A stretch of DNA of 64,000 nt, taken from positions 1,177,156-1,241,155 of the forward strand of contig OY282363.1 of assembly GCA_958295695.1 (NCBI GenBank), written 5' to 3'. Positions 1 to 64,000 of the stretch are shown piece by piece (position 1 is the stretch's first letter; each line of letters begins with the position of its first letter). A model generated the notes under the pieces. It saw nothing but the letters and a program-made list of their open reading frames with translations. It was not told the DNA's origin and did no database searches. The stretch is from an uncultured Alphaproteobacteria bacterium (GTDB lineage: Bacteria; Pseudomonadota; Alphaproteobacteria; SP197). A program made the position numbers and the translations under genes.

Positions 1-587
1 TCATGGATTTCGTCGCCAGGAATCTCGCGATCAACCTGCCCGAGGGCGACACGGGCCGCCTCTTCACGTCGTTTCCGCCCGAGGAGCGGGCCATGGCCGA
101 CCGCGGCCAGCTCGGCCGCAAGACCGGCGGCGGCTTCTACAAGGTGACGAAAAACGCGGACGGCTCGCGCGCGAGGGAGACCTTCGATCTGGACGCGGGC
201 GGCTGGCGGCCCGCCGGCGCGCCCGAGACGGCCGGGAGTCACGGCTCGCTGGACGGCCTGATGGATTCGGACGACGCGACCGGCGCCTTCGCGCGCGACC
301 TCATGGGCGGCGCGCTGCTCTACGCCGCCGACCTGATCCCCCAGATCTCCGAAGACGTCGTCAACATCGACCGGGCCATGCGCTGGGGGTTCGCCTGGCG
401 GAAAGGTCCGTTCGAGATGCTCGACGCGCTGGGCCTCGACAAGGCTGTCGCCCGCCTCGTGGAGGCCGGCGCGCCGCTTCCGGCGATGATCCGGGTCGCG
501 CGGGACGCGGGCGCCCGGGGCTTCTACCGCAACGGCGGGTCCGAGTTCCTCGGCCGCGACGGAACCTGGCGCGCGACGCCGGAGTGA
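1..587 (+). CDS. 3-hydroxyacyl-CoA dehydrogenase, C-terminal part (5' end outside window)
   Basis: Only the last 195 residues are present; the reading frame is open to the window edge. The segment contains a linker with GGGFYKV, followed by a second helical domain with the series LLYAADLIPQISEDVVNID and RKGPFEMLDALG. This is the C-terminal dimerisation region of 3-hydroxyacyl-CoA dehydrogenases of the FadB/FadJ type, which oxidise 3-hydroxyacyl-CoA with NAD in beta-oxidation. In related alphaproteobacteria the full protein also carries an enoyl-CoA hydratase domain, but that part is not visible here. The gene ends 6 bp before a convergent small gene. The family call is fairly safe; the substrate range cannot be judged. 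Confidence 0.82.
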   Translation, partial: MDFVARNLAINLPEGDTGRLFTSFPPEERAMADRGQLGRKTGGGFYKVTKNADGSRARETFDLDAGGWRPAGAPETAGSHGSLDGLMDSDDATGAFARDLMGGALLYAADLIPQISEDVVNIDRAMRWGFAWRKGPFEMLDALGLDKAVARLVEAGAPLPAMIRVARDAGARGFYRNGGSEFLGRDGTWRATPE

Positions 588-593
588 CGCCGT

Positions 594-1052
594 CTACGGT
601 TCGACCAACGCGAGCGTCGGGACGATGGCGCCGCCGCGGCGTTCCAGTGTGACCTCCGCTTCCTCCAGAACGCACACGCCGGAGGCAGGCAGGCAGGCGC
701 CGAAGACGATGGCGAGCCTCGAGGCCTCCTCCAGACGGTCGGGATCGAAGGCGAGGGCATGGAGAACGGGCCGCTCGAAGTAGTCGCCCTCGATCGTCAC
801 GACGCTCGGCAGCTCCCCGATCCAGATCGCCGGGCCGTCCCGGAGCGCGAAACCGACGCCGAGCCGGCCGTTGAGCCTGACGCCGCTTGCCGGGACCACC
901 GAGACGACCAGCCGGCTTCCGGCCTCGATGTGGGTCCGCACGCTCACCCCCGTCGGCGTGACGATCGCGCCGCCGTCGTCGCCCGTCGCCGTCGACAGCG
1001 CGGCGGCGACACAGAGCGCCGCGACAGACATGGAAGCGGACAGGCGTGACAT
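594..1052 (-). CDS. Small secreted protein, possible DsbD alpha-domain-like fold
   Basis: 152 residues. The start was placed at the ATG at 1052 because it begins a signal peptide (MSRLSASMSVAALCVAAALS, cleavage after about residue 24); longer versions add only arginine-rich, noncoding-looking sequence. The mature part is a beta-rich domain ending in C-L-P-A-S-G-V-C and then a hydrophobic strand. Two cysteines six residues apart, before a final strand, recall the periplasmic alpha domain of DsbD, where C-x5-C passes electrons. This is a weak structural analogy and no transmembrane DsbD part is present nearby. The gene stands alone, convergent with the dehydrogenase. Function unknown. Confidence 0.55.
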   Translation of the reverse strand: MSRLSASMSVAALCVAAALSTATGDDGGAIVTPTGVSVRTHIEAGSRLVVSVVPASGVRLNGRLGVGFALRDGPAIWIGELPSVVTIEGDYFERPVLHALAFDPDRLEEASRLAIVFGACLPASGVCVLEEAEVTLERRGGAIVPTLALVEP

Positions 1053-1345
1053 CGGAATCGCCGTCGTTCGTGCGTGCCTCGGGGGCGGATATAGCGCGGC
1101 CTCCGGGGGCGGCCAAGTCACGTTCCATTGAGAACCGGCCCGCGCGCCCATGCGAGGCGGGCCGGAACGCCTCCCGCGCTGGACAAAACCGGGCGCATCG
1201 ACGATGTAACCGCGCGGCGTCTTCCTGTCCGGCGTCGCTCCATGACGACCCTGAAGGAGGAGGCGCGCGGGCGCGTCTCCGCCATAGCTTCCCACCCGGG
1301 CGCGGTCCCGCCCTTCCCGGTTCGGCCACGACGGGAGACGTTCCC

Positions 1346-1615
1346 GTGATTCTCTACGGTCTCCACGGCTTCAGTCACGGAGCGACGTTCCTGATGACCG
1401 TCATGAGTCCCGACGGCGTCCGGGCCGCGATCGACGCCCTCGACTACGACCCCGAGGAGATACGGACGGAGTTCTATCCCGGTATCCTGCCCCGGTATCA
1501 CGAGAAGGTCGCGGGCGGCCTCGGGCGTTTCGTCGCCCATCACGGCATCGAGGTGCTCGACTTCGAGACCTGGACCGCGAAGAAGGCGGAGCTGGGCGAT
1601 GCGATCTACCGCTGA
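1346..1615 (+). CDS. Hypothetical protein, 89 aa
   Basis: The reading frame is open from 1046, but coding character begins only at the GTG at 1346, which is preceded by GGGAG eight bases upstream. The product begins MILYGLHGFSHGATFLMTVM and is followed by an acidic, helix-rich stretch with tyrosines. It has no clear signal peptide, membrane segment or known motif. It lies 42 bp before the serine hydrolase gene in the same direction, so the two may be cotranscribed. I do not recognise the family. Confidence 0.5.
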   Translation: MILYGLHGFSHGATFLMTVMSPDGVRAAIDALDYDPEEIRTEFYPGILPRYHEKVAGGLGRFVAHHGIEVLDFETWTAKKAELGDAIYR

Positions 1616-1657
1616 GGGGCCCTTTGCCCGGCCCGTGGCCCGGACCGGGGGAACGCC

Positions 1658-2887
1658 GTGACCGGACTCGCCAGCGCGACGCCCGAAGCCGTCGGCATGT
1701 CGTCCGCGCGCCTCGACCGCATCCGGTCCTGGATGGAGCGCTATGTCGACCGGGGCAGGCTTCCCTGGGCGATGACGGCGGTGCTGCGCCGCGGCGAGAC
1801 CGTCTGGTGGGAGCAGACCGGCATGGCCGACGTGGACGCGGGACGCCCGATCGCGCCCGATGCGATCTGCCGCATCTATTCCATGTCGAAGCCGATCACG
1901 GCCGTCGCGGCGCTCCAGCTCTACGAGCAGGGGCTCTACCAGCTCGACGATCCGGTCGGGGCCTACATCCCGGCTCTCGCGCGGATGGACGTGCGGATCG
2001 CCGAGGACGGCGACGAGCTCGTCACGGAGCCGGCGGCGCGGCCGATCGCCATCCGCGACCTGTTCCGCCATACGTCCGGCTTCACCTACGGCTTCGCGGG
2101 CGGCGGACGGCTCGAACGGCTCTACGGCGAACGGCGCGTGGACTTCAACTGCGGCGACGGGCCGCTCGCGGACGCGGTCGCCCGCCTCGCCGGGCTCCCG
2201 CTCGACCACCATCCGGGCGCCCGCTGGACCTATGGCGTCTCGACCGACGTTCTGGGCCATCTCGTCGAGGTCCTGTCGGGCCGGAGCCTCGACCGGTATC
2301 TGGCCGAGCATGTCTTCGCGCCGCTCGGCATGACCGACACCTTCTTCCAGCTTCCTCCCGACAGGCTCGACCGCTTCGCGCCCTGCTACGAGCGCACCGA
2401 AGACGACCGCTTCGCGCTCTACGACGGCGTCGCCGACAGCGACCACGCCGGGGAAGTGACCTGCTTCTCCGGCGGCGGCGGGCTGCTGTCCACCATGCGC
2501 GACTATCTGCGCTTCTGCGACATGCTGCGCGGGAAAGGCGCGCGGGGCGGCGAACGCATCCTGGGACGCCGCACGGTCGAATACATGGCGACCAACCACA
2601 TGCCCGGCGGCGGAGACCTCGCGTCGATGGGCCAGGAGACGTTCTCCGAGACGAGCTATGCCGGGATCGGCTTCGGCCTCGGCGTTTCGGTGGCGCTCGA
2701 CCCCGCGGCGTCCGGGACCATGCAGTCGCCCGGCGAGTTCGCCTGGGGCGGCATGGCGTCGACCGCCTTCTGGGTCGATCCGCTCGAGGACATGGCGGTC
2801 GTCTTCCTGACCCAGCTCATCCCCTCGGGCTGCTACCCGATCCGCCGCGAGCTGCGGGTCCTGGTCAACCAGGCGCTGGTCGATTGA
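1658..2887 (+). CDS. Serine hydrolase of the beta-lactamase (class C/EstB) family
   Basis: 409 residues, the usual length for this family. The nucleophile motif S-x-x-K is S75-M-S-K78, and the second motif tyrosine is Y192 in TYGVS, followed by LGHLVEVLSGRSL. The third motif lies near the C-terminus in a WGG context. These residues define penicillin-recognising enzymes; members without a clear signal peptide, like this one, are mostly cytoplasmic esterases of the EstB type. The GTG start at 1658 has GGGGGA just upstream. It may share a transcript with the small gene before it. Substrate unknown: esterase is more likely than antibiotic lactamase. Confidence 0.85.
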   Translation: MTGLASATPEAVGMSSARLDRIRSWMERYVDRGRLPWAMTAVLRRGETVWWEQTGMADVDAGRPIAPDAICRIYSMSKPITAVAALQLYEQGLYQLDDPVGAYIPALARMDVRIAEDGDELVTEPAARPIAIRDLFRHTSGFTYGFAGGGRLERLYGERRVDFNCGDGPLADAVARLAGLPLDHHPGARWTYGVSTDVLGHLVEVLSGRSLDRYLAEHVFAPLGMTDTFFQLPPDRLDRFAPCYERTEDDRFALYDGVADSDHAGEVTCFSGGGGLLSTMRDYLRFCDMLRGKGARGGERILGRRTVEYMATNHMPGGGDLASMGQETFSETSYAGIGFGLGVSVALDPAASGTMQSPGEFAWGGMASTAFWVDPLEDMAVVFLTQLIPSGCYPIRRELRVLVNQALVD

Positions 2888-2991
2888 CGCGGCGACGCCG
2901 GATTCCGGGCTTCACCCGGGACCGGTTCCGCTGTTATGTGGCGGGGCCGGCCGCCGGCCGGCCGAGTCCCCTCCCGCTTGGAACCTCCGCG

Positions 2992-4158
2992 ATGACCGAC
3001 GCCGCCGTCTTCCCCGCCGCCCGCGCGTTCGACCCCGCCGTCCTGGCCCGCGTCGACGCCGACTACGGCGCGGCCAAGCCGCTGCCGGCCGAGGCCTACG
3101 TCTCGCCGGCGTGGTACGACGCGGAACGGGCCAGACTGTGGACGCGCCGCTGGGTCTGCCTCGCGGCGGCGTCCTACATCCCGAACCCCGGCGACGCGAT
3201 CCCGCTCGATCTGGTCGGCGTGCCGCTCTTCGCCGTCCGCGGACGGGACGGCGAGGTCCGCGTCTTCCACAACGCCTGCCCCCACCGCGGCATGAAGCTC
3301 GTCGGCGAGCGGGGCGCCGCCGGCGCGCTCATCACCTGCCCCTACCACAACTGGGCCTTCGGCCTCGGCGGCGAACTGCGCCAGACGCCGCACATCGCGG
3401 GCACGGGCAGGCACGCCTGCGAGGGCTTCTCGAAACGGGACTTCCGGCTCAAGCAGGTCCGCAGCGGCGTATGGTTCGACCAGGTCTTCGTCAACCTCTC
3501 GGGCGACGCCGAGCCCTTCGAGGCGTTCATCGCGCCGCTCGCCGAACGCTGGGCGCCCTTCGACGGCGGCCTGCTCCGCCACGGCGGCGAGGACTCGGTC
3601 ATGGTGTTCGATCTGGAGGCCAACTGGAAGCTCGCGGTCGAGAACTTCTGCGAGGCCTACCACCTGCCCATGGTGCATCCGGGCCTCAACGGCTACTCGA
3701 GGCTGGAGGACCACCTCAACATCGAGGAGGAGACCTTCTCGGGCCAGGTCAGCCTGGTCTACCGGCCCGACCGGAGCGGCCACGTCCTTCCGCGCTTCCC
3801 CGGCCTGCCGGCCGCGTGGGAGACCCGCGCCGAATACGTGGCGCTCTATCCCAACGTGCTGCTCGGCGTCCACTACGACCATTTCAAGGCGATCCGCATC
3901 CTGCCCGACGGCCCGGACCGCTGCCGCGAGACCTTCGACATCTACTATGTCGGCGACGGACCGACCGGACCCGGCGCGGCCAACCTGCGCGCCACCGTGC
4001 GCGAGACGTGGCGCGAGGTCTTCCAGGAGGACGTCGACGTCGTCCAGGGCATGCAGAAGGGCCGGGCTTCTCCCGGCTTCGACGGCGGCGTCTTCACCCC
4101 GGTCCTGGAAGGTCCCTCCTGGCGCTTCCACCGCTGGACGGCCCGCGCGATGATGTGA
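2992..4158 (+). CDS. Rieske non-heme iron oxygenase, alpha subunit
   Basis: 388 residues. The Rieske [2Fe-2S] ligands are C96-x-H98 and C116-x2-H119. The catalytic mononuclear iron site is E221-x2-H224-x4-H229, with a candidate third ligand Asp in the late EDVDVVQGM segment. This is the layout of aromatic-ring hydroxylases and of N-demethylases acting on betaines and carnitine. No reductase or ferredoxin gene is adjacent, so electron partners must be encoded elsewhere. The ATG at 2992 was chosen because the frame upstream is arginine-rich noncoding sequence. A second Rieske gene lies 1.6 kb downstream, separated by the tandem coiled-coil genes. Substrate cannot be read from sequence. Confidence 0.88.
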   Translation: MTDAAVFPAARAFDPAVLARVDADYGAAKPLPAEAYVSPAWYDAERARLWTRRWVCLAAASYIPNPGDAIPLDLVGVPLFAVRGRDGEVRVFHNACPHRGMKLVGERGAAGALITCPYHNWAFGLGGELRQTPHIAGTGRHACEGFSKRDFRLKQVRSGVWFDQVFVNLSGDAEPFEAFIAPLAERWAPFDGGLLRHGGEDSVMVFDLEANWKLAVENFCEAYHLPMVHPGLNGYSRLEDHLNIEEETFSGQVSLVYRPDRSGHVLPRFPGLPAAWETRAEYVALYPNVLLGVHYDHFKAIRILPDGPDRCRETFDIYYVGDGPTGPGAANLRATVRETWREVFQEDVDVVQGMQKGRASPGFDGGVFTPVLEGPSWRFHRWTARAMM

Positions 4159-4324
4159 GGGTCGCGCCGAACGCCGGATGGGGCGCGGCCGGACCGGTGA
4201 GCGCGCGCGTCGGCATGGCCGACCGCCGAGACCGGCGAGAGCGGTCCGCGGGCCCGGCCGTCGCACGGGTTCCGAACCGAGACGGGCGGTGGACGGCCCG
4301 GCGCGTCGGCGCTAGTCTGACCCC

Positions 4325-4660
4325 ATGGATCCCGCCATCACCGGCTTCGCCGCCCTCGCCGCGCTCATCCTCGGCCTGTTCGCTTGGTTGCGCGCCGACA
4401 TGCGCCGCGTGGAGGAAAGGTTGCGCGCCGACATGCGCCGCATGGAGGAAGGGCTGCGCGCCGACATGGCGGGCGTCGAAGGCCGGTTGAACGGGCGGCT
4501 CGACCGTGTGGACGAGCGGCTCGACCGGATGGACGAGCGGTTCGACCGGATGGAGGCGCGTCTGGCCGCGGTGGAACACGGGCAGGCGAAGCTCGAGGGG
4601 CTGCTCGAGGGGCTGCGCGAGGCGATCGCCGGCCGGGTCCCCCGGACCGCCGCGGAATAG
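4325..4660 (+). CDS. Membrane-anchored coiled-coil protein, tandem copy 1
   Basis: 111 residues, the longest of four neighbouring paralogs. Residues 4-22 form one hydrophobic helix (ITGFAALAALILGLFAWL), and the rest is a continuous charged coiled coil rich in Arg, Glu, Asp, Met and Leu. Two 11-residue units beginning RADMRR sit directly after the membrane helix, followed by heptads such as LDRMDER. The predicted product is a single-pass membrane protein with a cytoplasmic or periplasmic rod; orientation is not certain. No catalytic motif exists. Similar short coiled coils occur widely and their roles are mostly unknown. Confidence 0.75.
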   Translation: MDPAITGFAALAALILGLFAWLRADMRRVEERLRADMRRMEEGLRADMAGVEGRLNGRLDRVDERLDRMDERFDRMEARLAAVEHGQAKLEGLLEGLREAIAGRVPRTAAE

Positions 4661-4706
4661 TCCCGACACGGTGGACGGTCCGGCGCGTCGGCGCTAGTCT
4701 GACCCC

Positions 4707-4955
4707 ATGGACCCCGCCCTCGCCGGCTTCGTCGCCCTCGCCGCGCTCATCCTCGGCCTGTTCGCCTGGCTGCGCGCCGACATGGCGCGAGCCGAAGGCC
4801 GGATGAACGAACGGCTCGACCGTGTGGACGCGCGGCTCGACCGGATGGAGGCGCGTCTGGCCGCGGTGGAGCACGGGCAGGCGAAGCTCGAGGGGCTGCT
4901 CGAGGGGCTGCGCGAGGCGATCGCCGGCCGGGTCCCCCGGACCGCCGCGGAATAG
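4707..4955 (+). CDS. Membrane-anchored coiled-coil protein, tandem copy 2
   Basis: 82 residues, the shortest paralog. It has the same N-terminal membrane helix (residues 4-22) and the same C-terminal 35 residues as its neighbours, but lacks both RADMRR-type 11-residue units; the helix runs straight into RADMARAEGRM. The rod is therefore reduced to about four heptads. Its upstream 36 bp are nearly identical to those of the other copies, so it is probably still expressed. Whether the short rod is functional or a deletion product cannot be told. Confidence 0.7.
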   Translation: MDPALAGFVALAALILGLFAWLRADMARAEGRMNERLDRVDARLDRMEARLAAVEHGQAKLEGLLEGLREAIAGRVPRTAAE

Positions 4956-5001
4956 TCCCGACACGGCGGACGGTCCGGCGCGTCGGCGCTAGTCTGACCC
5001 C

Positions 5002-5283
5002 ATGGACCCCGCCCTCGCCGGCTTCGTCGCCCTCGCCGCGCTCATCCTCGGCCTGTTCGCCTGGCTGCGCGCCGACATGCGCCGCATGGAGGAAGGGCTG
5101 CGCGCCGACATGGCGGGCGTCGAAGGCCGGTTGAACGAGCGGCTCGACCGGATGGACGAGCGGTTCGACCGGATGGAGGCGCGTCTGGCCGCGGTGGAAC
5201 ACGGGCAGGCGAAGCTCGAGGGGCTGCTCGAGGGGCTGCGCGAGGCGATCGCCGGCCGGGTCCCCCGGACCGCCGCCGAATAG
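5002..5283 (+). CDS. Membrane-anchored coiled-coil protein, tandem copy 3
   Basis: 93 residues. It carries one RADMRR 11-residue unit after the membrane helix and one heptad fewer than copy 4. The membrane segment and the C-terminal block (LAAVEHGQAKLEGLLEGL and onward) are the same as in the other copies. Because the copies are so similar, mixed oligomers between paralogs are plausible, but this is inference. Confidence 0.7.
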   Translation: MDPALAGFVALAALILGLFAWLRADMRRMEEGLRADMAGVEGRLNERLDRMDERFDRMEARLAAVEHGQAKLEGLLEGLREAIAGRVPRTAAE

Positions 5284-5329
5284 CCCCGACACGGTGGACG
5301 GTCCGGCGCGGCGGCGCTAGTCTGGCCCC

Positions 5330-5632
5330 ATGGACCCCGCCCTCACCGGCTTCGTCGCCCTCGCCGCGCTCATCCTCGGCCTGTTCGCTTGGTTGCGCGC
5401 CGACATGCGCCGCATGGAGGAAGGGCTGCGCGCCGACATGGCGGGCGTCGAAGGCCGGTTGAACGGGCGGCTCGACCGTGTGGACGAGCGGTTCGACCGG
5501 ATGGACGCGCGGCTCGACCGGATGGAGGCGCGTCTGGCCGCGGTGGAGCACGGGCAGGCGAAACTCGAGGGGCTGCTCGAGGGGCTGCGCGAGGCGATCG
5601 CCGGCCGGGTCCCCCGGACCGCCGCCGAATAG
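5330..5632 (+). CDS. Membrane-anchored coiled-coil protein, tandem copy 4
   Basis: 100 residues: membrane helix, one RADMRR 11-residue unit, then a rod one heptad longer than copy 3. It is the last of the series and ends 87 bp before the second Rieske gene. Its upstream block differs by single bases from the others (GCGGCGGCGC and CTGGCCCC). No sign of decay is seen. Confidence 0.7.
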   Translation: MDPALTGFVALAALILGLFAWLRADMRRMEEGLRADMAGVEGRLNGRLDRVDERFDRMDARLDRMEARLAAVEHGQAKLEGLLEGLREAIAGRVPRTAAE

Positions 5633-5719
5633 CCCCGGGCGGCCCGTCGCCCCTTCACGGCCGCCGCCCGTTTCTTGTATGGTCGTTCAAGAAACGCCCG
5701 CGACACCCGGGAGCCGACC

Positions 5720-6865
5720 ATGGCCGCGCTGGACGCCTTTCCGGTCGACAACGTCACCGACGATCCCACGACGACCTTCACCCTGCCGTCGCCTTGGTAC
5801 TTCAGGCCCGAGGTCCACGAGAAGGAGATCGAGAAGATCTTCTTCCGGTCGTGGCGCGCGGTCTGCCACGCGAGCGAACTGGCGGACCCGGGCGATTACG
5901 CCACGGCCGACATCCACGGCCAGGGCGTGTTCGCCATCCGCGGACGGGACGGCGTGCTGCGCGCCTTCTACAACGTCTGCCAGCACCGGGCCCACGAGCT
6001 CCTCCGGGGCAAGGGCAACGTCGGGGCGGTCATCTCCTGTCCCTATCACGCTTGGGCCTACGGTCCCGACGGCGCGCTCAGGACGGCGCGCAACTGCGAG
6101 AACGTCAGGGGCTTCGACAAGGCCGATTTCGGCCTCGCGCCCGTGCGCGTGCGGGAGTTCTGCGGCTTCGTCTTCGTCAATCTCGACGCGGAGGCGCCGC
6201 CGCCGCGCGAGTGGGCGCCCGGCTTCGAGGACGAGGTCATGCGATGGTTCCCCGACGTGCGCGACGTGCGCGCGGCGAGCCGGAAGGACTTCGACATCGC
6301 GGCCAACTGGAAGGTCGTGGTCGAGAACGCCATCGAGGGCTACCACTTCCCGAACTCGGGGCCCCGCCACAAGGAGCTCTGCGACATCATCGACCTCGCC
6401 GGCACGAAGCTGCGGATCGGGAAGAACTGGTTCGCCATCGTCGCGCCGCCCGGCGAGAACAGGACCGGGGTCTATCCCTGGCCCGCCGAGGGCGAGAGCG
6501 ACCGGACCGGCTACTTCATCACGCTCTACCTGTGGCCGGACTGGATCGTCTACTACTGGCCCCACATGCGGACGATCTCGACCTTCCTGATGCGCCCGAC
6601 CGGGCCCGAGACGAGCGTGGTCGAGAACGCCTACTACAACGCGCCGGGCGAAGGCGACGATCCCGTCACGGCGGGCGCCGTCGCGTGGTTCAACGACGGC
6701 TTGGGGCCCGAGGACGCCGCGCTCAACGAGGGCGTCCAGAAGGGCCTCCGGTCGAAGGGCTACTACCAGGGCCGCCTCTTCGCCGAGGACGGCGAGGCGG
6801 GCCACAGCGAGCACTGCGTCCACGCCTTCCAGACCTGGGTGAAGGACGCGCTTCTCCACGCCTGA
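5720..6865 (+). CDS. Rieske non-heme iron oxygenase with unusual iron-ligand spacing
   Basis: 381 residues from the ATG at 5720; the in-frame ATG 45 bp upstream is less likely because it lies in noncoding-looking sequence. Rieske ligands are C87-x-H89 and C107-x2-H110. The catalytic segment is E206-x2-H209-x7-H217 (EGYHFPNSGPRH), whereas the usual spacing between the two histidines is four residues, as in the neighbour at 2992. The later part is rich in Trp and Tyr (WPDWIVYYWPHM). It belongs to the alpha-subunit superfamily that includes ring hydroxylases and quaternary-ammonium demethylases. No reductase gene is adjacent. The lengthened spacing may mark a distinct subfamily. Confidence 0.85.
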   Translation: MAALDAFPVDNVTDDPTTTFTLPSPWYFRPEVHEKEIEKIFFRSWRAVCHASELADPGDYATADIHGQGVFAIRGRDGVLRAFYNVCQHRAHELLRGKGNVGAVISCPYHAWAYGPDGALRTARNCENVRGFDKADFGLAPVRVREFCGFVFVNLDAEAPPPREWAPGFEDEVMRWFPDVRDVRAASRKDFDIAANWKVVVENAIEGYHFPNSGPRHKELCDIIDLAGTKLRIGKNWFAIVAPPGENRTGVYPWPAEGESDRTGYFITLYLWPDWIVYYWPHMRTISTFLMRPTGPETSVVENAYYNAPGEGDDPVTAGAVAWFNDGLGPEDAALNEGVQKGLRSKGYYQGRLFAEDGEAGHSEHCVHAFQTWVKDALLHA

Positions 6866-6962
6866 CCGTTCCGTCCCACGAACGACTGGCGTATCCGCCG
6901 CTCGGGGATGCGGACACGACCCCATGCGAGGGACCGCGCGAGGACGCCGGCATGGAAGGGAA

Positions 6963-7039
6963 TGGCGCACCCCGGAGGATTCGAACCCCCAACCTCCTGA
7001 TCCGTAGTCAGGTGCTCTATCCAGTTGAGCTAGGGGTGC
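6963..7039 (-). tRNA. tRNA-Arg (anticodon ACG)
   Basis: 77 nt including an encoded CCA at 6963-6965. The acceptor stem pairs GCACCCC with GGGGTGC. The D arm begins TAGCTCA, the anticodon stem CCTGA/TCAGG encloses the loop CTACGGA (anticodon ACG, read as ICG after deamination), and the T loop is TTCGAAT. All arms fold normally. Confidence 0.97.
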
Positions 7040-7386
7040 GCACGGGCGCCGGGAAACCCAGGGTCCGGCCCGGCGCGAGGCGCGGACCCTAGTCGAAGCC
7101 GGGACGGTCCGCAAGCCCCGGCAAAACGCGGGGGCCCCTTCGACAAGCCCTCCTTCGGAGGGCGCCTCGGGGCGGGGGGAGTTGCGATTCTCCCCACATC
7201 CCGAGCGGGTCCCGGGGGACCGTATCGAGGGGGCGCCGATGGACAGGATTTCGATCTTGCGGCAGGGTAGGCGAGCGCGTAGCGTGAACGCCGTCCGCGT
7301 CGGGTTCCGGGGCCGCCGATGGGGCGGGGGGAGTGTCTTCCGGGGTGTCCGTCTTCCACGCTCTTTCGAGGCGACAGGTTTTGCTC
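7040..7386. repeat. Intergenic region with dispersed repeat element (copy 1)
   Basis: 347 bp without a convincing gene between the tRNA and the lipoprotein. From about 7125 to 7245 it holds a GC-rich element with the words CCCCTTCGA, TCGGGGCGGGGGG, TTGCGATTCTCCCC, CATCCCGAG and GACCGTATCGAGGG. The same words recur near 8540, 43340, 46980 and 61100. The rest presumably carries the promoter of the lipoprotein gene; no sharp promoter match stands out. Confidence 0.6.
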
Positions 7387-8496
7387 ATGTCCGTTCCTTA
7401 CCGACTGATCGGAACGCTCGCCGGCATGGCGCTTCTCGCGGGTTGCCAGATGGCCGACGACGGGTTCTGGCGGGGCCGTTCCGGCGAGGAGCCGGCCGGC
7501 GCGGCCGAGGTCGAAGAGGCCCACGACGCCGTCGCCCCCCCGGCCGGCTCCGCCCCGGACCTGCCCACGATCGACGCCGCGGCCTATGGCGGCGCGGGCA
7601 GCGTCGTGAGCGGGAAGGTGCGCGACATCGCGGGCGAGATCCAGGCGCTGCAGGCCGCCACGCGGCGGAACGAGGCCGCCTACGCCGACCGGCTTTCGCG
7701 CGCCGAGCGGAACGCCCAGAGCTACCACGCCACGGTCGCCGCCATCGCCTCGCGGCTCCAGATCGGCACCACCCCCGGCAATCCGGTTCTGGTAAGCCAG
7801 TACGGCGTCGCCCAGACCCGGCTCGACCGGCTCGCGGCCGACATCGGCGGCTTCAACACCCTGGGCGCAGCGGTCGCGTCGAACGCCGCGACGGCGGCCT
7901 ACGTTTCCGACGCGATCGACGCCACGCTGCGGCTCTCGGGCGCGGTCGAGGAAGACCATCGCCAGCTCCTCGAGCTGCGGGACGCCAACAACCGGATCCT
8001 GGTCGGCGTCGAGACCGCGATGAGCGCGCTCAACGCCGCGGTCGAGCGCCGGACGGCCCATGCCCACGCGGAACGCACGCGCATGGCGTGGCTCGCCGGC
8101 GCGATCGCCAACGGTCGGCTCCACGGCCCCGCGCTCGTGGAGTTCGGCACCCAGGCGGCGCCGTCGGCCCTGTCCGTCGGCCTCTCCCTCGCCGGCCGCC
8201 AGCCGCTGGCGGTCATCCGGTTCGACCGCGACGACGTGGAGTACCGGGACGCGCTCTACCGGGCGGTGGGCGCCGCGCTGGAGCGCAAACCCGACGCGGT
8301 CTTCGATCTGGTCGCGGTGGCGCCCGCCGGCGGGACGTCCGGCGAGGTGGCGCTCGACAGCGCGGCCGTGAAGCGCAACGCGGAGGAGGTGCTGCGCGCG
8401 CTGAACCGGATGGGCCTCCCCGCCGACCGCGTGAGCCTGTCGGCGACGACGAGCCACGACACGGCGGTCAACGAAGTGCGCGTCTTCGTCCGCTGA
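7387..8496 (+). CDS. Outer-membrane lipoprotein with OmpA-like C-terminal region
   Basis: 369 residues from the ATG at 7387, selected because it begins a lipoprotein signal (MALLAGC, lipidated Cys20). A longer frame from 7333 would push the signal inward. After a Pro/Ala-rich linker comes a helical region of about 190 residues, probably coiled coil (IQALQAATRRNEAAYADRL). The C-terminal 90 residues alternate strands and helices, with PLAVIRFDRDDVEYRDALYR and a final VRVFVR, resembling the peptidoglycan-associating OmpA fold. A role in anchoring the outer membrane to peptidoglycan is likely, but the OmpA match is by pattern only. Confidence 0.7.
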   Translation: MSVPYRLIGTLAGMALLAGCQMADDGFWRGRSGEEPAGAAEVEEAHDAVAPPAGSAPDLPTIDAAAYGGAGSVVSGKVRDIAGEIQALQAATRRNEAAYADRLSRAERNAQSYHATVAAIASRLQIGTTPGNPVLVSQYGVAQTRLDRLAADIGGFNTLGAAVASNAATAAYVSDAIDATLRLSGAVEEDHRQLLELRDANNRILVGVETAMSALNAAVERRTAHAHAERTRMAWLAGAIANGRLHGPALVEFGTQAAPSALSVGLSLAGRQPLAVIRFDRDDVEYRDALYRAVGAALERKPDAVFDLVAVAPAGGTSGEVALDSAAVKRNAEEVLRALNRMGLPADRVSLSATTSHDTAVNEVRVFVR

Positions 8497-8529
8497 CCGC
8501 CGGGACCGGCGCATCCGGGATTCGGCGCG

Positions 8530-8645
8530 GCCCGCCCCACCCCTTTCCCTCATCCCGCGGCGGTCCGGAGGACCGTATCGAGGGACGCCCTTCGGCGGGC
8601 TCGGGGCGGGTTCTCCGATACGCGGCCTTCGGCGGCTACCCGGAG
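8530..8645. repeat. Dispersed intergenic element (copy 2)
   Basis: Between the lipoprotein and the SDR gene lie CCCTTTCCCTCATCCCG, GGTCCGGAGGACCGTATCGAG and CGGGCTCGGGGCGGG, the same words as copy 1 in related order. GGTCCGGAGGACC is itself a palindrome, so a stem-loop is expected. The element sits downstream of two converging genes. Confidence 0.6.
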
Positions 8646-8688
8646 CGGGGGGACGGTCGCGCCCTCCATCCGGCGCCCGGTCCGGGCC

Positions 8689-9381
8689 TCACCAGTCGAG
8701 CGGCCGGCCGTCGTAATCGAGGAAGCGTCCGCTCCGGCCGGGGGTCGCCGCCGCGATCCGGCGGCGCATCCCCGCGACGCTTTCGGCCGGGGAGACCGCG
8801 GCGTCCGGGCCGCCCATGTCCGTCCGCGCCCAGCCGGGATGGAACGCCAGGACCGCGATCCCGCGGCCCGCCAGATCCCTGGCGAGGTTGGCCGTGACCA
8901 TGTTGAGCGCCGTCTTGCTCGTCCGGTAGATGTGGTCTCCCCCCGACCCGTTGCCCGCGATCGAGCCCATCAGGCTCGAGATGTTCGCGATCGTCTTCAT
9001 CGACCCGGCTTCGATCCGGTCGGCCAGCGCCTCGGCCACCCGGTAGGGACCCAGGACGTTCGTCCGCACCGTCTCCTCCCACATGGCGTAGTCGAGGTCG
9101 CGGACCGACTGCCGCCGGCCGCCGAAGATACCGGCGTTGTTGACCAGGACGTCGATCGCCTCGTCCCCGATCGCCCGCCGGAGGTCGCGGATGGCGCGGC
9201 CGTCCCTCACGTCGAGCCGGCGCACCGCGCCGTTCGAGCCGTTCATCAGCGCCCCGAGGTCCCGCGCCTCGTCCGGCCGGCGGCAGCAGGCGTGGACGCG
9301 CCAGCCGTCGGCGAGGTACTGGCGCGCGAACTCGAGCCCGAGGCCCCGGTTGGCGCCGGTGACGAGGACCGTCCTCACCAT
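8689..9381 (-). CDS. Short-chain dehydrogenase/reductase (C-factor type), paralog 2 of a pair
   Basis: 230 residues. Classical SDR features: cofactor loop TGANRGLG (8-15), NNAG (81-84), catalytic S135/S136, and Y152-x3-K156. Short SDRs of this build resemble the C-factor-like group, and their substrates are rarely known. The ATG at 9381 lies 7 bp inside the 3' end of the upstream SDR gene, so translation is probably coupled. The two proteins share the words EFARQYLADGWRVHA, indicating a tandem duplication. NADP preference is likely from the Arg after the glycine loop. Confidence 0.88.
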   Translation of the reverse strand: MVRTVLVTGANRGLGLEFARQYLADGWRVHACCRRPDEARDLGALMNGSNGAVRRLDVRDGRAIRDLRRAIGDEAIDVLVNNAGIFGGRRQSVRDLDYAMWEETVRTNVLGPYRVAEALADRIEAGSMKTIANISSLMGSIAGNGSGGDHIYRTSKTALNMVTANLARDLAGRGIAVLAFHPGWARTDMGGPDAAVSPAESVAGMRRRIAAATPGRSGRFLDYDGRPLDW

Positions 9382-10061
9382 GGCATCGCCCCGCCGTCGT
9401 AGCGCCACATCGCGCCGGTCTTGCCCATGTCGAGGCCGGCGATGACCTTCCGCATGCCCGACACGCTCTCCCGGGGCGTCAGGCCGGAGGCGTGGCCGGT
9501 CATGTCGGTCGCGACGAAGCCGGGCGAGAGGTTGGCGACGACGACGCCGTCCCCGGCCAGATCGACCGAAAGGCCCCGGGCCAGCATGTTGAGGGCCGCC
9601 TTGGTCGAATTGTAGGGGTAGTCGGGGGATTTGTCCGTCCAGCCGAAGCAGCCGTTGCCGCTGGAGATGTTGACCGCCGTCCCGCCGCCGCCCGCCGCGA
9701 GGTTGGCGGCGAGCGCCTGGCACATCGCCATCGCGCCGAACACGTGGACCTCGAACTCCTCGAGCCAGAGTTCGTCGGAAAACCGGCCGTGGAGCTCGAG
9801 GCCGCCGCGCCAGACGCCGGCGTTGTTGATCAGGAGGTCGACGGGCTCGCCGTCGAGGGCCGCGGCCAGCGCGGCGATTCGCGCGCGGTCCCGCACGTCC
9901 AGTTCGTGGACGACGAGAGCGTCCGAGGCCAGCTCCGCGAGGCCGTCCGCGGCCTCCGGCCTCCGGGCGCCCGCGTGCACGCGCCAGCCGTCGGCGAGAT
10001 ACTGCCGGGCGAACTCCAGCCCGATCCCGCGGTTCGCCCCGGTGATCGCCGCCGTCGGCAT
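9375..10061 (-). CDS. Short-chain dehydrogenase/reductase (C-factor type), paralog 1 of a pair
   Basis: 228 residues. Cofactor loop TGANRGIG (7-14), NNAG (79-82), S133/S134, and Y150-x3-K154 are all in place, so the enzyme should be active. It is the first gene of a two-gene operon and overlaps its paralog's start. The C-terminus (MWRYDGGAMPW) is short and shared in style with the paralog. The operon is followed at higher coordinates by the trailer end of the CRISPR array, with about 100 bp between. Substrate unknown. Confidence 0.88.
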   Translation of the reverse strand: MPTAAITGANRGIGLEFARQYLADGWRVHAGARRPEAADGLAELASDALVVHELDVRDRARIAALAAALDGEPVDLLINNAGVWRGGLELHGRFSDELWLEEFEVHVFGAMAMCQALAANLAAGGGGTAVNISSGNGCFGWTDKSPDYPYNSTKAALNMLARGLSVDLAGDGVVVANLSPGFVATDMTGHASGLTPRESVSGMRKVIAGLDMGKTGAMWRYDGGAMPW

Positions 10062-10163
10062 GTCCCGGCTCCCCCTCGACGCCCGAGACTACGCCGCGCC
10101 GGGCCGCCGGCCAATCCCCACGGCCCGGCGGTGGCCGGGCGTCCGGGCCTCCACGAGCCCGCG

Positions 10164-11207
10164 CCCGAACGTTACCTCGGCGGTTCGCCGAGGGGTACAG
10201 GCCGATACTCTCAAGCGTGGTTGGCACAACTACTGACTTCAACGTTACCTCGGCGGTTCGCCGAGGGGTACGGAGACGAAGCCGTCGGTGACGCGCCAGA
10301 CGGACTCACTTCAACGTTACCTCGGCGGTTCGCCGAGGGGTACGAAAAGGCCATGAACGAAAAGAGCGGCCGAGGGATCCCTTCAACGTTACCTCGGCGG
10401 TTCGCCGAGGGGTACTCTCCCGTCTTTCGAGGCGGGAGACCGATTTCACTTCCTTCAACGTTACCTCGGCGGTTCACCGAGGGGTACTGCGTGGGGCCGT
10501 GCTGGCTGGCGCTGGCCTATTGACCTTCAACGTTACCTCGGCGGTTCACCGAGGGGTACGATTTCCAATTGGAACTCCTGTCAAAGCTGGTACTTCCTTC
10601 AACGTTACCTCGGCGGTTCACCGAGGGGTACGTAGTAGTCCGCGGCATAGTCTAGGGCCTCATAGCGCCTTCAACGTTACCTCGGCGGTTCACCGAGGGG
10701 TACCATGCCGTCTAAACACGCCGGCCGCGCCGGGCGATCCTTCAACGTTACCTCGGCGGTTCACCGAGGGGTACGTCATGCGCCATCCAATGGCCGATAC
10801 GCCACCATGTCCTTCAACGTTACCTCGGCGGTTCACCGAGGGGTACGACTCTCAGCCGCGCGGGCCGCGATCTCGTGGATTACCCTTCAACGTTACCTCG
10901 GCGGTTCACCGAGGGGTACGCCGGCGGTTCTTTCGACATCGGATCCGACAGATACCCTTCAACGTTACCTCGGCGGTTCACCGAGGGGTACGGCCGCGTT
11001 CCTCGTCAGCCGGCGTTCCGAGACGCACCTTCAACGTTACCTCGGCGGTTCACCGAGGGGTACCTCGGATTTGTACGCCGAGCTTCTCGTCCACTATCTC
11101 CTTCAACGTTACCTCGGCGGTTCACCGAGGGGTACCGGCGAGGTGCTCAACCCGGCGGTCGCGCTCGATTTCCTTCAACGTTACCTCGGCGGTTCACCGA
11201 GGGGTAC
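10164..11207 (-). CRISPR. CRISPR array, 15 repeats and 14 spacers, transcribed on the minus strand
   Basis: Repeats of 35 bp (36 with a usual leading C) begin on the plus strand at 10164, 10237, 10309, 10381, 10453, 10525, 10597, 10669, 10740, 10812, 10885, 10957, 11029, 11101 and 11173. Each runs from CTTCAACGTTACC to CCGAGGGGTAC around the hairpin CCTCGGCG-GTT-CGCCGAGG. Spacers are 36-38 bp and all different. The first repeat has lost its CTTC end and repeats 1-4 have TTCGCC where 5-15 have TTCACC, so the left end is the old trailer. Read on the minus strand the repeat ends GTAACGTTGAAG, the usual 3' handle form, and the cas operon lies on the leader side. I could not match spacers to targets. 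Confidence 0.98.
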
Positions 11208-11308
11208 GGTCCCATCGCAAGGTCTTGTTCCGGCGTCGAAAAACCGCGCGTTTTCGAGCGCCTCCCCGATCCGCGCGCGCGGCGCGCCTTCCGGCCGGCG
11301 GTCCGGCG
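11208..11308 (-). promoter_or_regulatory. Probable CRISPR leader
   Basis: 101 bp between csb2 and the leader-proximal repeat. It is richer in A and T near the array than its surroundings and contains an inverted repeat TCGAAAA (11236-11242) / TTTTCGA (11251-11257). Position next to the invariant newest repeats argues for the leader; no promoter box is clear. Confidence 0.5.
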
Positions 11309-12787
11309 TCAAACCGCCGGCTCCCCTTCGTGTCCCGGTTCGAGCGCCTCCCCGGAAGCGGACGCCGGCCGGGCGCTCGCATGCCGCCGGCGGCCGTCCG
11401 CCGGCAGGAACAGCCCGAGGCCGTAGCCCGCGCCCGCGCCGAGGACGAGCGGCCCGGAGACGGGCGCGCGCCAGCGGACGGACATGTGCGCGCAGGGATA
11501 GCCGGCCAGATGCCTGGGCCGCCCGTAGAGGCGCGGCGGGGCGCTCCCCGCGAGCCGGCCCGCCGGCTCCATCGTCGCCGCCTCCATCATCGCCTCCGGG
11601 ATGCCCGCGTGCCGCAGCAGCCGCCGGACGGACCGTTCGGGCCGGGGCCGGCCCCTCCGGCGGTCGCGTCCGGGCAGCACGACCGGCGTCGCCGTCGTCC
11701 AGGTCCTCGACTCGCCGTAGTAGCGGGCGAGCACCGGATCGCTTCCCGCGACCGGCGCCAGGACGCCGACGGGCTCGCGGCGGCCCTCCGGGACCAGCTC
11801 CGACCAGACGAGGCGGGACAGCACATCGAGCCAGTCGTCCTCGGCGACGCTTTCCGGCGCGGTGAGCATCACCCTGCGGATGAGGCCGTCGGCATGGGCG
11901 TGGCCGACATTGGGCAGGGGCTGGACCCGTATCCTGCGCCCGCCTCCGTGCCCCATCAGTTCCGAGACCGTCCCGGCCGCGAGGCCCGCGCGCCGCGCCG
12001 CGCCGTGCACCGCGTGCCGCGCCATGGCCGCGACCTCCATCGCCCGGGTCCCCTCGAAGGCGAGAGGGCCGCCGTCCATGTCCATCAGGCGGAAGCCCTC
12101 GCACCGGAGGGGCGGCAACGCCAGTTCCGGCGCATATCCCGCCCGCCGGTGCGCCGGCTCCCGAACGCCCCTCACGCCGCCGGCGCGGACGCGGCCCCGG
12201 AACTCCCGGAACCGCTCCTCCAGCCTGTCGAACGCGCCGGGATAGGGAACGTTCATCGACCGCCCTTGCGGCGACGGCGCATGCCGCGCGCCCTCGGGCC
12301 GCGCCGGATCGTCCAGGAGCCCGGCCCGCGCCACGGCCATGTCGATGCCGTGCCCGACCGCCGAGACCGACCCGGCGATCGCCTCGAGCGCCGGCAGGTG
12401 TTCCGCCGTCTCCGCCGTGGCGTCCCATTCGTAGGTCACCGCGCCGTCGAACGAGCGGGAACGCCGTTCCCGGATCGTCAGCGCCCGGCGGGCTTTCTCG
12501 CGGGCGGCCTCGTGTTCCCCCCGCGCCAGCAGCTTGAGCGTTTCATCGCCGTCGTTGTTGGGCGCGGCCGACGCGACCGGCGACCGCCGCTTCGCCTCCG
12601 GCGCGAAGATCGCCGGGGTCGGGAGCGTCTCGAGGTGCCGCATGGCGGCCTCCAGCGCCGGGTCGCCGCGCCGATGGACGGCGTATCCCGCGATCATCGC
12701 CTGAAAGAGCCGCAGCGGCGACGGCGGCCATTCGTCGCCGTGGTAGACGCCGTCGAGCCAATCGACGGCGACGCGGAGCTTCGGCAT
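11309..12787 (-). CDS. csb2: CRISPR type I-U (I-G) protein Csb2 (GSU0054 family; Cas5/Cas6-like)
   Basis: 492 residues. The N-terminus has the family hallmark, YHGDEWPPSPLRLFQAMIAG at residues 16-35. Near the C-terminus a glycine-rich loop (LGAGAGYGLGLF) follows HMSVRWRAP, the type of loop seen in RAMP proteins that bind or process crRNA. In I-G effectors Csb2 acts as the Cas5-like subunit and is thought to include the Cas6-like crRNA nuclease. The gene starts 6 bp after csb1 and ends about 100 bp before the array, as last gene of the operon. No frameshift is seen. Confidence 0.9.
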   Translation of the reverse strand: MPKLRVAVDWLDGVYHGDEWPPSPLRLFQAMIAGYAVHRRGDPALEAAMRHLETLPTPAIFAPEAKRRSPVASAAPNNDGDETLKLLARGEHEAAREKARRALTIRERRSRSFDGAVTYEWDATAETAEHLPALEAIAGSVSAVGHGIDMAVARAGLLDDPARPEGARHAPSPQGRSMNVPYPGAFDRLEERFREFRGRVRAGGVRGVREPAHRRAGYAPELALPPLRCEGFRLMDMDGGPLAFEGTRAMEVAAMARHAVHGAARRAGLAAGTVSELMGHGGGRRIRVQPLPNVGHAHADGLIRRVMLTAPESVAEDDWLDVLSRLVWSELVPEGRREPVGVLAPVAGSDPVLARYYGESRTWTTATPVVLPGRDRRRGRPRPERSVRRLLRHAGIPEAMMEAATMEPAGRLAGSAPPRLYGRPRHLAGYPCAHMSVRWRAPVSGPLVLGAGAGYGLGLFLPADGRRRHASARPASASGEALEPGHEGEPAV

Positions 12788-12793
12788 GGCCGT

Positions 12794-13855
12794 CTATCCC
12801 TTTCCCTTTTCCGCCGTCCCGCCGAACATCGCCTTGCCGGTTCCGGGAACGTAGTTGTGAATCTCCGGCTCGCCCCCGAGCTCGACGTCGGCCGCCTTGG
12901 CCCATTGCCGGGCCGCCTCGCGCAGTTCCCCGACCGCGGCGTCTTTGGAGATGTCGACCGGCGTCCGCTCGCCATCGCCGGAGACCGCCCGCCACTCGGC
13001 CGGGCCGGCCGGAACGAGGCAGCAGCCCGACCGCAGGTCGTAGTCCCCGGCGCCGACCAGGAGTCCGCCCAGGGCCAGGCCGAGCAGGTAGACGGGCAGG
13101 AGGTCGCTCCCGTCCGGGGTCCGGTGCTTGCGCGGCGCGTTGAGCAGGACCGAGGCCGAATGGACGATTTCGCCGCGCGCCAGGATGCCTCCGGGCGCGT
13201 TCACCGACGGCACCGGAGCGAACCCGGCGCCGGCCGCGCCGCCTTTCTTCCTGTTCCAGTCCCTTTCCTCGATGCCGAGGGCCTCGCGCGGGAACGCGCC
13301 GGAATACTGGGCCGACCGCGTGAGGACCGACACGTCCCAGGCGCGGATTTCCGAGCGCACGGCGCGCGGCAGGCGGACTTGCGTGCCGCGGGAGTCCCAG
13401 GCCCCGTACACCAGCGAGGTGGGGGCGACCCTGGCGAGGGGCTCCGGGTTTCCCGAGTCGAGGGCCAGCATCCATTCGCGGATGCTTCCGGCGAGCTCCG
13501 TGGCGCGTATCGAGGCGTCGCAGATGCGGTGCGGCAATTCGGTGAGCGGTATCGGGGGATGGTTGCCGGCCCGCACGGCGTGCTGGGGAACCGTGTCGGC
13601 GAGAGCGCCCGAGAACGCGGCTTCCATCCGGTTCGCCTGCGACTGCACGGAGTCGAGGTCGCAGATCCGCACGCCGTCCTTCGTCTCGTTGATCGTGTAG
13701 GGCGTGTCGAACCTGTGCCCGCCGCCTTCCTCCGGAGCCGGATAGGTCGGAGGGAAGACCGGGACGCCGGGGCCTTCGACCGGCTCCAGGACCCGCCGGA
13801 ACGTCAGGGCGACGACCCCGGAGTCGGCGATGAGGCTCCTTATCGATACGGACAT
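12794..13855 (-). CDS. csb1: CRISPR type I-U (I-G) protein Csb1 (GSU0053 family; Cas7-like backbone)
   Basis: 353 residues from the ATG at 13855; the frame remains open upstream but that part is the csb3 coding sequence in another frame. The Csb1 signature is present: a dialogue of FDTPYTINETKDGVRICDLD followed by SVQSQANRMEAAF, then VYGAWDSRGTQVRLPRAVRS. Csb1 forms the helical filament on crRNA in I-G Cascade. Its start overlaps the end of csb3 by 16 bp, so translation is likely coupled. Length agrees with the family. Confidence 0.92.
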   Translation of the reverse strand: MSVSIRSLIADSGVVALTFRRVLEPVEGPGVPVFPPTYPAPEEGGGHRFDTPYTINETKDGVRICDLDSVQSQANRMEAAFSGALADTVPQHAVRAGNHPPIPLTELPHRICDASIRATELAGSIREWMLALDSGNPEPLARVAPTSLVYGAWDSRGTQVRLPRAVRSEIRAWDVSVLTRSAQYSGAFPREALGIEERDWNRKKGGAAGAGFAPVPSVNAPGGILARGEIVHSASVLLNAPRKHRTPDGSDLLPVYLLGLALGGLLVGAGDYDLRSGCCLVPAGPAEWRAVSGDGERTPVDISKDAAVGELREAARQWAKAADVELGGEPEIHNYVPGTGKAMFGGTAEKGKG

Positions 13856-14577
13856 GGCGGCGGCTCTCCTCCTCGGTTGCGTTGGCGGTGCGCCCGTCGG
13901 ACCGGGCTCGCGACGCCCAGGAACGTGTTGCTTCCCGATTTGCGGGTCGGGGCGCGATACCGGTCCATGGCGTAAATCGAGGCCCCCCGGCCTCCGAAGG
14001 CGGCGACCGCGACCGGGAACGGAGCCGACCGCCACAAGCCGTACTCCATCTCCCTTTCGGACTTGTTCCCCCGCACGGGAAAAGCCTGGAGCCCGACCGA
14101 CGCCAGAAGCTCCAGCCAGGGCCGGCAGAGCATCTCGACATGGGCATGTTCATTCAGGCTCCAGCCCATGTCGAGCGCGTTCCACGATCCGGCGGTGTCC
14201 ACATTGAGCCTTCCGGCCGCGGGCGCCTCGCGGTCGAGCCAGTCGGCCGGTCCCGAACCCGACGCGGCGCGGAACAGGTTGCGGTGGACCGTCAGGGCGG
14301 ACTGTCGTCCCGCCCAGGTCTTCAGGTCGGGATTCAGGCCCCATTCCCGCCACCAGTCCAGGTCGATGCCGGCGAACCGGAGTCCGTCCTCCGTTTCCTC
14401 GAGCGACGCGCCCGTCAGTCCGTCGAACGACGCCGCGAGATCGGGAGCGACGAAGCGGCATGGGTCGCCGGGCTCGAAACCCGTCCTCGAGTCCGGGTCC
14501 GAGCGCCAGGCGAGATGCGCCAGCCCGGCGCAGGCGAGGACCTCTCCGGGATTGCGCGGATCGACGGGCCATTCCAT
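13840..14577 (-). CDS. csb3: CRISPR type I-U protein Csb3 (GSU0052-like; putative Cas8 subunit)
   Basis: 245 residues from the ATG at 14577, chosen over 14610 because GAGGG lies five bases upstream and because the conserved beginning, VDPRNPGEVLACAGLAHLAW, then sits at the N-terminus. That beginning (acidic-x-x-NPG, then a Cys-Gly-Leu helix) is typical of Csb3, which takes the place of the large Csx17/Cas8 protein in Geobacter-like I-U loci. Later segments are W-rich (LDWWREWGLNPDLKTWAG). The gap to cas3 is 7 bp and the 3' end overlaps csb1. A Cas8-like role in target recognition is inferred. Confidence 0.8.
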   Translation of the reverse strand: MEWPVDPRNPGEVLACAGLAHLAWRSDPDSRTGFEPGDPCRFVAPDLAASFDGLTGASLEETEDGLRFAGIDLDWWREWGLNPDLKTWAGRQSALTVHRNLFRAASGSGPADWLDREAPAAGRLNVDTAGSWNALDMGWSLNEHAHVEMLCRPWLELLASVGLQAFPVRGNKSEREMEYGLWRSAPFPVAVAAFGGRGASIYAMDRYRAPTRKSGSNTFLGVASPVRRAHRQRNRGGEPPPCPYR

Positions 14578-14584
14578 GGCGCCC

Positions 14585-17215
14585 TCAGGCTCCGCCGCGA
14601 GCCGACGCATGGGCGTCCGCCGCCTTCAGGAGGGCCTCCAGCCAGGCGAGCCGCCATGGTCCGTACCGCGCCTGAAGGCGCGCGAAGCGGCCTTCGGCGT
14701 CGACGGCGAGCCGCCGGTTCAGCGCGGAGGGCGTGTCCGGATCCCATTGGCGGGGATAGGGAAAGCCCGGCCGCGACCATCCATGGTGCGACGCGATCAG
14801 GTGCAGGACGAGGTCGCGGTCGGGGGCTCCCGCCGGAATCCGCCGATCCGCCTCGGCCAGGGACCCGAACTCGTGGCGGTAGCCGCCGAGCAACTCGGGG
14901 CGCAGGCGCCCTCCGGTCGATTTCGCGAGCGCGGGACCGCCGGAGGGAACCCCGGCGGCTCTCTGCCAGACGCGCCTCGCCTTGCCCCTGTCGTGCCAGC
15001 GCCCGGCGGTTTCCAGCGCCGCGGCCTCCGGCAGCGCCAGCGCCTCGCCGATCCGCCGCGCGGCGTCGCCGACGAGAGAGCAATGTTCGTCCACGGTCTG
15101 GCGCGCCGCGCCGAGCCAGGTCAGGCCGCCCTCGCCCGCCTGATGCGCCGGGTCGGGGCGGCGGAGGGCGAAGACCAGGAAGCGCTCCTCCTCGTCCTCC
15201 TCGTCCTCTTCGTCCGCGTCGCGCAAGCGCGCGCGAAGCTCGATGGCCCGGTCCAGCCAGGCGGGAAGCTCCGGCGCCCCGTCGAGGGTCTCCGGCCCGC
15301 CGGCGCCGTCCACATAGCGGATCCGGTCCTCGTCGTCGCCGACATCGGGGACCTCGCCGGCCGCGGATGGCGATGGAAGGCCGGAAGCCTCCAGGCCGCC
15401 CGCGTCGGCGGGCAGGAAGACGGTCGCATGGTCCAGCGGCGGGATCTCGGTCTTGCTCTCCAGCGCTTTGGCGAAAACGTCGCCTCGCGGCCCGACCGCG
15501 ATCAGGGGAAGTCCGCCGCCGTCCGTCGCGCCGCGCTCATTCTCACAGACTCGCGGCCCGACCGCGATCAGGGGAAGTCCGCCGCCGTTCCGCCGTCCGA
15601 GCGCCTCCTCGATCAGCTCCCGCGCGAAGGGGGCGGGCACGCGGGCGGTCTCGGCGGCTTTGGGCCGGAAGAAGGCGACCGCTTCCCCGGCGGCGTCCTT
15701 TCCGAGCCGGACCAGAAGGGGCGCGTCCCGGCGCCAGACGAGGTGGCATTCCGGCGGGTCGGGGTCCGAGACGCCCCGCAGATAGACGGAAACATCGGGA
15801 AGCCGCAGGTCCGCGGACGTCGCCGCGTAAGCCTGGACCACTTCTCGATGGAGCCGCGCCGGGCGCGTCGCGGACACGGCGCATTCCTCGAGGTCCGCCG
15901 CGTCGAGATTTCGCAGGGCCGCCGGCGACAAGTCGGGAAGCCGGCAGAGGACCGCGAGCGTCGCCGCGCGGGCCTTGGCTTCCCGATGTTTCCGCGTCGG
16001 CGTCTTCGGCTCCTTCTCCGGTATCTTCACCTCCTGCTCGGCGAAAACGACCGCGACTCGCGAGTCCGAGAGGCCCATCCGGTTCACCCGGCCCAGCCGC
16101 TGGATCGTGGAGTCGAGCGTGGCGAGGTCCATGACGGCATGGTCGGCGTCGAGATCGACTCCCACTTCGCCGGCCGACGTCGTCACCAGATAGACGGACG
16201 GGCCGTCGGAGCCGCGTTCCCGCCCCGGATCGAAGCGCCGCCACACCGCGCCTTCCGCAAGTTCGGCGCGTTCCTTGCCGCGCAGGGTGCCGGTCAGCAG
16301 CGCGACGCGCCCGGGTCCGTCGGGACCGATCCGCTCGGTCAGGTTTCGTGCGACCTTCTCCGCGTTTTCGACGGTTCGGACGAACACCGCGACGGAGCCG
16401 GACCGGTGGTCGACCGCCGCCTCGCACATGCGGCCGGTGACGGCGGCGGTCTTCCCGACCCGGTGGAAGACGGGTTTCTTGCATGCGTGGAGCCGGCGGC
16501 GGACCTCGGGATCGGCCTCGTCCTCGGGAAGGAGGCGAAACGCGCTCCCGGCGTCCGCGCTCGTCGCCGAGAGCGTCACCGTCCGGAACCGGGGATGGCC
16601 CTGGATGCGCTCGATGGACCGGACGAGCTCTTCCATGGCCGGCGACAAATGCGCTTCGTCGAGCATGAGGATGCTGTCGTGGCCCAGGAGCCCGGCGTGC
16701 ATCGGCCGGCGCGACCGTCCGTCTCCGTATCCCCGGAACATGATGCGCGAGCCGATCATATCGACGGTGCCGACCGCCACCGCCGGCCGCGCCGGATCGA
16801 CCCGCCACAGCCCGTCGTCGGCCAGGCCGCCGCGCAGAACGCCGAGTTGGACGGGAAGAACGGACGGGAACGCCGACATCCCGTCGAAGGCGTCCGCCAG
16901 CGAGGGGATTTCGGCGATGCGGGCGATCCACGCGCGGATCGCCGTCGCGGTCTGATCGACGATGGCGCGGCGGTCGACAACGTAGACGATCCGGCCGGGC
17001 AGCGCCGGGTTCTCGAGCCGCGCCAGCAGGGCGAGAAGGACGCAAGAGGTCTTGCCGAGGCCGGTCGGGATGTCCACGGCCTCGGGGATGCGTCCGTCCG
17101 CGAGCGACGCATGGAAGCGCCGTTGCCACGGAAAAGGCTCGCGCCCCACGATGTCCCCGAAGTGAAGCAGCGCCGACCCTTTCCTCCGCTGCTCGTTCTT
17201 CACTTCGGTTCGCAC
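14585..17215 (-). CDS. cas3: CRISPR-associated Cas3 with N-terminal helicase and C-terminal HD nuclease
   Basis: 876 residues. Helicase motifs: Walker A TGLGKT (51-56), DEAH (186-189), SAT (216-218) and QRLGRVNR (372-379). The HD nuclease is C-terminal: H711, HD at 741-742, YRHE at 779-782 and SHH at 809-811. In most Cas3 proteins the HD domain comes first, but helicase-HD order is usual in the I-U group. The start is a GTG at 17215; no ATG is available. A 12-residue segment, GGGLPLIAVGPR, is duplicated at 544-555 and 566-577. An acidic run (DEEDEEDEEE) separates the two enzymatic halves. First gene of the cas operon; a promoter must lie in the short divergent gap to 17388. Confidence 0.95.
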   Translation of the reverse strand: MRTEVKNEQRRKGSALLHFGDIVGREPFPWQRRFHASLADGRIPEAVDIPTGLGKTSCVLLALLARLENPALPGRIVYVVDRRAIVDQTATAIRAWIARIAEIPSLADAFDGMSAFPSVLPVQLGVLRGGLADDGLWRVDPARPAVAVGTVDMIGSRIMFRGYGDGRSRRPMHAGLLGHDSILMLDEAHLSPAMEELVRSIERIQGHPRFRTVTLSATSADAGSAFRLLPEDEADPEVRRRLHACKKPVFHRVGKTAAVTGRMCEAAVDHRSGSVAVFVRTVENAEKVARNLTERIGPDGPGRVALLTGTLRGKERAELAEGAVWRRFDPGRERGSDGPSVYLVTTSAGEVGVDLDADHAVMDLATLDSTIQRLGRVNRMGLSDSRVAVVFAEQEVKIPEKEPKTPTRKHREAKARAATLAVLCRLPDLSPAALRNLDAADLEECAVSATRPARLHREVVQAYAATSADLRLPDVSVYLRGVSDPDPPECHLVWRRDAPLLVRLGKDAAGEAVAFFRPKAAETARVPAPFARELIEEALGRRNGGGLPLIAVGPRVCENERGATDGGGLPLIAVGPRGDVFAKALESKTEIPPLDHATVFLPADAGGLEASGLPSPSAAGEVPDVGDDEDRIRYVDGAGGPETLDGAPELPAWLDRAIELRARLRDADEEDEEDEEERFLVFALRRPDPAHQAGEGGLTWLGAARQTVDEHCSLVGDAARRIGEALALPEAAALETAGRWHDRGKARRVWQRAAGVPSGGPALAKSTGGRLRPELLGGYRHEFGSLAEADRRIPAGAPDRDLVLHLIASHHGWSRPGFPYPRQWDPDTPSALNRRLAVDAEGRFARLQARYGPWRLAWLEALLKAADAHASARGGA
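15484..15588. repeat. 39-bp direct repeat inside cas3
   Basis: A 39-bp sequence beginning CTCGCGGCCCGACCGCGATC occurs at 15484-15522 and again, identically, at 15550-15588, separated by 27 bp. The period of 66 bp keeps the cas3 frame and adds 22 residues between helicase and HD domains. The position is a linker, so the insertion is tolerated. Confidence 0.9.
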
Positions 17216-17387
17216 TCCGGGCGCGGCATGGACATCGGGGGCCGCTCCGTCACCCTATCACGCGGTCCGCCGCCGCCAAGCCATTCGCGTCCGCCCGCGC
17301 CTTTTACATCGGGGGCGGGATGATCTATGGCGGCGACGGCCCGTGGCGCGGGGGACCGCGCCCGGAGAACAGAGTGGAGCGCCGTCC

Positions 17388-18590
17388 TTGTCCGACGACC
17401 GTTATCCCGTCGTGCGCCTGAAGGCCGGCGCGCACAAGCGCCTCTCCCACGGCCATCCCTGGGCGTTTTCCAACGAGATCGTCATGGACCCGGCGGCCAA
17501 GGCGCTCGATCCGGGGACGCCGGTCGGGATCGCGGACGCGGACGGCCGGGCGCTCGGCGTCGCGCTGTTCAATCCGCGTTCGCTGATCGCCGCGCGCATG
17601 GTCTCGCGTTCGCCGGACCTGCGTCTCGATCGGGCCGAACTGCGCGACCGGATCGCGCGCGCCGCCGGGCTGCGCGAGCGCCTTTTCGACCGGCCGCACT
17701 ACCGGCTCGCCCACGCCGAGGCCGACGGCCTTCCGGGCCTCGCCATCGACCGCTATGGCGACGTGGCGGTCTGTCAGGTCAACACCGCCGGCATGGAGCG
17801 GCTCGCGGACGACTTGGCCGGGGCGCTGATGGAGGCCGTGGGCGTCGGGTCCGTCGTGCTGCGCGGCGACAGCCCCGTCCGGCGCCTGGAAGGGCTGGAG
17901 GAGTCCGTCCGGATCGTCGGCGCCCCGCCCGGCGAGACCGTGGAGGTCCTCGAGAACGGCCTCGTCTACCTCGCCGACCCCGTGAAGGGCCAGAAGACGG
18001 GATGGTTCTTCGACCAGCGCGACAACCGCGCGTTCCTGGCCCGTCTGGCGGACGGCGCGACGGTGCTCGACGTCTACGCCCATACCGGCGGCTTCGGCGT
18101 CGCCTGCGCGGCGGGCGGCGCCGCCCGCGTCACGATGGTCGACCGGTCCGAGCCGGGCCTCGCCCTGGCGCGGGCCGCCGCCGAGGCCAACGGCGTGGCG
18201 TCCGTCTCCGCCTTCGAGGCCGCCGACGCCTTCGAGGACCTGGCGCGCCGGCGCGACAGGGGGGAATCGTACGACGTCGTCGTGTGCGACCCGCCGGCTT
18301 TCGTGCGCGCGAAGAAGGACCTCGGCGCCGGCGCGCGGGGCTACCGCAAGCTCGCTCGGCTGGCGGCCCGCCTCGTCGCCCCCGGGGGCGTGCTCGCCGT
18401 GGCGAGCTGCTCGCATCGCATCGACCGGGACGCCTTCCGGTTCCAGGTGCGCCGGGGCCTCCAGGACGCGGGCCGCGACGGAGCGATCGTCCGCGACGCC
18501 GGCGCCGGCCCCGACCACCCGGTCCATGCGCAGCTCCCGGAAACGGCCTATCTGAAGTTCGTCTGCCTCAGCCTCGATCGGGCAGGGTGA
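17388..18590 (+). CDS. Class I rRNA methyltransferase, RlmI type
   Basis: 400 residues from TTG 17388, which has GGAG eight bases upstream and gives the usual family length; a GTG at 17343 would add 15 residues. The N-terminal PUA-like domain (VVRLKAGAHKRLSHGHPWAF) is followed by a Rossmann methyltransferase with LDVYAHTGGFGVACA as motif I and VVCDPPAF as motif IV. RlmI methylates a cytosine at C5 in 23S rRNA using S-adenosylmethionine. The catalytic cysteine is probably in VASCSHRI. The gene is divergent from cas3, and its last 23 bp overlap the convergent kinase gene. The exact target nucleotide is inferred from the family only. Confidence 0.85.
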   Translation: MSDDRYPVVRLKAGAHKRLSHGHPWAFSNEIVMDPAAKALDPGTPVGIADADGRALGVALFNPRSLIAARMVSRSPDLRLDRAELRDRIARAAGLRERLFDRPHYRLAHAEADGLPGLAIDRYGDVAVCQVNTAGMERLADDLAGALMEAVGVGSVVLRGDSPVRRLEGLEESVRIVGAPPGETVEVLENGLVYLADPVKGQKTGWFFDQRDNRAFLARLADGATVLDVYAHTGGFGVACAAGGAARVTMVDRSEPGLALARAAAEANGVASVSAFEAADAFEDLARRRDRGESYDVVVCDPPAFVRAKKDLGAGARGYRKLARLAARLVAPGGVLAVASCSHRIDRDAFRFQVRRGLQDAGRDGAIVRDAGAGPDHPVHAQLPETAYLKFVCLSLDRAG

Positions 18591-19962
18591 GCCGGAACCG
18601 CGTCCCTCCGGTCCCCGTCGCCGCCAGTTCCAGATCGCCGCCGTGGGCGCGCGCCAGCTCGCGCGCGATGGCGAGGCCGAGGCCCGTGCCGCGCGAACCC
18701 TCCGCGAAAGCCTGGAAGAGTTGCCGCCGCACGCGGTCGGGGACGCCGGGCCCGTCGTCCGAAATCTCGACGCGGGTCGCGCCGTCCCGGCGTTCGGCCG
18801 TCACGGAGACGGTTCCGCCGCCGTCGCCCATGGCCTCCGCGGCGTTGCGCGCGAGGTTGAGCAGGGCGCGGAACATCCGGTCCCGGTCGGCGTGGACCAC
18901 CACGGACGGATCGACCCCGTTGTCCCAGACGACGGCCGGCGAGCCGCGACCCGACAGGGCCTTCGCCACGTCGTCGACCAGCGGCGCGAGCTCGAAACGT
19001 CCGAGGTCGAGGCCGGGCTCGTCCGCGCGGGCGTAGCGCAGGGTGTCCTGGCAGAGCTTCACGGCGCGGTCGATGGCCGACAGCACGACGGGCGCCTGGC
19101 GCCGCACCTCGGGATCGTCCGACGCGCCGAGCCGGTCGGACACGAGGGCCGCGGTCGCCAGGATGTTGCGCAGGTCGTGGCTGATCTTGCTCACCGCCGA
19201 CCCCACCGCGGCGAGGCGGGTCCGCTGCCGCAGGGCCTGCCGCAGGCCGCGCTCCATCTCCGCGAGCTCGCGCTGGGCGATGCCGATCTCGTCGCCGCGG
19301 TCGGCGACGCGGATCGAGCGCGTCATGTCCTCGGGCGCCTCGCGGAAGGCGATGAGGCTCTCGGTCATGCGCTGGATCGGCCGCACCATGATCCGCTGCA
19401 GCGCCAGGAAGACGAGGCCCGCCGTGATGATCGAGATGACGATCGACAGGCCGAGCACGCGCCAGCCGAAGGCGATCATCTCGTGCTTGAGCGGCCCCGC
19501 CGACAGCACCAGCTCCAGCCGGATGTCGCCCTCCACGCGCCGGGGCCGGCCGGTCACCAGGACCATCGCGTCGTCCGGGCCCGAGAGAGCCCCGAACGTG
19601 TCGAGGAGCAGGCGCGGGACGGCGCCGCGCGAAAGATCGTAGCTGGCCGACACCGGCTCCGGGCGGCCGAGCACGAGGTAGGACGCCCGCTCCATCTTCA
19701 GCGCGATGGAGCTCACGCCGACATAGCCGAGCAGCTCGCTCTCCAGTTCCCCGGACATCTCGCCGCCCGGCGCCGCGCGCGCGGTCAGGATCGCCTGGTA
19801 GGCGCCGTCGACCTTCTCCTGAAGGTAGTCGATCCTGAAGCGCGAGACCGACGGCACGAAGATCAGGACTTCGGCGATCATCACGAAGACGACGGTGAGC
19901 GCGACCAGGCGCGCCGAAAGTCCGCGCCAGAAGCCGGGCATCTCGATACGGGCGCCTGCCAT
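18568..19962 (-). CDS. Orphan sensor histidine kinase
   Basis: 464 residues from ATG 19962. Two membrane helices (about 16-38 and 167-189) enclose a periplasmic sensor of roughly 125 residues. A HAMP linker (190-243) leads to the phosphoacceptor helix with H262 in SKISHDLRN, then N box (LLNLARNAAEAM), G1 (DDGPGVP) and G2 (GTGLGLAI) of the ATPase. All residues for autophosphorylation are present. No response regulator is adjacent, so the partner is elsewhere. The 3' end overlaps the end of the methyltransferase gene by 23 bp, tail to tail. Stimulus unknown. Confidence 0.9.
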   Translation of the reverse strand: MAGARIEMPGFWRGLSARLVALTVVFVMIAEVLIFVPSVSRFRIDYLQEKVDGAYQAILTARAAPGGEMSGELESELLGYVGVSSIALKMERASYLVLGRPEPVSASYDLSRGAVPRLLLDTFGALSGPDDAMVLVTGRPRRVEGDIRLELVLSAGPLKHEMIAFGWRVLGLSIVISIITAGLVFLALQRIMVRPIQRMTESLIAFREAPEDMTRSIRVADRGDEIGIAQRELAEMERGLRQALRQRTRLAAVGSAVSKISHDLRNILATAALVSDRLGASDDPEVRRQAPVVLSAIDRAVKLCQDTLRYARADEPGLDLGRFELAPLVDDVAKALSGRGSPAVVWDNGVDPSVVVHADRDRMFRALLNLARNAAEAMGDGGGTVSVTAERRDGATRVEISDDGPGVPDRVRRQLFQAFAEGSRGTGLGLAIARELARAHGGDLELAATGTGGTRFRLTLPDRG

Positions 19963-20015
19963 GGCGCGCACTATAGAAGCCCGGCATGCGGGCGCCAGCC
20001 GGCCCTGTCCCCGGC

Positions 20016-21437
20016 CTATCCGAACCTTCCGAGGAACCGGACCGCGCGCTTCATGCCGTCGCCGAACACCCTGGGCGTGTAGAACGAACCGGCGGCGCGC
20101 TTGTTGATCTCGCCCATCGTGGGGTAGGGCGCGATCATCCCGGCCATGGCGCCGATCTTGAGGCCGGCCGAGATCGAGAGGACCCAGGGCTGGATCAGGT
20201 CTCCGGCGCCGGCGCCCACGATCGAGGCTCCGAGGATCCGGCCCCTCTTGGTCGTCACCGCCTTGACGAAGCCTTCGGTGCGCCGCTCGGCGATGGCCCG
20301 GTCGTTCTCCCGGTAGGGGAAGCGCAGTACGGTAACGTCCCCGCGTTCCTTCCTCGCCCGGTCTTCCGTCATGCCGACATGGGCCATCTCGGGGTCCGTG
20401 TAGGTGACCCACGGCAGGGCCTCGAGGTTCACCTTCGACGGCATCCTGAGCAGGACGTTCCGGATCGCGACGCCGGCGTGATAATTCGCCAGATGGGTGA
20501 ACTGGAACCCGCCCGCGCAGTCGCCGATGGCGTAGACCTTCGGATTGGTCGTCCGGAGCCGCGCGTCGACCTCGATGCCCTGGCGGCCGAACTCGACGCC
20601 GGCGGCCTCGAGCCCCATGCCGTCGATGTTGGGGACGCGGCCGGCGGCGACCAGCAGGTGGCTACCCTCGATCTCGCGGGTCTCGCCGTCCTTCTCGTAG
20701 GCGATGGCGACGCGCCCCGCCCCGCCCGATACGCTCTTCACGGAAACCCGCTCGAGAAGCTCGACGCCATCGTCGACCAAGCCCTGCCTGACGACCGCGA
20801 CCAGCTCCGGGTCGTCCTTCGGCAGGATCGGCCCCATGTCGACGATCGTCACCCGGCTGCCGAGCCGCCGGTGCGCCTGCGCCATCTCGGAGCCGATCGG
20901 ACCGCCGCCGATGACGAGCAGATGTCCGGGCCGCGCGGTGTTGTCGAAAAGGGTCTCGTTGGTGAAGTAGGGCGCCGTGTCGAGGCCCGGGATCGGCGGC
21001 ACGGCCGCCCGGCTCCCGGTCGCGACCACGAAGCGGCGCGCCCGGATCGTGCGGCTTCCGGCCTCGACCGTGTCGCGCCCCGTGAAGCGGGCGCGCGCCG
21101 CGATCACGTCGACGCCGAAGCCCGCGTAGCGCTCGACCGAGTCGTTGGGTTCGATGGTCGCGATCACGTCCTTGACATGCCGGTTGACGGCGGCGAAATC
21201 GACCTCGGGATCGACCGCCCCGACGCCGAAACGGTCCGCGTGGCGCATGGCGTGCGCCGCGTGCCCCGCGGCGAGCAGCGCCTTCGACGGCACGCAGCCG
21301 AAGTTGAGGCAGTCGCCGCCCATCCTGTGGTCCTCGATCAGCGCCACCCTGGCGCCCATGTGGCTCGCGCCGTAGGCCGTGGACAATCCGCCGGAACCGG
21401 CGCCGATCACGCAGACGTCAAACCGCTCGTCGGCCAT
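20016..21437 (-). CDS. FAD-dependent pyridine nucleotide-disulfide oxidoreductase (dihydrolipoamide dehydrogenase/MerA-like)
   Basis: 473 residues. FAD-binding GAGSGG (12-17), redox-active C43-x4-C48 in GGDCLNFGCVPSK, NAD-binding GGGPIGSE and the second FAD site YAIGDCAGG are intact. At the C-terminus the usual HAHPT of lipoamide dehydrogenases reads APYPTMGE, so the catalytic His is missing, as in several MerA-like relatives. A mercury-binding C-terminal Cys pair is absent, so mercuric reductase is unlikely. It is 42 bp downstream of the TVP38/TMEM64 gene in one operon, a pairing I recall from many proteobacteria. Physiological substrate unknown. Confidence 0.85.
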   Translation of the reverse strand: MADERFDVCVIGAGSGGLSTAYGASHMGARVALIEDHRMGGDCLNFGCVPSKALLAAGHAAHAMRHADRFGVGAVDPEVDFAAVNRHVKDVIATIEPNDSVERYAGFGVDVIAARARFTGRDTVEAGSRTIRARRFVVATGSRAAVPPIPGLDTAPYFTNETLFDNTARPGHLLVIGGGPIGSEMAQAHRRLGSRVTIVDMGPILPKDDPELVAVVRQGLVDDGVELLERVSVKSVSGGAGRVAIAYEKDGETREIEGSHLLVAAGRVPNIDGMGLEAAGVEFGRQGIEVDARLRTTNPKVYAIGDCAGGFQFTHLANYHAGVAIRNVLLRMPSKVNLEALPWVTYTDPEMAHVGMTEDRARKERGDVTVLRFPYRENDRAIAERRTEGFVKAVTTKRGRILGASIVGAGAGDLIQPWVLSISAGLKIGAMAGMIAPYPTMGEINKRAAGSFYTPRVFGDGMKRAVRFLGRFG

Positions 21438-21479
21438 GGCGGTCTCCCGGTCGTGTCGGAAAGGAACGTGGAAGGGATG

Positions 21480-22208
21480 TCATGGGGCCGCGTCGCCTCC
21501 CCGGCGCGCCCTGATCTTCTTCACCACGACGGGCGCCAGCGAGATCGCGGCAAGCCCGGCCAGGCCGACGACGATCTCCGTGCTGACCGCGTCGGCGATC
21601 GAGAACTCTCCGTCTTCGGCGAGCACTTCGCCCAGGCCGTCGCCGATGACGGCGTAGACGGCCGTCCCCGGGACGATGCCGATGAACGTGGTGACGACGT
21701 ACATCCGCGTCCTCACGCCCAGGAACGCCGGCACGAGATTGACCACCCAGAAGGGGAACGCGGGCAGCAGGCGGAGGAACAGGAGATAGCTGAACTCGTC
21801 CTCGCGGAAGCCCTGCTCCATGCGCCCGGCATAGGGCTTGACCCGCTCCCAGAGCGCTTCGCCGAAGGATGTCTTCGCCACCAGGAAGACCGCCGTCGCC
21901 CCCGCCGTCGCCGCGACGACCGTGAAGGCGGCGCCGAGGAACCAGCCGAACAGGAAACCGCCCAGCAACGTGAACAACGACGCGGCCGGAAAGGAGATCC
22001 CGGTCAGAAACGCATAGGCGAGGATGTAGACCGCGACGGCGGCCGGGAAGTTGGCGGCGACGAAGTCCCGGAGATCGGCGTGGTTCCTCCGCAGCGCCTC
22101 GTAGGAGACGTGCTCGTGGCTCCCGGTCGCGAAGAACGCGATCAGCAGCCCGGCCACGACCGCCAGCGGCGCCAGCCGCCTGACGCCGCCGCGCTTCTTG
22201 CCGTTCAT
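21480..22208 (-). CDS. TVP38/TMEM64 (VTT-domain) family membrane protein
   Basis: 242 residues from ATG 22208 with GGGAG upstream. About five hydrophobic helices are seen (11-28, 55-75, 78-111, 148-165, 170-190, with a last one at 210-230). The VTT core is recognisable: FPAASLFTLLGGFLFGWFLG, then LFLRLLPAFPFWVVN with the conserved R-x-x-P-x-x-P pattern. Relatives include DedA proteins and eukaryotic lipid scramblases. The protein probably acts in the inner membrane on lipids or envelope redox balance with the reductase encoded downstream, but this is inference. Confidence 0.85.
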   Translation of the reverse strand: MNGKKRGGVRRLAPLAVVAGLLIAFFATGSHEHVSYEALRRNHADLRDFVAANFPAAVAVYILAYAFLTGISFPAASLFTLLGGFLFGWFLGAAFTVVAATAGATAVFLVAKTSFGEALWERVKPYAGRMEQGFREDEFSYLLFLRLLPAFPFWVVNLVPAFLGVRTRMYVVTTFIGIVPGTAVYAVIGDGLGEVLAEDGEFSIADAVSTEIVVGLAGLAAISLAPVVVKKIRARRGGDAAP

Positions 22209-22437
22209 GCCCTGCTCCCGGTTCACCCGCGTGCCGCCGCTTTCCGCCTCCGGGGGCGAACGCCCCGTCACGCCGGAGTCTATGGGGCGCGCCCGCGACC
22301 GCAAGAACCTCTCATAAATCGTTTGTGAAGAAAGGTGACGCCGTATCGCGTCGTTGACACCCTCCGGCCCGTCACCTATACAGCGCCGCCCCGCGCGGCC
22401 CGCCATGCCGCGCGGGAGGACCCGCGGAGAACCGACG

Positions 22438-22572
22438 GTGAAGCGCACCTTTCAGCCCAGCCGGATCGTCCGGAAGCGCCGGCACGGTTTCCGCGCCCGC
22501 ATGAAGACCGTGGCCGGCCGGCGTGTGCTCGCGCGTCGGCGCGCCAAGGGTCGCAAGCGCCTGTCAGCCTGA
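22438..22572 (+). CDS. rpmH: 50S ribosomal protein L34
   Basis: 44 residues from a GTG at 22438, which begins the invariant [19 protein letters not shown]. The ending [18 protein letters not shown] is typical. L34 binds 23S rRNA in the large subunit. It is the first gene of the conserved rpmH-rnpA-yidD-yidC cluster; five bases separate it from rnpA. Confidence 0.98.
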
Positions 22573-22577
22573 GTTTC

Positions 22578-22937
22578 ATGCCCGGTGCCGTCGCGCGCCT
22601 GAAGCGGAGGCGTGACTACCTTCGCGTCGCCGCGGCGCGGCGCAAGACCGCGACGGCCGGCATGGTCGTGCAAGCCTGTCCGCGCGGCGACGACGGCGAC
22701 GGCGTCCGCGTCGGATTCACGGCGAGCCGCAAAGTCGGCAACGCCGTCCGCCGCAACCGCGCGCGCAGGCGGCTCAAGGCGCTGGCCGACGAGATTCTCC
22801 CGCGCCGGGGCGACCCCGCCACCGACTATGTGTTGATCGCGCGCCGGGCCACGGTCGAACGCGGTTTCGGCGACCTGCGCGGAGACCTCGAGACCGCGCT
22901 GGCGCGGCTCGCCGGCCCCGGAAGGACGCGGCCGTGA
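22578..22937 (+). CDS. rnpA: Ribonuclease P protein component
   Basis: 119 residues. The conserved RNR motif is R59-N60-R61 in [11 protein letters not shown], preceded by [13 protein letters not shown]. The protein assists RNase P RNA in trimming tRNA 5' leaders. ATG 22578 follows the rpmH stop by five bases, and the gene overlaps yidD by 4 bp (GTGA), so coupling is expected. Confidence 0.97.
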
Positions 22938-23185
22938 GCCGTCTCGCCGGCCATGTCGCGCTGGCGCTGATCGCGGTCTACCGCCACGGCGTCTCGCCAT
23001 TCGCGCCGCCGTCGTGCCGCTATCTGCCGACCTGCTCGGCCTACGCTTCCGAGGCCGTCGCGCGCCATGGGCCGTGGCGCGGCGGCTGGCTGGCGCTGAA
23101 GCGCGTGGCGCGTTGCCACCCTCTCGGCGGCCACGGCTACGATCCCGTGCCGGGACGCCATCACGGCCGCGAGCCCGGACGCTAG
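22934..23185 (+). CDS. yidD: Membrane protein insertion efficiency factor YidD
   Basis: 83 residues from GTG 22934. Family signature [15 protein letters not shown] with its cysteines, followed by [14 protein letters not shown], is intact. YidD is a small membrane-associated protein that helps YidC-dependent insertion. It sits between rnpA and yidC, the standard place. Confidence 0.96.
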
Positions 23186-23194
23186 GGGGCCGCC

Positions 23195-24946
23195 GTGCAG
23201 CCGGAGCAGAAGAACGTCTGGCTCGCCATGGCGATCATCATTCTGATGTTCGTCGCCTGGCAGTTCATCTACGAGCTTCCCCGCATCCAGCAGCAACAGG
23301 AGGCGCTCCAGCGCCAGCAGGAGCTGGCCGAAACCGGCGGGGACCCGACCCTGCCCCAGGTCGGCGGCGTCGGGGAGGAGAGCCCGGAGGAGGGGACCGA
23401 GGTCGAGCTGACGCGCGAGAAGGCGCTCGCGCTCTCGGACCGCGTCCCGATCGCGACGGAGAGTCTCAGGGGATCGATCGCGCTCACCGGCGGGCGGATC
23501 GACGACCTCACCCTGCCGCGTTACAACGCCGAGGTCGAACCCGGCTCGCCGGAAGTGGTCCTTCTCTCGCCGGTCGGCGGACCGAGCCCCTACTTCGCCG
23601 AGTTCGGCTGGCTCGCCGACAACAGCGCCGGGATCGCGTTGCCCGACAAGGATACGGTGTGGCGGGCCGACGGCGCGACGCTCGCGCCGGGAAGCCCGGT
23701 CACGCTGACATGGGACAACGGCGCCGGGCTGGTCTTCGCCCGGACCTTCGCGCTCGACGACGAGTACATGTTCACCGTCACGCAGTCGGTCGCCAACACG
23801 GGCGACGCCTCGGTCGCGCTCCTGCCCTACGGCCGGATCAAGCGCTACGACACCCCGGCCACGCTGGGGTTCTACATCCTCCACGAGGGCCTGATCGGCG
23901 TGTTCAACGAGACCCTCGAGGAGGTCGACTACGACGATCTCTCCGACCCCGAGGAGCCGAACGAGATCGCCTACCGGAGCCCCAACGGCTGGATCGGGAT
24001 CACGGACAAGTACTGGCTGACGGCGCTCATCCCGGACCAGTCCGACCCGTTCGACGGACGCTTCCTGTACCACCTGGGCGGCGGCCGTACCGACACCTAC
24101 CAGGCGGACTTCTACCGCGGCCCGATCACCGCCGAGCCCGGCGCCACGATCATGGCCGAGGACAGGCTGTTCGCCGGCGCCAAGGTGGTGGTCGAGCTCG
24201 ACGCTTACGCCGAGAACCTGGGAATCCCGCTGTTCGACCGCGCCGTCGATTTCGGCTGGTTCTATTTCATGACCAAGCCGATCTTCTTCGTGCTGCTCTG
24301 GCTCAAGGGCCTCGCCGGCAACTTCGGCGTCGCGATCCTGCTGCTCACCGTCATCATCAAGGTCCTGTTCTTCCCGCTCGCCAACAAGTCCTACAAGGCG
24401 ATGAGCAGGATGCGGAAGCTCGCGCCCGAGATGAAGGCGTTGCGCGAACGCCACGCCGACGACAAGCAGAAGATGCAGCAGGAAATGATGGCCATGTACA
24501 AGCGGGAGAAGGTCAACCCCGCTTCGGGCTGCCTGCCGATCCTGATCCAGATCCCCGTCTTCTTCGCGCTCTACAAGGTGCTGTTCGTCACCATCGAGAT
24601 GCGCCATGCGCCGTTCTACGGCTGGATCGAGGACCTCTCCGCGCCCGATCCCACGGTCGTCTGGAACCTCTTCGGCCTCCTGCCCTTCGATCCGTCGGGC
24701 TTCCTGCCGGGCTTCCTGCTGATCGGCGCCTGGCCGTTCCTGATGGCCTGCACCATGTGGCTGCAGCAGAGGATCAGCCCGCAGCCGCCCGATCCGACCC
24801 AGGCGCGGATCTTCATGTTCATGCCGCTGATCTTCCTGTTCATCTTCGCCACGTTCCCGGCGGGACTCGTGATCTACTGGACTTGGAACAACCTACTCTC
24901 GATCGCCCAGCAGTGGTTCATCATGAAGAAGGAAGGCGTCGACTAG
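23195..24946 (+). CDS. yidC: Membrane protein insertase YidC
   Basis: 583 residues from GTG 23195. The N-terminal helix (about residues 8-27) anchors a large periplasmic beta domain of some 320 residues. The C-terminal insertase core has five membrane segments: WFYFMTKPIFFVLLWLKGL, VAILLLTVIIKVLFFPL, LPILIQIPVFFALYKVLF, the segment near GAWPFLMACTMW, and FMPLIFLFIFATFPAGLVIY. A basic loop with ALRERHADDKQKMQQEM matches the cytoplasmic hairpin. It inserts inner-membrane proteins alone or with SecYEG. Length fits alphaproteobacterial YidC. Confidence 0.98.
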   Translation: MQPEQKNVWLAMAIIILMFVAWQFIYELPRIQQQQEALQRQQELAETGGDPTLPQVGGVGEESPEEGTEVELTREKALALSDRVPIATESLRGSIALTGGRIDDLTLPRYNAEVEPGSPEVVLLSPVGGPSPYFAEFGWLADNSAGIALPDKDTVWRADGATLAPGSPVTLTWDNGAGLVFARTFALDDEYMFTVTQSVANTGDASVALLPYGRIKRYDTPATLGFYILHEGLIGVFNETLEEVDYDDLSDPEEPNEIAYRSPNGWIGITDKYWLTALIPDQSDPFDGRFLYHLGGGRTDTYQADFYRGPITAEPGATIMAEDRLFAGAKVVVELDAYAENLGIPLFDRAVDFGWFYFMTKPIFFVLLWLKGLAGNFGVAILLLTVIIKVLFFPLANKSYKAMSRMRKLAPEMKALRERHADDKQKMQQEMMAMYKREKVNPASGCLPILIQIPVFFALYKVLFVTIEMRHAPFYGWIEDLSAPDPTVVWNLFGLLPFDPSGFLPGFLLIGAWPFLMACTMWLQQRISPQPPDPTQARIFMFMPLIFLFIFATFPAGLVIYWTWNNLLSIAQQWFIMKKEGVD

Positions 24947-24992
24947 AGCGGGTCCGGCTTGGCCGGAACCGCTCCGAGGACGCGACCGCGCC

Positions 24993-25637
24993 ATGTCTGA
25001 CGAGCCCGACGTCCCCGGCGCGGGGCGGCTGCTGTTCGCGCGGCCATGCCGCTTCGTCGCCGCCGCGCCGACGCCCCATGCCCTGCCGGCGCCGGACCTG
25101 CCGGAAGTCGCCTTCGCGGGCCGCTCGAACGCCGGCAAGTCCTCCCTCATCAACGCTCTCACGGGTCGCGGGGCTCTCGCGCGCGCCTCGAAGACGCCGG
25201 GCCGGACCCGATCGGTCAACGTCTTCGATCTCGGCGGCAGGCTCCGCCTGATCGACCTGCCCGGCTACGGCTACGCCAGGGCGGGCCGGGTCGAGGTCGC
25301 GGCCTGGGCGCGCACGGTGGAGGCCTTTCTCGCGCACCGCGGCGCGCTGCGCCGGGTCTGCCTGCTGCTCGACGCCAGACGCGGACCGACCGACAACGAC
25401 CGGCGGGCCTGCGACCGCCTCGACAGGGTCGGCATGACCTACCAGCTCGTCCTGACGAAAGCCGACAAGGTGAAGCCGTCCGGACTGCCCGCGATCATCG
25501 ACAGGACCCGCGCCGAACTCGGCGGCGGGCCCGCCGCCTTTCCACGCATCCTGGCGACCAGCAGCCGGACCGGAGACGGCGTGGCCGGTCTGCGCGACGA
25601 ACTGGCCGCCTTGGCGGCGCCCGAGCCCGTGACATAA
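24993..25637 (+). CDS. engB: Ribosome biogenesis GTP-binding protein EngB (YsxC/YihA)
   Basis: 214 residues. G1 GRSNAGKS (43-50), switch TPGRT (68-72), G3 DLPGYG (88-93) and G4 TKAD (155-158) are all present. EngB is an essential GTPase for 50S assembly. It lies 46 bp after yidC and 9 bp before argB, in the order common among alphaproteobacteria. Confidence 0.97.
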   Translation: MSDEPDVPGAGRLLFARPCRFVAAAPTPHALPAPDLPEVAFAGRSNAGKSSLINALTGRGALARASKTPGRTRSVNVFDLGGRLRLIDLPGYGYARAGRVEVAAWARTVEAFLAHRGALRRVCLLLDARRGPTDNDRRACDRLDRVGMTYQLVLTKADKVKPSGLPAIIDRTRAELGGGPAAFPRILATSSRTGDGVAGLRDELAALAAPEPVT

Positions 25638-25646
25638 GGTGCGGCC

Positions 25647-26567
25647 ATGGACAAACGCGACATCGCCGGCAGGAACATCGGCGTCACCAAGCACTGGCTC
25701 CGCACCGCCCAGACCCTGGCCGAGGCCCTGCCCTACCTGCGCCAGTTTTCGGACCACACCTTCGTCATCAAGTACGGCGGGCACGCCATGGGCGACGACA
25801 AGCTCGCCCGCGATTTCGCCCGCGACATCGTCCTCATCAAGCAGGTCGGCATCAATCCGATCGTCGTGCACGGCGGCGGCCCGCAGATCGGCGCCATGCT
25901 CTCGCGCATGAACATCCAGTCGGAGTTCGTCGACGGGCTGCGCGTGACCGACCGGGAGTCCGTCGACATCGTCGAGATGGTGCTCGCCGGGTCGATCAAC
26001 AAGCAGATCGTCACGGCCATCAACGGGGAAGGCGGCCGCGCCATCGGCATCTCGGGCAAGGACGGCCGCCTGATCGAGGCGCGCAAGCTGCGCCGGGCCA
26101 AACGCGATCCGGATTCCAACATCGAGAAGATTCTCGACCTCGGTTTCGTCGGCGAACCGCGCAAGGTCAACGCCGACATCTTCCGCATCTTCGAGAACTC
26201 GGACGCGATTCCCGTGATCGCCCCGATCGGCGTCGGCGACGCCGGCGAGACTTACAACATCAACGCCGACTCCGCCGCGGGGGCGATTGCCGAGGCGGTC
26301 GGCGCCTCCAAGCTCCTGATGCTGACCGACATCGCCGGCGTGATGAACGGCGCGGGCCTGCTGATCTCGCAGATGAGCAGGGACGAGGCCAGGGGGCTCT
26401 TCCGCACCGGCGCCGTCACGGGCGGCATGATCCCGAAGCTGGAGACCTGCCTGAAGGCGCTCGACAACGGCGTCGGCGCCGCCCACGTGCTCGACGGCCG
26501 CATCCCCCACGTGCTGCTGCTGGAGCTGTTCACCGCCGACGGCACCGGCACCAAGATCGACGCGTGA
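25647..26567 (+). CDS. argB: Acetylglutamate kinase
   Basis: 306 residues. The phosphate-binding FVIKYGGHAM near residue 40 and VVHGGGPQI near 75, together with NINADSAAGAIAEAV, define the amino-acid kinase fold of ArgB. It phosphorylates N-acetylglutamate in arginine synthesis. The C-terminal part contains GLFRTGAVTGGMIPKL, typical of arginine-regulated members. The stop overlaps the start of the next gene (GTGA). Confidence 0.97.
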   Translation: MDKRDIAGRNIGVTKHWLRTAQTLAEALPYLRQFSDHTFVIKYGGHAMGDDKLARDFARDIVLIKQVGINPIVVHGGGPQIGAMLSRMNIQSEFVDGLRVTDRESVDIVEMVLAGSINKQIVTAINGEGGRAIGISGKDGRLIEARKLRRAKRDPDSNIEKILDLGFVGEPRKVNADIFRIFENSDAIPVIAPIGVGDAGETYNINADSAAGAIAEAVGASKLLMLTDIAGVMNGAGLLISQMSRDEARGLFRTGAVTGGMIPKLETCLKALDNGVGAAHVLDGRIPHVLLLELFTADGTGTKIDA

Positions 26568-27316
26568 CGAGAGACCTCGACAGGCTGGCGGCGACCGAGG
26601 CCTGGATCTTCGATCTCGACAACACGCTCTACGCCGCGCGCCATAGCCTGTTCGACCGGGTCGAGGCCCGCATCACCGACTATGTCGCCGCCTTCCTCGG
26701 GCTGGCCCGCGACGAAGCGCGGGCCGTGCAGAAACGGTACTTCCGGGATCACGGCACGACGCTCAACGGGTTGGTGACGCTGCACGAATGCAGGCCCGAG
26801 GACTTCCTCGCCTACGTGCACGACATCGACTATTCGCCGATCCCCGCCGATCCCGACCTCGACCGCGCGCTTCACGCCCTGCCCGGCCGCAAGCTGATCT
26901 TCACCAACGGCGACACGCCGCACGCGGAGCGCGTCATGGAGCGACTCGGGGTGTCGCGCCACTTCGAGGCGGTGTTCGACATCGTCGCCTCCGGCTACAT
27001 CCCGAAGCCCGAGCCCGCGGTCTACGACGCCCTGGTCGAACGGCACGGGATCGACCCGGCGCGCGCCGTGCTCTTCGAGGACATCGCCCGGAACCTGAAG
27101 CCCGCCAAGGACCTCGGCATGGCGACGGTCTGGATCGAGAGCGACAGCGCCTACGCCAGGGCGGGCGCCGACGACGGCCACATCGACCACCGCGCCGGGG
27201 AACTGACGCCCTGGTTGGCCGGCTTGGGCGCCCGCTTCCAGGGAGCCCGACCCGAGCGCCCACCGCGCCGACGACGCGGCCGTGACGGCCGGCCGGAACG
27301 GCGCCGGGAGAGTTGA
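26564..27316 (+). CDS. HAD-family pyrimidine 5'-nucleotidase (SDT1-like)
   Basis: 250 residues from the GTG at 26564 that overlaps the argB stop by 4 bp. HAD motif I is FDLDNT (16-21), motif II FTNGD, the motif III lysine is in [11 protein letters not shown], and motif IV FEDIARN. This set fits the SDT1/PpnN-related nucleotidases that dephosphorylate UMP or CMP. The last 25 residues are Arg-rich and look like unstructured extension. Coupled with argB, as in many Rhizobiales and Rhodospirillales. Confidence 0.85.
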
Positions 27317-27373
27317 CAAGCGGCGGCCCCGCGCTATCAGTGCGCGCCGCCCGGGCCTCGGAGGAACTGTCCC

Positions 27374-28204
27374 ATGTCCGACGATCTCCGCGCCGCGATC
27401 GACGCCGCCTGGGAGGACCGGGCCGGTATCGGCGCCGGCGCCCGCGGCGCGGTCCGCGAGGCCGTCTTCGAGGCGCTCGCCCTGCTCGACGCCGGCGAGC
27501 GGCGCGTGGCCGAGCCCGGAGAGGACGGCTGGGTCGTCAACGAGTGGCTCAAGAAGGCGGTGCTCCTGAGCTTCCGCCTGACGCCCACCAAGGTCATCCC
27601 CGGCGCGCCGGGCGCGAACGCGAGCTGGTACGACAAGGTCGACAACAAGTTCGAGGGCTGGGACGAGGCGCGCTTCGAGGCCGCCGGGTTCCGGGCCGTG
27701 CCGCACGCCATCGTGCGCCGCGGCGCCCACATCGCGCCGGGGGTGGTGCTCATGCCGTGTTTCGTCAACATCGGCGGCTTCGTCGACTCCGGCGCCATGA
27801 TCGACACATGGGCCACGGTCGGGAGCTGCGCACAGGTCGGCAGGAACTGCCACATCTCCGGGGGCGCGGGCCTCGGCGGCGTGCTGGAGCCCCTGCAGGC
27901 CTCGCCGGTCATCGTCGAGGACAACTGCTTCATCGGCGCGCGCAGCGAGGTCGTCGAGGGCGTGATCGTCGAGGAAGGCTCGGTGATCTCCATGGGCGTC
28001 TTCATCGGCGCATCGACCAGGATCGTCGACCGCGAGACCGGCGAGGTTCACCGGGGCCGCGTGCCGGCCTATTCGGTCGTCGTGCCGGGATCGCTGCCGC
28101 CGAGGGAGCCGGGCGGCCCGTCGCTCTCCTGCGCGGTCGTCATCAAGCGCGTGGACGCGCGGACCCGCGCCAAGACGTCGATCAACGAGCTGCTGCGCGA
28201 CTGA
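27374..28204 (+). CDS. dapD: 2,3,4,5-tetrahydropyridine-2,6-dicarboxylate N-succinyltransferase
   Basis: 276 residues, full length. Left-handed beta-helix hexapeptide repeats run through the centre ([44 protein letters not shown]). The C-terminal part, VVVPGSLP then [19 protein letters not shown], is the CoA-binding end of DapD. The enzyme makes N-succinyl-2-amino-6-ketopimelate in lysine and diaminopimelate synthesis. Its stop shares a base with the dapE start (TGATG). Confidence 0.97.
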
Positions 28205-29355
28205 TGCCGCCCGCCATCGATCCGGTCGAGCTGGCGGTCGCCCTGATGCGGCGGCCCAGCGTCACGCCCGCCGACGCCGGCGCGCTCGACGTGCTCCAGG
28301 ATGCGCTGGAGGGGATCGGCTTCGCCTGCCACCGCCTGCCCTTCGCCGAGGAGGGCGCGGACGAGGTCGACAACCTCTACGCCCGGCGCGGCGGGGAAGG
28401 CCGCAACTTCTGCTTCGCCGGCCACACCGACGTGGTCCCGCCCGGCGATATCGCGGCGTGGTCCGTCGATCCCTTCGAGGCGGTCGTGAAGGACGGCATG
28501 CTGATCGGGCGCGGCGCCTGCGACATGAAGGGCGCGATCGCCTGCTTCGTCGCCGCCGCCGAGCGCTTCGCCGCGTCCCGCGAGGGCGGGCACAACAGCA
28601 TCAGCCTGCTGATCACCGGCGACGAGGAGGGCCCCGCCGTCAACGGCACGAGAAAGGTGCTGGCCTGGCTGGAGGAGCGCGGGGAGAAGCTCGACGCCTG
28701 CCTCGTGGGCGAACCGACCAATCCGACCGCGCTCGGCGAGACGATCAAGGTGGGCCGGCGCGGCTCGATGAACGCGCGCGTCACGGTGCATGGCGCGCAG
28801 GGACATTCGGCCTACCCCGATCTGGCCGACAACCCGATCGACCGTCTGGTCGCCATTCTCCACAAGCTCGCCACCACGCCGCTCGACGGGGGAAGCGAGC
28901 GCTTCCAGCCCTCGACGCTGGCCGTCACCACCGTGGACGTCGGCAATCCCGCGACCAACGTGATTCCGGCCAGGGCCAGCGCCGGCCTCAACATCCGGTT
29001 CAACGACCGCCATTCCGGCGCCTCGCTCACCGACCGGCTGCGGGCGGTCTGCGACGAGGCCGGCGGCGAGGTGGAGCTGGCCGTCTCCGTCTCGGGAGAG
29101 GCGTTCCTGCGCGAACCCGACGAGTTCGCCGCGATCGTGGCCGACGCCGCCGAGGCGGTCCTGGGCGTCAGGCCCGAATACAGCACGGCCGGCGGCACCT
29201 CGGACGCGCGGTTCATCAAGGACCATTGCCCCGTCGCCGAGTTCGGCCTGATCGGCCGGACCATGCACAAGGTCGACGAGCGGATCGCCGTCGCCGAGCT
29301 CTACCGCCTGACCGACGTCTACCGGGCCGTGCTCGAACGGTATTTCGCCGCGTGA
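28204..29355 (+). CDS. dapE: Succinyl-diaminopimelate desuccinylase
   Basis: 383 residues. Metal and catalytic residues of the M20 family: H74-x-D76 in [13 protein letters not shown]107 in GACDMKGA, E141-E142 in GDEEGPA, and a late His in [12 protein letters not shown]. DapE hydrolyses N-succinyl-LL-diaminopimelate two steps after DapD. The one-base overlap with dapD and four-base overlap with the following membrane gene show one operon. Confidence 0.97.
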
Positions 29356-29924
29356 ACGCGGGCGTCGCGGAGATCGTCTCGTCTCTCTACGGGGCTTGGC
29401 GTCTGCTTCGCCTCGACCCCGCCGCGATGACGTATTTCAACGTCACCATCGGTGGGTTCTTCCGCTCGTTCCTCGCCGCGGTCCTGAGCCTGCCCTACTT
29501 CCTGCTCTCGCTGCTCTGGCCGGCCTCCGCCGTGGAAGGAGAGATGGCGCGGTCGGCCGAACCGGTCGCGGCTCTGGCCGGCTACGCCCTGAGCTGGATC
29601 GTCTTTCCGGCCGTCGCGGCGTTCCTCGCGCGCCTGTTCGAGCTGACCCGGAGCTATGTCGGCTTCATCATCGCGTTCAACTGGGCGAACGCGCTCGTCG
29701 CCCAGCCCCTGCTGGCGCTGCAGCTCATGGTCCACGGCGGCCTTCTGAGCCCGGAGGTCTTCGGCATGCTGCAGCTGCCCGTCGTCTTTTTCGTTCTCTG
29801 GTACGGCTGGGCCGTCGCGCGCATCGCGCTGGGCGCCAGTCCATGGCTCGCGGGCGCCCTGATCGCGATCGCCAAGATGATCGACGTGGCGCTCTTCGCG
29901 ACGCTCATCCGGCCGGTCGCCTGA
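29352..29924 (+). CDS. Multi-pass membrane protein following dapE
   Basis: 190 residues from GTG 29352, overlapping the dapE stop. Four to five hydrophobic helices occur at about 35-57, 73-93, 100-125, 133-155 and 162-186. A conserved-looking stretch is [15 protein letters not shown]. The layout resembles Yip1-like small membrane proteins, but I do not recognise a defined family. Position suggests cotranscription with the diaminopimelate genes; a link to cell-wall synthesis is conjecture. Confidence 0.75.
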
Positions 29925-29989
29925 CCGCCCGCGCGCCCGGCCGCCTCGGAAGCGCGACACGACACGAACACCGCCGCCCATGAATCCGG

Positions 29990-30358
29990 TCGCCCGGGCC
30001 GTGAACCGGGCCGGGCGGACAACGCGGCCCCGGCCGAACCCGACCCGTCCAGACGGTCGCCGCCACCGCCGCCGAGCGCCGCCTCGACATTCGCCGCCGC
30101 GAGGTCCAGGGACAGCGCACCGTCCGCCGCCGCGAGCGCCACGTCGAAGCCCGCCCCGCCGCCGCCGTTACCCCGGTTGCGGCCCGGCGCGTCCGGGTTG
30201 TGCGAATGGCCCGGATGACCGCCATAGTCGGAATCACCAACAACACTGTCTAGATCATGCCGCTCCTTATGAGCCTTCATGCCATCGCTATCATCTTGTT
30301 CAGCATCGCTATCATTTTCTTCAGCCTCACCAAGCCCACGGAGCGCCTCATCTACCAC
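29990..30358 (-). pseudogene. Glycine-rich remnant resembling a hemolysin-type (RTX) calcium-binding protein
   Basis: A minus-strand frame from ATG 30358 starts with an acidic segment (GEAEENDSDAEQDDSDG) and passes into FDVALAAADGALSLDLAAAN followed by VEAALGGGGGDRLDGSGSAG. The latter resembles repeats of RTX-type secreted proteins (glycine-aspartate nonapeptides). The frame continues without a stop to 29654, through the opposite-strand membrane gene, so the original end is lost. Overlaps the upstream 119-residue gene by 11 bp. Read as a decayed or fused fragment; a small functional protein is possible. Confidence 0.4.
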
Positions 30359-30707
30359 AGATGATTTGCTCTGTTAGCTTGTCGGTGCTGGCCTCGTTGG
30401 CCTCATAGGTCACGGTCTGACATCGCGCCGCCACCGGTGAGTCTGAGAGCATTGGGTGGACCGAAAAATCACTTAGAGCATCGAGCTGTTCTGCTAAAGA
30501 ATCACGAATTCCTTTCAATTCATTCTTCTTTTCGTTACCCGACAAATTGAGATCGGACACACCATCGACGGAGATAGGATCCTGAAGTATTCCAGTAACA
30601 CCGGTCAAGCCGAGGGCGTCCAAGACAGCGTTTGCGATATTGCCAATAAAGCCAGACCATCCCGTACCTTCACCAGGGGTGTTGGGTGGTTTTCCCACTG
30701 TGGACAT
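30348..30707 (-). CDS. Hypothetical protein, 119 aa, lower GC than surroundings
   Basis: Starts at ATG 30707. The N-terminus is Gly/Pro-rich (MSTVGKPPNTPGEGTGWSGF), followed by a hydrophobic stretch (IGNIANAVLDALGLTGVTGI), an acidic helix and a charged helical end. Two cysteines occur near the C-terminus. Third-position GC is clearly lower than in neighbours, which suggests transfer. It lies 166 bp downstream of the ankyrin gene on the same strand. Family not recognised. Confidence 0.5.
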   Translation of the reverse strand: MSTVGKPPNTPGEGTGWSGFIGNIANAVLDALGLTGVTGILQDPISVDGVSDLNLSGNEKKNELKGIRDSLAEQLDALSDFSVHPMLSDSPVAARCQTVTYEANEASTDKLTEQIICGR

Positions 30708-30873
30708 TGTTTTCTCTTTTACGCCAATTCGTCGACGGACCGAACGACACGTTCACCGAGCCAATTGGCTCAAATGGGCGACCGCCACACGATCTTGCCT
30801 CCCCGGAGCTCGGTTGTTTCACGTCCACGAAACGAGTCCAAGCACACAACGTCGTCTCCCATGCCGACAAGGC

Positions 30874-32688
30874 TCACTCCTCTTCGAGACCGCACAAGCG
30901 CCTGTAGGCGTCCATCCCCCCGCCCTCGAACATCTCCCGATCCGCGACATCGCAGGGCGTCTCGCCATGAATGTCCCGCGCCTCGACGTTCGCCCCGGCC
31001 TCGATCAGCGCGGCGATCACGGCGGGGTTGTCGCCAAAGGCCGCCGCGACGTGCAGCGGTGTCCAGTCGCCCACGATGCGCGCGTTGACATCGGCCCCGG
31101 CCGCGGCCAGCGCGGCGACCGCTCCGGGGCTGTTTTGGCCGCCTCCGGGCGTCACCGTGTGATATATTGGTGTCCATTCCTTATCGTTGCGCGCCTCGAC
31201 ATCGGCCCCGGCTTCCGCAAGCGCCGCGACCACGCCGGGGTTGTTGTTGCGTGCTGCTCGGTGTAGCGGAGTCGCTTCATCCACATCACGCGCCTCGACA
31301 TCGGCCCCGGCCTCCACAAGCGCAGCGACCATGCCGGGGTTGTTGTCGCGTGCTGCTTGGTGTAGCGGCGTCTGTCCATGCATGTCGCGCGCCCCGATGT
31401 CGGCCCCCACCTCCGTGAGCGCGGCTACCATGGCAGGATTCTCGTTGTCCGCCGCCGCCCAGTGCAGCGGCGTCCGTTCACGCATGGTGCGCGCCTCGAT
31501 GTCGGCCCCGGCCTCCACGAGTGTGGCGATCATGACAGGATTATCGTTGTCCGCCGCCGCCCAGTGCAGCGGAGTCGCTTCATCCACATCACGCGCTCCG
31601 ATGCCGGCCCCGGCCTCCACGAGCGCGACGACCGTGGCGGGATCGGTCGCATATTGTGCCGCCCAGTGCAGCGGCGCCTTTTCATGCATGTCGCGCGCGT
31701 CGACATCGGCCCCGGCTTCCACGAGCGCGGCGACCACGCCGGGGTTATTGTAGCGCGCCGCCCGATGTAGCGGCGTCCGTTCATTCTTGTCGCGCGCCCC
31801 GATGTCGGCCCCCACCTCCGTGAGCGCGGCGATCGTGGCAGGATCGACTGCATACCGTGCCGCCCAATGCAGCGGCGTCCGTTCATTCTTGTCGCGCGCG
31901 TCGACATCGGCCCCGGCTTCCACGAGCGCGGCGACCACGCCGGGGTTATTGTAGCGCGCCGCCCGATGTAGCGGCGTCCGTTCATTCTTGTCGCGCGCCC
32001 CGATGTCGGCCCCGGCCTCCACGAGCGCGGCGATCGTGGCAGGATCGACTGCATGCCGTGCCGCCCAATGCAGCGGCGTCCGTTCATTCTTGTCGCGCGC
32101 CCCGATGTCGGCCCCGGCCTCCACGAGTGTGGCGACCGCCGCAGAACTACCGTTGGCCGCCGCCAAGTGCAGCGGTGTAGCTTTATATGCGTTGCGCGCC
32201 TCAAGATCCGCTCCCGCCTCGACGAACGCGGCGATCACGGCAGGGTTCTCGTTGAAGCCCGCCGCGCCATGCAGGGGTGTCCATTCCTCTGCGTCCCGAG
32301 CGCCGACATCGGCCCCGGCGTCGATCAGCGCATGGATCACGGCGGGGTTGTCGTTGCCCGCCGCGAAATGCAAGGGTGTCCATTCCTCTGCGTCCCGAGC
32401 GCCGACATCGGCCCCGGCGTCGATCAGCGCATGGATCACGGCGGGGTAGGTGGTGTATCTTGCCGCCCAGTGCAGGGGCGTTTTACCGTGTTCCCCGCCC
32501 TTGGCGTCAACGCCATGCGCCGCGACGCAGGCGCGCAAGCGTTCTTCGGTCACCGTGCTCCAGAAGCCCACCGCGACCACCGACAGGCTGCCGCCATAGC
32601 CGTAACAGTCGGCCGCCCCGGACGGGGACGCGGCCAGCGCCAACGCCAGCAGAGCGATGCCGCCGGCGAGACGGTTACGGGGTTTCAT
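30874..32688 (-). CDS. Secreted ankyrin-repeat protein (15 repeats)
   Basis: 604 residues from ATG 32688, which opens a signal peptide (GGIALLALALAASPSGAA). A short Cys-containing segment precedes 15 full ankyrin repeats and a truncated last one (GETPCDVADREM). Repeats follow the scheme xTPLHxAAxxxxPxxxxxLxEAGADxxARD. Repeats 5-6 and 7-8 form a near-identical block pair, so the array has grown by internal duplication. Ankyrin arrays bind proteins; a secreted one may act in the periplasm or outside. The gene lies between remnants of a calcium-binding protein. Target unknown. Confidence 0.85.
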   Translation of the reverse strand: MKPRNRLAGGIALLALALAASPSGAADCYGYGGSLSVVAVGFWSTVTEERLRACVAAHGVDAKGGEHGKTPLHWAARYTTYPAVIHALIDAGADVGARDAEEWTPLHFAAGNDNPAVIHALIDAGADVGARDAEEWTPLHGAAGFNENPAVIAAFVEAGADLEARNAYKATPLHLAAANGSSAAVATLVEAGADIGARDKNERTPLHWAARHAVDPATIAALVEAGADIGARDKNERTPLHRAARYNNPGVVAALVEAGADVDARDKNERTPLHWAARYAVDPATIAALTEVGADIGARDKNERTPLHRAARYNNPGVVAALVEAGADVDARDMHEKAPLHWAAQYATDPATVVALVEAGAGIGARDVDEATPLHWAAADNDNPVMIATLVEAGADIEARTMRERTPLHWAAADNENPAMVAALTEVGADIGARDMHGQTPLHQAARDNNPGMVAALVEAGADVEARDVDEATPLHRAARNNNPGVVAALAEAGADVEARNDKEWTPIYHTVTPGGGQNSPGAVAALAAAGADVNARIVGDWTPLHVAAAFGDNPAVIAALIEAGANVEARDIHGETPCDVADREMFEGGGMDAYRRLCGLEEE

Positions 32689-32790
32689 AAAGGCTGGCGC
32701 ACGTCCCGGCATCCAGATCCTCACGGTCGTCGGTGCGTCGCGCGGGAGGCTACCGGCGGCGATGGAGGCGTTCAACCCCCTTGTCCCGGC

Positions 32791-33057
32791 TCAGCTTGCT
32801 CGAATCCGGCGCGCGCCGTCGGCGAACGCCAGGGTCTCCACCCGGCGCGACGCCGTGAACCGATCCCGCGGGACGACCCGATCCGCAAGAGCCGAGGCCG
32901 CCGCGTCCGGGTTCGCCGGGTCGGCGATCCCCACCACCAAGTCCCGGACCGTCGCCCCGTCCACGTCGCCGCCTCGAACACGAGGTTCCCGAGGCCGACG
33001 CCCGCGCCGAACAACAGGACATCGTCGCCCGAGCCGCCGTGGAGTCAGTCGCGGCCC
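32791..33057 (-). pseudogene. Fragment of a hemolysin-type calcium-binding protein, frameshifted
   Basis: In one frame (from about 33049) the minus strand reads LHGGSGDDVLLFGAGVGLGN and NLVFEAATW, in the next frame DGATVRDLVVGIADP and then SRRVETLAFADGARRIRAS before a TGA at 32791. Together these resemble the C-terminal RTX-associated domain in which GGxGDDxLxFGxG is followed by DLVIGI, a polar insert and RVExLxFADG. A stop replaces the residue before LHGG, and a one-base shift near 32960 breaks the frame. No start exists. The rest of the region 32689-33177 has no gene I can support. Confidence 0.5.
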
Positions 33058-33177
33058 GATCCGCGTCCCGTGAGTCGAACGCCTCGTCGCAACTGTCGTG
33101 CTCGACCGCGACAAGACGGGCGACCCGCGGAGGCCGTTCGGCCGGCGCATCGGGGAGGCTCCTTCAAGGAAGCCCGT

Positions 33178-33642
33178 TCATCTTGTGACATGCGCTCCGA
33201 AGCGACCGCTGAAGCCTTTGGAGGACAGTCTCTGACGTGCGTTTTCGACCGCCGCTTCCGGAAACTCATTCGCATACTTCGGAACAAGGTATTCCGCGGT
33301 GAGTTCGCACAATCCCCTGTCCGCCAACAGCTCGAACCCTTCGGTCGCCGGACCGACCGCCCAATCGACCAGACATTGTCGAACACCCTTGTTGGCCAGC
33401 TTTTGCCTCGTCCTGCTGGCCTTGGTCGTTCGCTCGTTCTTTTCCGTCAAAAGCTCTTCATAAGCGTTCAACACCTCGTAGAAGTCACGTTCAAGCGAAC
33501 CATCAAGATCCATGCCTTCCAGCGAGACGAGGCGGCGAAAGGCCGCGTCTCGAATGTCCTCGCGCCCTCTTGCGCGAGCATTCTTCATGAGGTTTCCGAG
33601 CGCCTTGGCGTCTGTCGGTCTCTCGATTTTCTCCGTGTCCAT
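33178..33642 (-). CDS. Hypothetical protein, 154 aa
   Basis: Starts ATG 33642. Mostly helical and charged; the central sequence TTKASRTRQKLANKGVRQCL followed by VDWAVGPATEGFELL looks like a defined fold, and the C-terminus is ELTAEYLVPKYANEFP. No membrane segment or enzyme motif is seen. It is only 12 bp downstream of the regulator gene at 33655 and on the same strand, so they may be cotranscribed. I cannot name the family. Confidence 0.6.
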   Translation of the reverse strand: MDTEKIERPTDAKALGNLMKNARARGREDIRDAAFRRLVSLEGMDLDGSLERDFYEVLNAYEELLTEKNERTTKASRTRQKLANKGVRQCLVDWAVGPATEGFELLADRGLCELTAEYLVPKYANEFPEAAVENARQRLSSKGFSGRFGAHVTR

Positions 33643-33654
33643 CGTACCCTGCCC

Positions 33655-34605
33655 CTATGCCGTCCCTCGCCTTTCCTCGCGGGGGGTGCAGCCGAAGTGC
33701 TCGCGGTAGCGACGGCTGAAGTGGGAGGCCGAGACGAACCCGGCGGCCAGCGCGATCGAGAGGATCGAGGCCGAGCCTTGCATCAGCATCAGGCGGGCAT
33801 GGTGGAGCCGGAGCTCCCGGTAGTAGCGCGAGGGCGTGCGGCCGAGGCGTTTCTTGAACAGGCGTTCGAGCTGGCGGGTCGAGAGCCCGACCGCCCCGGC
33901 GATCGCCGGCAGCGGCAGCGGCTCCTCGAGGTTCGCCTCCATCTCGCCGATGGCCGCCAGCAGCTTGGGATCGCTCACCCCGACCCGCGACTGCAGCGCC
34001 ATGCGCTGGTGGTCGTGGGACTCGCGGATACGCTCGTGGATGAACTGCTCGGAGACCTTGCCGGCCAGCTCCGCGCCGTGCCGCGTCGTGATCAGGTGGA
34101 GCATGAGGTCGAGAGCCGCGGTGCCGCCCGAACAGGTGATGCGGTTGCGGTCGATCTCGAAAATGTCGTCGGTGACATCGAGCTCCGGGTGCTCCTCGAC
34201 GAAGCTCTCCAGGTCCTCCCAGTGGATCGTGCAGCGATAGCCGCCCAAGAGGCCGGCGCGCGCCAGAAGGTGCGCCCCCGTGCACAGACTGCCCACCGCT
34301 CCGCCTTGGCGCGCGATTCTGCGCAGCCAGGCCATGGTGGCGCGGTCGTCGAAACGGCGGGCGTCGACGCCCGCGCAGACCAGGAGCGTGTCGCAGCTCG
34401 CGACGGTTTCGATGTCGTGCTGGGCGACCACCTGGAGGCCGTTGCTCGCGCGCACCGGCTCGCCGTCGCGCGACACCACCTGCCATTCGTAGAGGTCGGC
34501 GCCGCTCATGCGGTTGGCCGAGCGCAACGGCTCGACGGCGGCGGTGAACGCCATCATCGAGAAATTCGGCACCAGAAGGAACGTGAAGATTCCGGGCGCC
34601 GCCAT
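33655..34605 (-). CDS. GlxA-family transcriptional regulator (DJ-1/PfpI domain plus AraC helix-turn-helix)
   Basis: 316 residues from ATG 34605, which has GAGGGG seven bases upstream; the longer start at 34659 lacks this. Residues 1-180 form a DJ-1/PfpI-like domain with GSLCTGAHLLARAGLL around the nucleophile elbow. The C-terminal AraC domain contains GLSTRQLERLFKKRLGRTP and the second helix LAAGFVSASHFSRRYREHFG. Regulators of this build (GbdR, CdhR and others) control betaine and carnitine catabolism. The Rieske genes are 28 kb away, so a link is speculative. Confidence 0.88.
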   Translation of the reverse strand: MAAPGIFTFLLVPNFSMMAFTAAVEPLRSANRMSGADLYEWQVVSRDGEPVRASNGLQVVAQHDIETVASCDTLLVCAGVDARRFDDRATMAWLRRIARQGGAVGSLCTGAHLLARAGLLGGYRCTIHWEDLESFVEEHPELDVTDDIFEIDRNRITCSGGTAALDLMLHLITTRHGAELAGKVSEQFIHERIRESHDHQRMALQSRVGVSDPKLLAAIGEMEANLEEPLPLPAIAGAVGLSTRQLERLFKKRLGRTPSRYYRELRLHHARLMLMQGSASILSIALAAGFVSASHFSRRYREHFGCTPREERRGTA

Positions 34606-34683
34606 GGGAACCCCTCTCGATCTGTCGATCGACGACATCACAATGTCGCAATCCGTCAAAATGTCAATCGGCCGCCAGCGCCT

Positions 34684-36945
34684 TCAGGCAGCCGGGCCTG
34701 ACGCGGGCTCGGGGTCCCCGGCGTCGAGCCGCACGATGGCCGGCGCCGTCGTCCCGCCACGGATCTCGCCGAAGTAAACGGTCATGTGCGGGAACGGGAT
34801 TTCGATGCCGGCCTCGTCGAAGCGCAGCTTGATCAGCCGCAGATACTCGCGCCGGACTCCCCACTGGAAGCCCGCCGGCGTTTTGATCCGCACGCGGACC
34901 GTCACGGACGAGTCGCCCAGGGCGTTGACGCCCAGCACCTCGAGATCGCCCGAGAGCCGCTCGGCCAAGTCGGGATTCCCGCGCGCCTCGGCGTCGACCT
35001 CGCGGATGACCTCGATCACCTTGTCGGTGTTCTCCCGATAGGCGACGCCGATGTCGATCACCGCGTAGCCGAAATCGCGCATCATGTTGGTGAGCGTCGC
35101 GATCTCGCCGAACGGCACGGTGTGCACATAGCCGTCGATGTCGCGCAGCCTCACCGTGCGGATGGAAATGCTCTCGACGCCGCCCATCTTGCCGCCGGCG
35201 TCGATCCAGTCGCCGACCGAGAACTGGTCCTCGAAAAGGATGAAGGCGCCGGTGATGACGTCCTTCACGAGCGTCTGGGCGCCGAAGCCGATGGCCAGGC
35301 CGATGACGCCGGCGCCGGCCAGTAGCGGAGCGATGTCGAGCCCGATCTCGGCCAGAATGGTGATCGTGGCGATGACGCCGACCGCCACCATGAGTCCGTT
35401 GCGGACCAGCGGCAGCAGTGTCGAGAGCCTGGGACTCAGGGCGTCTTCCTCGCGGCGCCGGAGATAGCTCGAGATCGCGCCGTCGCCCAGCTCCCAGACC
35501 GCGACCGCGACCGCGGCGATGATGACGACCGCGGCGAGACGGCCAAGCACCTCGAGACCCGACGGCGATGTCGCCAGAGAGACGGCCTCGACGCCCCAGG
35601 CCTCCAGGGCCACGGCGAGCGCGGAGAGCCATACGACGGCGTTGAGCAGCCAGCCGGCCAGCGAGACGTAACGGCCGGTGCGGCGCTCCAGGCCGGGAAA
35701 GCGATCGGACAGGTCGCCGCCGACCCTGAACAGACGGCCGAGAAGCCGTCCGGCCAGCGCGGAGACGAGGAGCGCGCCGAACACCGCGACGCCGGTGGTC
35801 GCGAAGCCCCGGAGAAGAAAGGCGAAGCCGTCCCCGACGCGGAGCGCCCAGACCGCGAACAGCACCGCCACCGCGACCATGGCCAGGACATGCCAGATGT
35901 CGGCGAGCCGGTGGCGCGCCATACGTCCCCCGCCGCCGGCCGGATGAGCGCGAATCCAGGCCGCCGTCGCCTCGCGGCACTGCAGGATGACGATGACGGC
36001 CATCAGGGTCAGCGCGAGCCCCACCGCACGCTGCAGAAGCGCCACGCCGGAACCGGGCGCCCCCAGGGTCGCGAGAAGGTCCGTCGCCAGAAAACCGTAT
36101 ATGCCGACCGTGGCGAAGCGGCGGAACCAGACCGTCAGATACGCGGCCTGGCGATCGTCGATCGGAAGCGCGCGAACCTGCGGCGAGAGCGGCGCGAGGA
36201 TCGTGCGCACGGCCGAGACCGCGATTTGCGTCAGCGCGACGGCGTTGACGGCGGCGGCGGACACCGTGCGTGACAGATCGTCGTGGGCGACCGCCAGCAT
36301 CGTCGGATAGGCGACGGCCGCGAAAGCCGCGACCGGAACGGCGCGAAGCGCAAGCCCGCCCAACGCGATCAGCGGCCGCTCCATCCAGCTGGCCGCGTCG
36401 CGTTCCCGCAGCGTCTCGAGGCGCCGCGCCGTCAGGCGGCCGACCAGAAGCATGGCCGCGATACCGCAGCCCAGCGAAAGCGCGACCTGCCACAACGTCT
36501 GGAGCCAGAGCGCCCGGAGGTCGCCGTCGGACGCCTGCCCGGCGAGCCACGCCGTCACGGCGCCGCCGTCGCCGAGCTCGTGGATCAGGTCGCTCAGGCC
36601 CCGTTCCAGGGCGCCGGTCTCTCCGGCGGCGGCGCCATCGGGCGGCGGCGCCATCTCCCGCCGCGTCTGGGCGAGCGCCTTCAGGCCGTCGATGAAGGAC
36701 CGCCGTTCCTCGTCGCTTTCCAGAGTTGCGATCAGGCTGTCGATCCGCTCCGCGTCGAGCGCGGCCCGCGGGTCCCCGGCCCCGTCCTGCGGGAACGCCG
36801 CCGTCGGCCCCGCCGCGACGACGAGGGCGACCGCCAGCGCAGGAAGCGTCCCGCGGGCGGCCCGCAACAACGTCCGGCGCCTCATCATGATGCGGGCGGG
36901 ATCGAGGAGGCGTGAGACGATGACATGGCGGCGGGATGTCACCAT
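34684..36945 (-). CDS. Mechanosensitive ion channel of the MscS family (large, YbiO-like)
   Basis: 753 residues from ATG 36945, preceded by GGGGGA; an alternative ATG at 36888 gives a tidier signal peptide. After a signal-like helix come an acidic periplasmic segment and about ten membrane helices. The conserved pore helix is GAGVIGLAIGFGAQTLVKDV, followed by the beta domain (ILFEDQFSVGDWID, VESISIRTVRLRDIDG) and the C-terminal vestibule. It should release solutes under hypo-osmotic stress. Length is near that of E. coli YbiO. Confidence 0.9.
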   Translation of the reverse strand: MVTSRRHVIVSRLLDPARIMMRRRTLLRAARGTLPALAVALVVAAGPTAAFPQDGAGDPRAALDAERIDSLIATLESDEERRSFIDGLKALAQTRREMAPPPDGAAAGETGALERGLSDLIHELGDGGAVTAWLAGQASDGDLRALWLQTLWQVALSLGCGIAAMLLVGRLTARRLETLRERDAASWMERPLIALGGLALRAVPVAAFAAVAYPTMLAVAHDDLSRTVSAAAVNAVALTQIAVSAVRTILAPLSPQVRALPIDDRQAAYLTVWFRRFATVGIYGFLATDLLATLGAPGSGVALLQRAVGLALTLMAVIVILQCREATAAWIRAHPAGGGGRMARHRLADIWHVLAMVAVAVLFAVWALRVGDGFAFLLRGFATTGVAVFGALLVSALAGRLLGRLFRVGGDLSDRFPGLERRTGRYVSLAGWLLNAVVWLSALAVALEAWGVEAVSLATSPSGLEVLGRLAAVVIIAAVAVAVWELGDGAISSYLRRREEDALSPRLSTLLPLVRNGLMVAVGVIATITILAEIGLDIAPLLAGAGVIGLAIGFGAQTLVKDVITGAFILFEDQFSVGDWIDAGGKMGGVESISIRTVRLRDIDGYVHTVPFGEIATLTNMMRDFGYAVIDIGVAYRENTDKVIEVIREVDAEARGNPDLAERLSGDLEVLGVNALGDSSVTVRVRIKTPAGFQWGVRREYLRLIKLRFDEAGIEIPFPHMTVYFGEIRGGTTAPAIVRLDAGDPEPASGPAA

Positions 36946-37075
36946 AGCGTCCCCCGCGAGGCAAGCGGCGGCCCGTCGCGCCGTCGGCGGGACCTCCCGG
37001 CTTTTTGCCCCTTCACAGCGCCGCGCCCCATCGCCTATAAGGCGGCGTACTGGGGGATCGCGGGAGCGAAGGTTC

Positions 37076-37213
37076 ATGGCCGAAGTGATTTCAGACTGGC
37101 AGCGGGCGGACGACGCCCATCTGCGCACCTACAAGGGCGTCATGCGCCTGACCGTGGCGGCCGCGGCCGGGATCGCCATTCTCCTGGTCCTGATGGCCTC
37201 GGCCCTGCTCTAG
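37076..37213 (+). CDS. aa3-type cytochrome c oxidase subunit IV
   Basis: 45 residues: a short soluble start (MAEVISDWQRADDAHLRTYK) and one membrane helix (LTVAAAAGIAILLVLMASALL). This matches the tiny subunit IV of bacterial aa3 oxidases. The other oxidase genes are not in the window, which is common for this subunit. It ends in TAG at 37211-37213, and the next gene continues in the same frame. Confidence 0.8.
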   Translation: MAEVISDWQRADDAHLRTYKGVMRLTVAAAAGIAILLVLMASALL

Positions 37214-37222
37214 CGAAAGCCG

Positions 37223-37690
37223 ATTCCCAGGTCACGGCCGGACAGGATCGTCTCGGGCGGCCAGACCGGCGCGGACCGGGCGGCGCTCGATGTCGCGCTC
37301 GATCTCGGGATCGAGGCCGGCGGCTGGTGCCCCAGGGGCAGGGGGGCCGAGGACGGCGCGATCGACGCGCGCTATCCACTCGCCGAAACGCCCCGGCGCA
37401 AAGCCATCCAGCGCACCGAATGGAACGTGCGCGACAGCGACGGCACCCTGATCGTCGCCCGCCCGCCCCTGACGGGCGGCACGGCCGCGACCGAGCGTAT
37501 CGCGCGGATGCGCGGGAAGCCGTGCTTGGTGATCCATCCCGACGCCGCCGCCGCGGTGGCGCTCGTCATGTCCTGGCTCGAAGACCACGGTATCGCGGTG
37601 CTCAACGTCGCGGGCCCGCGGCAAAGCTCGGGGGACGACCCCTACGGCGCGGCCGACCGCCTGCTGCGCGACCTGCTCGACGGCCGCTGA
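37223..37690 (+). CDS. Putative molybdenum carrier-type protein (Rossmann-like), start codon uncertain
   Basis: The conserved N-terminus, [20 protein letters not shown], then [12 protein letters not shown], is plainly encoded from 37241, but no ATG, GTG or TTG occurs between the oxidase-subunit stop (37211) and a GTG at 37427, well inside the domain. The only near-start is ATT at 37223. The rest ([20 protein letters not shown] and [10 protein letters not shown]) completes the fold of about 155 residues, related to the LOG/molybdenum-carrier group. Translation may begin at ATT, by coupling or read-through, or the start was lost. Function is a family guess. Confidence 0.65.
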
Positions 37691-37767
37691 CATCGCGTCC
37701 GACCGGCGGTCTCCCTCCCGGCCGTGGCGGGGCGGCGGGCGCCCGCGGATACCGGGACCGCCGCCGC

Positions 37768-38811
37768 TCACGGACAGGGATAGGTGTAGCGTTTGTGGAT
37801 CTCCTCGATGCCAGCGCACAGGTCGTCGTCCAGTTCGATATCGACGCTCGCGAGGTCGGCCATGAGCTGCTCCATGGTCGTCGCGCCCATGATCGTCGAC
37901 GTCATGAACGGCTGGCGGTTGCACCAGGCGAGCGCCATGACGCCGGGGTCGAGACCGTGCTCGCGGGCGAGCTCGACATAGGCGCGGGTCGCCGGTCCGG
38001 CGTTGGGCGGACCCAGGTAGCGGCGGTTGTCGGGATGAAGGGTCATGCGCGCGCCGGCCGGCCGGACGCCGCCGAGATACTTGCCCGAGAGCGCGCCGGC
38101 GGCCATCGGAGCGTAGGCCAGCAACCCCACCTGCTCGCGCATGGCGATCTCGGCGCAGCCGGCCTCGAAACTGCGATTGAGCAAACTGTAGGGGTTCTGG
38201 TTCGAGACGATGCGCGGCAGGCCCATCGTCTCGGAGAAATGGATCAGCTTCATCGTGCCCCAAGGCGTCTCGTTCGAGACGCCGATGTGCCGCACCTTGC
38301 CCTCGGTCACGAGGTCGGCCAGGGCGCCGAGCGTGTCCTCCAGCGGAACCGAATCGTCGGTTTCGGGATGCTGGTAGCCGAGCTGGCCGAAATAGTTGGT
38401 TTCGCGGTCGGGCCAGTGGAGCTGGTAGAGATCGACGTAGTCGGTCCGCAGCCGTCCGAGGCTCCCCTCGATGGCCCGGTCGATGTGCCACTTGTCGAGC
38501 CGGGGCTTGCCGTCGCGGATGTGGCGCAGGTGCTCGCCGGGCCCGGCCACCTTCGTCGCCACGACCGCCTTGTCGCGATTGCCGCGCGCCTTCATCCAGG
38601 CGCCGATGACCTCCTCGCTGCGGCCATAGGTCTCCGCGCCGACCGGCACCGCATACATTTCGGCGGTGTCGATGAAATTCACGCCTCGGTCGAACGCCGC
38701 GTCCATCTGTTCGTGGCCCTCGGCTTCGGTGTTGCGCGATCCCCAGTTCATGCTGCCCAAGCAGAGCAGGCTGACGTCGATCCCGGTGCGTCCGAGCCGG
38801 CGATACTTCAT
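37768..38811 (-). CDS. Aldo/keto reductase, Tas-like
   Basis: 347 residues from ATG 38811. The catalytic tetrad is D48, Y53, K87 and H132. The sequence NWGSRNTEAEGHEQMD and YAVPVGAETYGRSEE is characteristic of the Tas subgroup (also called YajO/Tas). NADPH-dependent reduction of carbonyls is expected. The gene stands alone, convergent with the carrier-type gene at 37690. Natural substrate unknown. Confidence 0.93.
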   Translation of the reverse strand: MKYRRLGRTGIDVSLLCLGSMNWGSRNTEAEGHEQMDAAFDRGVNFIDTAEMYAVPVGAETYGRSEEVIGAWMKARGNRDKAVVATKVAGPGEHLRHIRDGKPRLDKWHIDRAIEGSLGRLRTDYVDLYQLHWPDRETNYFGQLGYQHPETDDSVPLEDTLGALADLVTEGKVRHIGVSNETPWGTMKLIHFSETMGLPRIVSNQNPYSLLNRSFEAGCAEIAMREQVGLLAYAPMAAGALSGKYLGGVRPAGARMTLHPDNRRYLGPPNAGPATRAYVELAREHGLDPGVMALAWCNRQPFMTSTIMGATTMEQLMADLASVDIELDDDLCAGIEEIHKRYTYPCP

Positions 38812-38947
38812 GGCGCCCCCCAACCGTTTCCCCACGCCGGCCCGAAGGCGGCCGCGGCGCGGCTCCTGATAGCCTGAAGGCGGTTCGAATCAAAGCGTCG
38901 GAGCGGGCCGCTTGTTGGCCGGCCGGCGCGCCGATAGTCTCCGCGCC

Positions 38948-40153
38948 ATGGCCAATCCGACCGTCACCCCGGATCTGCGTCTGCACCGCAACTGGCGCTG
39001 CGACCGGCGCGTTGGCTACGGCCCCGCCCAGCGCGGCGTCGTCGACCGGAAGAGCCGCGAGGCGGCGTGGAACGCCATCGCCTCGTGGCCCGGCTACGCG
39101 CCGACCCCGCTCGTCGAACTGCCCGGCCTCGCCGCCAGGCTCGGCGTCGGCCGGCTGCGCATCAAGCACGAGGGCAAGCGGTTCGCGCTGAAGAGCTTCA
39201 AGGCCCTGGGCGGCGCCTACGGCGTCATGCGCATCCTCGAGCGCGAGACCGGCGAGGCTGTCGCGGACATCGTGGCGGGGCGCGCCAGGGAGAAGGCCGC
39301 CGGCGTCACCGTCTGCTGCGCCACCGACGGCAACCACGGCCGCGCCGTCGCCTGGGGCGCCGGGATCGCCGGCGCGCGCGGCGCGATCTATCTCCACGAG
39401 CATGTCAGCCAAGGCCGCGAAGACGCCATCGCCGCCTACGGCGCCGACATCGTCCGCGTCGAGGGAACCTACGACGACTCGGTCCGCCGGGCGGCCGAGG
39501 ACGCGGCGCGGAACGGCTGGATCGTCGTCTCCGACACGTCGTGGCCCGGCTACGAGGAGATCCCGGCCTGGGTCACGCAGGGCTACACCGTGATTATGGG
39601 CGAGGCGATGGAGCAGTTCGGCGGGGATCGTCCCGGCCATATCTTCGCGCAAGCCGGCGTCGGCGGCCTGGCCTGCGCCGCCCTCGCTCCGCTGTGGGAG
39701 GACTGGGGCGCGGACCGTCCTCTCGTCACCGTGGTCGAGCCGCACGAGGCCGACTGCCTCTACCAGAGCGCCGTGCAGGGGCGCATGGCCAGCGGCCTGG
39801 GCTCGCTCGAGACGGTGATGGCCTGCCTCTCGGCCGGCGAGGCCTCGCCACTGGCCTGGGCGGTCCTGGAGACCGGCGCCGACGCCTTCATCACCATCGC
39901 CGACCGCTTCTCGCCCGAGGCGATGCGGATCCTGGCCTCCGGCGACGCCGGCCCGCCCATGGCGGTGGGCGAATCCGGCTGCGCCGGCCTCGCGGGCCTG
40001 ATGGCGGTCGCCGCCGACCCGCTGGCGCGCGAGGCCCTCGAGCTCGGTCCCGACGCCGACGTGTTCCTGATCGCGAGCGAAGGCGCGACCGATCCCGCGA
40101 TCTTCGAGGATATCGTCGGCATGACGCCCGGCGAGGTCGGCGAAGACTCGTGA
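38948..40153 (+). CDS. 2,3-diaminopropionate ammonia-lyase
   Basis: 401 residues. Fold-type II PLP enzyme; the Schiff-base lysine is K85 in LKSFKALGGAYG, with the phosphate-binding GVGGLACAA near residue 236 and the DGNHGRAVAWGA segment. These and the length match YgeX/DpaL, which converts diaminopropionate to pyruvate and ammonia. First gene of a chain of three overlapping genes (stop and start share GTGA with the next). Confidence 0.9.
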   Translation: MANPTVTPDLRLHRNWRCDRRVGYGPAQRGVVDRKSREAAWNAIASWPGYAPTPLVELPGLAARLGVGRLRIKHEGKRFALKSFKALGGAYGVMRILERETGEAVADIVAGRAREKAAGVTVCCATDGNHGRAVAWGAGIAGARGAIYLHEHVSQGREDAIAAYGADIVRVEGTYDDSVRRAAEDAARNGWIVVSDTSWPGYEEIPAWVTQGYTVIMGEAMEQFGGDRPGHIFAQAGVGGLACAALAPLWEDWGADRPLVTVVEPHEADCLYQSAVQGRMASGLGSLETVMACLSAGEASPLAWAVLETGADAFITIADRFSPEAMRILASGDAGPPMAVGESGCAGLAGLMAVAADPLAREALELGPDADVFLIASEGATDPAIFEDIVGMTPGEVGEDS

Positions 40154-40674
40154 ACGGACCGCCCGTGCCGCCGCTCGACCCCCGCCGTTTCGTCCTTGCC
40201 TCGGCGCTGTGCCTGATGCTCGCCGGGGCGGCGGCGCCCGCGTCGGCCGCGAGCGAGGCGACGATCATGGCGATCCAGGAGGCTCTCGCCGCCATGGGCT
40301 ACGACCCCGGCCCGGCCGACGGCGTTCTCGGCTCCAACACCGAACGCGCCATCGAGGCGTTCCAGGCCGAGTTCGGTCACGCGACGACCGGCGAGGCGGG
40401 CGAGATCCTGCTCGACCGGATCAACGCCACGGCGGCTGGCGGCGCGGCCTCCCCGGAGCGTCTGCTGGCGCGCGAGGACCTGTTGCGAAGCTACACCCGC
40501 GCCGTCCAGCAGGGACTGATCGCGCTGGGCTACGATCCCGGGCCGATCGACGGGGCGGTCGGTCCTCTCACCCGCGCCGCCGTGCGCGCGTTCCAGACGG
40601 ACCGGCGCCTCGCGCCGACCGGGGAGATATCGAAGCCGCTGCTCGCGGCCGTCAACGACGCCCTGGGCCGATGA
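40150..40674 (+). CDS. Secreted protein with two peptidoglycan-binding domains
   Basis: 174 residues from GTG 40150. A signal peptide (FVLASALCLMLAGAAAPASA, cut near residue 33) is followed by two PG_binding_1 domains. Each contains the GYDPGPxDGxxGxxTxxAxxxFQ pattern: YDPGPADGVLGSNTERAIEAFQ begins the first and YDPGPIDGAVGPLTRAAVRAFQ the second. No catalytic domain follows, so it is a binder only. It is translationally coupled at both ends. Confidence 0.88.
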   Translation: MNGPPVPPLDPRRFVLASALCLMLAGAAAPASAASEATIMAIQEALAAMGYDPGPADGVLGSNTERAIEAFQAEFGHATTGEAGEILLDRINATAAGGAASPERLLAREDLLRSYTRAVQQGLIALGYDPGPIDGAVGPLTRAAVRAFQTDRRLAPTGEISKPLLAAVNDALGR

Positions 40675-41363
40675 CCGGAGCGGGCATGACGACGACCGCG
40701 CCACGCGGCGACAAGCTCCACGCGCCCGCGGCCGTGCGCAACGGCGAGGCGATTCTCGAAGAGCTCCGGATCTTCCGCCGCGCCGGCATGCGCGTGCTCG
40801 AAATCGCCAGCGGGCCGGGCCAGCACGCCGCGCTGTTCGCCGGAGCCCTGCCCGATGTCGCCTGGCGGCCCAGCGATCCCGACCCCCGGATGCGGGCGAG
40901 CGAGGCGTCCTGGGGCGCCGGCCTCGCCAACGTCGCGCCGCCCCTCGATCTCGACGTGACGGACAACGCCTGGTGGGAGGCCGTCGAGGACCCCGTCGAC
41001 CTGATGATCTCGATCAACATGCTCCACTGCACGGCCCGGGAGACGATCGGCGGCCTGATGGCCGGCGCTGGCGCGCTCCTCGATCCCGGAAGCGTCCTTC
41101 TGCTCTACGGGCCGTTCGCGTTCAACGGCGTGCACAGCGCCGCCAGCAACCGGAGCTTCGACCGCATGCTGCGGCAGCAGAACCCGTCATGGGGCGTGCG
41201 CGACCTCAACGACATCGCGGCGGCCGGCCACGAGCACGGGATGGCGTTCGAACGGTCGATCGACATGCCCGCGAACAACCACATTCTCGTGCTGCGCCGC
41301 ATCGGGAGAAGATCGCGGCCGATCCGGCCCGAACGGGATGTGCCCGAAGACCGCGGCGCGTGA
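40671..41363 (+). CDS. DUF938 family SAM-dependent methyltransferase-like protein
   Basis: 230 residues from ATG 40671 (ATGA overlap); the ATG at 40686 is an alternative. The signature ApaAxRNxxxIlexL is seen as HAPAAVRNGEAILEEL, then motif I VLEIASGPGQHAALFA and the SINMLHCTA segment. DUF938 proteins have a Rossmann methyltransferase fold with unknown substrate. The C-terminal 20 residues are basic and probably disordered. Confidence 0.88.
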   Translation: MTGAGMTTTAPRGDKLHAPAAVRNGEAILEELRIFRRAGMRVLEIASGPGQHAALFAGALPDVAWRPSDPDPRMRASEASWGAGLANVAPPLDLDVTDNAWWEAVEDPVDLMISINMLHCTARETIGGLMAGAGALLDPGSVLLLYGPFAFNGVHSAASNRSFDRMLRQQNPSWGVRDLNDIAAAGHEHGMAFERSIDMPANNHILVLRRIGRRSRPIRPERDVPEDRGA

Positions 41364-41506
41364 GGAGGGCCGATCGCGGGGCGCGGCGGCCGGAGGTTCC
41401 GGAACGCGCAAAGGGAAGTCGGGAACGGCGGAACCGCCGCATCGTCGTCAAGAGACCGCGGAACTTTGCGCTGGCCACCGCCGGGCGTCGCCGCTATCCC
41501 TGAAGC

Positions 41507-42085
41507 ATGCGGGGCGACGTCGATACGGTGCTGGACTTCTGGTTCGGCCGCGAGGGCGATCCGGATTGGGGCGCCATGCGCGAGGACTGGTTCGCCAAGT
41601 CCGACCGCTTCGACCGGCGATGCCGCGAGGTCGGTCTGGCGCCGTACGAACGGGCGGCCCGGGGCGAGCTCGGCGGCTGGGCCGAGGAGGCGCGGGGCGC
41701 CTTGGCGCTCGTCATCCTGCTCGACCAGTTCCCGCGCAACATGTTCCGCTGCACGCCGCGGATGTACGCCGCCGACGCCAAGGCGCGGGCGGTCGCCGAG
41801 CTGATCGACCGGCGCGGATTCAAGGCCCGCTACACCGATGTGCAGAAGCTCTTCGCCGACCTGCCCTTCGAGCACGCCGAGAACGCCGCCGACCAGGAGC
41901 GGCATCTCCGGTTCGTCGAGGAGCACTACCATGGTCCGCGGCGCGACCAATGCCTCGTGTCCGCGCGCCGCCACCACGAGATCGTCGCGCGGTTCGGCCG
42001 CTTCCCCCACCGCAACGACATCCTCGGCCGGTCCACGACCGAGGAGGAGCGCGAGTTCCTCAAGGAACCGATGTCGTCGTTCTGA
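41507..42085 (+). CDS. DUF924 family protein
   Basis: 192 residues. Family words are clear: VLDFWFG near the N-terminus, LALVILLDQFPRNMFR, and GRFPHRNDILGRSTTEEERE near the end. Structures of relatives are TPR-like helical bundles; function is not established. The gene ends 6 bp before the convergent FAD-enzyme gene. Confidence 0.93.
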   Translation: MRGDVDTVLDFWFGREGDPDWGAMREDWFAKSDRFDRRCREVGLAPYERAARGELGGWAEEARGALALVILLDQFPRNMFRCTPRMYAADAKARAVAELIDRRGFKARYTDVQKLFADLPFEHAENAADQERHLRFVEEHYHGPRRDQCLVSARRHHEIVARFGRFPHRNDILGRSTTEEEREFLKEPMSSF

Positions 42086-42091
42086 TCCGTC

Positions 42092-43207
42092 CTACCCGGC
42101 GGCGCGCCCGTCGAGCTTGGCGCGGACCAGTTCGGCGATGGCGAGCGCCGCCGTCAGGCCCGGCGATTCGATGCCGAAGAGGTTGACGAGACCCGGCGCG
42201 CCGTGGTCGGCGGGCCCCTCGATGACGAAGTCCGTCGCCGCGCCGCCGGGTCGACGCAGCTTGGGCCGGATGCCCGCGTATCCGGGCCGCAGCGCGCCGT
42301 CCGGCAGGGCCGGCCAATAGCGCCGGACGGCCCCGTAGAACGCCTCCGCGCGCGCAGGGTCGACGCCATAGTCGATGGCGTCGACCCACTCGACATCGGG
42401 ACCGAAGCGGCATCGGCCGGCGAGATCGAGAGTCGCGTGGATCCCCAGCCCGGCCTCCACCGGGACGGGGTAGATCAGGGTGGAGAAGGGCGACGGGCCC
42501 GCCAGCGTGTGGTAGCTGCCCTTGGCCATGGCGCGTTCGGGCACGCGGCTCGGGTCGAGCCCGCGGATCGTTCCGGCCAGGGACGGAGCGCCGAGGCCGG
42601 CCGCGTTGACCGTCTCGCGCGCGAGCAGCGCGGTGGGCGCCGCGCCGCCGACGCGCAGCACGATCCCGGCGTCGCGGGCCTCGCCCGCCCCGACCGGGGC
42701 ATGGACCGCCAGCATCGCTCCCGCCGCTTCGGCGTCGCCCAGAAGGGCCAGCATCAGGCCATGGCTGTCGACGATCCCGGTCGAGGGCGAGAACAGCGCG
42801 CCCGAGACGTCGAGTTCGGGTTCCCGCGCCCGGACCTCGTCGCGGTCGAGGCGGGCGAGATCGTCGACGCCGTTTCCGGCGGCCCTGGCGTGGAGCCGGG
42901 CGAGGACCGCGCGCTCCGCCTCGTCGGTCGCCACGATCAGCTTGCCGAGGCGCTCGAAGGCCACGCCGCGGTCGCGGCAGTAGTCGTAGAGCATCCGCTT
43001 GCCGGCCACGCACAATCGCGCCTTCAGGCTGCCGGCGGGATAATAGATGCCCGCGTGGATCACCTCGCTGTTGCGCGACGAGGTCTCCGTTCCGAACGTC
43101 TCCAGCGCTTCGAGCACGACCACCTCGCGGCCCGACAAGGCCAGCGCGCGGGCGACCGCGAGGCCGACCGCTCCGGCGCCGACGACGGCGGTTTCGACCG
43201 TCTCCAT
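42092..43207 (-). CDS. FAD-dependent oxidoreductase (L-2-hydroxyglutarate dehydrogenase-like)
   Basis: 371 residues. FAD-binding [13 protein letters not shown] (11-23) and the segment [16 protein letters not shown] are characteristic of the LhgO/DAO group, in which H-A-G-I-Y-Y binds flavin. Later [19 protein letters not shown] and GPDVEW are also typical. It probably oxidises a 2-hydroxy acid to a keto acid, passing electrons to quinone. L-2-hydroxyglutarate is the best known substrate but not proven here. Confidence 0.88.
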
Positions 43208-43324
43208 GAAGTTCTCCCGGCGCGCGGCGCGGCTCCCGCGACAACCGGCGCTTTACACGCGCGGCCGGCGGAAAACGCAAGGGCATTCCGAAGGGCCGCG
43301 ACGCGGGACCGCTCCGGCGCGGGC

Positions 43325-43466
43325 TTCACGGCGGCCCCTTCGATACGCGCCCCCGCGGAGCGCATCTCGGGGTGAGGGGCGTTTGCGATTCTCCCCTCAT
43401 CCCGAGGTGGCGCGAAGCGCCGTGTCGAGAGCCCGCCCCGAGCGTGCCGAAGGGGACGGATCCGCT
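43325..43466. repeat. Dispersed intergenic element (copy 3)
   Basis: Contains GGCCCCTTCGATACGCGCCC, GTTTGCGATTCTCCCCTCAT, CATCCCGAGGTGGCGCG and AAGCGCCGTGTCGAGAG, then GCCGAAGGGGACGG. The same words occur in copies 1, 2, 4 and 5. CGCGAAGCGCC and neighbouring inverted words allow stem-loops. It lies just downstream of the SprT gene. Confidence 0.65.
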
Positions 43467-44000
43467 CTATTCCGGCACGGTCTGGACGAGCGTTCCCCTG
43501 TCCGGCCCGCAATGGCGGCAATGGCAATCCAGGATGCGCCGGCGCGGCTTGCGCACGAAGGGATGGTCCCTGCCGCAGGCCGCGCACGTCCAGACATAGC
43601 GGGCGCGCGCCTCGCGCGAGAGATAGGGAATGTCGTGACGGGCCGTGGGCGGCTCGCCCAGCATCGCCATCGTCGCGCGCCACAGGGGGCCGTGGCGGCA
43701 CGGCTTGTCATGGCGCCGGTCGGCCAGGATGTGGGCGCACTCGTGCAGGAGCGTGGCGTTGCGGTCTTCCTCGCGTCCGGGCCCGAGGAGCTCCCGGTGG
43801 AGGACGATGCGCCGCTCGCGCGGCCAGGCCTTGCCGGCCTGCACCGCGGCGCGGGCGTCGGCCTCGACCGTGCTGGCGAGGCACGCGCGATAGGCCGCGC
43901 CGAGGGATTCGGCCCGCGCCAGCCGTTCGGCCACGCCCCACCGGGCGGCGACGGCGGCCACGTTCCCCAGCCTGAACGTTCCGCGGACCGCCGGCGTCAC
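43467..44000 (-). CDS. SprT-like zinc metallopeptidase
   Basis: 177 residues from GTG 44000, which overlaps the stop of the acyl-CoA dehydrogenase gene (GTGA). The zinc site HExxH reads H86-E-C-A-H90, with a third ligand candidate at H103 in RHGPLWRAT. A zinc ribbon follows: C139-x2-C142 and C161-x2-C164. SprT-like proteins relate to eukaryotic Spartan, which removes DNA-protein crosslinks; bacterial roles are little known. Confidence 0.85.
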   Translation of the reverse strand: MTPAVRGTFRLGNVAAVAARWGVAERLARAESLGAAYRACLASTVEADARAAVQAGKAWPRERRIVLHRELLGPGREEDRNATLLHECAHILADRRHDKPCRHGPLWRATMAMLGEPPTARHDIPYLSREARARYVWTCAACGRDHPFVRKPRRRILDCHCRHCGPDRGTLVQTVPE

Positions 44001-45133
44001 GGGCCGTGCTTCATGAGGTGGCGCGCGATCACGACGTTCTGGATTTCCGTCGCGCCGTCGAGCCACTGGGCCATGCGCGCGCCCGCCAGATGCCGCGCGA
44101 CGGGATGGCCGTCGTCGACACGGAAGCCGCGCGCGCCCATCACCTGCATGCAGTCGCCGATCGCCTTCCAGGCGGCGCCCGTGGCGAACTTCTTGGCGTG
44201 CGCGCAGGCCACGGCCGCATCCTCCCCGGCGTCGAACAGCGTCGCGGCCCGGCGCGCGAGAAGGCGCGTCGCCTCGAGCGCCGTGGCGGCGTCGGCCAGC
44301 ATCCACCGAACGCCCTGGAAGTCGCCGATAGTCCGGTCGAAAGCCTGCCGTGACGCGACCGCTTCCAAGGCATGGCGCAGCGACGATTCCATCATGCCGC
44401 AGCACATCGCGGCCACGCCGGCCCGCGCGATGTCGATGCCGCGCATCGCCGCCTTGAAGGCCTCGCCGGGCGGATGGATCATCGCCCCGGCGGGAACGCG
44501 GACAGAGTCGAACCGGATGCCACAGACGCCGGCCGCATGGCCGCCCAGGAGACGGTAGGCCGGCTCCCGCGAAACCCCGGGTCGGTCGGCCTCGACCAGG
44601 AACGCCGCGATGCCGCGCCAGCCGAGATCGGGATCGGTCTGGGCGAAGACGTTGAGAAGGCCCGCGCCGACGCCGTTGGTGACCCAGGCCTTCGCGCCGT
44701 CGACGATCCAGTCGCCGCCATCGCGCCGGGCGCGGGTCCGGATCGCCGCCGCGTCGCTGCCGACGCCGGGCTCGGTCAGCAGAAACGCGCCCACGAGGCG
44801 GCCGGCCAGGAGGTCTTCGAGATACCGCGCCTTGTGGTCCTCGGCGCCCGCCGCGGCAAGGCCGGCCGTGACATTGACGTGGACCTCGAGCGCGAACGCC
44901 ACGCCCATGTCCTCCGCGGCGACGGCCCCGAGCGCTTCGGCCGCGCCGGCGAGGCCGAGTCCCAGCCCGCCCAGATCGCGGGGGACCATGAGGCCCGCGA
45001 GGCCGGCCTCGCCCGCGGCCGCGAACGCTTCCGCCGGATGGCGCCGGTCGCGCTCCCAGTCCCCGGCGCCGGTCCGCACGAGGTCGCGAAAGGCGTCGAG
45101 GCGCGCCGGGATGTCCGGGCCGGGAAGCGGCAT
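43997..45133 (-). CDS. Acyl-CoA dehydrogenase family protein
   Basis: 378 residues, standard length. Features: GLMVPRDLGGLGLGL, FLLTEPGVGSDAAAIRTRA, WIVDGAKAWVTNGVGA, and near the C-terminus QVMGARGFRVDDGHPVARHL with ARMAQWLDGATEIQNVVIAR. These make up the FAD-binding mid-domain and the C-terminal helical domain. It should introduce a double bond alpha-beta to the CoA thioester, or act on a related acyl substrate. First gene of a pair with SprT. Confidence 0.92.
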   Translation of the reverse strand: MPLPGPDIPARLDAFRDLVRTGAGDWERDRRHPAEAFAAAGEAGLAGLMVPRDLGGLGLGLAGAAEALGAVAAEDMGVAFALEVHVNVTAGLAAAGAEDHKARYLEDLLAGRLVGAFLLTEPGVGSDAAAIRTRARRDGGDWIVDGAKAWVTNGVGAGLLNVFAQTDPDLGWRGIAAFLVEADRPGVSREPAYRLLGGHAAGVCGIRFDSVRVPAGAMIHPPGEAFKAAMRGIDIARAGVAAMCCGMMESSLRHALEAVASRQAFDRTIGDFQGVRWMLADAATALEATRLLARRAATLFDAGEDAAVACAHAKKFATGAAWKAIGDCMQVMGARGFRVDDGHPVARHLAGARMAQWLDGATEIQNVVIARHLMKHGP

Positions 45134-45204
45134 GGCGTGTCCTCCATCGCTACGGCCCCGCGTATATCACTTCGGAGCGGGCGAGGCGGAGACCTTCTCC
45201 TCCT

Positions 45205-45855
45205 TCAACCGCCATCGGCTCTCCGCAGCGCGATGTCGCCGTACCAGGCGCGGGCGCGCTGGCCGCTGTTGTCGGCGTCGGTCATGACGGCGACGCCCTC
45301 GAGCCGGTCCACCTCGCGGCCGAACAGGCGGCGGAAGTCCTCGCGGAGATTGCGGCGGTAGCCGCGCCAGGCGCCGGCGCGGTCCGGCCCCGACTCGACC
45401 GCGACCATGCGCACCCGCGAGGTGAAGGGATTGGGCCAGTCCGCGCCGACGGGCGCGCGCGCCGCCCATACATAGCAGATCGCGAACGGCAGGCCGAACA
45501 TCCCCTCGCCCGGCGCGACGGCGTAGATCCGGGCCGCGAAGTCGTCGCCCGACTTGGCGCGCTCGTCCGCGACCGCGAGCGGCGCCTCGATTCGCCAGCG
45601 CCATTCGAGCACCGGGCGTTCCGCGAGGTCGATCTCGCGTTCCAGATAGAAGCTCGAGGCGGCGGCGTCGCTCTCGGCCTCCAGCGCCTTCAGGCCACCG
45701 GTCTCCACGATCCGGTAGCGGGTTTCGCCCTCGAAATGGCGGAACTCCCAGCCTTCCGTGTCGCCGGCCGAGAAACGGCCCAGCGCCAGCGGCTCCGCTC
45801 GGAGCGGGAGAGCCGCGAGCAGGAGAACCGCGAGCAGGGCGAGGCGGCGAGTCAT
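45205..45855 (-). CDS. DUF3047 family secreted protein
   Basis: 216 residues from ATG 45855. A signal peptide (MTRRLALLAVLLLAALPLRA) precedes a beta-rich domain. Family words: LEWRWRI, KSGDDFAARIYAV, ICYVWAA, and a C-terminal GVAVMTDADNSGQRARAWYGDI. Members are periplasmic, and the fold suggests carbohydrate binding, but function is unknown. Ends 71 bp from the acyl-CoA dehydrogenase start. Confidence 0.88.
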   Translation of the reverse strand: MTRRLALLAVLLLAALPLRAEPLALGRFSAGDTEGWEFRHFEGETRYRIVETGGLKALEAESDAAASSFYLEREIDLAERPVLEWRWRIEAPLAVADERAKSGDDFAARIYAVAPGEGMFGLPFAICYVWAARAPVGADWPNPFTSRVRMVAVESGPDRAGAWRGYRRNLREDFRRLFGREVDRLEGVAVMTDADNSGQRARAWYGDIALRRADGG

Positions 45856-45925
45856 GAAACGGCCCCATATCGCGGCCGGGTCCGGCCGCCACGCTTCCGG
45901 TCCGCTACACCGTTTCGAGAGCGGA

Positions 45926-46001
45926 TGGCGTCCCCAGGGGGACTCGAACCCCCGTTTTCGGCGTGAGAGGCCGATGTCCTGGGCCGCTAGACGATGGGGA
46001 C
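45926..46001 (-). tRNA. tRNA-Glu (anticodon CTC)
   Basis: 76 nt with encoded CCA at 45926-45928. Acceptor stem GTCCCCA/TGGGGAC, anticodon stem TCGGC/GCCGA with loop CTCTCAC (anticodon CTC), and T loop TTCGAGT pair correctly. Confidence 0.97.
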
Positions 46002-46152
46002 GCGGCGGCCAGCGCGGGTCGCGCCGGACGGTTGACATAGGGGATCGCGGAAGACCGGTCAACCGGCCGGCTTTCCTTCGCTTGCCGGATTCGCGTCCGT
46101 CGTGACAGACTCCGGCCGAAGAGACGCCACAGGGCGGGAGAGGGAGGTCCAG

Positions 46153-46815
46153 ATGGGTCGGATGATGGAGTTCGCGCGCCTCGATGGCGGCCGCACGAAG
46201 GGGTTTCTCGCCGAAGCCGGCGGCGACCGGCCCGGCGTCGTCGTGATCCAGGAGTGGTGGGGGCTCAACGACCAGATCCGCGGCGTGGCCGACCGTTTCG
46301 CGCGCGCGGGCTACAACGCGCTGGCGCCCGACCTCTACGAGGGCCGCGTCACCCAGGAGCCCGACGAGGCGAACCACATGATGTCGGGCCTCGATTTCCC
46401 GGGGGCGACGCACCAGGACCTGCGCGGCGCGGCGCAACATCTCCAGGGCGCCGGCAACGGCCGGGTCGCGGTGATGGGTTACTGCATGGGCGGCGCGTTG
46501 ACGATCGCCTCGGCCGTCCACGTTCCCGAGTGCGACGTGGCGGTCTGCTTCTACGGCATCCCACCCCGGGAGTTCGCGGACGCCTCGACCATCGCCGTTC
46601 CGTTCCAGGGCCATTTCGCCAACGACGACGACTGGTGCACGCCCGAGGCGGTCGATGCGCTGGAGGCCGACCTGAAGGCGGGCGGCGTCGAGCACGAGCT
46701 CTACCGCTACGACGCCGAGCACGCCTTCTGCAACGAGGTGAGCGACGCCTACCACGTGGCGAGCGCGCGGGAGTCCTGGTCCCGCATGGCGGACTTTCTC
46801 GCGGACAAGCTCTAG
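46153..46815 (+). CDS. Dienelactone hydrolase family protein
   Basis: 220 residues from ATG 46153, with GGAGG seven bases upstream. The nucleophile is C111 in VMGYCMGGAL, the family's G-x-C-x-G-G elbow, with E34 in VVIQEWWGLN, an Asp in FANDDDWCTPE and His in YDAEHAFCNE. These match carboxymethylenebutenolidase-type enzymes. A cytoplasmic thiol-type hydrolase is expected; true substrate unknown. Confidence 0.92.
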   Translation: MGRMMEFARLDGGRTKGFLAEAGGDRPGVVVIQEWWGLNDQIRGVADRFARAGYNALAPDLYEGRVTQEPDEANHMMSGLDFPGATHQDLRGAAQHLQGAGNGRVAVMGYCMGGALTIASAVHVPECDVAVCFYGIPPREFADASTIAVPFQGHFANDDDWCTPEAVDALEADLKAGGVEHELYRYDAEHAFCNEVSDAYHVASARESWSRMADFLADKL

Positions 46816-47137
46816 CCGCGATCTTTCGACAGGTTGTCCACTTGGCTCTGGGTTGGAAAGCCGGCGGTCGCGGATCGTCCGCTTCCGGGGAGGGCCGGAC
46901 GGACGTTCGCAAGGCCGTGCGCCCGATCCGCCGCGGTCGAGGGGCGTTTGGTGAATGGCCCCCCGGTAGCGCCCTCGCGGGGGCGCGTATCGAAGGGGCG
47001 TCCCCTTCGATACGCGCGGGGCCGTTCCTCGATACGGTCCTTCGGGCCGCCTCGGGATGAGGGAAGGAGAGAGGGGGAAGAAACCCGGTTTCCCCTTCGG
47101 GGCTTCCGTCCCGCCCGCGTCCGGGCGGGACGGCTCC
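46816..47137. repeat. Intergenic region with dispersed element (copy 4)
   Basis: 322 bp between converging genes with no supported gene. From about 46978 to 47072 it contains GCGTATCGAAGGGGCGTCC, CCTTCGATACGCGCGGGGCC, CGATACGGTCCTTCGGGCC and CCTCGGGATGAGGGAAGG. GCGTATCGAAGGGG and CCCCTTCGATACGC form a perfect 14-bp inverted repeat with only four bases between, able to form a strong hairpin and possibly to terminate both genes. Confidence 0.65.
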
Positions 47138-48271
47138 TTACCCGTCCGCCGGCGGGGCCGGCTGGTCGTTGGTGTGGCAGTGCGCGCCGCCGCCCGCGGC
47201 CCAGGATTCCAGCATCTCGATGACGTGGACGTCGCGCCCGGGGAAGTAGGTCTCCAGCCTCGCCCTGGCCGCCGCGTCGGCTTCCGGGTGGCCGAAGCCC
47301 ACGGCGACGACGAAGCCGTCGCCCACCAGCCAGTTCATGTAGTTCGTGTCGAATGTCCGGCCCCGGTGCTCCACCGTGGCCTCGACCGGGTCGCGGATCA
47401 CGGTGAAGCCCGCCCGCGCGACGGTCCGCGCGGCGGCGTCGAAGACCCCGGCCGTCGCGTCGCCGGGCGCGGCGCAGGCGGCGGCCCCGGCGCATTGGGC
47501 CACGACGACGGTGGAGGCGTCGATGAAGCGGGCGATGCCGTCGATGTGGCCGTTCGTCAGGTCGCCGGGCGGGACGCCCTCGATGAAGACCACCTTCGAG
47601 ACGCCGAAATGCCGCTTGAGGTCGGCCTCGGCCCGTTCCCTGGTGTAGCCGGCGTTGCGGCGCGGATCGCCGATCACGCTCCAGTTGAGCATGACGGCGC
47701 CCGCGCCGTTGAACTCCAGGTTGCCGCGCTCGTGCACGACGCCGACCTCCTCGACCGGCAGGCCGGCGGCCCGCGCGACCTCGGTCGGCACGCGGTCGTC
47801 GAGGCGGTAGGGGACGCCGGCGCCGAACGCGCCGCCCCAGGCGTCGAAGCCCCAGTCCTGGACGCGCACCGCGCCGTCCTCCACCACGTAGACCGGGCCG
47901 TTGTCGCGCATCCAGGCGCTGTCGCTGGCGATCCCACGCCAGCGGATGTTGGGATGGTCCGGGTCGCCGCCCTCGCGCTCGATCGCCGCGCGAGCCTCCG
48001 CCCGGACGGCGGGAGAGGCGGCGAGGATATGCAGCGTCTCGTAGCGCGCGATCGCGGTCGACATCCTGGCGAACGCCGTCTCGTAGGATTTCTCCCAGCG
48101 GCCGGGCCACTGCAGCCAGATCGCCTCCTGCGGCTCCCACTCGGCGGGGACGCGCCGGGACGGGGCCGCCCCGTCCGGGGCGAGGGACGCGCCGGCGGTC
48201 ACGACCGCTCCGCACAGCAGGGCTGCGAGGCGGACGGCCCGGCGGGTCCGCCGCCGAGGGCTGTCGGGCAT
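47138..48271 (-). CDS. Secreted agmatine deiminase / peptidyl-arginine deiminase-like enzyme
   Basis: 377 residues. An N-terminal Arg-rich signal peptide (RLAALLCGAVVTAGASLA) precedes the catalytic domain. Active-site features: SAWMRDNGPVYVV (Asp), GHIDGIARFID (His and Asp), and C365 in GGGAHCHTNDQP. The fold is that of the PAD_porph/agmatine deiminase family, which hydrolyses guanidine to ureido groups. Cytoplasmic agmatine deiminases lack a signal; the exported form may act on peptidyl or external arginine derivatives. Both options remain open. Confidence 0.88.
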   Translation of the reverse strand: MPDSPRRRTRRAVRLAALLCGAVVTAGASLAPDGAAPSRRVPAEWEPQEAIWLQWPGRWEKSYETAFARMSTAIARYETLHILAASPAVRAEARAAIEREGGDPDHPNIRWRGIASDSAWMRDNGPVYVVEDGAVRVQDWGFDAWGGAFGAGVPYRLDDRVPTEVARAAGLPVEEVGVVHERGNLEFNGAGAVMLNWSVIGDPRRNAGYTRERAEADLKRHFGVSKVVFIEGVPPGDLTNGHIDGIARFIDASTVVVAQCAGAAACAAPGDATAGVFDAAARTVARAGFTVIRDPVEATVEHRGRTFDTNYMNWLVGDGFVVAVGFGHPEADAAARARLETYFPGRDVHVIEMLESWAAGGGAHCHTNDQPAPPADG

Positions 48272-48310
48272 GGCGTCGCTCCTTTCTCCGGCGCGGACAT
48301 GGCGCGGCCG

Positions 48311-50032
48311 TCACTCCCCATGGACCGGCAGCAGCACGTGGGACGGCCGCGCCATGTCGTGGAACACGGTCTGGGTCGCCGTCACGGGCGCGTCGCCCTC
48401 GCCGAGGGCCTCGCCCGTGTTGAGGTTGCGGTCGTAGCGGTTGAAGTTGCTCGACGACACCTCGACGCGCAGCCGGTGGCCGGGCCCGAGCGCGTAGCTC
48501 GTCGACCACAGGTCGATCTCGAGGGCGTAGACCGCGCCGGGCTCCATCGACGCCGCGCGGTCGAGCCCGTCGCGGTAGCGGCAGCGGAGGATGCCGTCCT
48601 GGATCAGGTTCGCGCCGCCGTCGGGGGCGACGTCGACGAGGCACGCCGTGACGTCGGTGTCGACCGCGCTCGACGCGAAATGCAGATGGGCCGCGACCGG
48701 CCCCGTCAACTCGATCCCCTCGTCGAAGGGCTCGCTCGTGTAGACCAGCACGTCGGGGCGCGCTTCCACGGCGCGCCGGTCCGTCATCTCGCCGGCGAGC
48801 GCCCAGCAATCGTAGGCGACCGTTTCCGCGACGGGATCGGCGGGGTCGTAGACAAAGCTGTCGGGGGGCTCGTCGGCGGCCGGCGCGTCGCCGCTCAGCC
48901 GGCCGTCCGAGCGCAGGTAGAACGGCGTCATGCGGGCGCCGGGAGGCGGCCATCCGGCGCAGTCGCGCCAGACGTCCTTGCCCATCGCGTAGTAGCGCAC
49001 CGGGCCCGCCGCCCCGAAGCCGTTGTCGAGGCCCATGAGGTAGCGGTCGAAGAAGGCGCTGAACGTGTCCCAGCGCGCCTCGGCCGTGCCCGGCGCCACG
49101 GCCAGCAACCCGACCCGGTGGAGCCTGTCGGCGGTGCCTTCGTGGTCCCAGGGCCCGATGAAGAGGTGCTGGTTGGCCGCGTCCTCGTTGTTGGCCGCCA
49201 TCGCGCGCCAGTCGGCGATGGTGGGGCCCAGGTAGTTGTCGTACCACCCGCCCCAGTGCAGCACGGGAATGCGGATCGACTCGTAGCCCGCGAGCAGGCT
49301 GTGCGCCTCCCAGAAGGGCGACGGCAGCGGGTTGGCCATCAGGTCGTCGAAGTAGCCCGAGGGCGCTCTGGCGGCGTTCGCCATGTCCTTGAGCGGCAGA
49401 TGCCAGCAATCGAGCTTCGACAGGTCCTGGTAGGTCCGGTCGGCCATCGAGATCGCCCAGACGCCGACCGTGTTGAGCTGGAGGCAGCCATGGCGCATCG
49501 TCGCGCGGTAGCGGTCCAGGCTGATGTCGCCCGGCGCGACGCAGGCCAGCGCGGGATGGCCGCCCACCGCGCCGGCGTAGCTCGTGAAGCCGAAGTAGCT
49601 CTCGCCCCACATCCCGACCCGGCCGTTCGACCAGGGCTGCCGCGCGATCCAGTCGACGGTGTCGTAGCCGTCGGGCGTCTCGGCGGCCGCGAGGTTGGGC
49701 TCGAAACGGCCTTCCGACCCCCACTTGCCCCGCACATCCTGCACCGCCGCCGCATATCCCTTGCGCACCCAGTAGCCGGCGATGGCCGGCATGAAGCAGT
49801 AGGGCTCCGTCTTGCCGTAGGGCATCCGGGTGAGGATCGTGGGGAAGGGGCCGTCGCCCGCCGGAAGGTAGACATCCGTGGCGAGCCCGACGCCATCGCG
49901 CATCGGGACCATGAGGTCGGACATCGCCGCTCCCGGTTCGGCCCGGTCCGGCGTCGCCGAGGGAATCCGGTCCCAGGCCGGGGCCCGGCGCTTCTCGTCC
50001 TTGGCCCGGAGCATCCTTGCCCGGTCGTTCAC
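48311..50032 (-). CDS. CocE/NonD family hydrolase (X-Pro dipeptidyl-peptidase S15 type)
   Basis: 573 residues from GTG 50032, preceded by GGAGG eight bases upstream; ATG 50047 is an alternative. Words of the family: VPMRDGVGLATDVYLP, TRMPYGKTEP, GYDTVDWIARQPWSNGRVGM with the nucleophile Ser in GESYFG, and LHWGGWYDNY. The C-terminal jelly-roll domain ends in RVEVSSSNFNRYDRN. Such enzymes cleave esters or amides (cocaine esterase, alpha-amino acid ester hydrolase). No signal peptide is visible. Substrate unknown. Confidence 0.9.
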   Translation of the reverse strand: MNDRARMLRAKDEKRRAPAWDRIPSATPDRAEPGAAMSDLMVPMRDGVGLATDVYLPAGDGPFPTILTRMPYGKTEPYCFMPAIAGYWVRKGYAAAVQDVRGKWGSEGRFEPNLAAAETPDGYDTVDWIARQPWSNGRVGMWGESYFGFTSYAGAVGGHPALACVAPGDISLDRYRATMRHGCLQLNTVGVWAISMADRTYQDLSKLDCWHLPLKDMANAARAPSGYFDDLMANPLPSPFWEAHSLLAGYESIRIPVLHWGGWYDNYLGPTIADWRAMAANNEDAANQHLFIGPWDHEGTADRLHRVGLLAVAPGTAEARWDTFSAFFDRYLMGLDNGFGAAGPVRYYAMGKDVWRDCAGWPPPGARMTPFYLRSDGRLSGDAPAADEPPDSFVYDPADPVAETVAYDCWALAGEMTDRRAVEARPDVLVYTSEPFDEGIELTGPVAAHLHFASSAVDTDVTACLVDVAPDGGANLIQDGILRCRYRDGLDRAASMEPGAVYALEIDLWSTSYALGPGHRLRVEVSSSNFNRYDRNLNTGEALGEGDAPVTATQTVFHDMARPSHVLLPVHGE

Positions 50033-50159
50033 GGCTCCGTCCTCCATCGCCCGCGGCCGGACGCAGTCTAAGGCCCCGGGCCCCGGCTGGGGAACCGGCG
50101 TGGCGACGCCCGCCCCCCCGGCGTGTATCCTGCGCCGGAGCGGAAGGGGAGCGCGATTC

Positions 50160-51194
50160 ATGAAGGCCGCCCGGTTGCACGCAGGCGCGACGGCGCTCTC
50201 GATCGACGAGGTCGCGACGCCCGAGCCGGGGCCCGGCGAGGTGCGGGTGGCGATCCGCCGCGCCTTCGTCGCGCCCTTCCAAGTCTCGTTGATCGCTGGC
50301 GGCGGCGGGTTCGTCACGCCGAAACGGCCGTTCAGCCCCGGCCTCGACGGCGTCGGCCGCGTGGACGCCGTCGGCGAGGGGGTCGCCGGCCTGGTGGCCG
50401 GCGAGCGCGTCTACTGCGACAACTTCCACCGGTCCGGGCGGGTCGGCGCGCCGGACGACGCGTGCTTCCTGGGGAACTTCGCGGTCGGCGCCGAAAGCGC
50501 CGCCATGCTTTCGCGCTGGCCCGCGGGATCGTTCGCGCGGATGGCGCTCTACCCGGCCGAGTGCGTCATCCCCATCGACCGGGACCTGGCCTGCGACGAC
50601 GGTGTGCTGACCCGCCTCGGGTGGCTCGGCACGGCCTATGGCGCCTTCCGGAAAGTCGGCGTCCATGCCGGGCAGGACATCGCCGTGCTGGGCGCCACGG
50701 GGGCCGTCGGATCGAGCGCCGTGATGGTGGCGCTCGCCATGGGCGCCCGCCGCGTCCACGCCCTCGGGCGGCGCGAAGCGGTGCTCGACGAGCTCGCGGG
50801 CCTCGATTCGCGGGTGGCCGCGGCGAAGGCCCTGCCGGCGGACGCGCGCGTCCATGTGGCCTTCACGTCCATCGAGGGCGACGACGCCGCGCCGGTCGAG
50901 GCGATGCTGCCGCACATCCGGCCGCGCGGCGCGCTCGTCGTCGCGGCCTCGGTGGAAAGCCCGATGGCCGTGCCGCTGGGTCTCCTTCTCGGCAACGACA
51001 TCGCGATCCGCGGCTCCCTGTGGTTCGAGCGCGGGGACATCGCCGACCTGCTCGCCATGATCGGCTCGGGCGTGCTCGACCTCTCCCCGGTCCGGCTCCG
51101 GGAGTATCCGCTCCGCGATGTCGCGCGGGCGCTCGAAGCCGTCGCGGCGCGGCCCAGCGGCCTGGAGCAGGTCGTGCTTCGCTGCGACGGCTGA
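50160..51194 (+). CDS. Medium-chain dehydrogenase/reductase (quinone oxidoreductase-like)
   Basis: 344 residues from ATG 50160. A GroES-like N-terminal domain is followed by the nucleotide-binding VLGATGAVGSSAVMVALAMG. Zinc ligands of true alcohol dehydrogenases are absent at the usual places, so a zinc-free quinone-oxidoreductase-type enzyme is likely. The C-terminus (REYPLRDVARALEAV) is typical. Followed after 17 bp by a decayed hydrolase gene, perhaps once its partner. Confidence 0.82.
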   Translation: MKAARLHAGATALSIDEVATPEPGPGEVRVAIRRAFVAPFQVSLIAGGGGFVTPKRPFSPGLDGVGRVDAVGEGVAGLVAGERVYCDNFHRSGRVGAPDDACFLGNFAVGAESAAMLSRWPAGSFARMALYPAECVIPIDRDLACDDGVLTRLGWLGTAYGAFRKVGVHAGQDIAVLGATGAVGSSAVMVALAMGARRVHALGRREAVLDELAGLDSRVAAAKALPADARVHVAFTSIEGDDAAPVEAMLPHIRPRGALVVAASVESPMAVPLGLLLGNDIAIRGSLWFERGDIADLLAMIGSGVLDLSPVRLREYPLRDVARALEAVAARPSGLEQVVLRCDG

Positions 51195-51211
51195 ACCGGG
51201 GCGGGCGGACC

Positions 51212-52082
51212 ATGGAGAAGCGGATCTGGCGCGGTCTCGCCGCCGCGGAGGTCGACCGGCAGTACGCCCCGAGGAAGCTGCGTCCGTCCTACGGGACGGG
51301 CATGGCGCCGCGCTGGGTCGAGAGTTCGGCCGCCTATCGCGGGGACCATCCGGGCGCGCTCGTCGATCTCGCCTACGGCCCGGGACCGTTTCGACCTCTT
51401 TCCGGCGGTCCGGCCCGCCGGGCCCTTCGTCGTCTACATCCACGGCGGCTACTGGCGGCGCGGGGACAAACGGTCTACTCGGCGCCGGCGCGGCCCTTCA
51501 ACGAGGCCGGCGTGGACGTGGCCCTCGTCAACTACCCGCTCTGCCCGTCCGTGCGCCTTTCGCGGATCGCGCCCCGCGTCCGCCGGGCGGTCGCGCATCT
51601 CTGGCGGGAGGCGCGCGACCTCGGCTGTCCCCGCGAGAGATTCTGCGTCGCCGGCCATTCGGCGGGCGGCCATCCGGCCGCGGAGACGATGGCGACCGAC
51701 TGGACCGCGGAGGCGGCCGACCTTCCCGCCGGCACGATCGACGACGCCATGCCGTCGTCCGGCGTCTTCGATTTCCGGCCGATGCTCCACTGCTCCGAGA
51801 ACGAGGGCCTCCGGCTGGACGCCGGGGAAGCGGAACGCGCCGGCGTCCTCGGCCGGCCGATGACGACGGACGCGCCCCAGCTCGTCGTCTGGGGAGCGCT
51901 GGAAACGCCCGAGCTGGATCCGCCGGTCGCGGGACTACGCGGCCGCGGTCCGGTCCCCGGCGCGCCGGGTCGAGACGTACGAGGTTCCCGGGGCGGACCA
52001 TTTCGACGTGGTCGACGCGCTCGCGGACGGCCGGAGCGAGCTGTGCCGGCTGGCCGTCGCCCTGTTCCGGGGGCGGTCCTGA
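51212..52082 (+). pseudogene. Alpha/beta hydrolase (arylformamidase-like), broken by three frameshifts
   Basis: Begins at ATG 51212 with MEKRIWRGLAAAEVDRQYAP. Near 51385 the frame changes: the oxyanion-hole segment FVVYIHGGYWRRGDK is encoded in a different frame. Near 51470 the first frame resumes (FNEAGVDVALVNYPLCP, then the nucleophile elbow FCVAGHSAGGH). Near 51930 it is lost again, and the catalytic His with its context (EVPGADHFDVVDALADG) is in another frame ending at TGA 52080-52082. Three indels in 870 bp point to a pseudogene; sequencing error could explain one or two but hardly all. The intact form would be about 288 residues. Confidence 0.75.
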
Positions 52083-52112
52083 CGGACGGGTCCCGCGGCG
52101 GCGGCCGGGGCG

Positions 52113-52859
52113 TCACACCAGGTGCTGGCCGCCGGTCATCATGATCTCCGTGCCGGAGACATAGGCGCTGTCGCCGCCGCAGAGATAGAAGATCGCGCCG
52201 GCGACCTCGTCGGGCGTTCCCATGCGGCCCAGGGGGATGCGGGGCACGAGGTCGTCGTATTCGGGCGACAGCATGGCCGTCTCGATCTCGCCGGGCGCCA
52301 CGGCGTTCACCCGGACGTTGAGATGGGCGAACTCGCAGGCCATCTCGCGGGTGAGCGCCGACAGGGCGGCCTTCGAGCAGGCGTAGGCGCTGCCGGCGAA
52401 CGGATGGACGCGATGGCCGGCGATGGACGTCACGTTGACGACCGCGCCCCGGCCGCGATGGAGCGGCGCGGCGAACCCCCGCGCCAGGGCCAGCGGCGCG
52501 AAGACGTTGAGCTCGAAAACCTCGCGCCAGTGGTCCAGACCGCCGTTGAGCGTGCCGAGCCGCTCCTTGAAGGATGTCTTGGGCGAGACCCCGGCGTTGT
52601 TGACCAGGGCGTGAACGGGACCGTCGCCGATGAAGGCGTTGGCCTCGTCGACGAACGCGCCGATGCTGGCCTGGCGGGCCAAGTCCGTCGGGATGTGGAG
52701 ATGGGGCGAGTCCTCGGCCTTGCGGTCGAGCGGGATGTCGTCGCGCGAGCAACTGATGACGCGCCAGCCCTCGCGCGCGAAGCGGATGACCGTTTGGTGG
52801 CCGATGCCGCGGCTGGCGCCGGTGACGACGACCGTCTTCATGGCGTCGGGGTCGCCCAT
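52113..52859 (-). CDS. Short-chain dehydrogenase/reductase
   Basis: 248 residues from ATG 52859 with GGAG nine bases upstream; ATG 52841 (MKTVVVTG) is an alternative. Cofactor loop TGASRGIG (13-20), NNAG (87-90), S145, Y159-x3-K163 and the C-terminal YVSGTEIMMTGG are intact, so it should be an active classical SDR. Its first 15 codons and the 120 bp upstream are copied at 57231-57400, and a shorter piece at 58230. It diverges from the restriction-modification gene. Confidence 0.9.
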   Translation of the reverse strand: MGDPDAMKTVVVTGASRGIGHQTVIRFAREGWRVISCSRDDIPLDRKAEDSPHLHIPTDLARQASIGAFVDEANAFIGDGPVHALVNNAGVSPKTSFKERLGTLNGGLDHWREVFELNVFAPLALARGFAAPLHRGRGAVVNVTSIAGHRVHPFAGSAYACSKAALSALTREMACEFAHLNVRVNAVAPGEIETAMLSPEYDDLVPRIPLGRMGTPDEVAGAIFYLCGGDSAYVSGTEIMMTGGQHLV

Positions 52860-52983
52860 CTGGTCTCCGGCGGTGGATCGCGTATGCTCCCTTCTCTCCC
52901 TTGCCGCCGCCGAAATCAACCGCCGTGGGACCCGGCGGAACGCGCGCCGGGGCGGGGACGGCCGGTTGGCGCGCGCTTGCAAG
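52815..52983. repeat. Direct repeat, copy 1 (SDR gene 5' end and upstream)
   Basis: This 170-bp stretch recurs at 57231-57400 with roughly 90% identity. The best conserved block starts CCCTTGCCGCCGCCGAAATC (52908) and continues for over 50 bp without a change. The two copies flank the restriction-modification gene and the membrane-protein gene. Confidence 0.85.
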
Positions 52984-53054
52984 CCGGGACGGGCTCGTCC
53001 ACGACGGAACGAACGCGAAACCGGCGGACGCGGAGAAGGAGTGAAGGGGGTCCG

Positions 53055-56000
53055 GTGAACGATCGAGGCATGGCCAGGGAGGCGTTTCGCGCCTATCGCC
53101 GCGTGGTTTCGGAGACGCTGGCGACGGGTCGGGCGACCGAGCACAGCCACCGGCCCGCGCTGCAAGCGCTTGTCGAGGGGCTGGGCGGCGACGCCGTGCG
53201 CGCCGTCAACGAGCCTTCGCACATCGCCTGCGGCGCGCCCGATTTCGTCGTCACGCGCGGCGGCGCGCCGATTGGCCACATCGAGTGCAAGGACATCGGC
53301 GCGGACCTGGATCGCGTGGAGGCCGGCGAGCAACTGGCGCGCTACAAGGCGGGGCTGCCCAACCTCGTCCTGACCGACTATCTGGAGTTCCGCCGGTACG
53401 CCCACGGCGAGTTGCGCGAGACGGCGCGTGTCGGGCGCGGCGACGGTCGGGGCGGGGTCGCCGCCGAAAGGGACGGCGCGGGACGCGCGGGCGCGTTGTT
53501 CGATGCGTTTCTCGCGGCCGATCCCCCGACGGTCGCCGAGCCGCGCGAGCTCGCCGGGAGGATGGCCGCCAAGGCCCGGCTGCTGCGGGACGGTATCGGA
53601 CGGGCACTCGAGGACGAAGGCCGTTCCGGGCCGCTGCGCGACATGCTGGCCGCCTATCGCGATGTCCTGATCGCGGGCCTGTCCGACGAGGCGTTCGCCG
53701 ACCTGCAGGCCCAGACCGCCGCCTACGGCCTGTTCGCGGCGCGCTGCCTGCACGACGCGGCCGGCCCGTTCACGCGCCAGTCCGCCGTCTTCGCGGACAC
53801 CACGCCGTTCCTGCGCGACGTGTTCGGCCGCATCGCCGGCCCCGGCGTCGATCCGCGCATCGCCTGGATCGTGGACGACCTCGCGTTGCTGCTGGACCGG
53901 GCCGACATGGCGTCGATCCTGGCCGACTTCGGGCGCCGCGGCCGGCGGGAAGACCCGGTGGTGCATTTCTACGAGGACTTCCTGGCGGCCTACGACCCGG
54001 AACTGCGGGAGATGCGCGGCGTCTACTACACGCCGGAACCCGTGGTCTCCTGGATCGTGCGCAGCGTGGATCGGCTCCTGCGCGACCGTTTCGGTCTCGT
54101 CGACGGCCTCGCCTCGACGACGGGCGGCGAAGGGCGTCAAGTGTTGATTCTCGATCCGGCCGTGGGCACGGGCACCTTCCTTCGGGAGGCGGTCGCCCGC
54201 ATCCGCGAAACCGTCGAGGCGCGGGGGCTGGCCGGCGTCTGGCCCGATTACGTCCGGGACCGCCTGTTGCCGCGCCTGTTCGGGTTCGAGCTCCTGATGG
54301 CGCCTTACGCGATCTGCCATCTCAAGCTCGCGCTGGAGATCGGCGGGACGGACGCCGGGTTCGGGATGCCGGACGGCCAGCGCCTCGGGGTCTTCCTGAC
54401 CAACACGCTGGAGGAGCCCCACGAGCGGACCGCCGGCGCGTTGTTCGCCCACGAGATCGCGCGGGAGGCCGCCAGCGCGGACGCCGTGAAACGGGACAAA
54501 CCGGTGATGGCGGTGCTCGGCAACCCGCCGTATTCGGGCCACTCCGCCAACAAGGGCGCATGGATCTCGGAGTTGATCGACCGCTACAAGCGCGATTTCC
54601 CCGAGTTGAGGAAACCCGGGCAGGCGAAATGGCTCAGCGACGATTACGTCAAATTCATCCGTTTCGCCCAATGGCGGATCGAGCGCACGGGCGAGGGCGT
54701 GCTCGGCTTCGTCACCAACCACGCCTGGCTCGACAACCCCACCTTCCGGGGAATGAGGAAGAGCCTGATGGAGACCTTCGACGAAATCCGTCTGCTCGAC
54801 CTGCACGGCAACGCCAAGAAGAAGGAGCGCGCGCCGGACGGCGGCAAGGACGAGAACGTGTTCGACATCCAGCAGGGAGTCGCCATCGGCCTGTTCGTCA
54901 AACATGCGGACCCCGGCGCCGGCCCGGCGCGGGTGTTCCACGCCGACCTGTGGGGCGAGCGCGAAGCCGGCGCCGACGGCGGCAAGTACGGATGGCTCGC
55001 CGTCAACGATGTCGGGAGCACGGAATGGACCGAGCTCGCGCCGAGACCGCCGCTCTACCTGTTCGCGCCGCGCGACGAGGCGTTGAGCGAGGAATACGAG
55101 ACGGCATGGCCAATCCCCGCGATTTTCTCGCCGAACGGGGACCCCGCTCCAGGCGTCGTGACGACGCACGACCAGTTCGCCATCTCATGGACGCCGGAGG
55201 AAGCGGCGGAAAAGGTCCAGCGCCTTCTCGCCACGCGTTCGGAGGAAGAAGCGCGCGGGCTGTGGCGCCTGTGCTCGCAGAACCAGTGGCGATACGACCG
55301 GGCCATGCGCGAGCTCGCGGACGGTTCGTGGCGGGCGCGGATCGAACCGATCCTCTACCGCCCGTTCGACATGCGCGCGACCGTGTTCGACCGGAACGTG
55401 GCCGTGCATCGGCGCGAGCGCGTCATGCGCCATATGTTGTCCGGATCGAATCTGGGTCTTTCCACGACAAGATCGGTTGAGATCGCCGGGGGCTGGGAAC
55501 ACACCTTCGTTTCCCGTGTCCCCATCCAGCATCACGCCGTATCGCTGAAGGAAGTCAATTATCTGTTCCCGCTCTATACGTATCCGACGGAAACGCCCGC
55601 CAGTGTTGGCGGCATCCGCGAACCGAATCTGGATATGGATTTCGTCGGGGCGTTCCATACCGCTCTCGACCTCGATTTCATCGGCGACGGCGCGGGCGAC
55701 CTCTCGACCGCGTTCGGGCCGGAGGACATCTTCCACTACGTCTACGCCGTGCTTCACAGCCCGGAATACCGCCGCCGCTACGCGCCTTTCCTGAAGTCGG
55801 ACTTCCCGCGCATCCCGTTGACCGGGAGCCGGCCCCTGTTCGCGGCGCTGGCGGGGCTCGGCCAACGTCTCGCCGCCCTGCACCTGATGGACGCCGAAGG
55901 CGCGGACCTGCCCGCTTTCCCGCGCGCGGGCGGGAACCGGGTGGACAAGGTGCGCTATGCGCCCCCTTCGGCGGGAACGGAGCCCGGGCGGGTGTGGATC

Positions 56001-56234
56001 AACCGCGATCAGTATTTCGAGGGCGTGGACTCCGGGACATGGGCGTTCGCCATCGGCGGCTACCGTCCGGCGGAGAAGTGGCTGAAGGACCGCGGGAACC
56101 GCGTCCTCTCGTTCGATGACGTCGCCCACTACCGCCGCGTCTGCGCCGCCCTCGCGGAAACCCGCCGCGTCATGGCGCGCATCGACGAAGCTATCGGGGA
56201 ACACGGCGGATGGCCGCTGGGCGGGGACGGGTAG
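53055..56234 (+). CDS. Type IIG/ISP-like restriction-modification enzyme (nuclease and N6-adenine methylase in one chain)
   Basis: 1059 residues from GTG 53055, preceded by AAGGGGG. The N-terminus has a PD-(D/E)XK nuclease core: P62-D63 then E77-C-K79 (HIECKDIG). A helical region leads to the methylase: motif I LDPAVGTGTFLREAV near 366 and motif IV NPPYSGHSANKG near 490. The C-terminal 450 residues, with GLSTTRSVEIAGGW and KSDFPRIPLTGSRPLF, would recognise DNA. Family members annotated as type ISP often add a helicase; none is present here, so it behaves like a self-contained type IIG enzyme. Cutting and methylation specificity cannot be predicted. Probably an anti-phage function. Confidence 0.88.
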   Translation: MNDRGMAREAFRAYRRVVSETLATGRATEHSHRPALQALVEGLGGDAVRAVNEPSHIACGAPDFVVTRGGAPIGHIECKDIGADLDRVEAGEQLARYKAGLPNLVLTDYLEFRRYAHGELRETARVGRGDGRGGVAAERDGAGRAGALFDAFLAADPPTVAEPRELAGRMAAKARLLRDGIGRALEDEGRSGPLRDMLAAYRDVLIAGLSDEAFADLQAQTAAYGLFAARCLHDAAGPFTRQSAVFADTTPFLRDVFGRIAGPGVDPRIAWIVDDLALLLDRADMASILADFGRRGRREDPVVHFYEDFLAAYDPELREMRGVYYTPEPVVSWIVRSVDRLLRDRFGLVDGLASTTGGEGRQVLILDPAVGTGTFLREAVARIRETVEARGLAGVWPDYVRDRLLPRLFGFELLMAPYAICHLKLALEIGGTDAGFGMPDGQRLGVFLTNTLEEPHERTAGALFAHEIAREAASADAVKRDKPVMAVLGNPPYSGHSANKGAWISELIDRYKRDFPELRKPGQAKWLSDDYVKFIRFAQWRIERTGEGVLGFVTNHAWLDNPTFRGMRKSLMETFDEIRLLDLHGNAKKKERAPDGGKDENVFDIQQGVAIGLFVKHADPGAGPARVFHADLWGEREAGADGGKYGWLAVNDVGSTEWTELAPRPPLYLFAPRDEALSEEYETAWPIPAIFSPNGDPAPGVVTTHDQFAISWTPEEAAEKVQRLLATRSEEEARGLWRLCSQNQWRYDRAMRELADGSWRARIEPILYRPFDMRATVFDRNVAVHRRERVMRHMLSGSNLGLSTTRSVEIAGGWEHTFVSRVPIQHHAVSLKEVNYLFPLYTYPTETPASVGGIREPNLDMDFVGAFHTALDLDFIGDGAGDLSTAFGPEDIFHYVYAVLHSPEYRRRYAPFLKSDFPRIPLTGSRPLFAALAGLGQRLAALHLMDAEGADLPAFPRAGGNRVDKVRYAPPSAGTEPGRVWINRDQYFEGVDSGTWAFAIGGYRPAEKWLKDRGNRVLSFDDVAHYRRVCAALAETRRVMARIDEAIGEHGGWPLGGDG

Positions 56235-56289
56235 CGCTCGCGCGCCGCGAGAGCGCGTCGCCGGGAGCGTCCGCCGGACGCCCTTGGCT

Positions 56290-56418
56290 TTATCCGCTCT
56301 TGGGCTTCGGCGGCGGCGGCGGCGGCGGCGGTTTGAGGCTGGCCGTTGGAGCTTTGCGCGACACGGCCTCAGCTATACGTATACGCTTCACCGGCGATAA
56401 GGTCGGCTCCTTCGCCAT
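56290..56418 (-). CDS. Proline-rich small protein, 42 aa, downstream of DUF6338-like gene
   Basis: Starts at ATG 56418, stop TAA 56290. AAGGAG lies eight bases before the ATG and overlaps the TAA stop of the upstream membrane-protein gene, an ideal coupled start. The peptide begins MAKEPTLSPVKRIRIAEAVS, continues basic and Ala-rich, then has eight consecutive prolines and ends K-P-K-S-G. Such polyproline tails bind SH3-like or WW-like partners or need EF-P for translation. No known family is recognised. The strong ribosome site and the tight spacing make it credible despite its size. Confidence 0.65.
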   Translation of the reverse strand: MAKEPTLSPVKRIRIAEAVSRKAPTASLKPPPPPPPPKPKSG

Positions 56419-56430
56419 CGGTCGGTCTCC

Positions 56431-57033
56431 TTACCCCGCCCCCTCGGATGTGGGCAGGAACTCGATTATGCCCACCTCCGCGGCGGGAACAAGGACCGCG
56501 GAGACGTTTTCCAAAGGAGTTCCCTTGTTCTCCTCATCCAGCCATTCGGCCTCGGCCATGCGAAAATGACCGTCCGTCGGATCGCTCGGCCACTCCTCGG
56601 CATATCCGTAGAGACGCCGCTCTCCTTGCAAATGCAGCACGATGTAACAACGGTCTCCGTGCCGTGCGAACGTGGAGTACCACTCCGAAGGATAAGACGT
56701 TTCTCTGGTCATGCGAAGCCGGCGAAGAAATCTGTGCAATACGTCCGAGTTGGAAAGACAGGATGAACACAATCCAAGAATGATCGCGATAAGCACGGAT
56801 AATCCAGGTTCCCATATCTCTATCGTCCGAGCATTCTCTTGTATGTCGATCAATATCAAGAGGGAGTATTCGGTCGTCATCTGACCGATCAGCGTGAATA
56901 TCAGAGCCAGGATGACGCGATCGAACGCACCGGGTTTAGGATGCGACGTGAGAGAATAGAAAATCGCGGCGGCAATGAATCCCGGAAGGAGAAACGTGAG
57001 AACGTCGACTATTTCATTGGTGGCCCAGATCAT
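56431..57033 (-). CDS. DUF6338-like membrane protein
   Basis: 200 residues. Three membrane helices (about 7-28, 39-63 and 76-92) are followed by a soluble C-terminal domain of about 100 residues. That domain has YIVLHLQGERRLYGYAEEWP, then HFRMAEAEWLDEENKGTPL and a C-terminal IIEFLPT, which I recall from DUF6338 proteins; the name is from memory and uncertain. GC is lower than the window average and codon choice differs, indicating transfer. It heads a two-gene unit with the proline-rich peptide and sits between the restriction enzyme and a toxin-antitoxin pair. A defence role is plausible but unproven. Confidence 0.7.
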   Translation of the reverse strand: MIWATNEIVDVLTFLLPGFIAAAIFYSLTSHPKPGAFDRVILALIFTLIGQMTTEYSLLILIDIQENARTIEIWEPGLSVLIAIILGLCSSCLSNSDVLHRFLRRLRMTRETSYPSEWYSTFARHGDRCYIVLHLQGERRLYGYAEEWPSDPTDGHFRMAEAEWLDEENKGTPLENVSAVLVPAAEVGIIEFLPTSEGAG

Positions 57034-57169
57034 GGCGTTCGTCCATTACGGTCGGCGACTCGGGATACGCTCTTGATTGCTTTCGATTCGGTGTGCTTTG
57101 CCACTCTGTTCATTCATTCCCGACTGTCACTGTCCATCGCGACGACGTTCTCCAACACTCTCGGCCCCC

Positions 57170-57279
57170 TTGCCGCGCCTCGGTGCGTGAAGAGCGCCGG
57201 GAGGTTGGCGCGGTTCGACATGAAACGGCCGGCGCCGGTGACGACGACCGTCTTCATGGCGTCAGGATCGGCCATCGGG
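57170..57279 (-). repeat. Chimeric repeat A: 3' end of the stress-protein gene fused to 5' end of the SDR gene
   Basis: 57173-57228 matches 58764-58819, the last 16 codons of the universal stress gene; 57231-57279 matches the first codons of the SDR gene at 52815-52860. On the minus strand they form one frame, MADPDAMKTVVVTGAGRFM then SNRANLPALFTH, with the former stop TGA changed to CGA. The join is at the shared word GGCGCC. The SDR-derived half extends on to 57400. The part 57034-57169 holds no gene and presumably the promoter of the membrane-protein gene. Confidence 0.85.
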
Positions 57280-57400
57280 CCTCCGGCGTCGGATCGTATG
57301 TGCTCCCTTCTCCCCCTTGCCGCCGCCGAAATCAACCGCCGTGGGACCCGGCGGAACGCGCGCCGGGGCAGGACCGGCCGGTTTGCGCGCGCGCTTCAGG
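57231..57400. repeat. Direct repeat, copy 2 (SDR 5' end and upstream)
   Basis: Second copy of 52815-52983; see that entry. It abuts the 3' end of higA at 57396, so the boundary of homology coincides with the boundary of the toxin-antitoxin module. Confidence 0.85.
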
Positions 57401-57701
57401 TCGGCCGGTAGCGTTTGACGTCGATTTCGTCGGCGCGGCGGCGCATCGTGTGGCTATCGCGCCACGCTCCCATCCTCAAGAGTGTGTCCATGGAAAGGCC
57501 GAAGGCCTTCTCGATCCTGAGCGCCATTTCCGGCGACAGGCCCGTCTTGCCGTTGACGAGGTCCGACAAGGTCGCCCGGCGCACGCCCAGAATGTCGGCC
57601 GCGCGAGCGATCGGGAGGTTCAGCTCCTCCAGGATCTCGGTGCGGATGAAGCTGCCGGGATGCGGCGGCGTCATGCCGATCTTCATTCGCTTGTCGTTCA
57701 T
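57396..57701 (-). CDS. higA: HigA-type antitoxin (helix-turn-helix)
   Basis: 101 residues from ATG 57701. HigA words: TPPHPGSFIRTEILEELNLP, ARAADILGVRRATLSDLVNG as the helix-turn-helix, and LSPEMALRIEKAFGLSMDTLL. It should neutralise HigB and repress the operon by binding the palindrome upstream of higB. The toxin gene comes first, as usual for higBA. The last codons touch direct repeat copy 2. Confidence 0.95.
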   Translation of the reverse strand: MNDKRMKIGMTPPHPGSFIRTEILEELNLPIARAADILGVRRATLSDLVNGKTGLSPEMALRIEKAFGLSMDTLLRMGAWRDSHTMRRRADEIDVKRYRPT

Positions 57702-57755
57702 TGTCGGCAATCCCTCAAGTCCGGGCCGCGACCGGCGCTATCGGCGTCCGGCCGG

Positions 57756-58040
57756 TCAGTGATAGTCCTCGAAGTCCAGGTCGGAAATCGCGCCATCGTC
57801 GATTTCGAAGGTGATCCGCCAGTTGCCGGAGACGCTGATGCTCCAGAGTCCCGCCCGGTCGCCCGACAGCCGATGGATACGCCAACCTGGAGGCCCCCGC
57901 ACGTCATCGATGTCCGCCGCGCTGACAAGGGCGGCCAGGATGTTGCGCACACGCACGATCAGGTCGGGCCGGATTCCCCTGCCGTCGTCGGCCTCGAGCA
58001 GCCGCCGGAGGCCTTTGTGACGGACGGTTCGTATCTCCAC
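57756..58040 (-). CDS. higB: HigB-type toxin (RelE superfamily mRNA interferase)
   Basis: 94 residues from GTG 58040. Family words: VRHKGLRRLLEADDGRGI, GWRIHRLSGDRAGLWSISVS, GNWRITFEIDDG and the terminal FEDYH. HigB cleaves mRNA on translating ribosomes. The frame is open upstream to 58277 and passes through chimeric repeat B, but the repeat is not part of the toxin. The gap to higA is 54 bp. Confidence 0.93.
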   Translation of the reverse strand: MEIRTVRHKGLRRLLEADDGRGIRPDLIVRVRNILAALVSAADIDDVRGPPGWRIHRLSGDRAGLWSISVSGNWRITFEIDDGAISDLDFEDYH

Positions 58041-58047
58041 ACGCGCG

Positions 58048-58074
58048 CATGTACGGTATTGCCGTACAAATGTC
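58048..58074 (-). promoter_or_regulatory. higBA promoter and operator
   Basis: A perfect inverted repeat TGTACGG (58048-58054) / CCGTACA (58060-58066) with a 5-bp centre lies 8-26 bp upstream of the higB start. On the minus strand a consensus -35 box TTGACA (58069-58074) precedes it, and 17 bp further TACATG can serve as -10, so the palindrome covers the spacer. Bound HigA would block polymerase, giving autorepression. Confidence 0.7.
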
Positions 58075-58171
58075 AACGGCGGAACGACGATTCCGCCATT
58101 GTCCCAGCCCCACCTATCTCGGGTCTTGTTCGTCAGATGGCGTCCAGGCGTTCGCGGTCGGTCCCGGCCGT

Positions 58172-58281
58172 TTGCCGCGCCTCGGTGCGTGAAGAGCGCC
58201 GGGAGGCTGGCGCGATTCGGCATGAAGCGGCCGGCGCCGGTGACGACGCCCGTCTTCATGGCGTCAGGATCGGCCATCGGG
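58172..58281 (-). repeat. Chimeric repeat B: second copy of the stress-protein/SDR fusion
   Basis: 110 bp matching repeat A with about six substitutions. It has the same join (GGCGCC) and the same CGA in place of the stress-protein stop, so A and B descend from one fusion. Here the homology to the SDR gene stops at its start codon, where the acetyltransferase gene begins: the stop codon and last few codons of that gene lie inside the repeat. Confidence 0.85.
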
Positions 58282-58731
58282 CTTCCAGCGGTAGGTCGCG
58301 TCCGGTTCCCTTTCCTCTTCGCTCACGCCGAAAGCAACCGCGACGAGACCGCGACTCTCGTAGAACGCGCGCGCCGCCCGGTTGGCCTGGAACGTATGGA
58401 GCGTGAAACCGGACGGCCTGAGCGTCATGACATCGTATAGCAGGGCCGATCCGGCGCCCCGCCGCTGAAGCTCGGGCGCGACGAACAACTGGTCGACGAC
58501 ACCGCCGCGGAGGCAATGAAAGCCGACGCTCCGGCCGGCCGCCTCCGCCACGCGCACGGCGTCCCATTCGTCGAAGGACGCGCGGACGAAACCGGCGAAG
58601 TCGTCGTCGCCATGGGTCCAGGCCATGAAGGTGTAGGCGGCCCGGGTCGAGCGGGCCAGAATGTCGGCGATGACGGGGATGTCGTCGCGAACGGCGTCGC
58701 GCACGACGATGGCCGCCTCGCCCCGCGTCAT
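58264..58731 (-). CDS. GNAT family N-acetyltransferase
   Basis: 155 residues from ATG 58731 (GTG 58749 is possible). Acetyl-CoA-binding motif A: VDQLFVAPELQRRGAGSALL. The C-terminal HTFQANRAARAFYESRGLVA is also typical. The final codons (KPDGRS and TGA) are supplied by chimeric repeat B, so the original C-terminus may have been replaced. Substrate unknown. The gene is 39 bp downstream of the universal stress gene on the same strand. Confidence 0.88.
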   Translation of the reverse strand: MTRGEAAIVVRDAVRDDIPVIADILARSTRAAYTFMAWTHGDDDFAGFVRASFDEWDAVRVAEAAGRSVGFHCLRGGVVDQLFVAPELQRRGAGSALLYDVMTLRPSGFTLHTFQANRAARAFYESRGLVAVAFGVSEEEREPDATYRWKPDGRS

Positions 58732-58770
58732 GCGCCGCGATCCGGACACATGGCCCGGCCGCCCCGCGCC

Positions 58771-59634
58771 TCAGTGCGTGAAGAGCACCGGGAGGCTGGC
58801 CCGGTTCAGCATGAAACGGGTGGCGCCGCCCAGGATGAGCTGGCGCAGCTTGCCCTGGCTGAAGGCGCCCATGACGATGAAGGCGGCGTCTTCCGTGCGG
58901 GCGATCTCGAGCAGCGTGTCGCCGATGTTGGTCCAGTTGGTCGGCAGGTTGTGGACGTGGCACGGGATGTCGTGGAGCGCCAGATAGCCGGCCAGCGCGT
59001 CCGGTCCGGGCCCGCGCATCGAGCCTTCCTCCGGCGCCATGATCGCCACCTTGTCGGCCTTCCGGAGCAGCGGCATGGCGCGGTGGACGGCCCGCGCCGC
59101 CTCGGCGCTGCCGTTCCAGGCCACCGCGGCGCCGCCGCTCAGGTCCGAAACGTGGCCGGCGGGAACCAGCAGCAGGCCGCTGCCGGATTCCATCAGGACC
59201 GATTCCGCCACGACCTCCTCCTTCGCGTCGCCGTCCGCCGTCGGACGCGCGGCGACGACGAGGTCGCACAGCCGTCCGCGCTCGGCGATGACCTCGTCCT
59301 CGCGGCCCTCGTCCTGCCGGAAGGCGACGGACGCCTGTCCGCGGGCCGGACGCCGGCCGATCTCCATGCCCAGGCGCTTCGCGATGGCGTCGAGGTCCGC
59401 CGCGGCGCTGTCCGCGCGCCTGTCGATGTCCCGCTCGGCCGTCGCGATGATTTCCTCGATGACGGCCCCGGTCATGCCTTCGGTCATGAAGGCCACGGCG
59501 TCGCGCGGATTGCGGCGCACGTTGATGGCCTCGACATGGGCCTTGAAGCGCATCCCGAGCAGAAGCGCAGTCTCGATGGCGCCTCGTCCCTCCTCGGCGC
59601 CCGAGGCGGCGACCAGAATCTTGGCGATGGGCAT
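58771..59634 (-). CDS. Universal stress protein, two tandem UspA domains
   Basis: 287 residues from ATG 59634, with GGGAGGA eight bases upstream. The second domain ends with the ATP-binding pattern GAFSQGKLRQLILGGATRFM, while the first domain's equivalent is degenerate (VVAARPTADGDAKEEVVAES). Tandem UspA proteins respond to starvation and redox stress. Its last 16 codons, including RFMLNRASLPVLFTH, are the source of the 3' half of the chimeric repeats. Confidence 0.9.
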   Translation of the reverse strand: MPIAKILVAASGAEEGRGAIETALLLGMRFKAHVEAINVRRNPRDAVAFMTEGMTGAVIEEIIATAERDIDRRADSAAADLDAIAKRLGMEIGRRPARGQASVAFRQDEGREDEVIAERGRLCDLVVAARPTADGDAKEEVVAESVLMESGSGLLLVPAGHVSDLSGGAAVAWNGSAEAARAVHRAMPLLRKADKVAIMAPEEGSMRGPGPDALAGYLALHDIPCHVHNLPTNWTNIGDTLLEIARTEDAAFIVMGAFSQGKLRQLILGGATRFMLNRASLPVLFTH

Positions 59635-59763
59635 GGCGTCGTCCTCCCGATCCGCGGGCTTCATCGGCCGAAGGCAGTCTAGCGCCTTCGGACGGACCGG
59701 GCCAACGCGGCCCGCGGGGGCCTGCCGGGTCGCGGCCGACGCCGCTCGCCGCTTCCGGCCGTG

Positions 59764-60351
59764 TCAGGGGAACAGCCGCTCGACCGTCCAGGGCGCGGTC
59801 TCGCGCTCGCGGCTGAAGACGATGCGTTCGTGCAGACGGAACGGCCGGCCCCGCCAGAACTCGATCAGGTGGGGCACGACCCGGAAACCGGACCAGTGGG
59901 GCGGGCGCGGCACCGTCCCCACATGGAACCTGAGCGCCATCCTGGCGACGTTCTTCTCGAGGTCGTAGGCCGTTTCCATCGGGCGCGACTGCGGGCTCGC
60001 CCAGGCGCCGATCCGGCTGTCCCGCGCGCGGCTCGCGAAGTAGGCGTCGGCGTCGGCGTCGCCGACCCGTTCGACACGGCCCTGGATCCGGACCTGGCGT
60101 TCCAGGGGCGGCCAGTGGAAGCACAACGCCGCCTTCGGATTGGCGAGAAGCTCCCGGCCCTTGCGGCTTTCGCAATTCGTGTAGAAGACGAACCCTTCGG
60201 GTCCGTGGGCCTTGAGCAGGACCATGCGCGACGAGGGCTGACCGTCGGCGTCCGCCGTGGCGAGCGCCATGGCCGTGGGTTCCCGCATGCCGCAGGCCGC
60301 GGCCTCGGCGTACCATTCGTCGAAAACGTCGTGGGGGTCCCGGTCTTCCAT
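59764..60351 (-). CDS. pdxH: Pyridoxamine 5'-phosphate oxidase
   Basis: 195 residues from ATG 60351. FMN-binding words: [37 protein letters not shown] and [20 protein letters not shown]; the C-terminus [21 protein letters not shown] is the conserved end. It makes pyridoxal phosphate from pyridoxamine or pyridoxine phosphate. The gene stands alone, head to head with the 17 kDa lipoprotein gene. Confidence 0.95.
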
Positions 60352-60540
60352 GCGCGCCAACGTCGAGGTTCCCGAACCGCCGCGCGGTGAAGGCGCGGCC
60401 GGCGCCCCTCGCCGGGACGCGGGCCGTCCCCATCCGGGGCCGGGAGCGGATAAGCCTTGTTATGGCCGCAATTCGCGCCTACTGCTAGGGGGTGAAGAGT
60501 GTCGCAACCGCAACGGACGAACGCAACCGGGATTGGGTCC

Positions 60541-61023
60541 ATGTCGAACTTCAAGATGGCCGCGCTGGCCGTGGCCGGCGCCTTGACGTTTTCCGCCTGT
60601 TCGCAGAACGCCGGCGGCAAGGAAACCGCGGGAACGCTGCTGGGCGCGGCCGGCGGCGCGCTGCTGGGCGCCCAGGTGGGCGACGGCTCGGGTCAGGTTC
60701 TGGCCGCCATCGGCGGCGGACTGCTGGGCGCCTATCTCGGCAACCAGATCGGCCAGTCGCTCGACCGCGCCGACCGGGCCCATGCCGCGCAGGCCGAGGC
60801 CGCCGCCCACGACGCCCGGATCGGCGAGACGATCACCTGGAACAACCCCGAGTCCGGCAACTACGGCAGCTATACGCCGGTGCGCGACGGGACGAACCAG
60901 AGCGGCGCCTATTGCCGGGAGTACCAGACCACGGTGACCGTCGGCGGCGAGCAGCAGGAGGCTTACGGCACCGCCTGCCGCCAGCCCGACGGCTCGTGGA
61001 AGGTCGTGAACGCGCCGAGCTGA
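60541..61023 (+). CDS. 17 kDa surface antigen-type lipoprotein with glycine zipper
   Basis: 160 residues from ATG 60541. Lipobox FSAC with Cys20 follows a hydrophobic helix. A glycine-zipper segment (GTLLGAAGGALLGAQVGDGS and GGGLLGAYLGNQIGQSLD) spans the membrane or packs as a hairpin. The C-terminal domain with RIGETITWNNPESGNYGSYT, and CREYQTT and ACRQPDGSW, is that of the rickettsial 17 kDa antigen family. Probably attached to the outer membrane. Confidence 0.9.
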   Translation: MSNFKMAALAVAGALTFSACSQNAGGKETAGTLLGAAGGALLGAQVGDGSGQVLAAIGGGLLGAYLGNQIGQSLDRADRAHAAQAEAAAHDARIGETITWNNPESGNYGSYTPVRDGTNQSGAYCREYQTTVTVGGEQQEAYGTACRQPDGSWKVVNAPS

Positions 61024-61082
61024 CCGGTCGGAGACGCGCCGCGACGGGATACGCGCGCCGACGCTCCAGCGGAGCGGCCCTT

Positions 61083-61200
61083 GGCGGCCCGCCCGACCCC
61101 TTCCCCTCGTCCCGGACCGGCGTATCGAAGGGCGGGACAAAGGCGCCTCGGCCAGATGCGAGGGCCCCGGCGGCGCGGCGCGTTGGCCCGTTCCCGCCTT
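61083..61200. repeat. Dispersed intergenic element (copy 5, partial)
   Basis: Contains CCCCTTCCCCTCGTCCCGGA and CCGGCGTATCGAAGGGCGGG, a shortened version of the words in the other four copies. Lies between the 17 kDa lipoprotein gene and fabI. Confidence 0.5.
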
Positions 61201-61263
61201 TTGTGTAGGATCGCGCCGAGCGGGGCCGGCGAACCGGACAATCGACACATGACGCGAGGACGC

Positions 61264-62076
61264 ATGACCGAGGCCGGCTCCCTGATGGCAGGCAAACGCG
61301 GCTTGATCATGGGCGTGGCCAACGACCGGTCGATCGCCTGGGGGATCGCGCGCACGCTCGCCGCCCACGGCGCGGAACTGGCCTTCACCTACCAGGGCGC
61401 CGCGTTCGCCAAGCGCGTCATCCCGCTCGCCGAAAGCGTCGGCTCCTCGCTCACGGCCGACTGCGACGTCGCCGCCGACGCCAGCATCGACAGGGTGTTC
61501 GAGACGGTCGCCTCGGCGTGGGGCGGTCTCGACTTCGTCGTCCACGCCATCGCCTTCTCCGACAGGGAGCAGCTCAAGGGCCGCTACGCGGACACCACTC
61601 GCGACAACTTCCTCAGGACGCTGGATATCTCCTGCTACAGCTTCACCTCGGTCGCCCGCCGCGCCGCGGACCTCATGGCGCAAGGCGGAAGCCTCGTGAC
61701 GCTGACCTACGGCGGCGCCGAACGCTGGATGCCGCATTACAACGTCATGGGGGTGGCCAAGGCGGCGCTCGAAGCCAGCGTGCGCTATCTCGCCGCCGAC
61801 CTGGGCGAGCGGGCGATCCGGGTCAACGCCATCTCGGCCGGTCCGGTCAAGACGCTGGCGGCCTCGGGCATCGGCGATTTCCGCTACATCCTGAAATGGA
61901 GCGAGCTCAACGCGCCGCTCTCCCGCAACGTCACCATCGACGAGGTCGGCGGGGCGGCGCTCTACCTCGCCAGCGACCTGTCGACGGCGGTGTCCGGCGA
62001 GGTGCACCACGTCGACTGCGGCTACCACATCGTGGGCATGAAGAACCCGAAGGCCCCCGACATCTCGGTCGTCTGA
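61264..62076 (+). CDS. fabI: Enoyl-[acyl-carrier-protein] reductase (NADH)
   Basis: 270 residues from ATG 61264, which has GAGGA close upstream; ATG 61249 is weaker. The cofactor loop is [13 protein letters not shown], and the catalytic residues Y149, Y159 and K166 have the exact FabI spacing. The ending [16 protein letters not shown] is typical. It performs the last reduction of fatty-acid elongation and is the target of triclosan-like inhibitors. Five bases separate it from aroC. Confidence 0.96.
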
Positions 62077-62081
62077 CGGCG

Positions 62082-63152
62082 ATGGCCGGAAACAGCTTCG
62101 GGCATCTCTTCCGGGTGACGACCTGGGGCGAAAGCCACGGCCCGGAGATCGGCTGCGTGGTCGACGGCGTGCCGCCGCGCATCCCGCTCGACGAGGCCGA
62201 CATCCAGCACTGGATGGACCGCCGCAGGCCCGGCCAGTCGCGCTTCACGACCCAGCGCGGGGAGCCGGACCGCGTGAGGATCGTCTCGGGCCGGTTCGAG
62301 GGCCGGACCACCGGCGCGCCGCTCGCGATGATCGTCGAGAACGTCGACCGGCGCCCGAAGGACTACGACGACATCGCGCGAACGTACCGTCCGGGCCATG
62401 CCGATTTCACCTACGACGCCAAATACGGCGTCCGCGATTGGCGCGGCGGCGGCCGCTCGAGCGCGCGCGAGACGGCCATGCGCGTCGCCGCGGGCGCGGT
62501 CGCGCGCAAGGTGCTGGGCGACGGGGTCGCGATCCGCGGCGCGGTGGTCCAGATCGGCCCCCATGCGGTCGAGCGCGACGGATGGGACTGGAACGAGGTC
62601 GAGAACAATCCCTTCCGGTGCCCGGACAAGGCCATGGCCGAGCGGTGGGGGGCCTTCCTCGACGGCGTCCGCAAGCGGGGATCGTCCGCCGGCGCGGTGA
62701 TCGAGGTCCGGGCGTCCGGCGCGCCCGTCGGCCTCGGCAGCCCGGTCTACGGCAAGCTCGACGCCGACCTTGCCGCGGCCATGATGTCGATCAACGCCGT
62801 CAAGGGCGTGGAGGTCGGCGAGGGTTTCGCTCTCGCCGCCGAGCCCGGCGAAACGGCGGCAGACGAGATGGCGATGGGCGAGGACGGTCCCCGTTTCCTC
62901 TCCAACAGGGCCGGCGGCGTCCTGGGCGGCATCTCGACGGGCCAGGACGTGATCGTCCGCTTCGTCGTCAAACCGACCAGCTCGATCCTCCACGAGCGCC
63001 GGACGGTCGACCGGGACGGCAACGAGACCGCGATCCGGGTCAAGGGGCGCCACGATCCCTGCGTCGGCATCCGCGCCGCGCCCGTGGGCGAGGCCATGAT
63101 GGCTTGCGTGCTCGCCGACCATCTGCTGCGCCACAGGGCCCAGTGCGGCTAG
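62082..63152 (+). CDS. aroC: Chorismate synthase
   Basis: 356 residues. Signatures: [44 protein letters not shown] followed by [14 protein letters not shown], and [17 protein letters not shown]. The reduced-FMN-dependent enzyme makes chorismate from EPSP. The fabI-aroC order occurs in other alphaproteobacteria. Confidence 0.97.
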
Positions 63153-63438
63153 CCCGCGCCCGGGCCGCCGCGGCGACGGCCCTGCTTCTGGCGGCGACGG
63201 CCCGGGCGTCGGACGACGGCGCCGCCTCGCGCGGCCGGCCGACGGCGCGGCGGCGGACCTCTACCACGTTCGTTGCGCCAAGGGCGGCGCGGTGACCCAA
63301 GTCTACGAATACGTCCGGGTCTTCGTCTCCCGCGCGTCGTATCTCTCGGTCATCTACGCCGACGGCGCCCACGGGCACTACGCCGCGCTTCATGGCTTCG
63401 CGCGCGAGATCGCGCCGGCCGCCGAGGCCGGGGAGTAG
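63143..63438 (+). pseudogene. Possible small secreted protein with a frameshift
   Basis: A frame from GTG 63143, overlapping the aroC stop, encodes a signal-like segment (ARAAAATALLLAATARA) but runs into Arg-rich noise after about 63235. From about 63238 another frame takes over with ADLYHVRCAKGGAVTQVYEY, VRVFVSRASYLSVIYADGAH and a stop at 63436-63438. A one-base indel would join them into a protein of about 98 residues. Alternatively a GTG at 63292 gives a 48-residue product. Function unknown. Confidence 0.4.

Positions 63439-64000
<562 letters not shown>

Follow-up and report, generated by a model that had tools for sequence, protein, structure and literature searches.

A membrane protein of the DUF6338 family and a small, basic, proline-rich protein encoded directly downstream of it constitute a two-gene module that is new and widespread. 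A hitherto unnamed domain and a neglected class of 40- to 75-residue proteins, usually missed by gene callers, come together as one definable module across many phyla. We read it as a self-contained, horizontally moving conflict module, probably directed against phages, in which the microprotein would gate an Sm-fold membrane effector; we put the probability of this reading at roughly 0.5. The module is a candidate new anti-phage effector that can be tested through its copies in E. coli prophages.

The locus and its repeat-flanked cassette

The stretch of DNA analyzed here (the window) comprises 64,000 nucleotides from an uncultured alphaproteobacterium. An earlier note on it had proposed a candidate two-gene system, a three-helix membrane protein followed by a 42-residue proline-rich peptide, and both open reading frames (ORFs) lie on the minus strand where it had placed them. 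The features of the region are listed below.

56431..57033, minus strand: DUF6338 (PF19865) membrane protein, 200 aa (Pfam, AlphaFold, Foldseek, VIA-align)
56290..56418, minus strand: basic proline-rich microprotein, 42 aa, polyproline class, partner of DUF6338 (homologous ORF at the same place in all 54 loci of the clade, purifying selection)
56427..56432, minus strand: AAGGAG ribosome-binding site of the microprotein gene, overlapping the DUF6338 stop codon TAA at 56431-56433 (sequence)
56308..56331, minus strand: (CCG)8 run encoding eight prolines, followed by KPKSG (codons)
56267..56281: terminator-like hairpin GCGTCC-GCC-GGACGC between the convergent restriction gene and the microprotein gene (scan, consensus match only)
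53052..56234, plus strand: type ISP/IIG restriction-methylation gene, convergent neighbor in the same cassette (Type_ISP_C E 5e-76; PADLOC REase_MTase_IIG E 1e-257)
52810..52976: left copy of the 167-bp direct repeat flanking the cassette (90% identity to 57226-57392)
57226..57392: right copy of the same repeat (90% identity to the left copy)
57396..57710, minus strand: HigA-like HTH antitoxin of a neighboring module (HTH_3 E 1.3e-11)
57756..58277, minus strand: ORF with a HigB-like toxin as its C-terminal part (residues 85-173), same neighboring module (PF05015 E 7e-15)

The microprotein ORF begins 12 nt past the DUF6338 TAA and in the same frame, the two genes together spanning 56290-57033 of the minus strand, and 8 nt separate AAGGAG from its ATG. 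The overlap of this ribosome-binding site with the upstream stop and the eight prolines ending in KPKSG had been pointed out before, and both are present as described. The same is true of the setting, between a restriction enzyme (the type ISP/IIG gene) and a toxin-antitoxin pair (HigA/HigB type), and of the lower GC content of the membrane protein gene (53.7%, versus 70.8% for the window).

The restriction gene, the DUF6338 gene, and the microprotein gene make up a 4.2-kb cassette with the 167-bp repeats at both ends. A third copy of this repeat lies at 58228-58394, and a second repeat set occupies 57173-57237, 58175-58239, and 58764-58828. The repeated junction fragments correspond to the 3' end of a universal-stress-protein gene and the 5' region of an SDR gene; they bracket successive inserts, namely, the restriction and DUF6338 cassette, the HigBA module, and a GNAT gene. 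This pattern looks like stepwise insertion at a single site with target duplication.

A microprotein gene paired with DUF6338

The window microprotein, MAKEPTLSPVKRIRIAEAVSRKAPTASLKPPPPPPPPKPKSG, has 42 residues, 12 of them prolines, and a net charge of +7; its C-terminal end reads PPPPPPPPKPKSG. Its proline run is a pure (CCG)8, so that this locus alone could be a triplet-repeat artifact. Among homologs, synonymous codons are mixed in 34 of 39 proline runs of five or more residues, and pairwise comparison of the peptide genes gave a pooled pS of 0.47 versus a pN of 0.14, which indicates purifying selection. Most homologs also have a Shine-Dalgarno-like sequence and an overlapping or nearby microprotein start, and several carry a RefSeq annotation. 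The microprotein is a real gene, and its coding status is settled. No family was found for these microproteins in PHROGs, NCBIfam, Pfam, or PADLOC.

Its relatives are basic, disordered, proline-rich proteins of 40 to 75 residues. They are hydrophilic (GRAVY about -1.3; median net charge +4 to +6.5), with neither a membrane segment nor a hydrophobic leader (maximum 15-mer hydropathy 0.79). Given these properties, they are most likely cytoplasmic, the compartment in which the Sm-fold domain of the partner is predicted to lie.

We collected DUF6338 loci from class and phylum samples, 84,980 species genomes, plasmids, phages, viral contigs, and E. coli. Under a strict rule (a proline-rich ORF of 25 to 80 aa whose start falls between -70 and +60 nt relative to the DUF6338 stop), 48 of the 54 intact loci of the polyproline clade have such an ORF, versus 8 of 607 control genes at the same loci (Fisher p about 1e-57). 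The six loci outside the rule also carry a peptide on inspection, bringing the count to 54/54. Outside this clade, a second class of microprotein takes the place of the polyproline type. These peptides typically contain two or three [DKN]G[YWF]QP boxes, hence repeated GYQP or GWQP, plus a PPPKKR-like end, and they are often encoded by two or three tandem genes; the motifs of the polyproline clade are KPPPP...KK, NPPPP, and GxNxNPPPP. By a motif rule, a GY-type peptide is present at 27/38 loci outside the polyproline clade versus 3/255 control genes, and most loci failing the rule carry a variant peptide that it misses. The pattern [DENKRGTA]G[YWF][QTSIKV]P occurs 42 times in GYQP-class peptides, compared with 0.2 expected from shuffling. 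Conversely, when a GYQP peptide alone served as the query, two viral contigs came up, and in each of them a DUF6338 gene lies immediately upstream.

The microprotein is a near-universal partner of DUF6338; three remote or unclear members of the family (L033, L014, and L016) showed no convincing partner peptide. Clustering of the neighboring genes revealed no constant third gene. The two-gene system proposed in the earlier note is thus a genuine unit, and what that note had named as speaking against it, homologs consistently lacking the downstream ORF and no selection on it, is the opposite of what the pairing and the pS and pN values show.

Several arrangements deserve mention in their own right. 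At two apparent exceptions, L079 and L096, the microprotein gene overlaps an extended DUF6338 3' end, out of frame, by roughly 100 nt (about 8652-8840 and about 8589-8733, respectively). Two or three tandem microprotein genes follow a single DUF6338 gene at L079 (8650-9270), L083 (8610-8800), L066, L063, L100, L111, L116, and L124. A translation-arrest leader of the EF-P-sensing kind was also considered and rejected, since the ORF follows DUF6338 rather than preceding it and long proline runs are missing from the GYQP class.

Predicted fold, distribution, and neighborhoods

Pfam assigns the window protein to DUF6338 with an E value of 1.5e-13 (51.2 bits versus a gathering cut-off of 26.5), the match spanning profile positions 8-201 of 205. 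An AlphaFold model built from 61 aligned sequences has a mean pLDDT of 92.6. In agreement with the three helices and soluble domain read earlier from the sequence, the model and the hydrophobicity give three long hydrophobic membrane helices (residues 2-28, 36-64, and 68-96) and a soluble domain at about residues 112-196. Past helix 3, the chain forms short helices and then, at 129-194, a barrel of five strands, the last of them preceded by a helical turn, so that the N-terminal helix and five-strand barrel of Sm proteins are both present in the model. At E<=1e-3, Foldseek matched the model to 98 PDB chains, of which the 50 listed belong to the Sm/LSm type; VIA-align placed residues 115-195 on the archaeal Sm protein 1i8f with a Z score of 10.4 and 1.9 A over 73 residues. 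Independently of these structural matches, a profile search ranked an archaeal Like-Sm protein first, with a weak score (E 0.58). We consider an Sm fold of the inner domain strongly predicted. Basic residues cluster behind helix 3, which by the positive-inside rule would put this domain in the cytoplasm; three helices followed by a cytoplasmic Sm-fold domain are likewise strongly predicted.

Classical Sm proteins hold uridine through an arginine-glycine pair in Sm2 and aspartate/asparagine residues in Sm1. When DUF6338 is aligned with the Sm consensus, the Sm1 Asp/Asn pocket is not conserved, nor is the Sm2 RG, which is PA in the window protein and varied residues in others. Therefore, classical RNA binding is not expected.

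DUF6338/microprotein pairs occur in about ten phyla. By record titles, many of them of metagenome-assembled genomes (MAGs) for which single assignments may err, they are found in Alpha- and Gammaproteobacteria, Acidobacteriota, Binatia, Chloroflexota, Planctomycetota, Nitrospira, Desulfobacterales, Dadabacteria, Glassbacteria, a Bacteroidota MAG, and Actinomycetota. Within this range the distribution is patchy. About 5% of the genomes of the class have DUF6338, and the sampled genomes from the same genus (one) and the same family (three) lack the gene. A DNA search with the Pantoea copy as the query found it in 8 of 5426 E. coli genomes, and the same search with the Proteus copy found nothing, as did phage and viral searches with the window protein.

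The earlier note had also suspected a defense-type setting, and such neighborhoods do recur in unrelated lineages. In Paludisphaera, the pair lies directly behind IetA-IetS; in Proteus, a Tn7-like element carries it with a ThsB-like TIR protein and a caspase; and in Curtobacterium, it adjoins a caspase-TIR pair, so that the TIR and caspase context is found in two phyla. The Mesorhizobium locus (L120) places it within a gene row of a CBASS cyclase and a 2TM effector and is the only one with a CD-NTase cyclase in the operon; no cyclase adjoins the window pair. The pair adjoins a CHAT protein in Streptomyces, and in Acinetobacter it stands behind a WYL regulator, a metallohydrolase, and an E2-E1-JAB fusion. 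A Klebsiella phage-plasmid and a 10-kb Acinetobacter plasmid carry it as well. In E. coli and Pantoea, it is found in accessory loci of P2-like prophages, one of them after the PADLOC phage-defense candidate PDC-S64, and hotspots in P2-like prophages are known to harbor anti-phage systems (PMC9122126). The recurrence of proteases (caspase, CHAT, S8, and JAB) comes from a handful of plasmid loci. Many chromosomal loci of the polyproline clade adjoin housekeeping genes instead, including those for ATP synthase gamma, a topoisomerase, and a sulfate transporter (named by sequence reading). PADLOC matches are no denser near DUF6338 than 4.5 to 8 kb away, and PADLOC 2.0.0 gave no family for the window DUF6338 and microprotein, six further DUF6338 proteins, or two GYQP peptides.

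Some individual loci show further details. On a Fluviibacter plasmid (L112, 786-3173), the gene of a 795-aa methyltransferase-like protein, another restriction-type partner, stops 18 nt upstream of DUF6338. Within P2-like prophages of E. coli (L141, 7143-7944, and L143, 7145-7943), DUF6338 follows a zinc-ribbon protein and a small ORF, which may make this a four-gene unit. On a Pantoea phage-plasmid (L118, 10001-10774), the DUF6338 frame is broken and the downstream GYQP microprotein is intact.

Proposed mechanism, alternatives, and known systems

The two peptide classes follow two forms of the DUF6338 barrel. W148, P149, W164, R139, and R140 are 93 to 100% conserved in the polyproline clade and not in the GY clade, a matching that is partly expected because DUF6338 and its peptide share a phylogeny. 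Polyproline ligands are commonly held by conserved tryptophans. In a model of the two proteins fused by read-through, pLDDT is 76 to 81 for the polyproline tail and about 47 for the linker, which is suggestive only, because isolated polyproline can be locally well predicted.

From these observations we infer binding and gating by the microprotein, an effector role for DUF6338, its toxicity, and phage defense. DUF6338 would sit in the inner membrane through its three helices and expose its Sm-fold domain to the cytoplasm, where the disordered, positively charged microprotein would present several short proline motifs to it. These repeated motifs could dock on several Sm-fold domains, possibly arranged in a ring, and the docked microprotein would keep the membrane protein inactive or assemble it. 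Release of a membrane-damaging effector may then follow when a neighboring sensor or protease module signals or when a phage interferes with the microprotein; proteases recur among the linked sensors. If so, this would be a bacterial case of a predicted Sm-fold domain paired with a putative proline-motif ligand. More tentatively, the pair might be a plug-in immunity effector cassette, a membrane-anchored Sm-fold ring held shut by the multivalent microprotein and fired by different sensor modules (CBASS, ietAS, TIR-caspase, CHAT, and E1/E2-JAB), several of which would act by cleaving the microprotein.

The one paper found that names DUF6338 concerns Pseudomonas stutzeri ATCC 14405. There, a DUF6338 gene shares a predicted operon with the genes of three proline-rich proteins of <50 aa, which digest-free proteomics detected by mass spectrometry (44 to 114 spectra); the proteins were judged species-restricted and possibly de novo, and possible antimicrobial roles were suggested for such proteins (PMC10433244). 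They agree with the DUF6338 partner in position, size, and composition. Should they be the same, the de novo interpretation does not stand. The breadth of the pairing puts in question the view of such microproteins as recent local inventions. In the sources searched, no function is recorded for DUF6338, and neither its Sm-type fold nor its microprotein partner is described.

The most probable of the alternatives, though unlikely, is a constitutive two-subunit membrane complex in which the microprotein serves the Sm-fold protein structurally or in assembly, as a subunit, and the physiological role is unrelated to phages. Universal 1:1 or 1:several pairing and strong conservation would fit such a complex, as would the housekeeping neighbors of several chromosomal copies and the abundance of the P. 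stutzeri peptides in ordinary aerobic and oxygen-limited growth (PMC10433244). Yet the patchy distribution described above argues against it, as does carriage of the pair by prophages, phage-plasmids, small plasmids, and a Tn7-like element.

A strict toxin-antitoxin system, with DUF6338 as a membrane toxin neutralized directly by a labile microprotein, is quite unlikely. It would account for the two-gene unit, the overlapping genes, the mobile or island location, the tandem microprotein copies, and the intact microprotein beside a frameshifted DUF6338 at the Pantoea locus L118. However, the toxin would come first in the gene order, the microprotein has no recognizable DNA-binding domain, and the Sm-fold domain has no obvious toxin activity. 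The earlier note had named both a membrane effector with a small regulator and a toxin with its antidote, and no sequence evidence separates a toxin with an antidote from a subunit with a ligand.

It is very unlikely that the microprotein serves as a proline-rich antimicrobial peptide, with DUF6338 conferring immunity to it or exporting it, despite the basic, proline-rich character of the peptide, its length of 40 to 60 residues, and the roles suggested for the P. stutzeri proteins (PMC10433244). The missing hydrophobic leader speaks against this bacteriocin-like pair, and no transporter or maturation gene is constant among the DUF6338 neighbors. To our knowledge, GYQP repeats do not resemble known proline-rich antimicrobials. 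A non-coding triplet-repeat or GC-rich artifact, for which the pure (CCG)8 run and the 71% GC of the window could be cited, has a negligible probability, being refuted by conservation across phyla, pairing, selection, mixed codons, RefSeq annotation of several homologs, and mass spectrometry in P. stutzeri (PMC10433244).

None of the known defense, toxin-antitoxin, or channel families tested here describes the DUF6338 module. Like Sm, LSm, and Hfq proteins (archaeal SmAP 1i8f and 1i5l; Z about 10), the DUF6338 model has an N-terminal helix, a five-strand barrel, and a helical turn between the last two strands; unlike them, it is membrane-tethered and does not conserve the Sm2 arginine-glycine and Sm1 aspartate/asparagine pocket. 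The mechanosensitive channel MscS consists of three membrane helices followed by an Sm-like beta domain, an order that DUF6338 shares, but the C-terminal domains of MscS are absent from it. Membership in the MscS family was rejected, with an hhalign probability of 0.4% against 12 MscS-family proteins and no PF00924 match in the window DUF6338. Bacterial gasdermins and CBASS/SLATT effectors offer a possible analogy, as membrane proteins that kill or arrest the infected cell and lie near caspase-like or CHAT proteases or within a cyclase operon. DUF6338 differs from them in its predicted Sm fold and in having a separate microprotein in place of an autoinhibitory peptide, and gasdermins are not among its listed structural matches. 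In the way it may work, the pair also recalls the SH3, WW, GYF, and EVH1 domains of eukaryotes, in which an aromatic-bearing surface (W148 and W164 in DUF6338) meets a polyproline ligand, although the domain here is a different one and the binding is putative. Finally, the P. stutzeri operon resembles the window locus in joining a DUF6338 gene to small proline-rich proteins; in contrast to the species restriction reported there (PMC10433244), a partner of this type is found here in about ten phyla.
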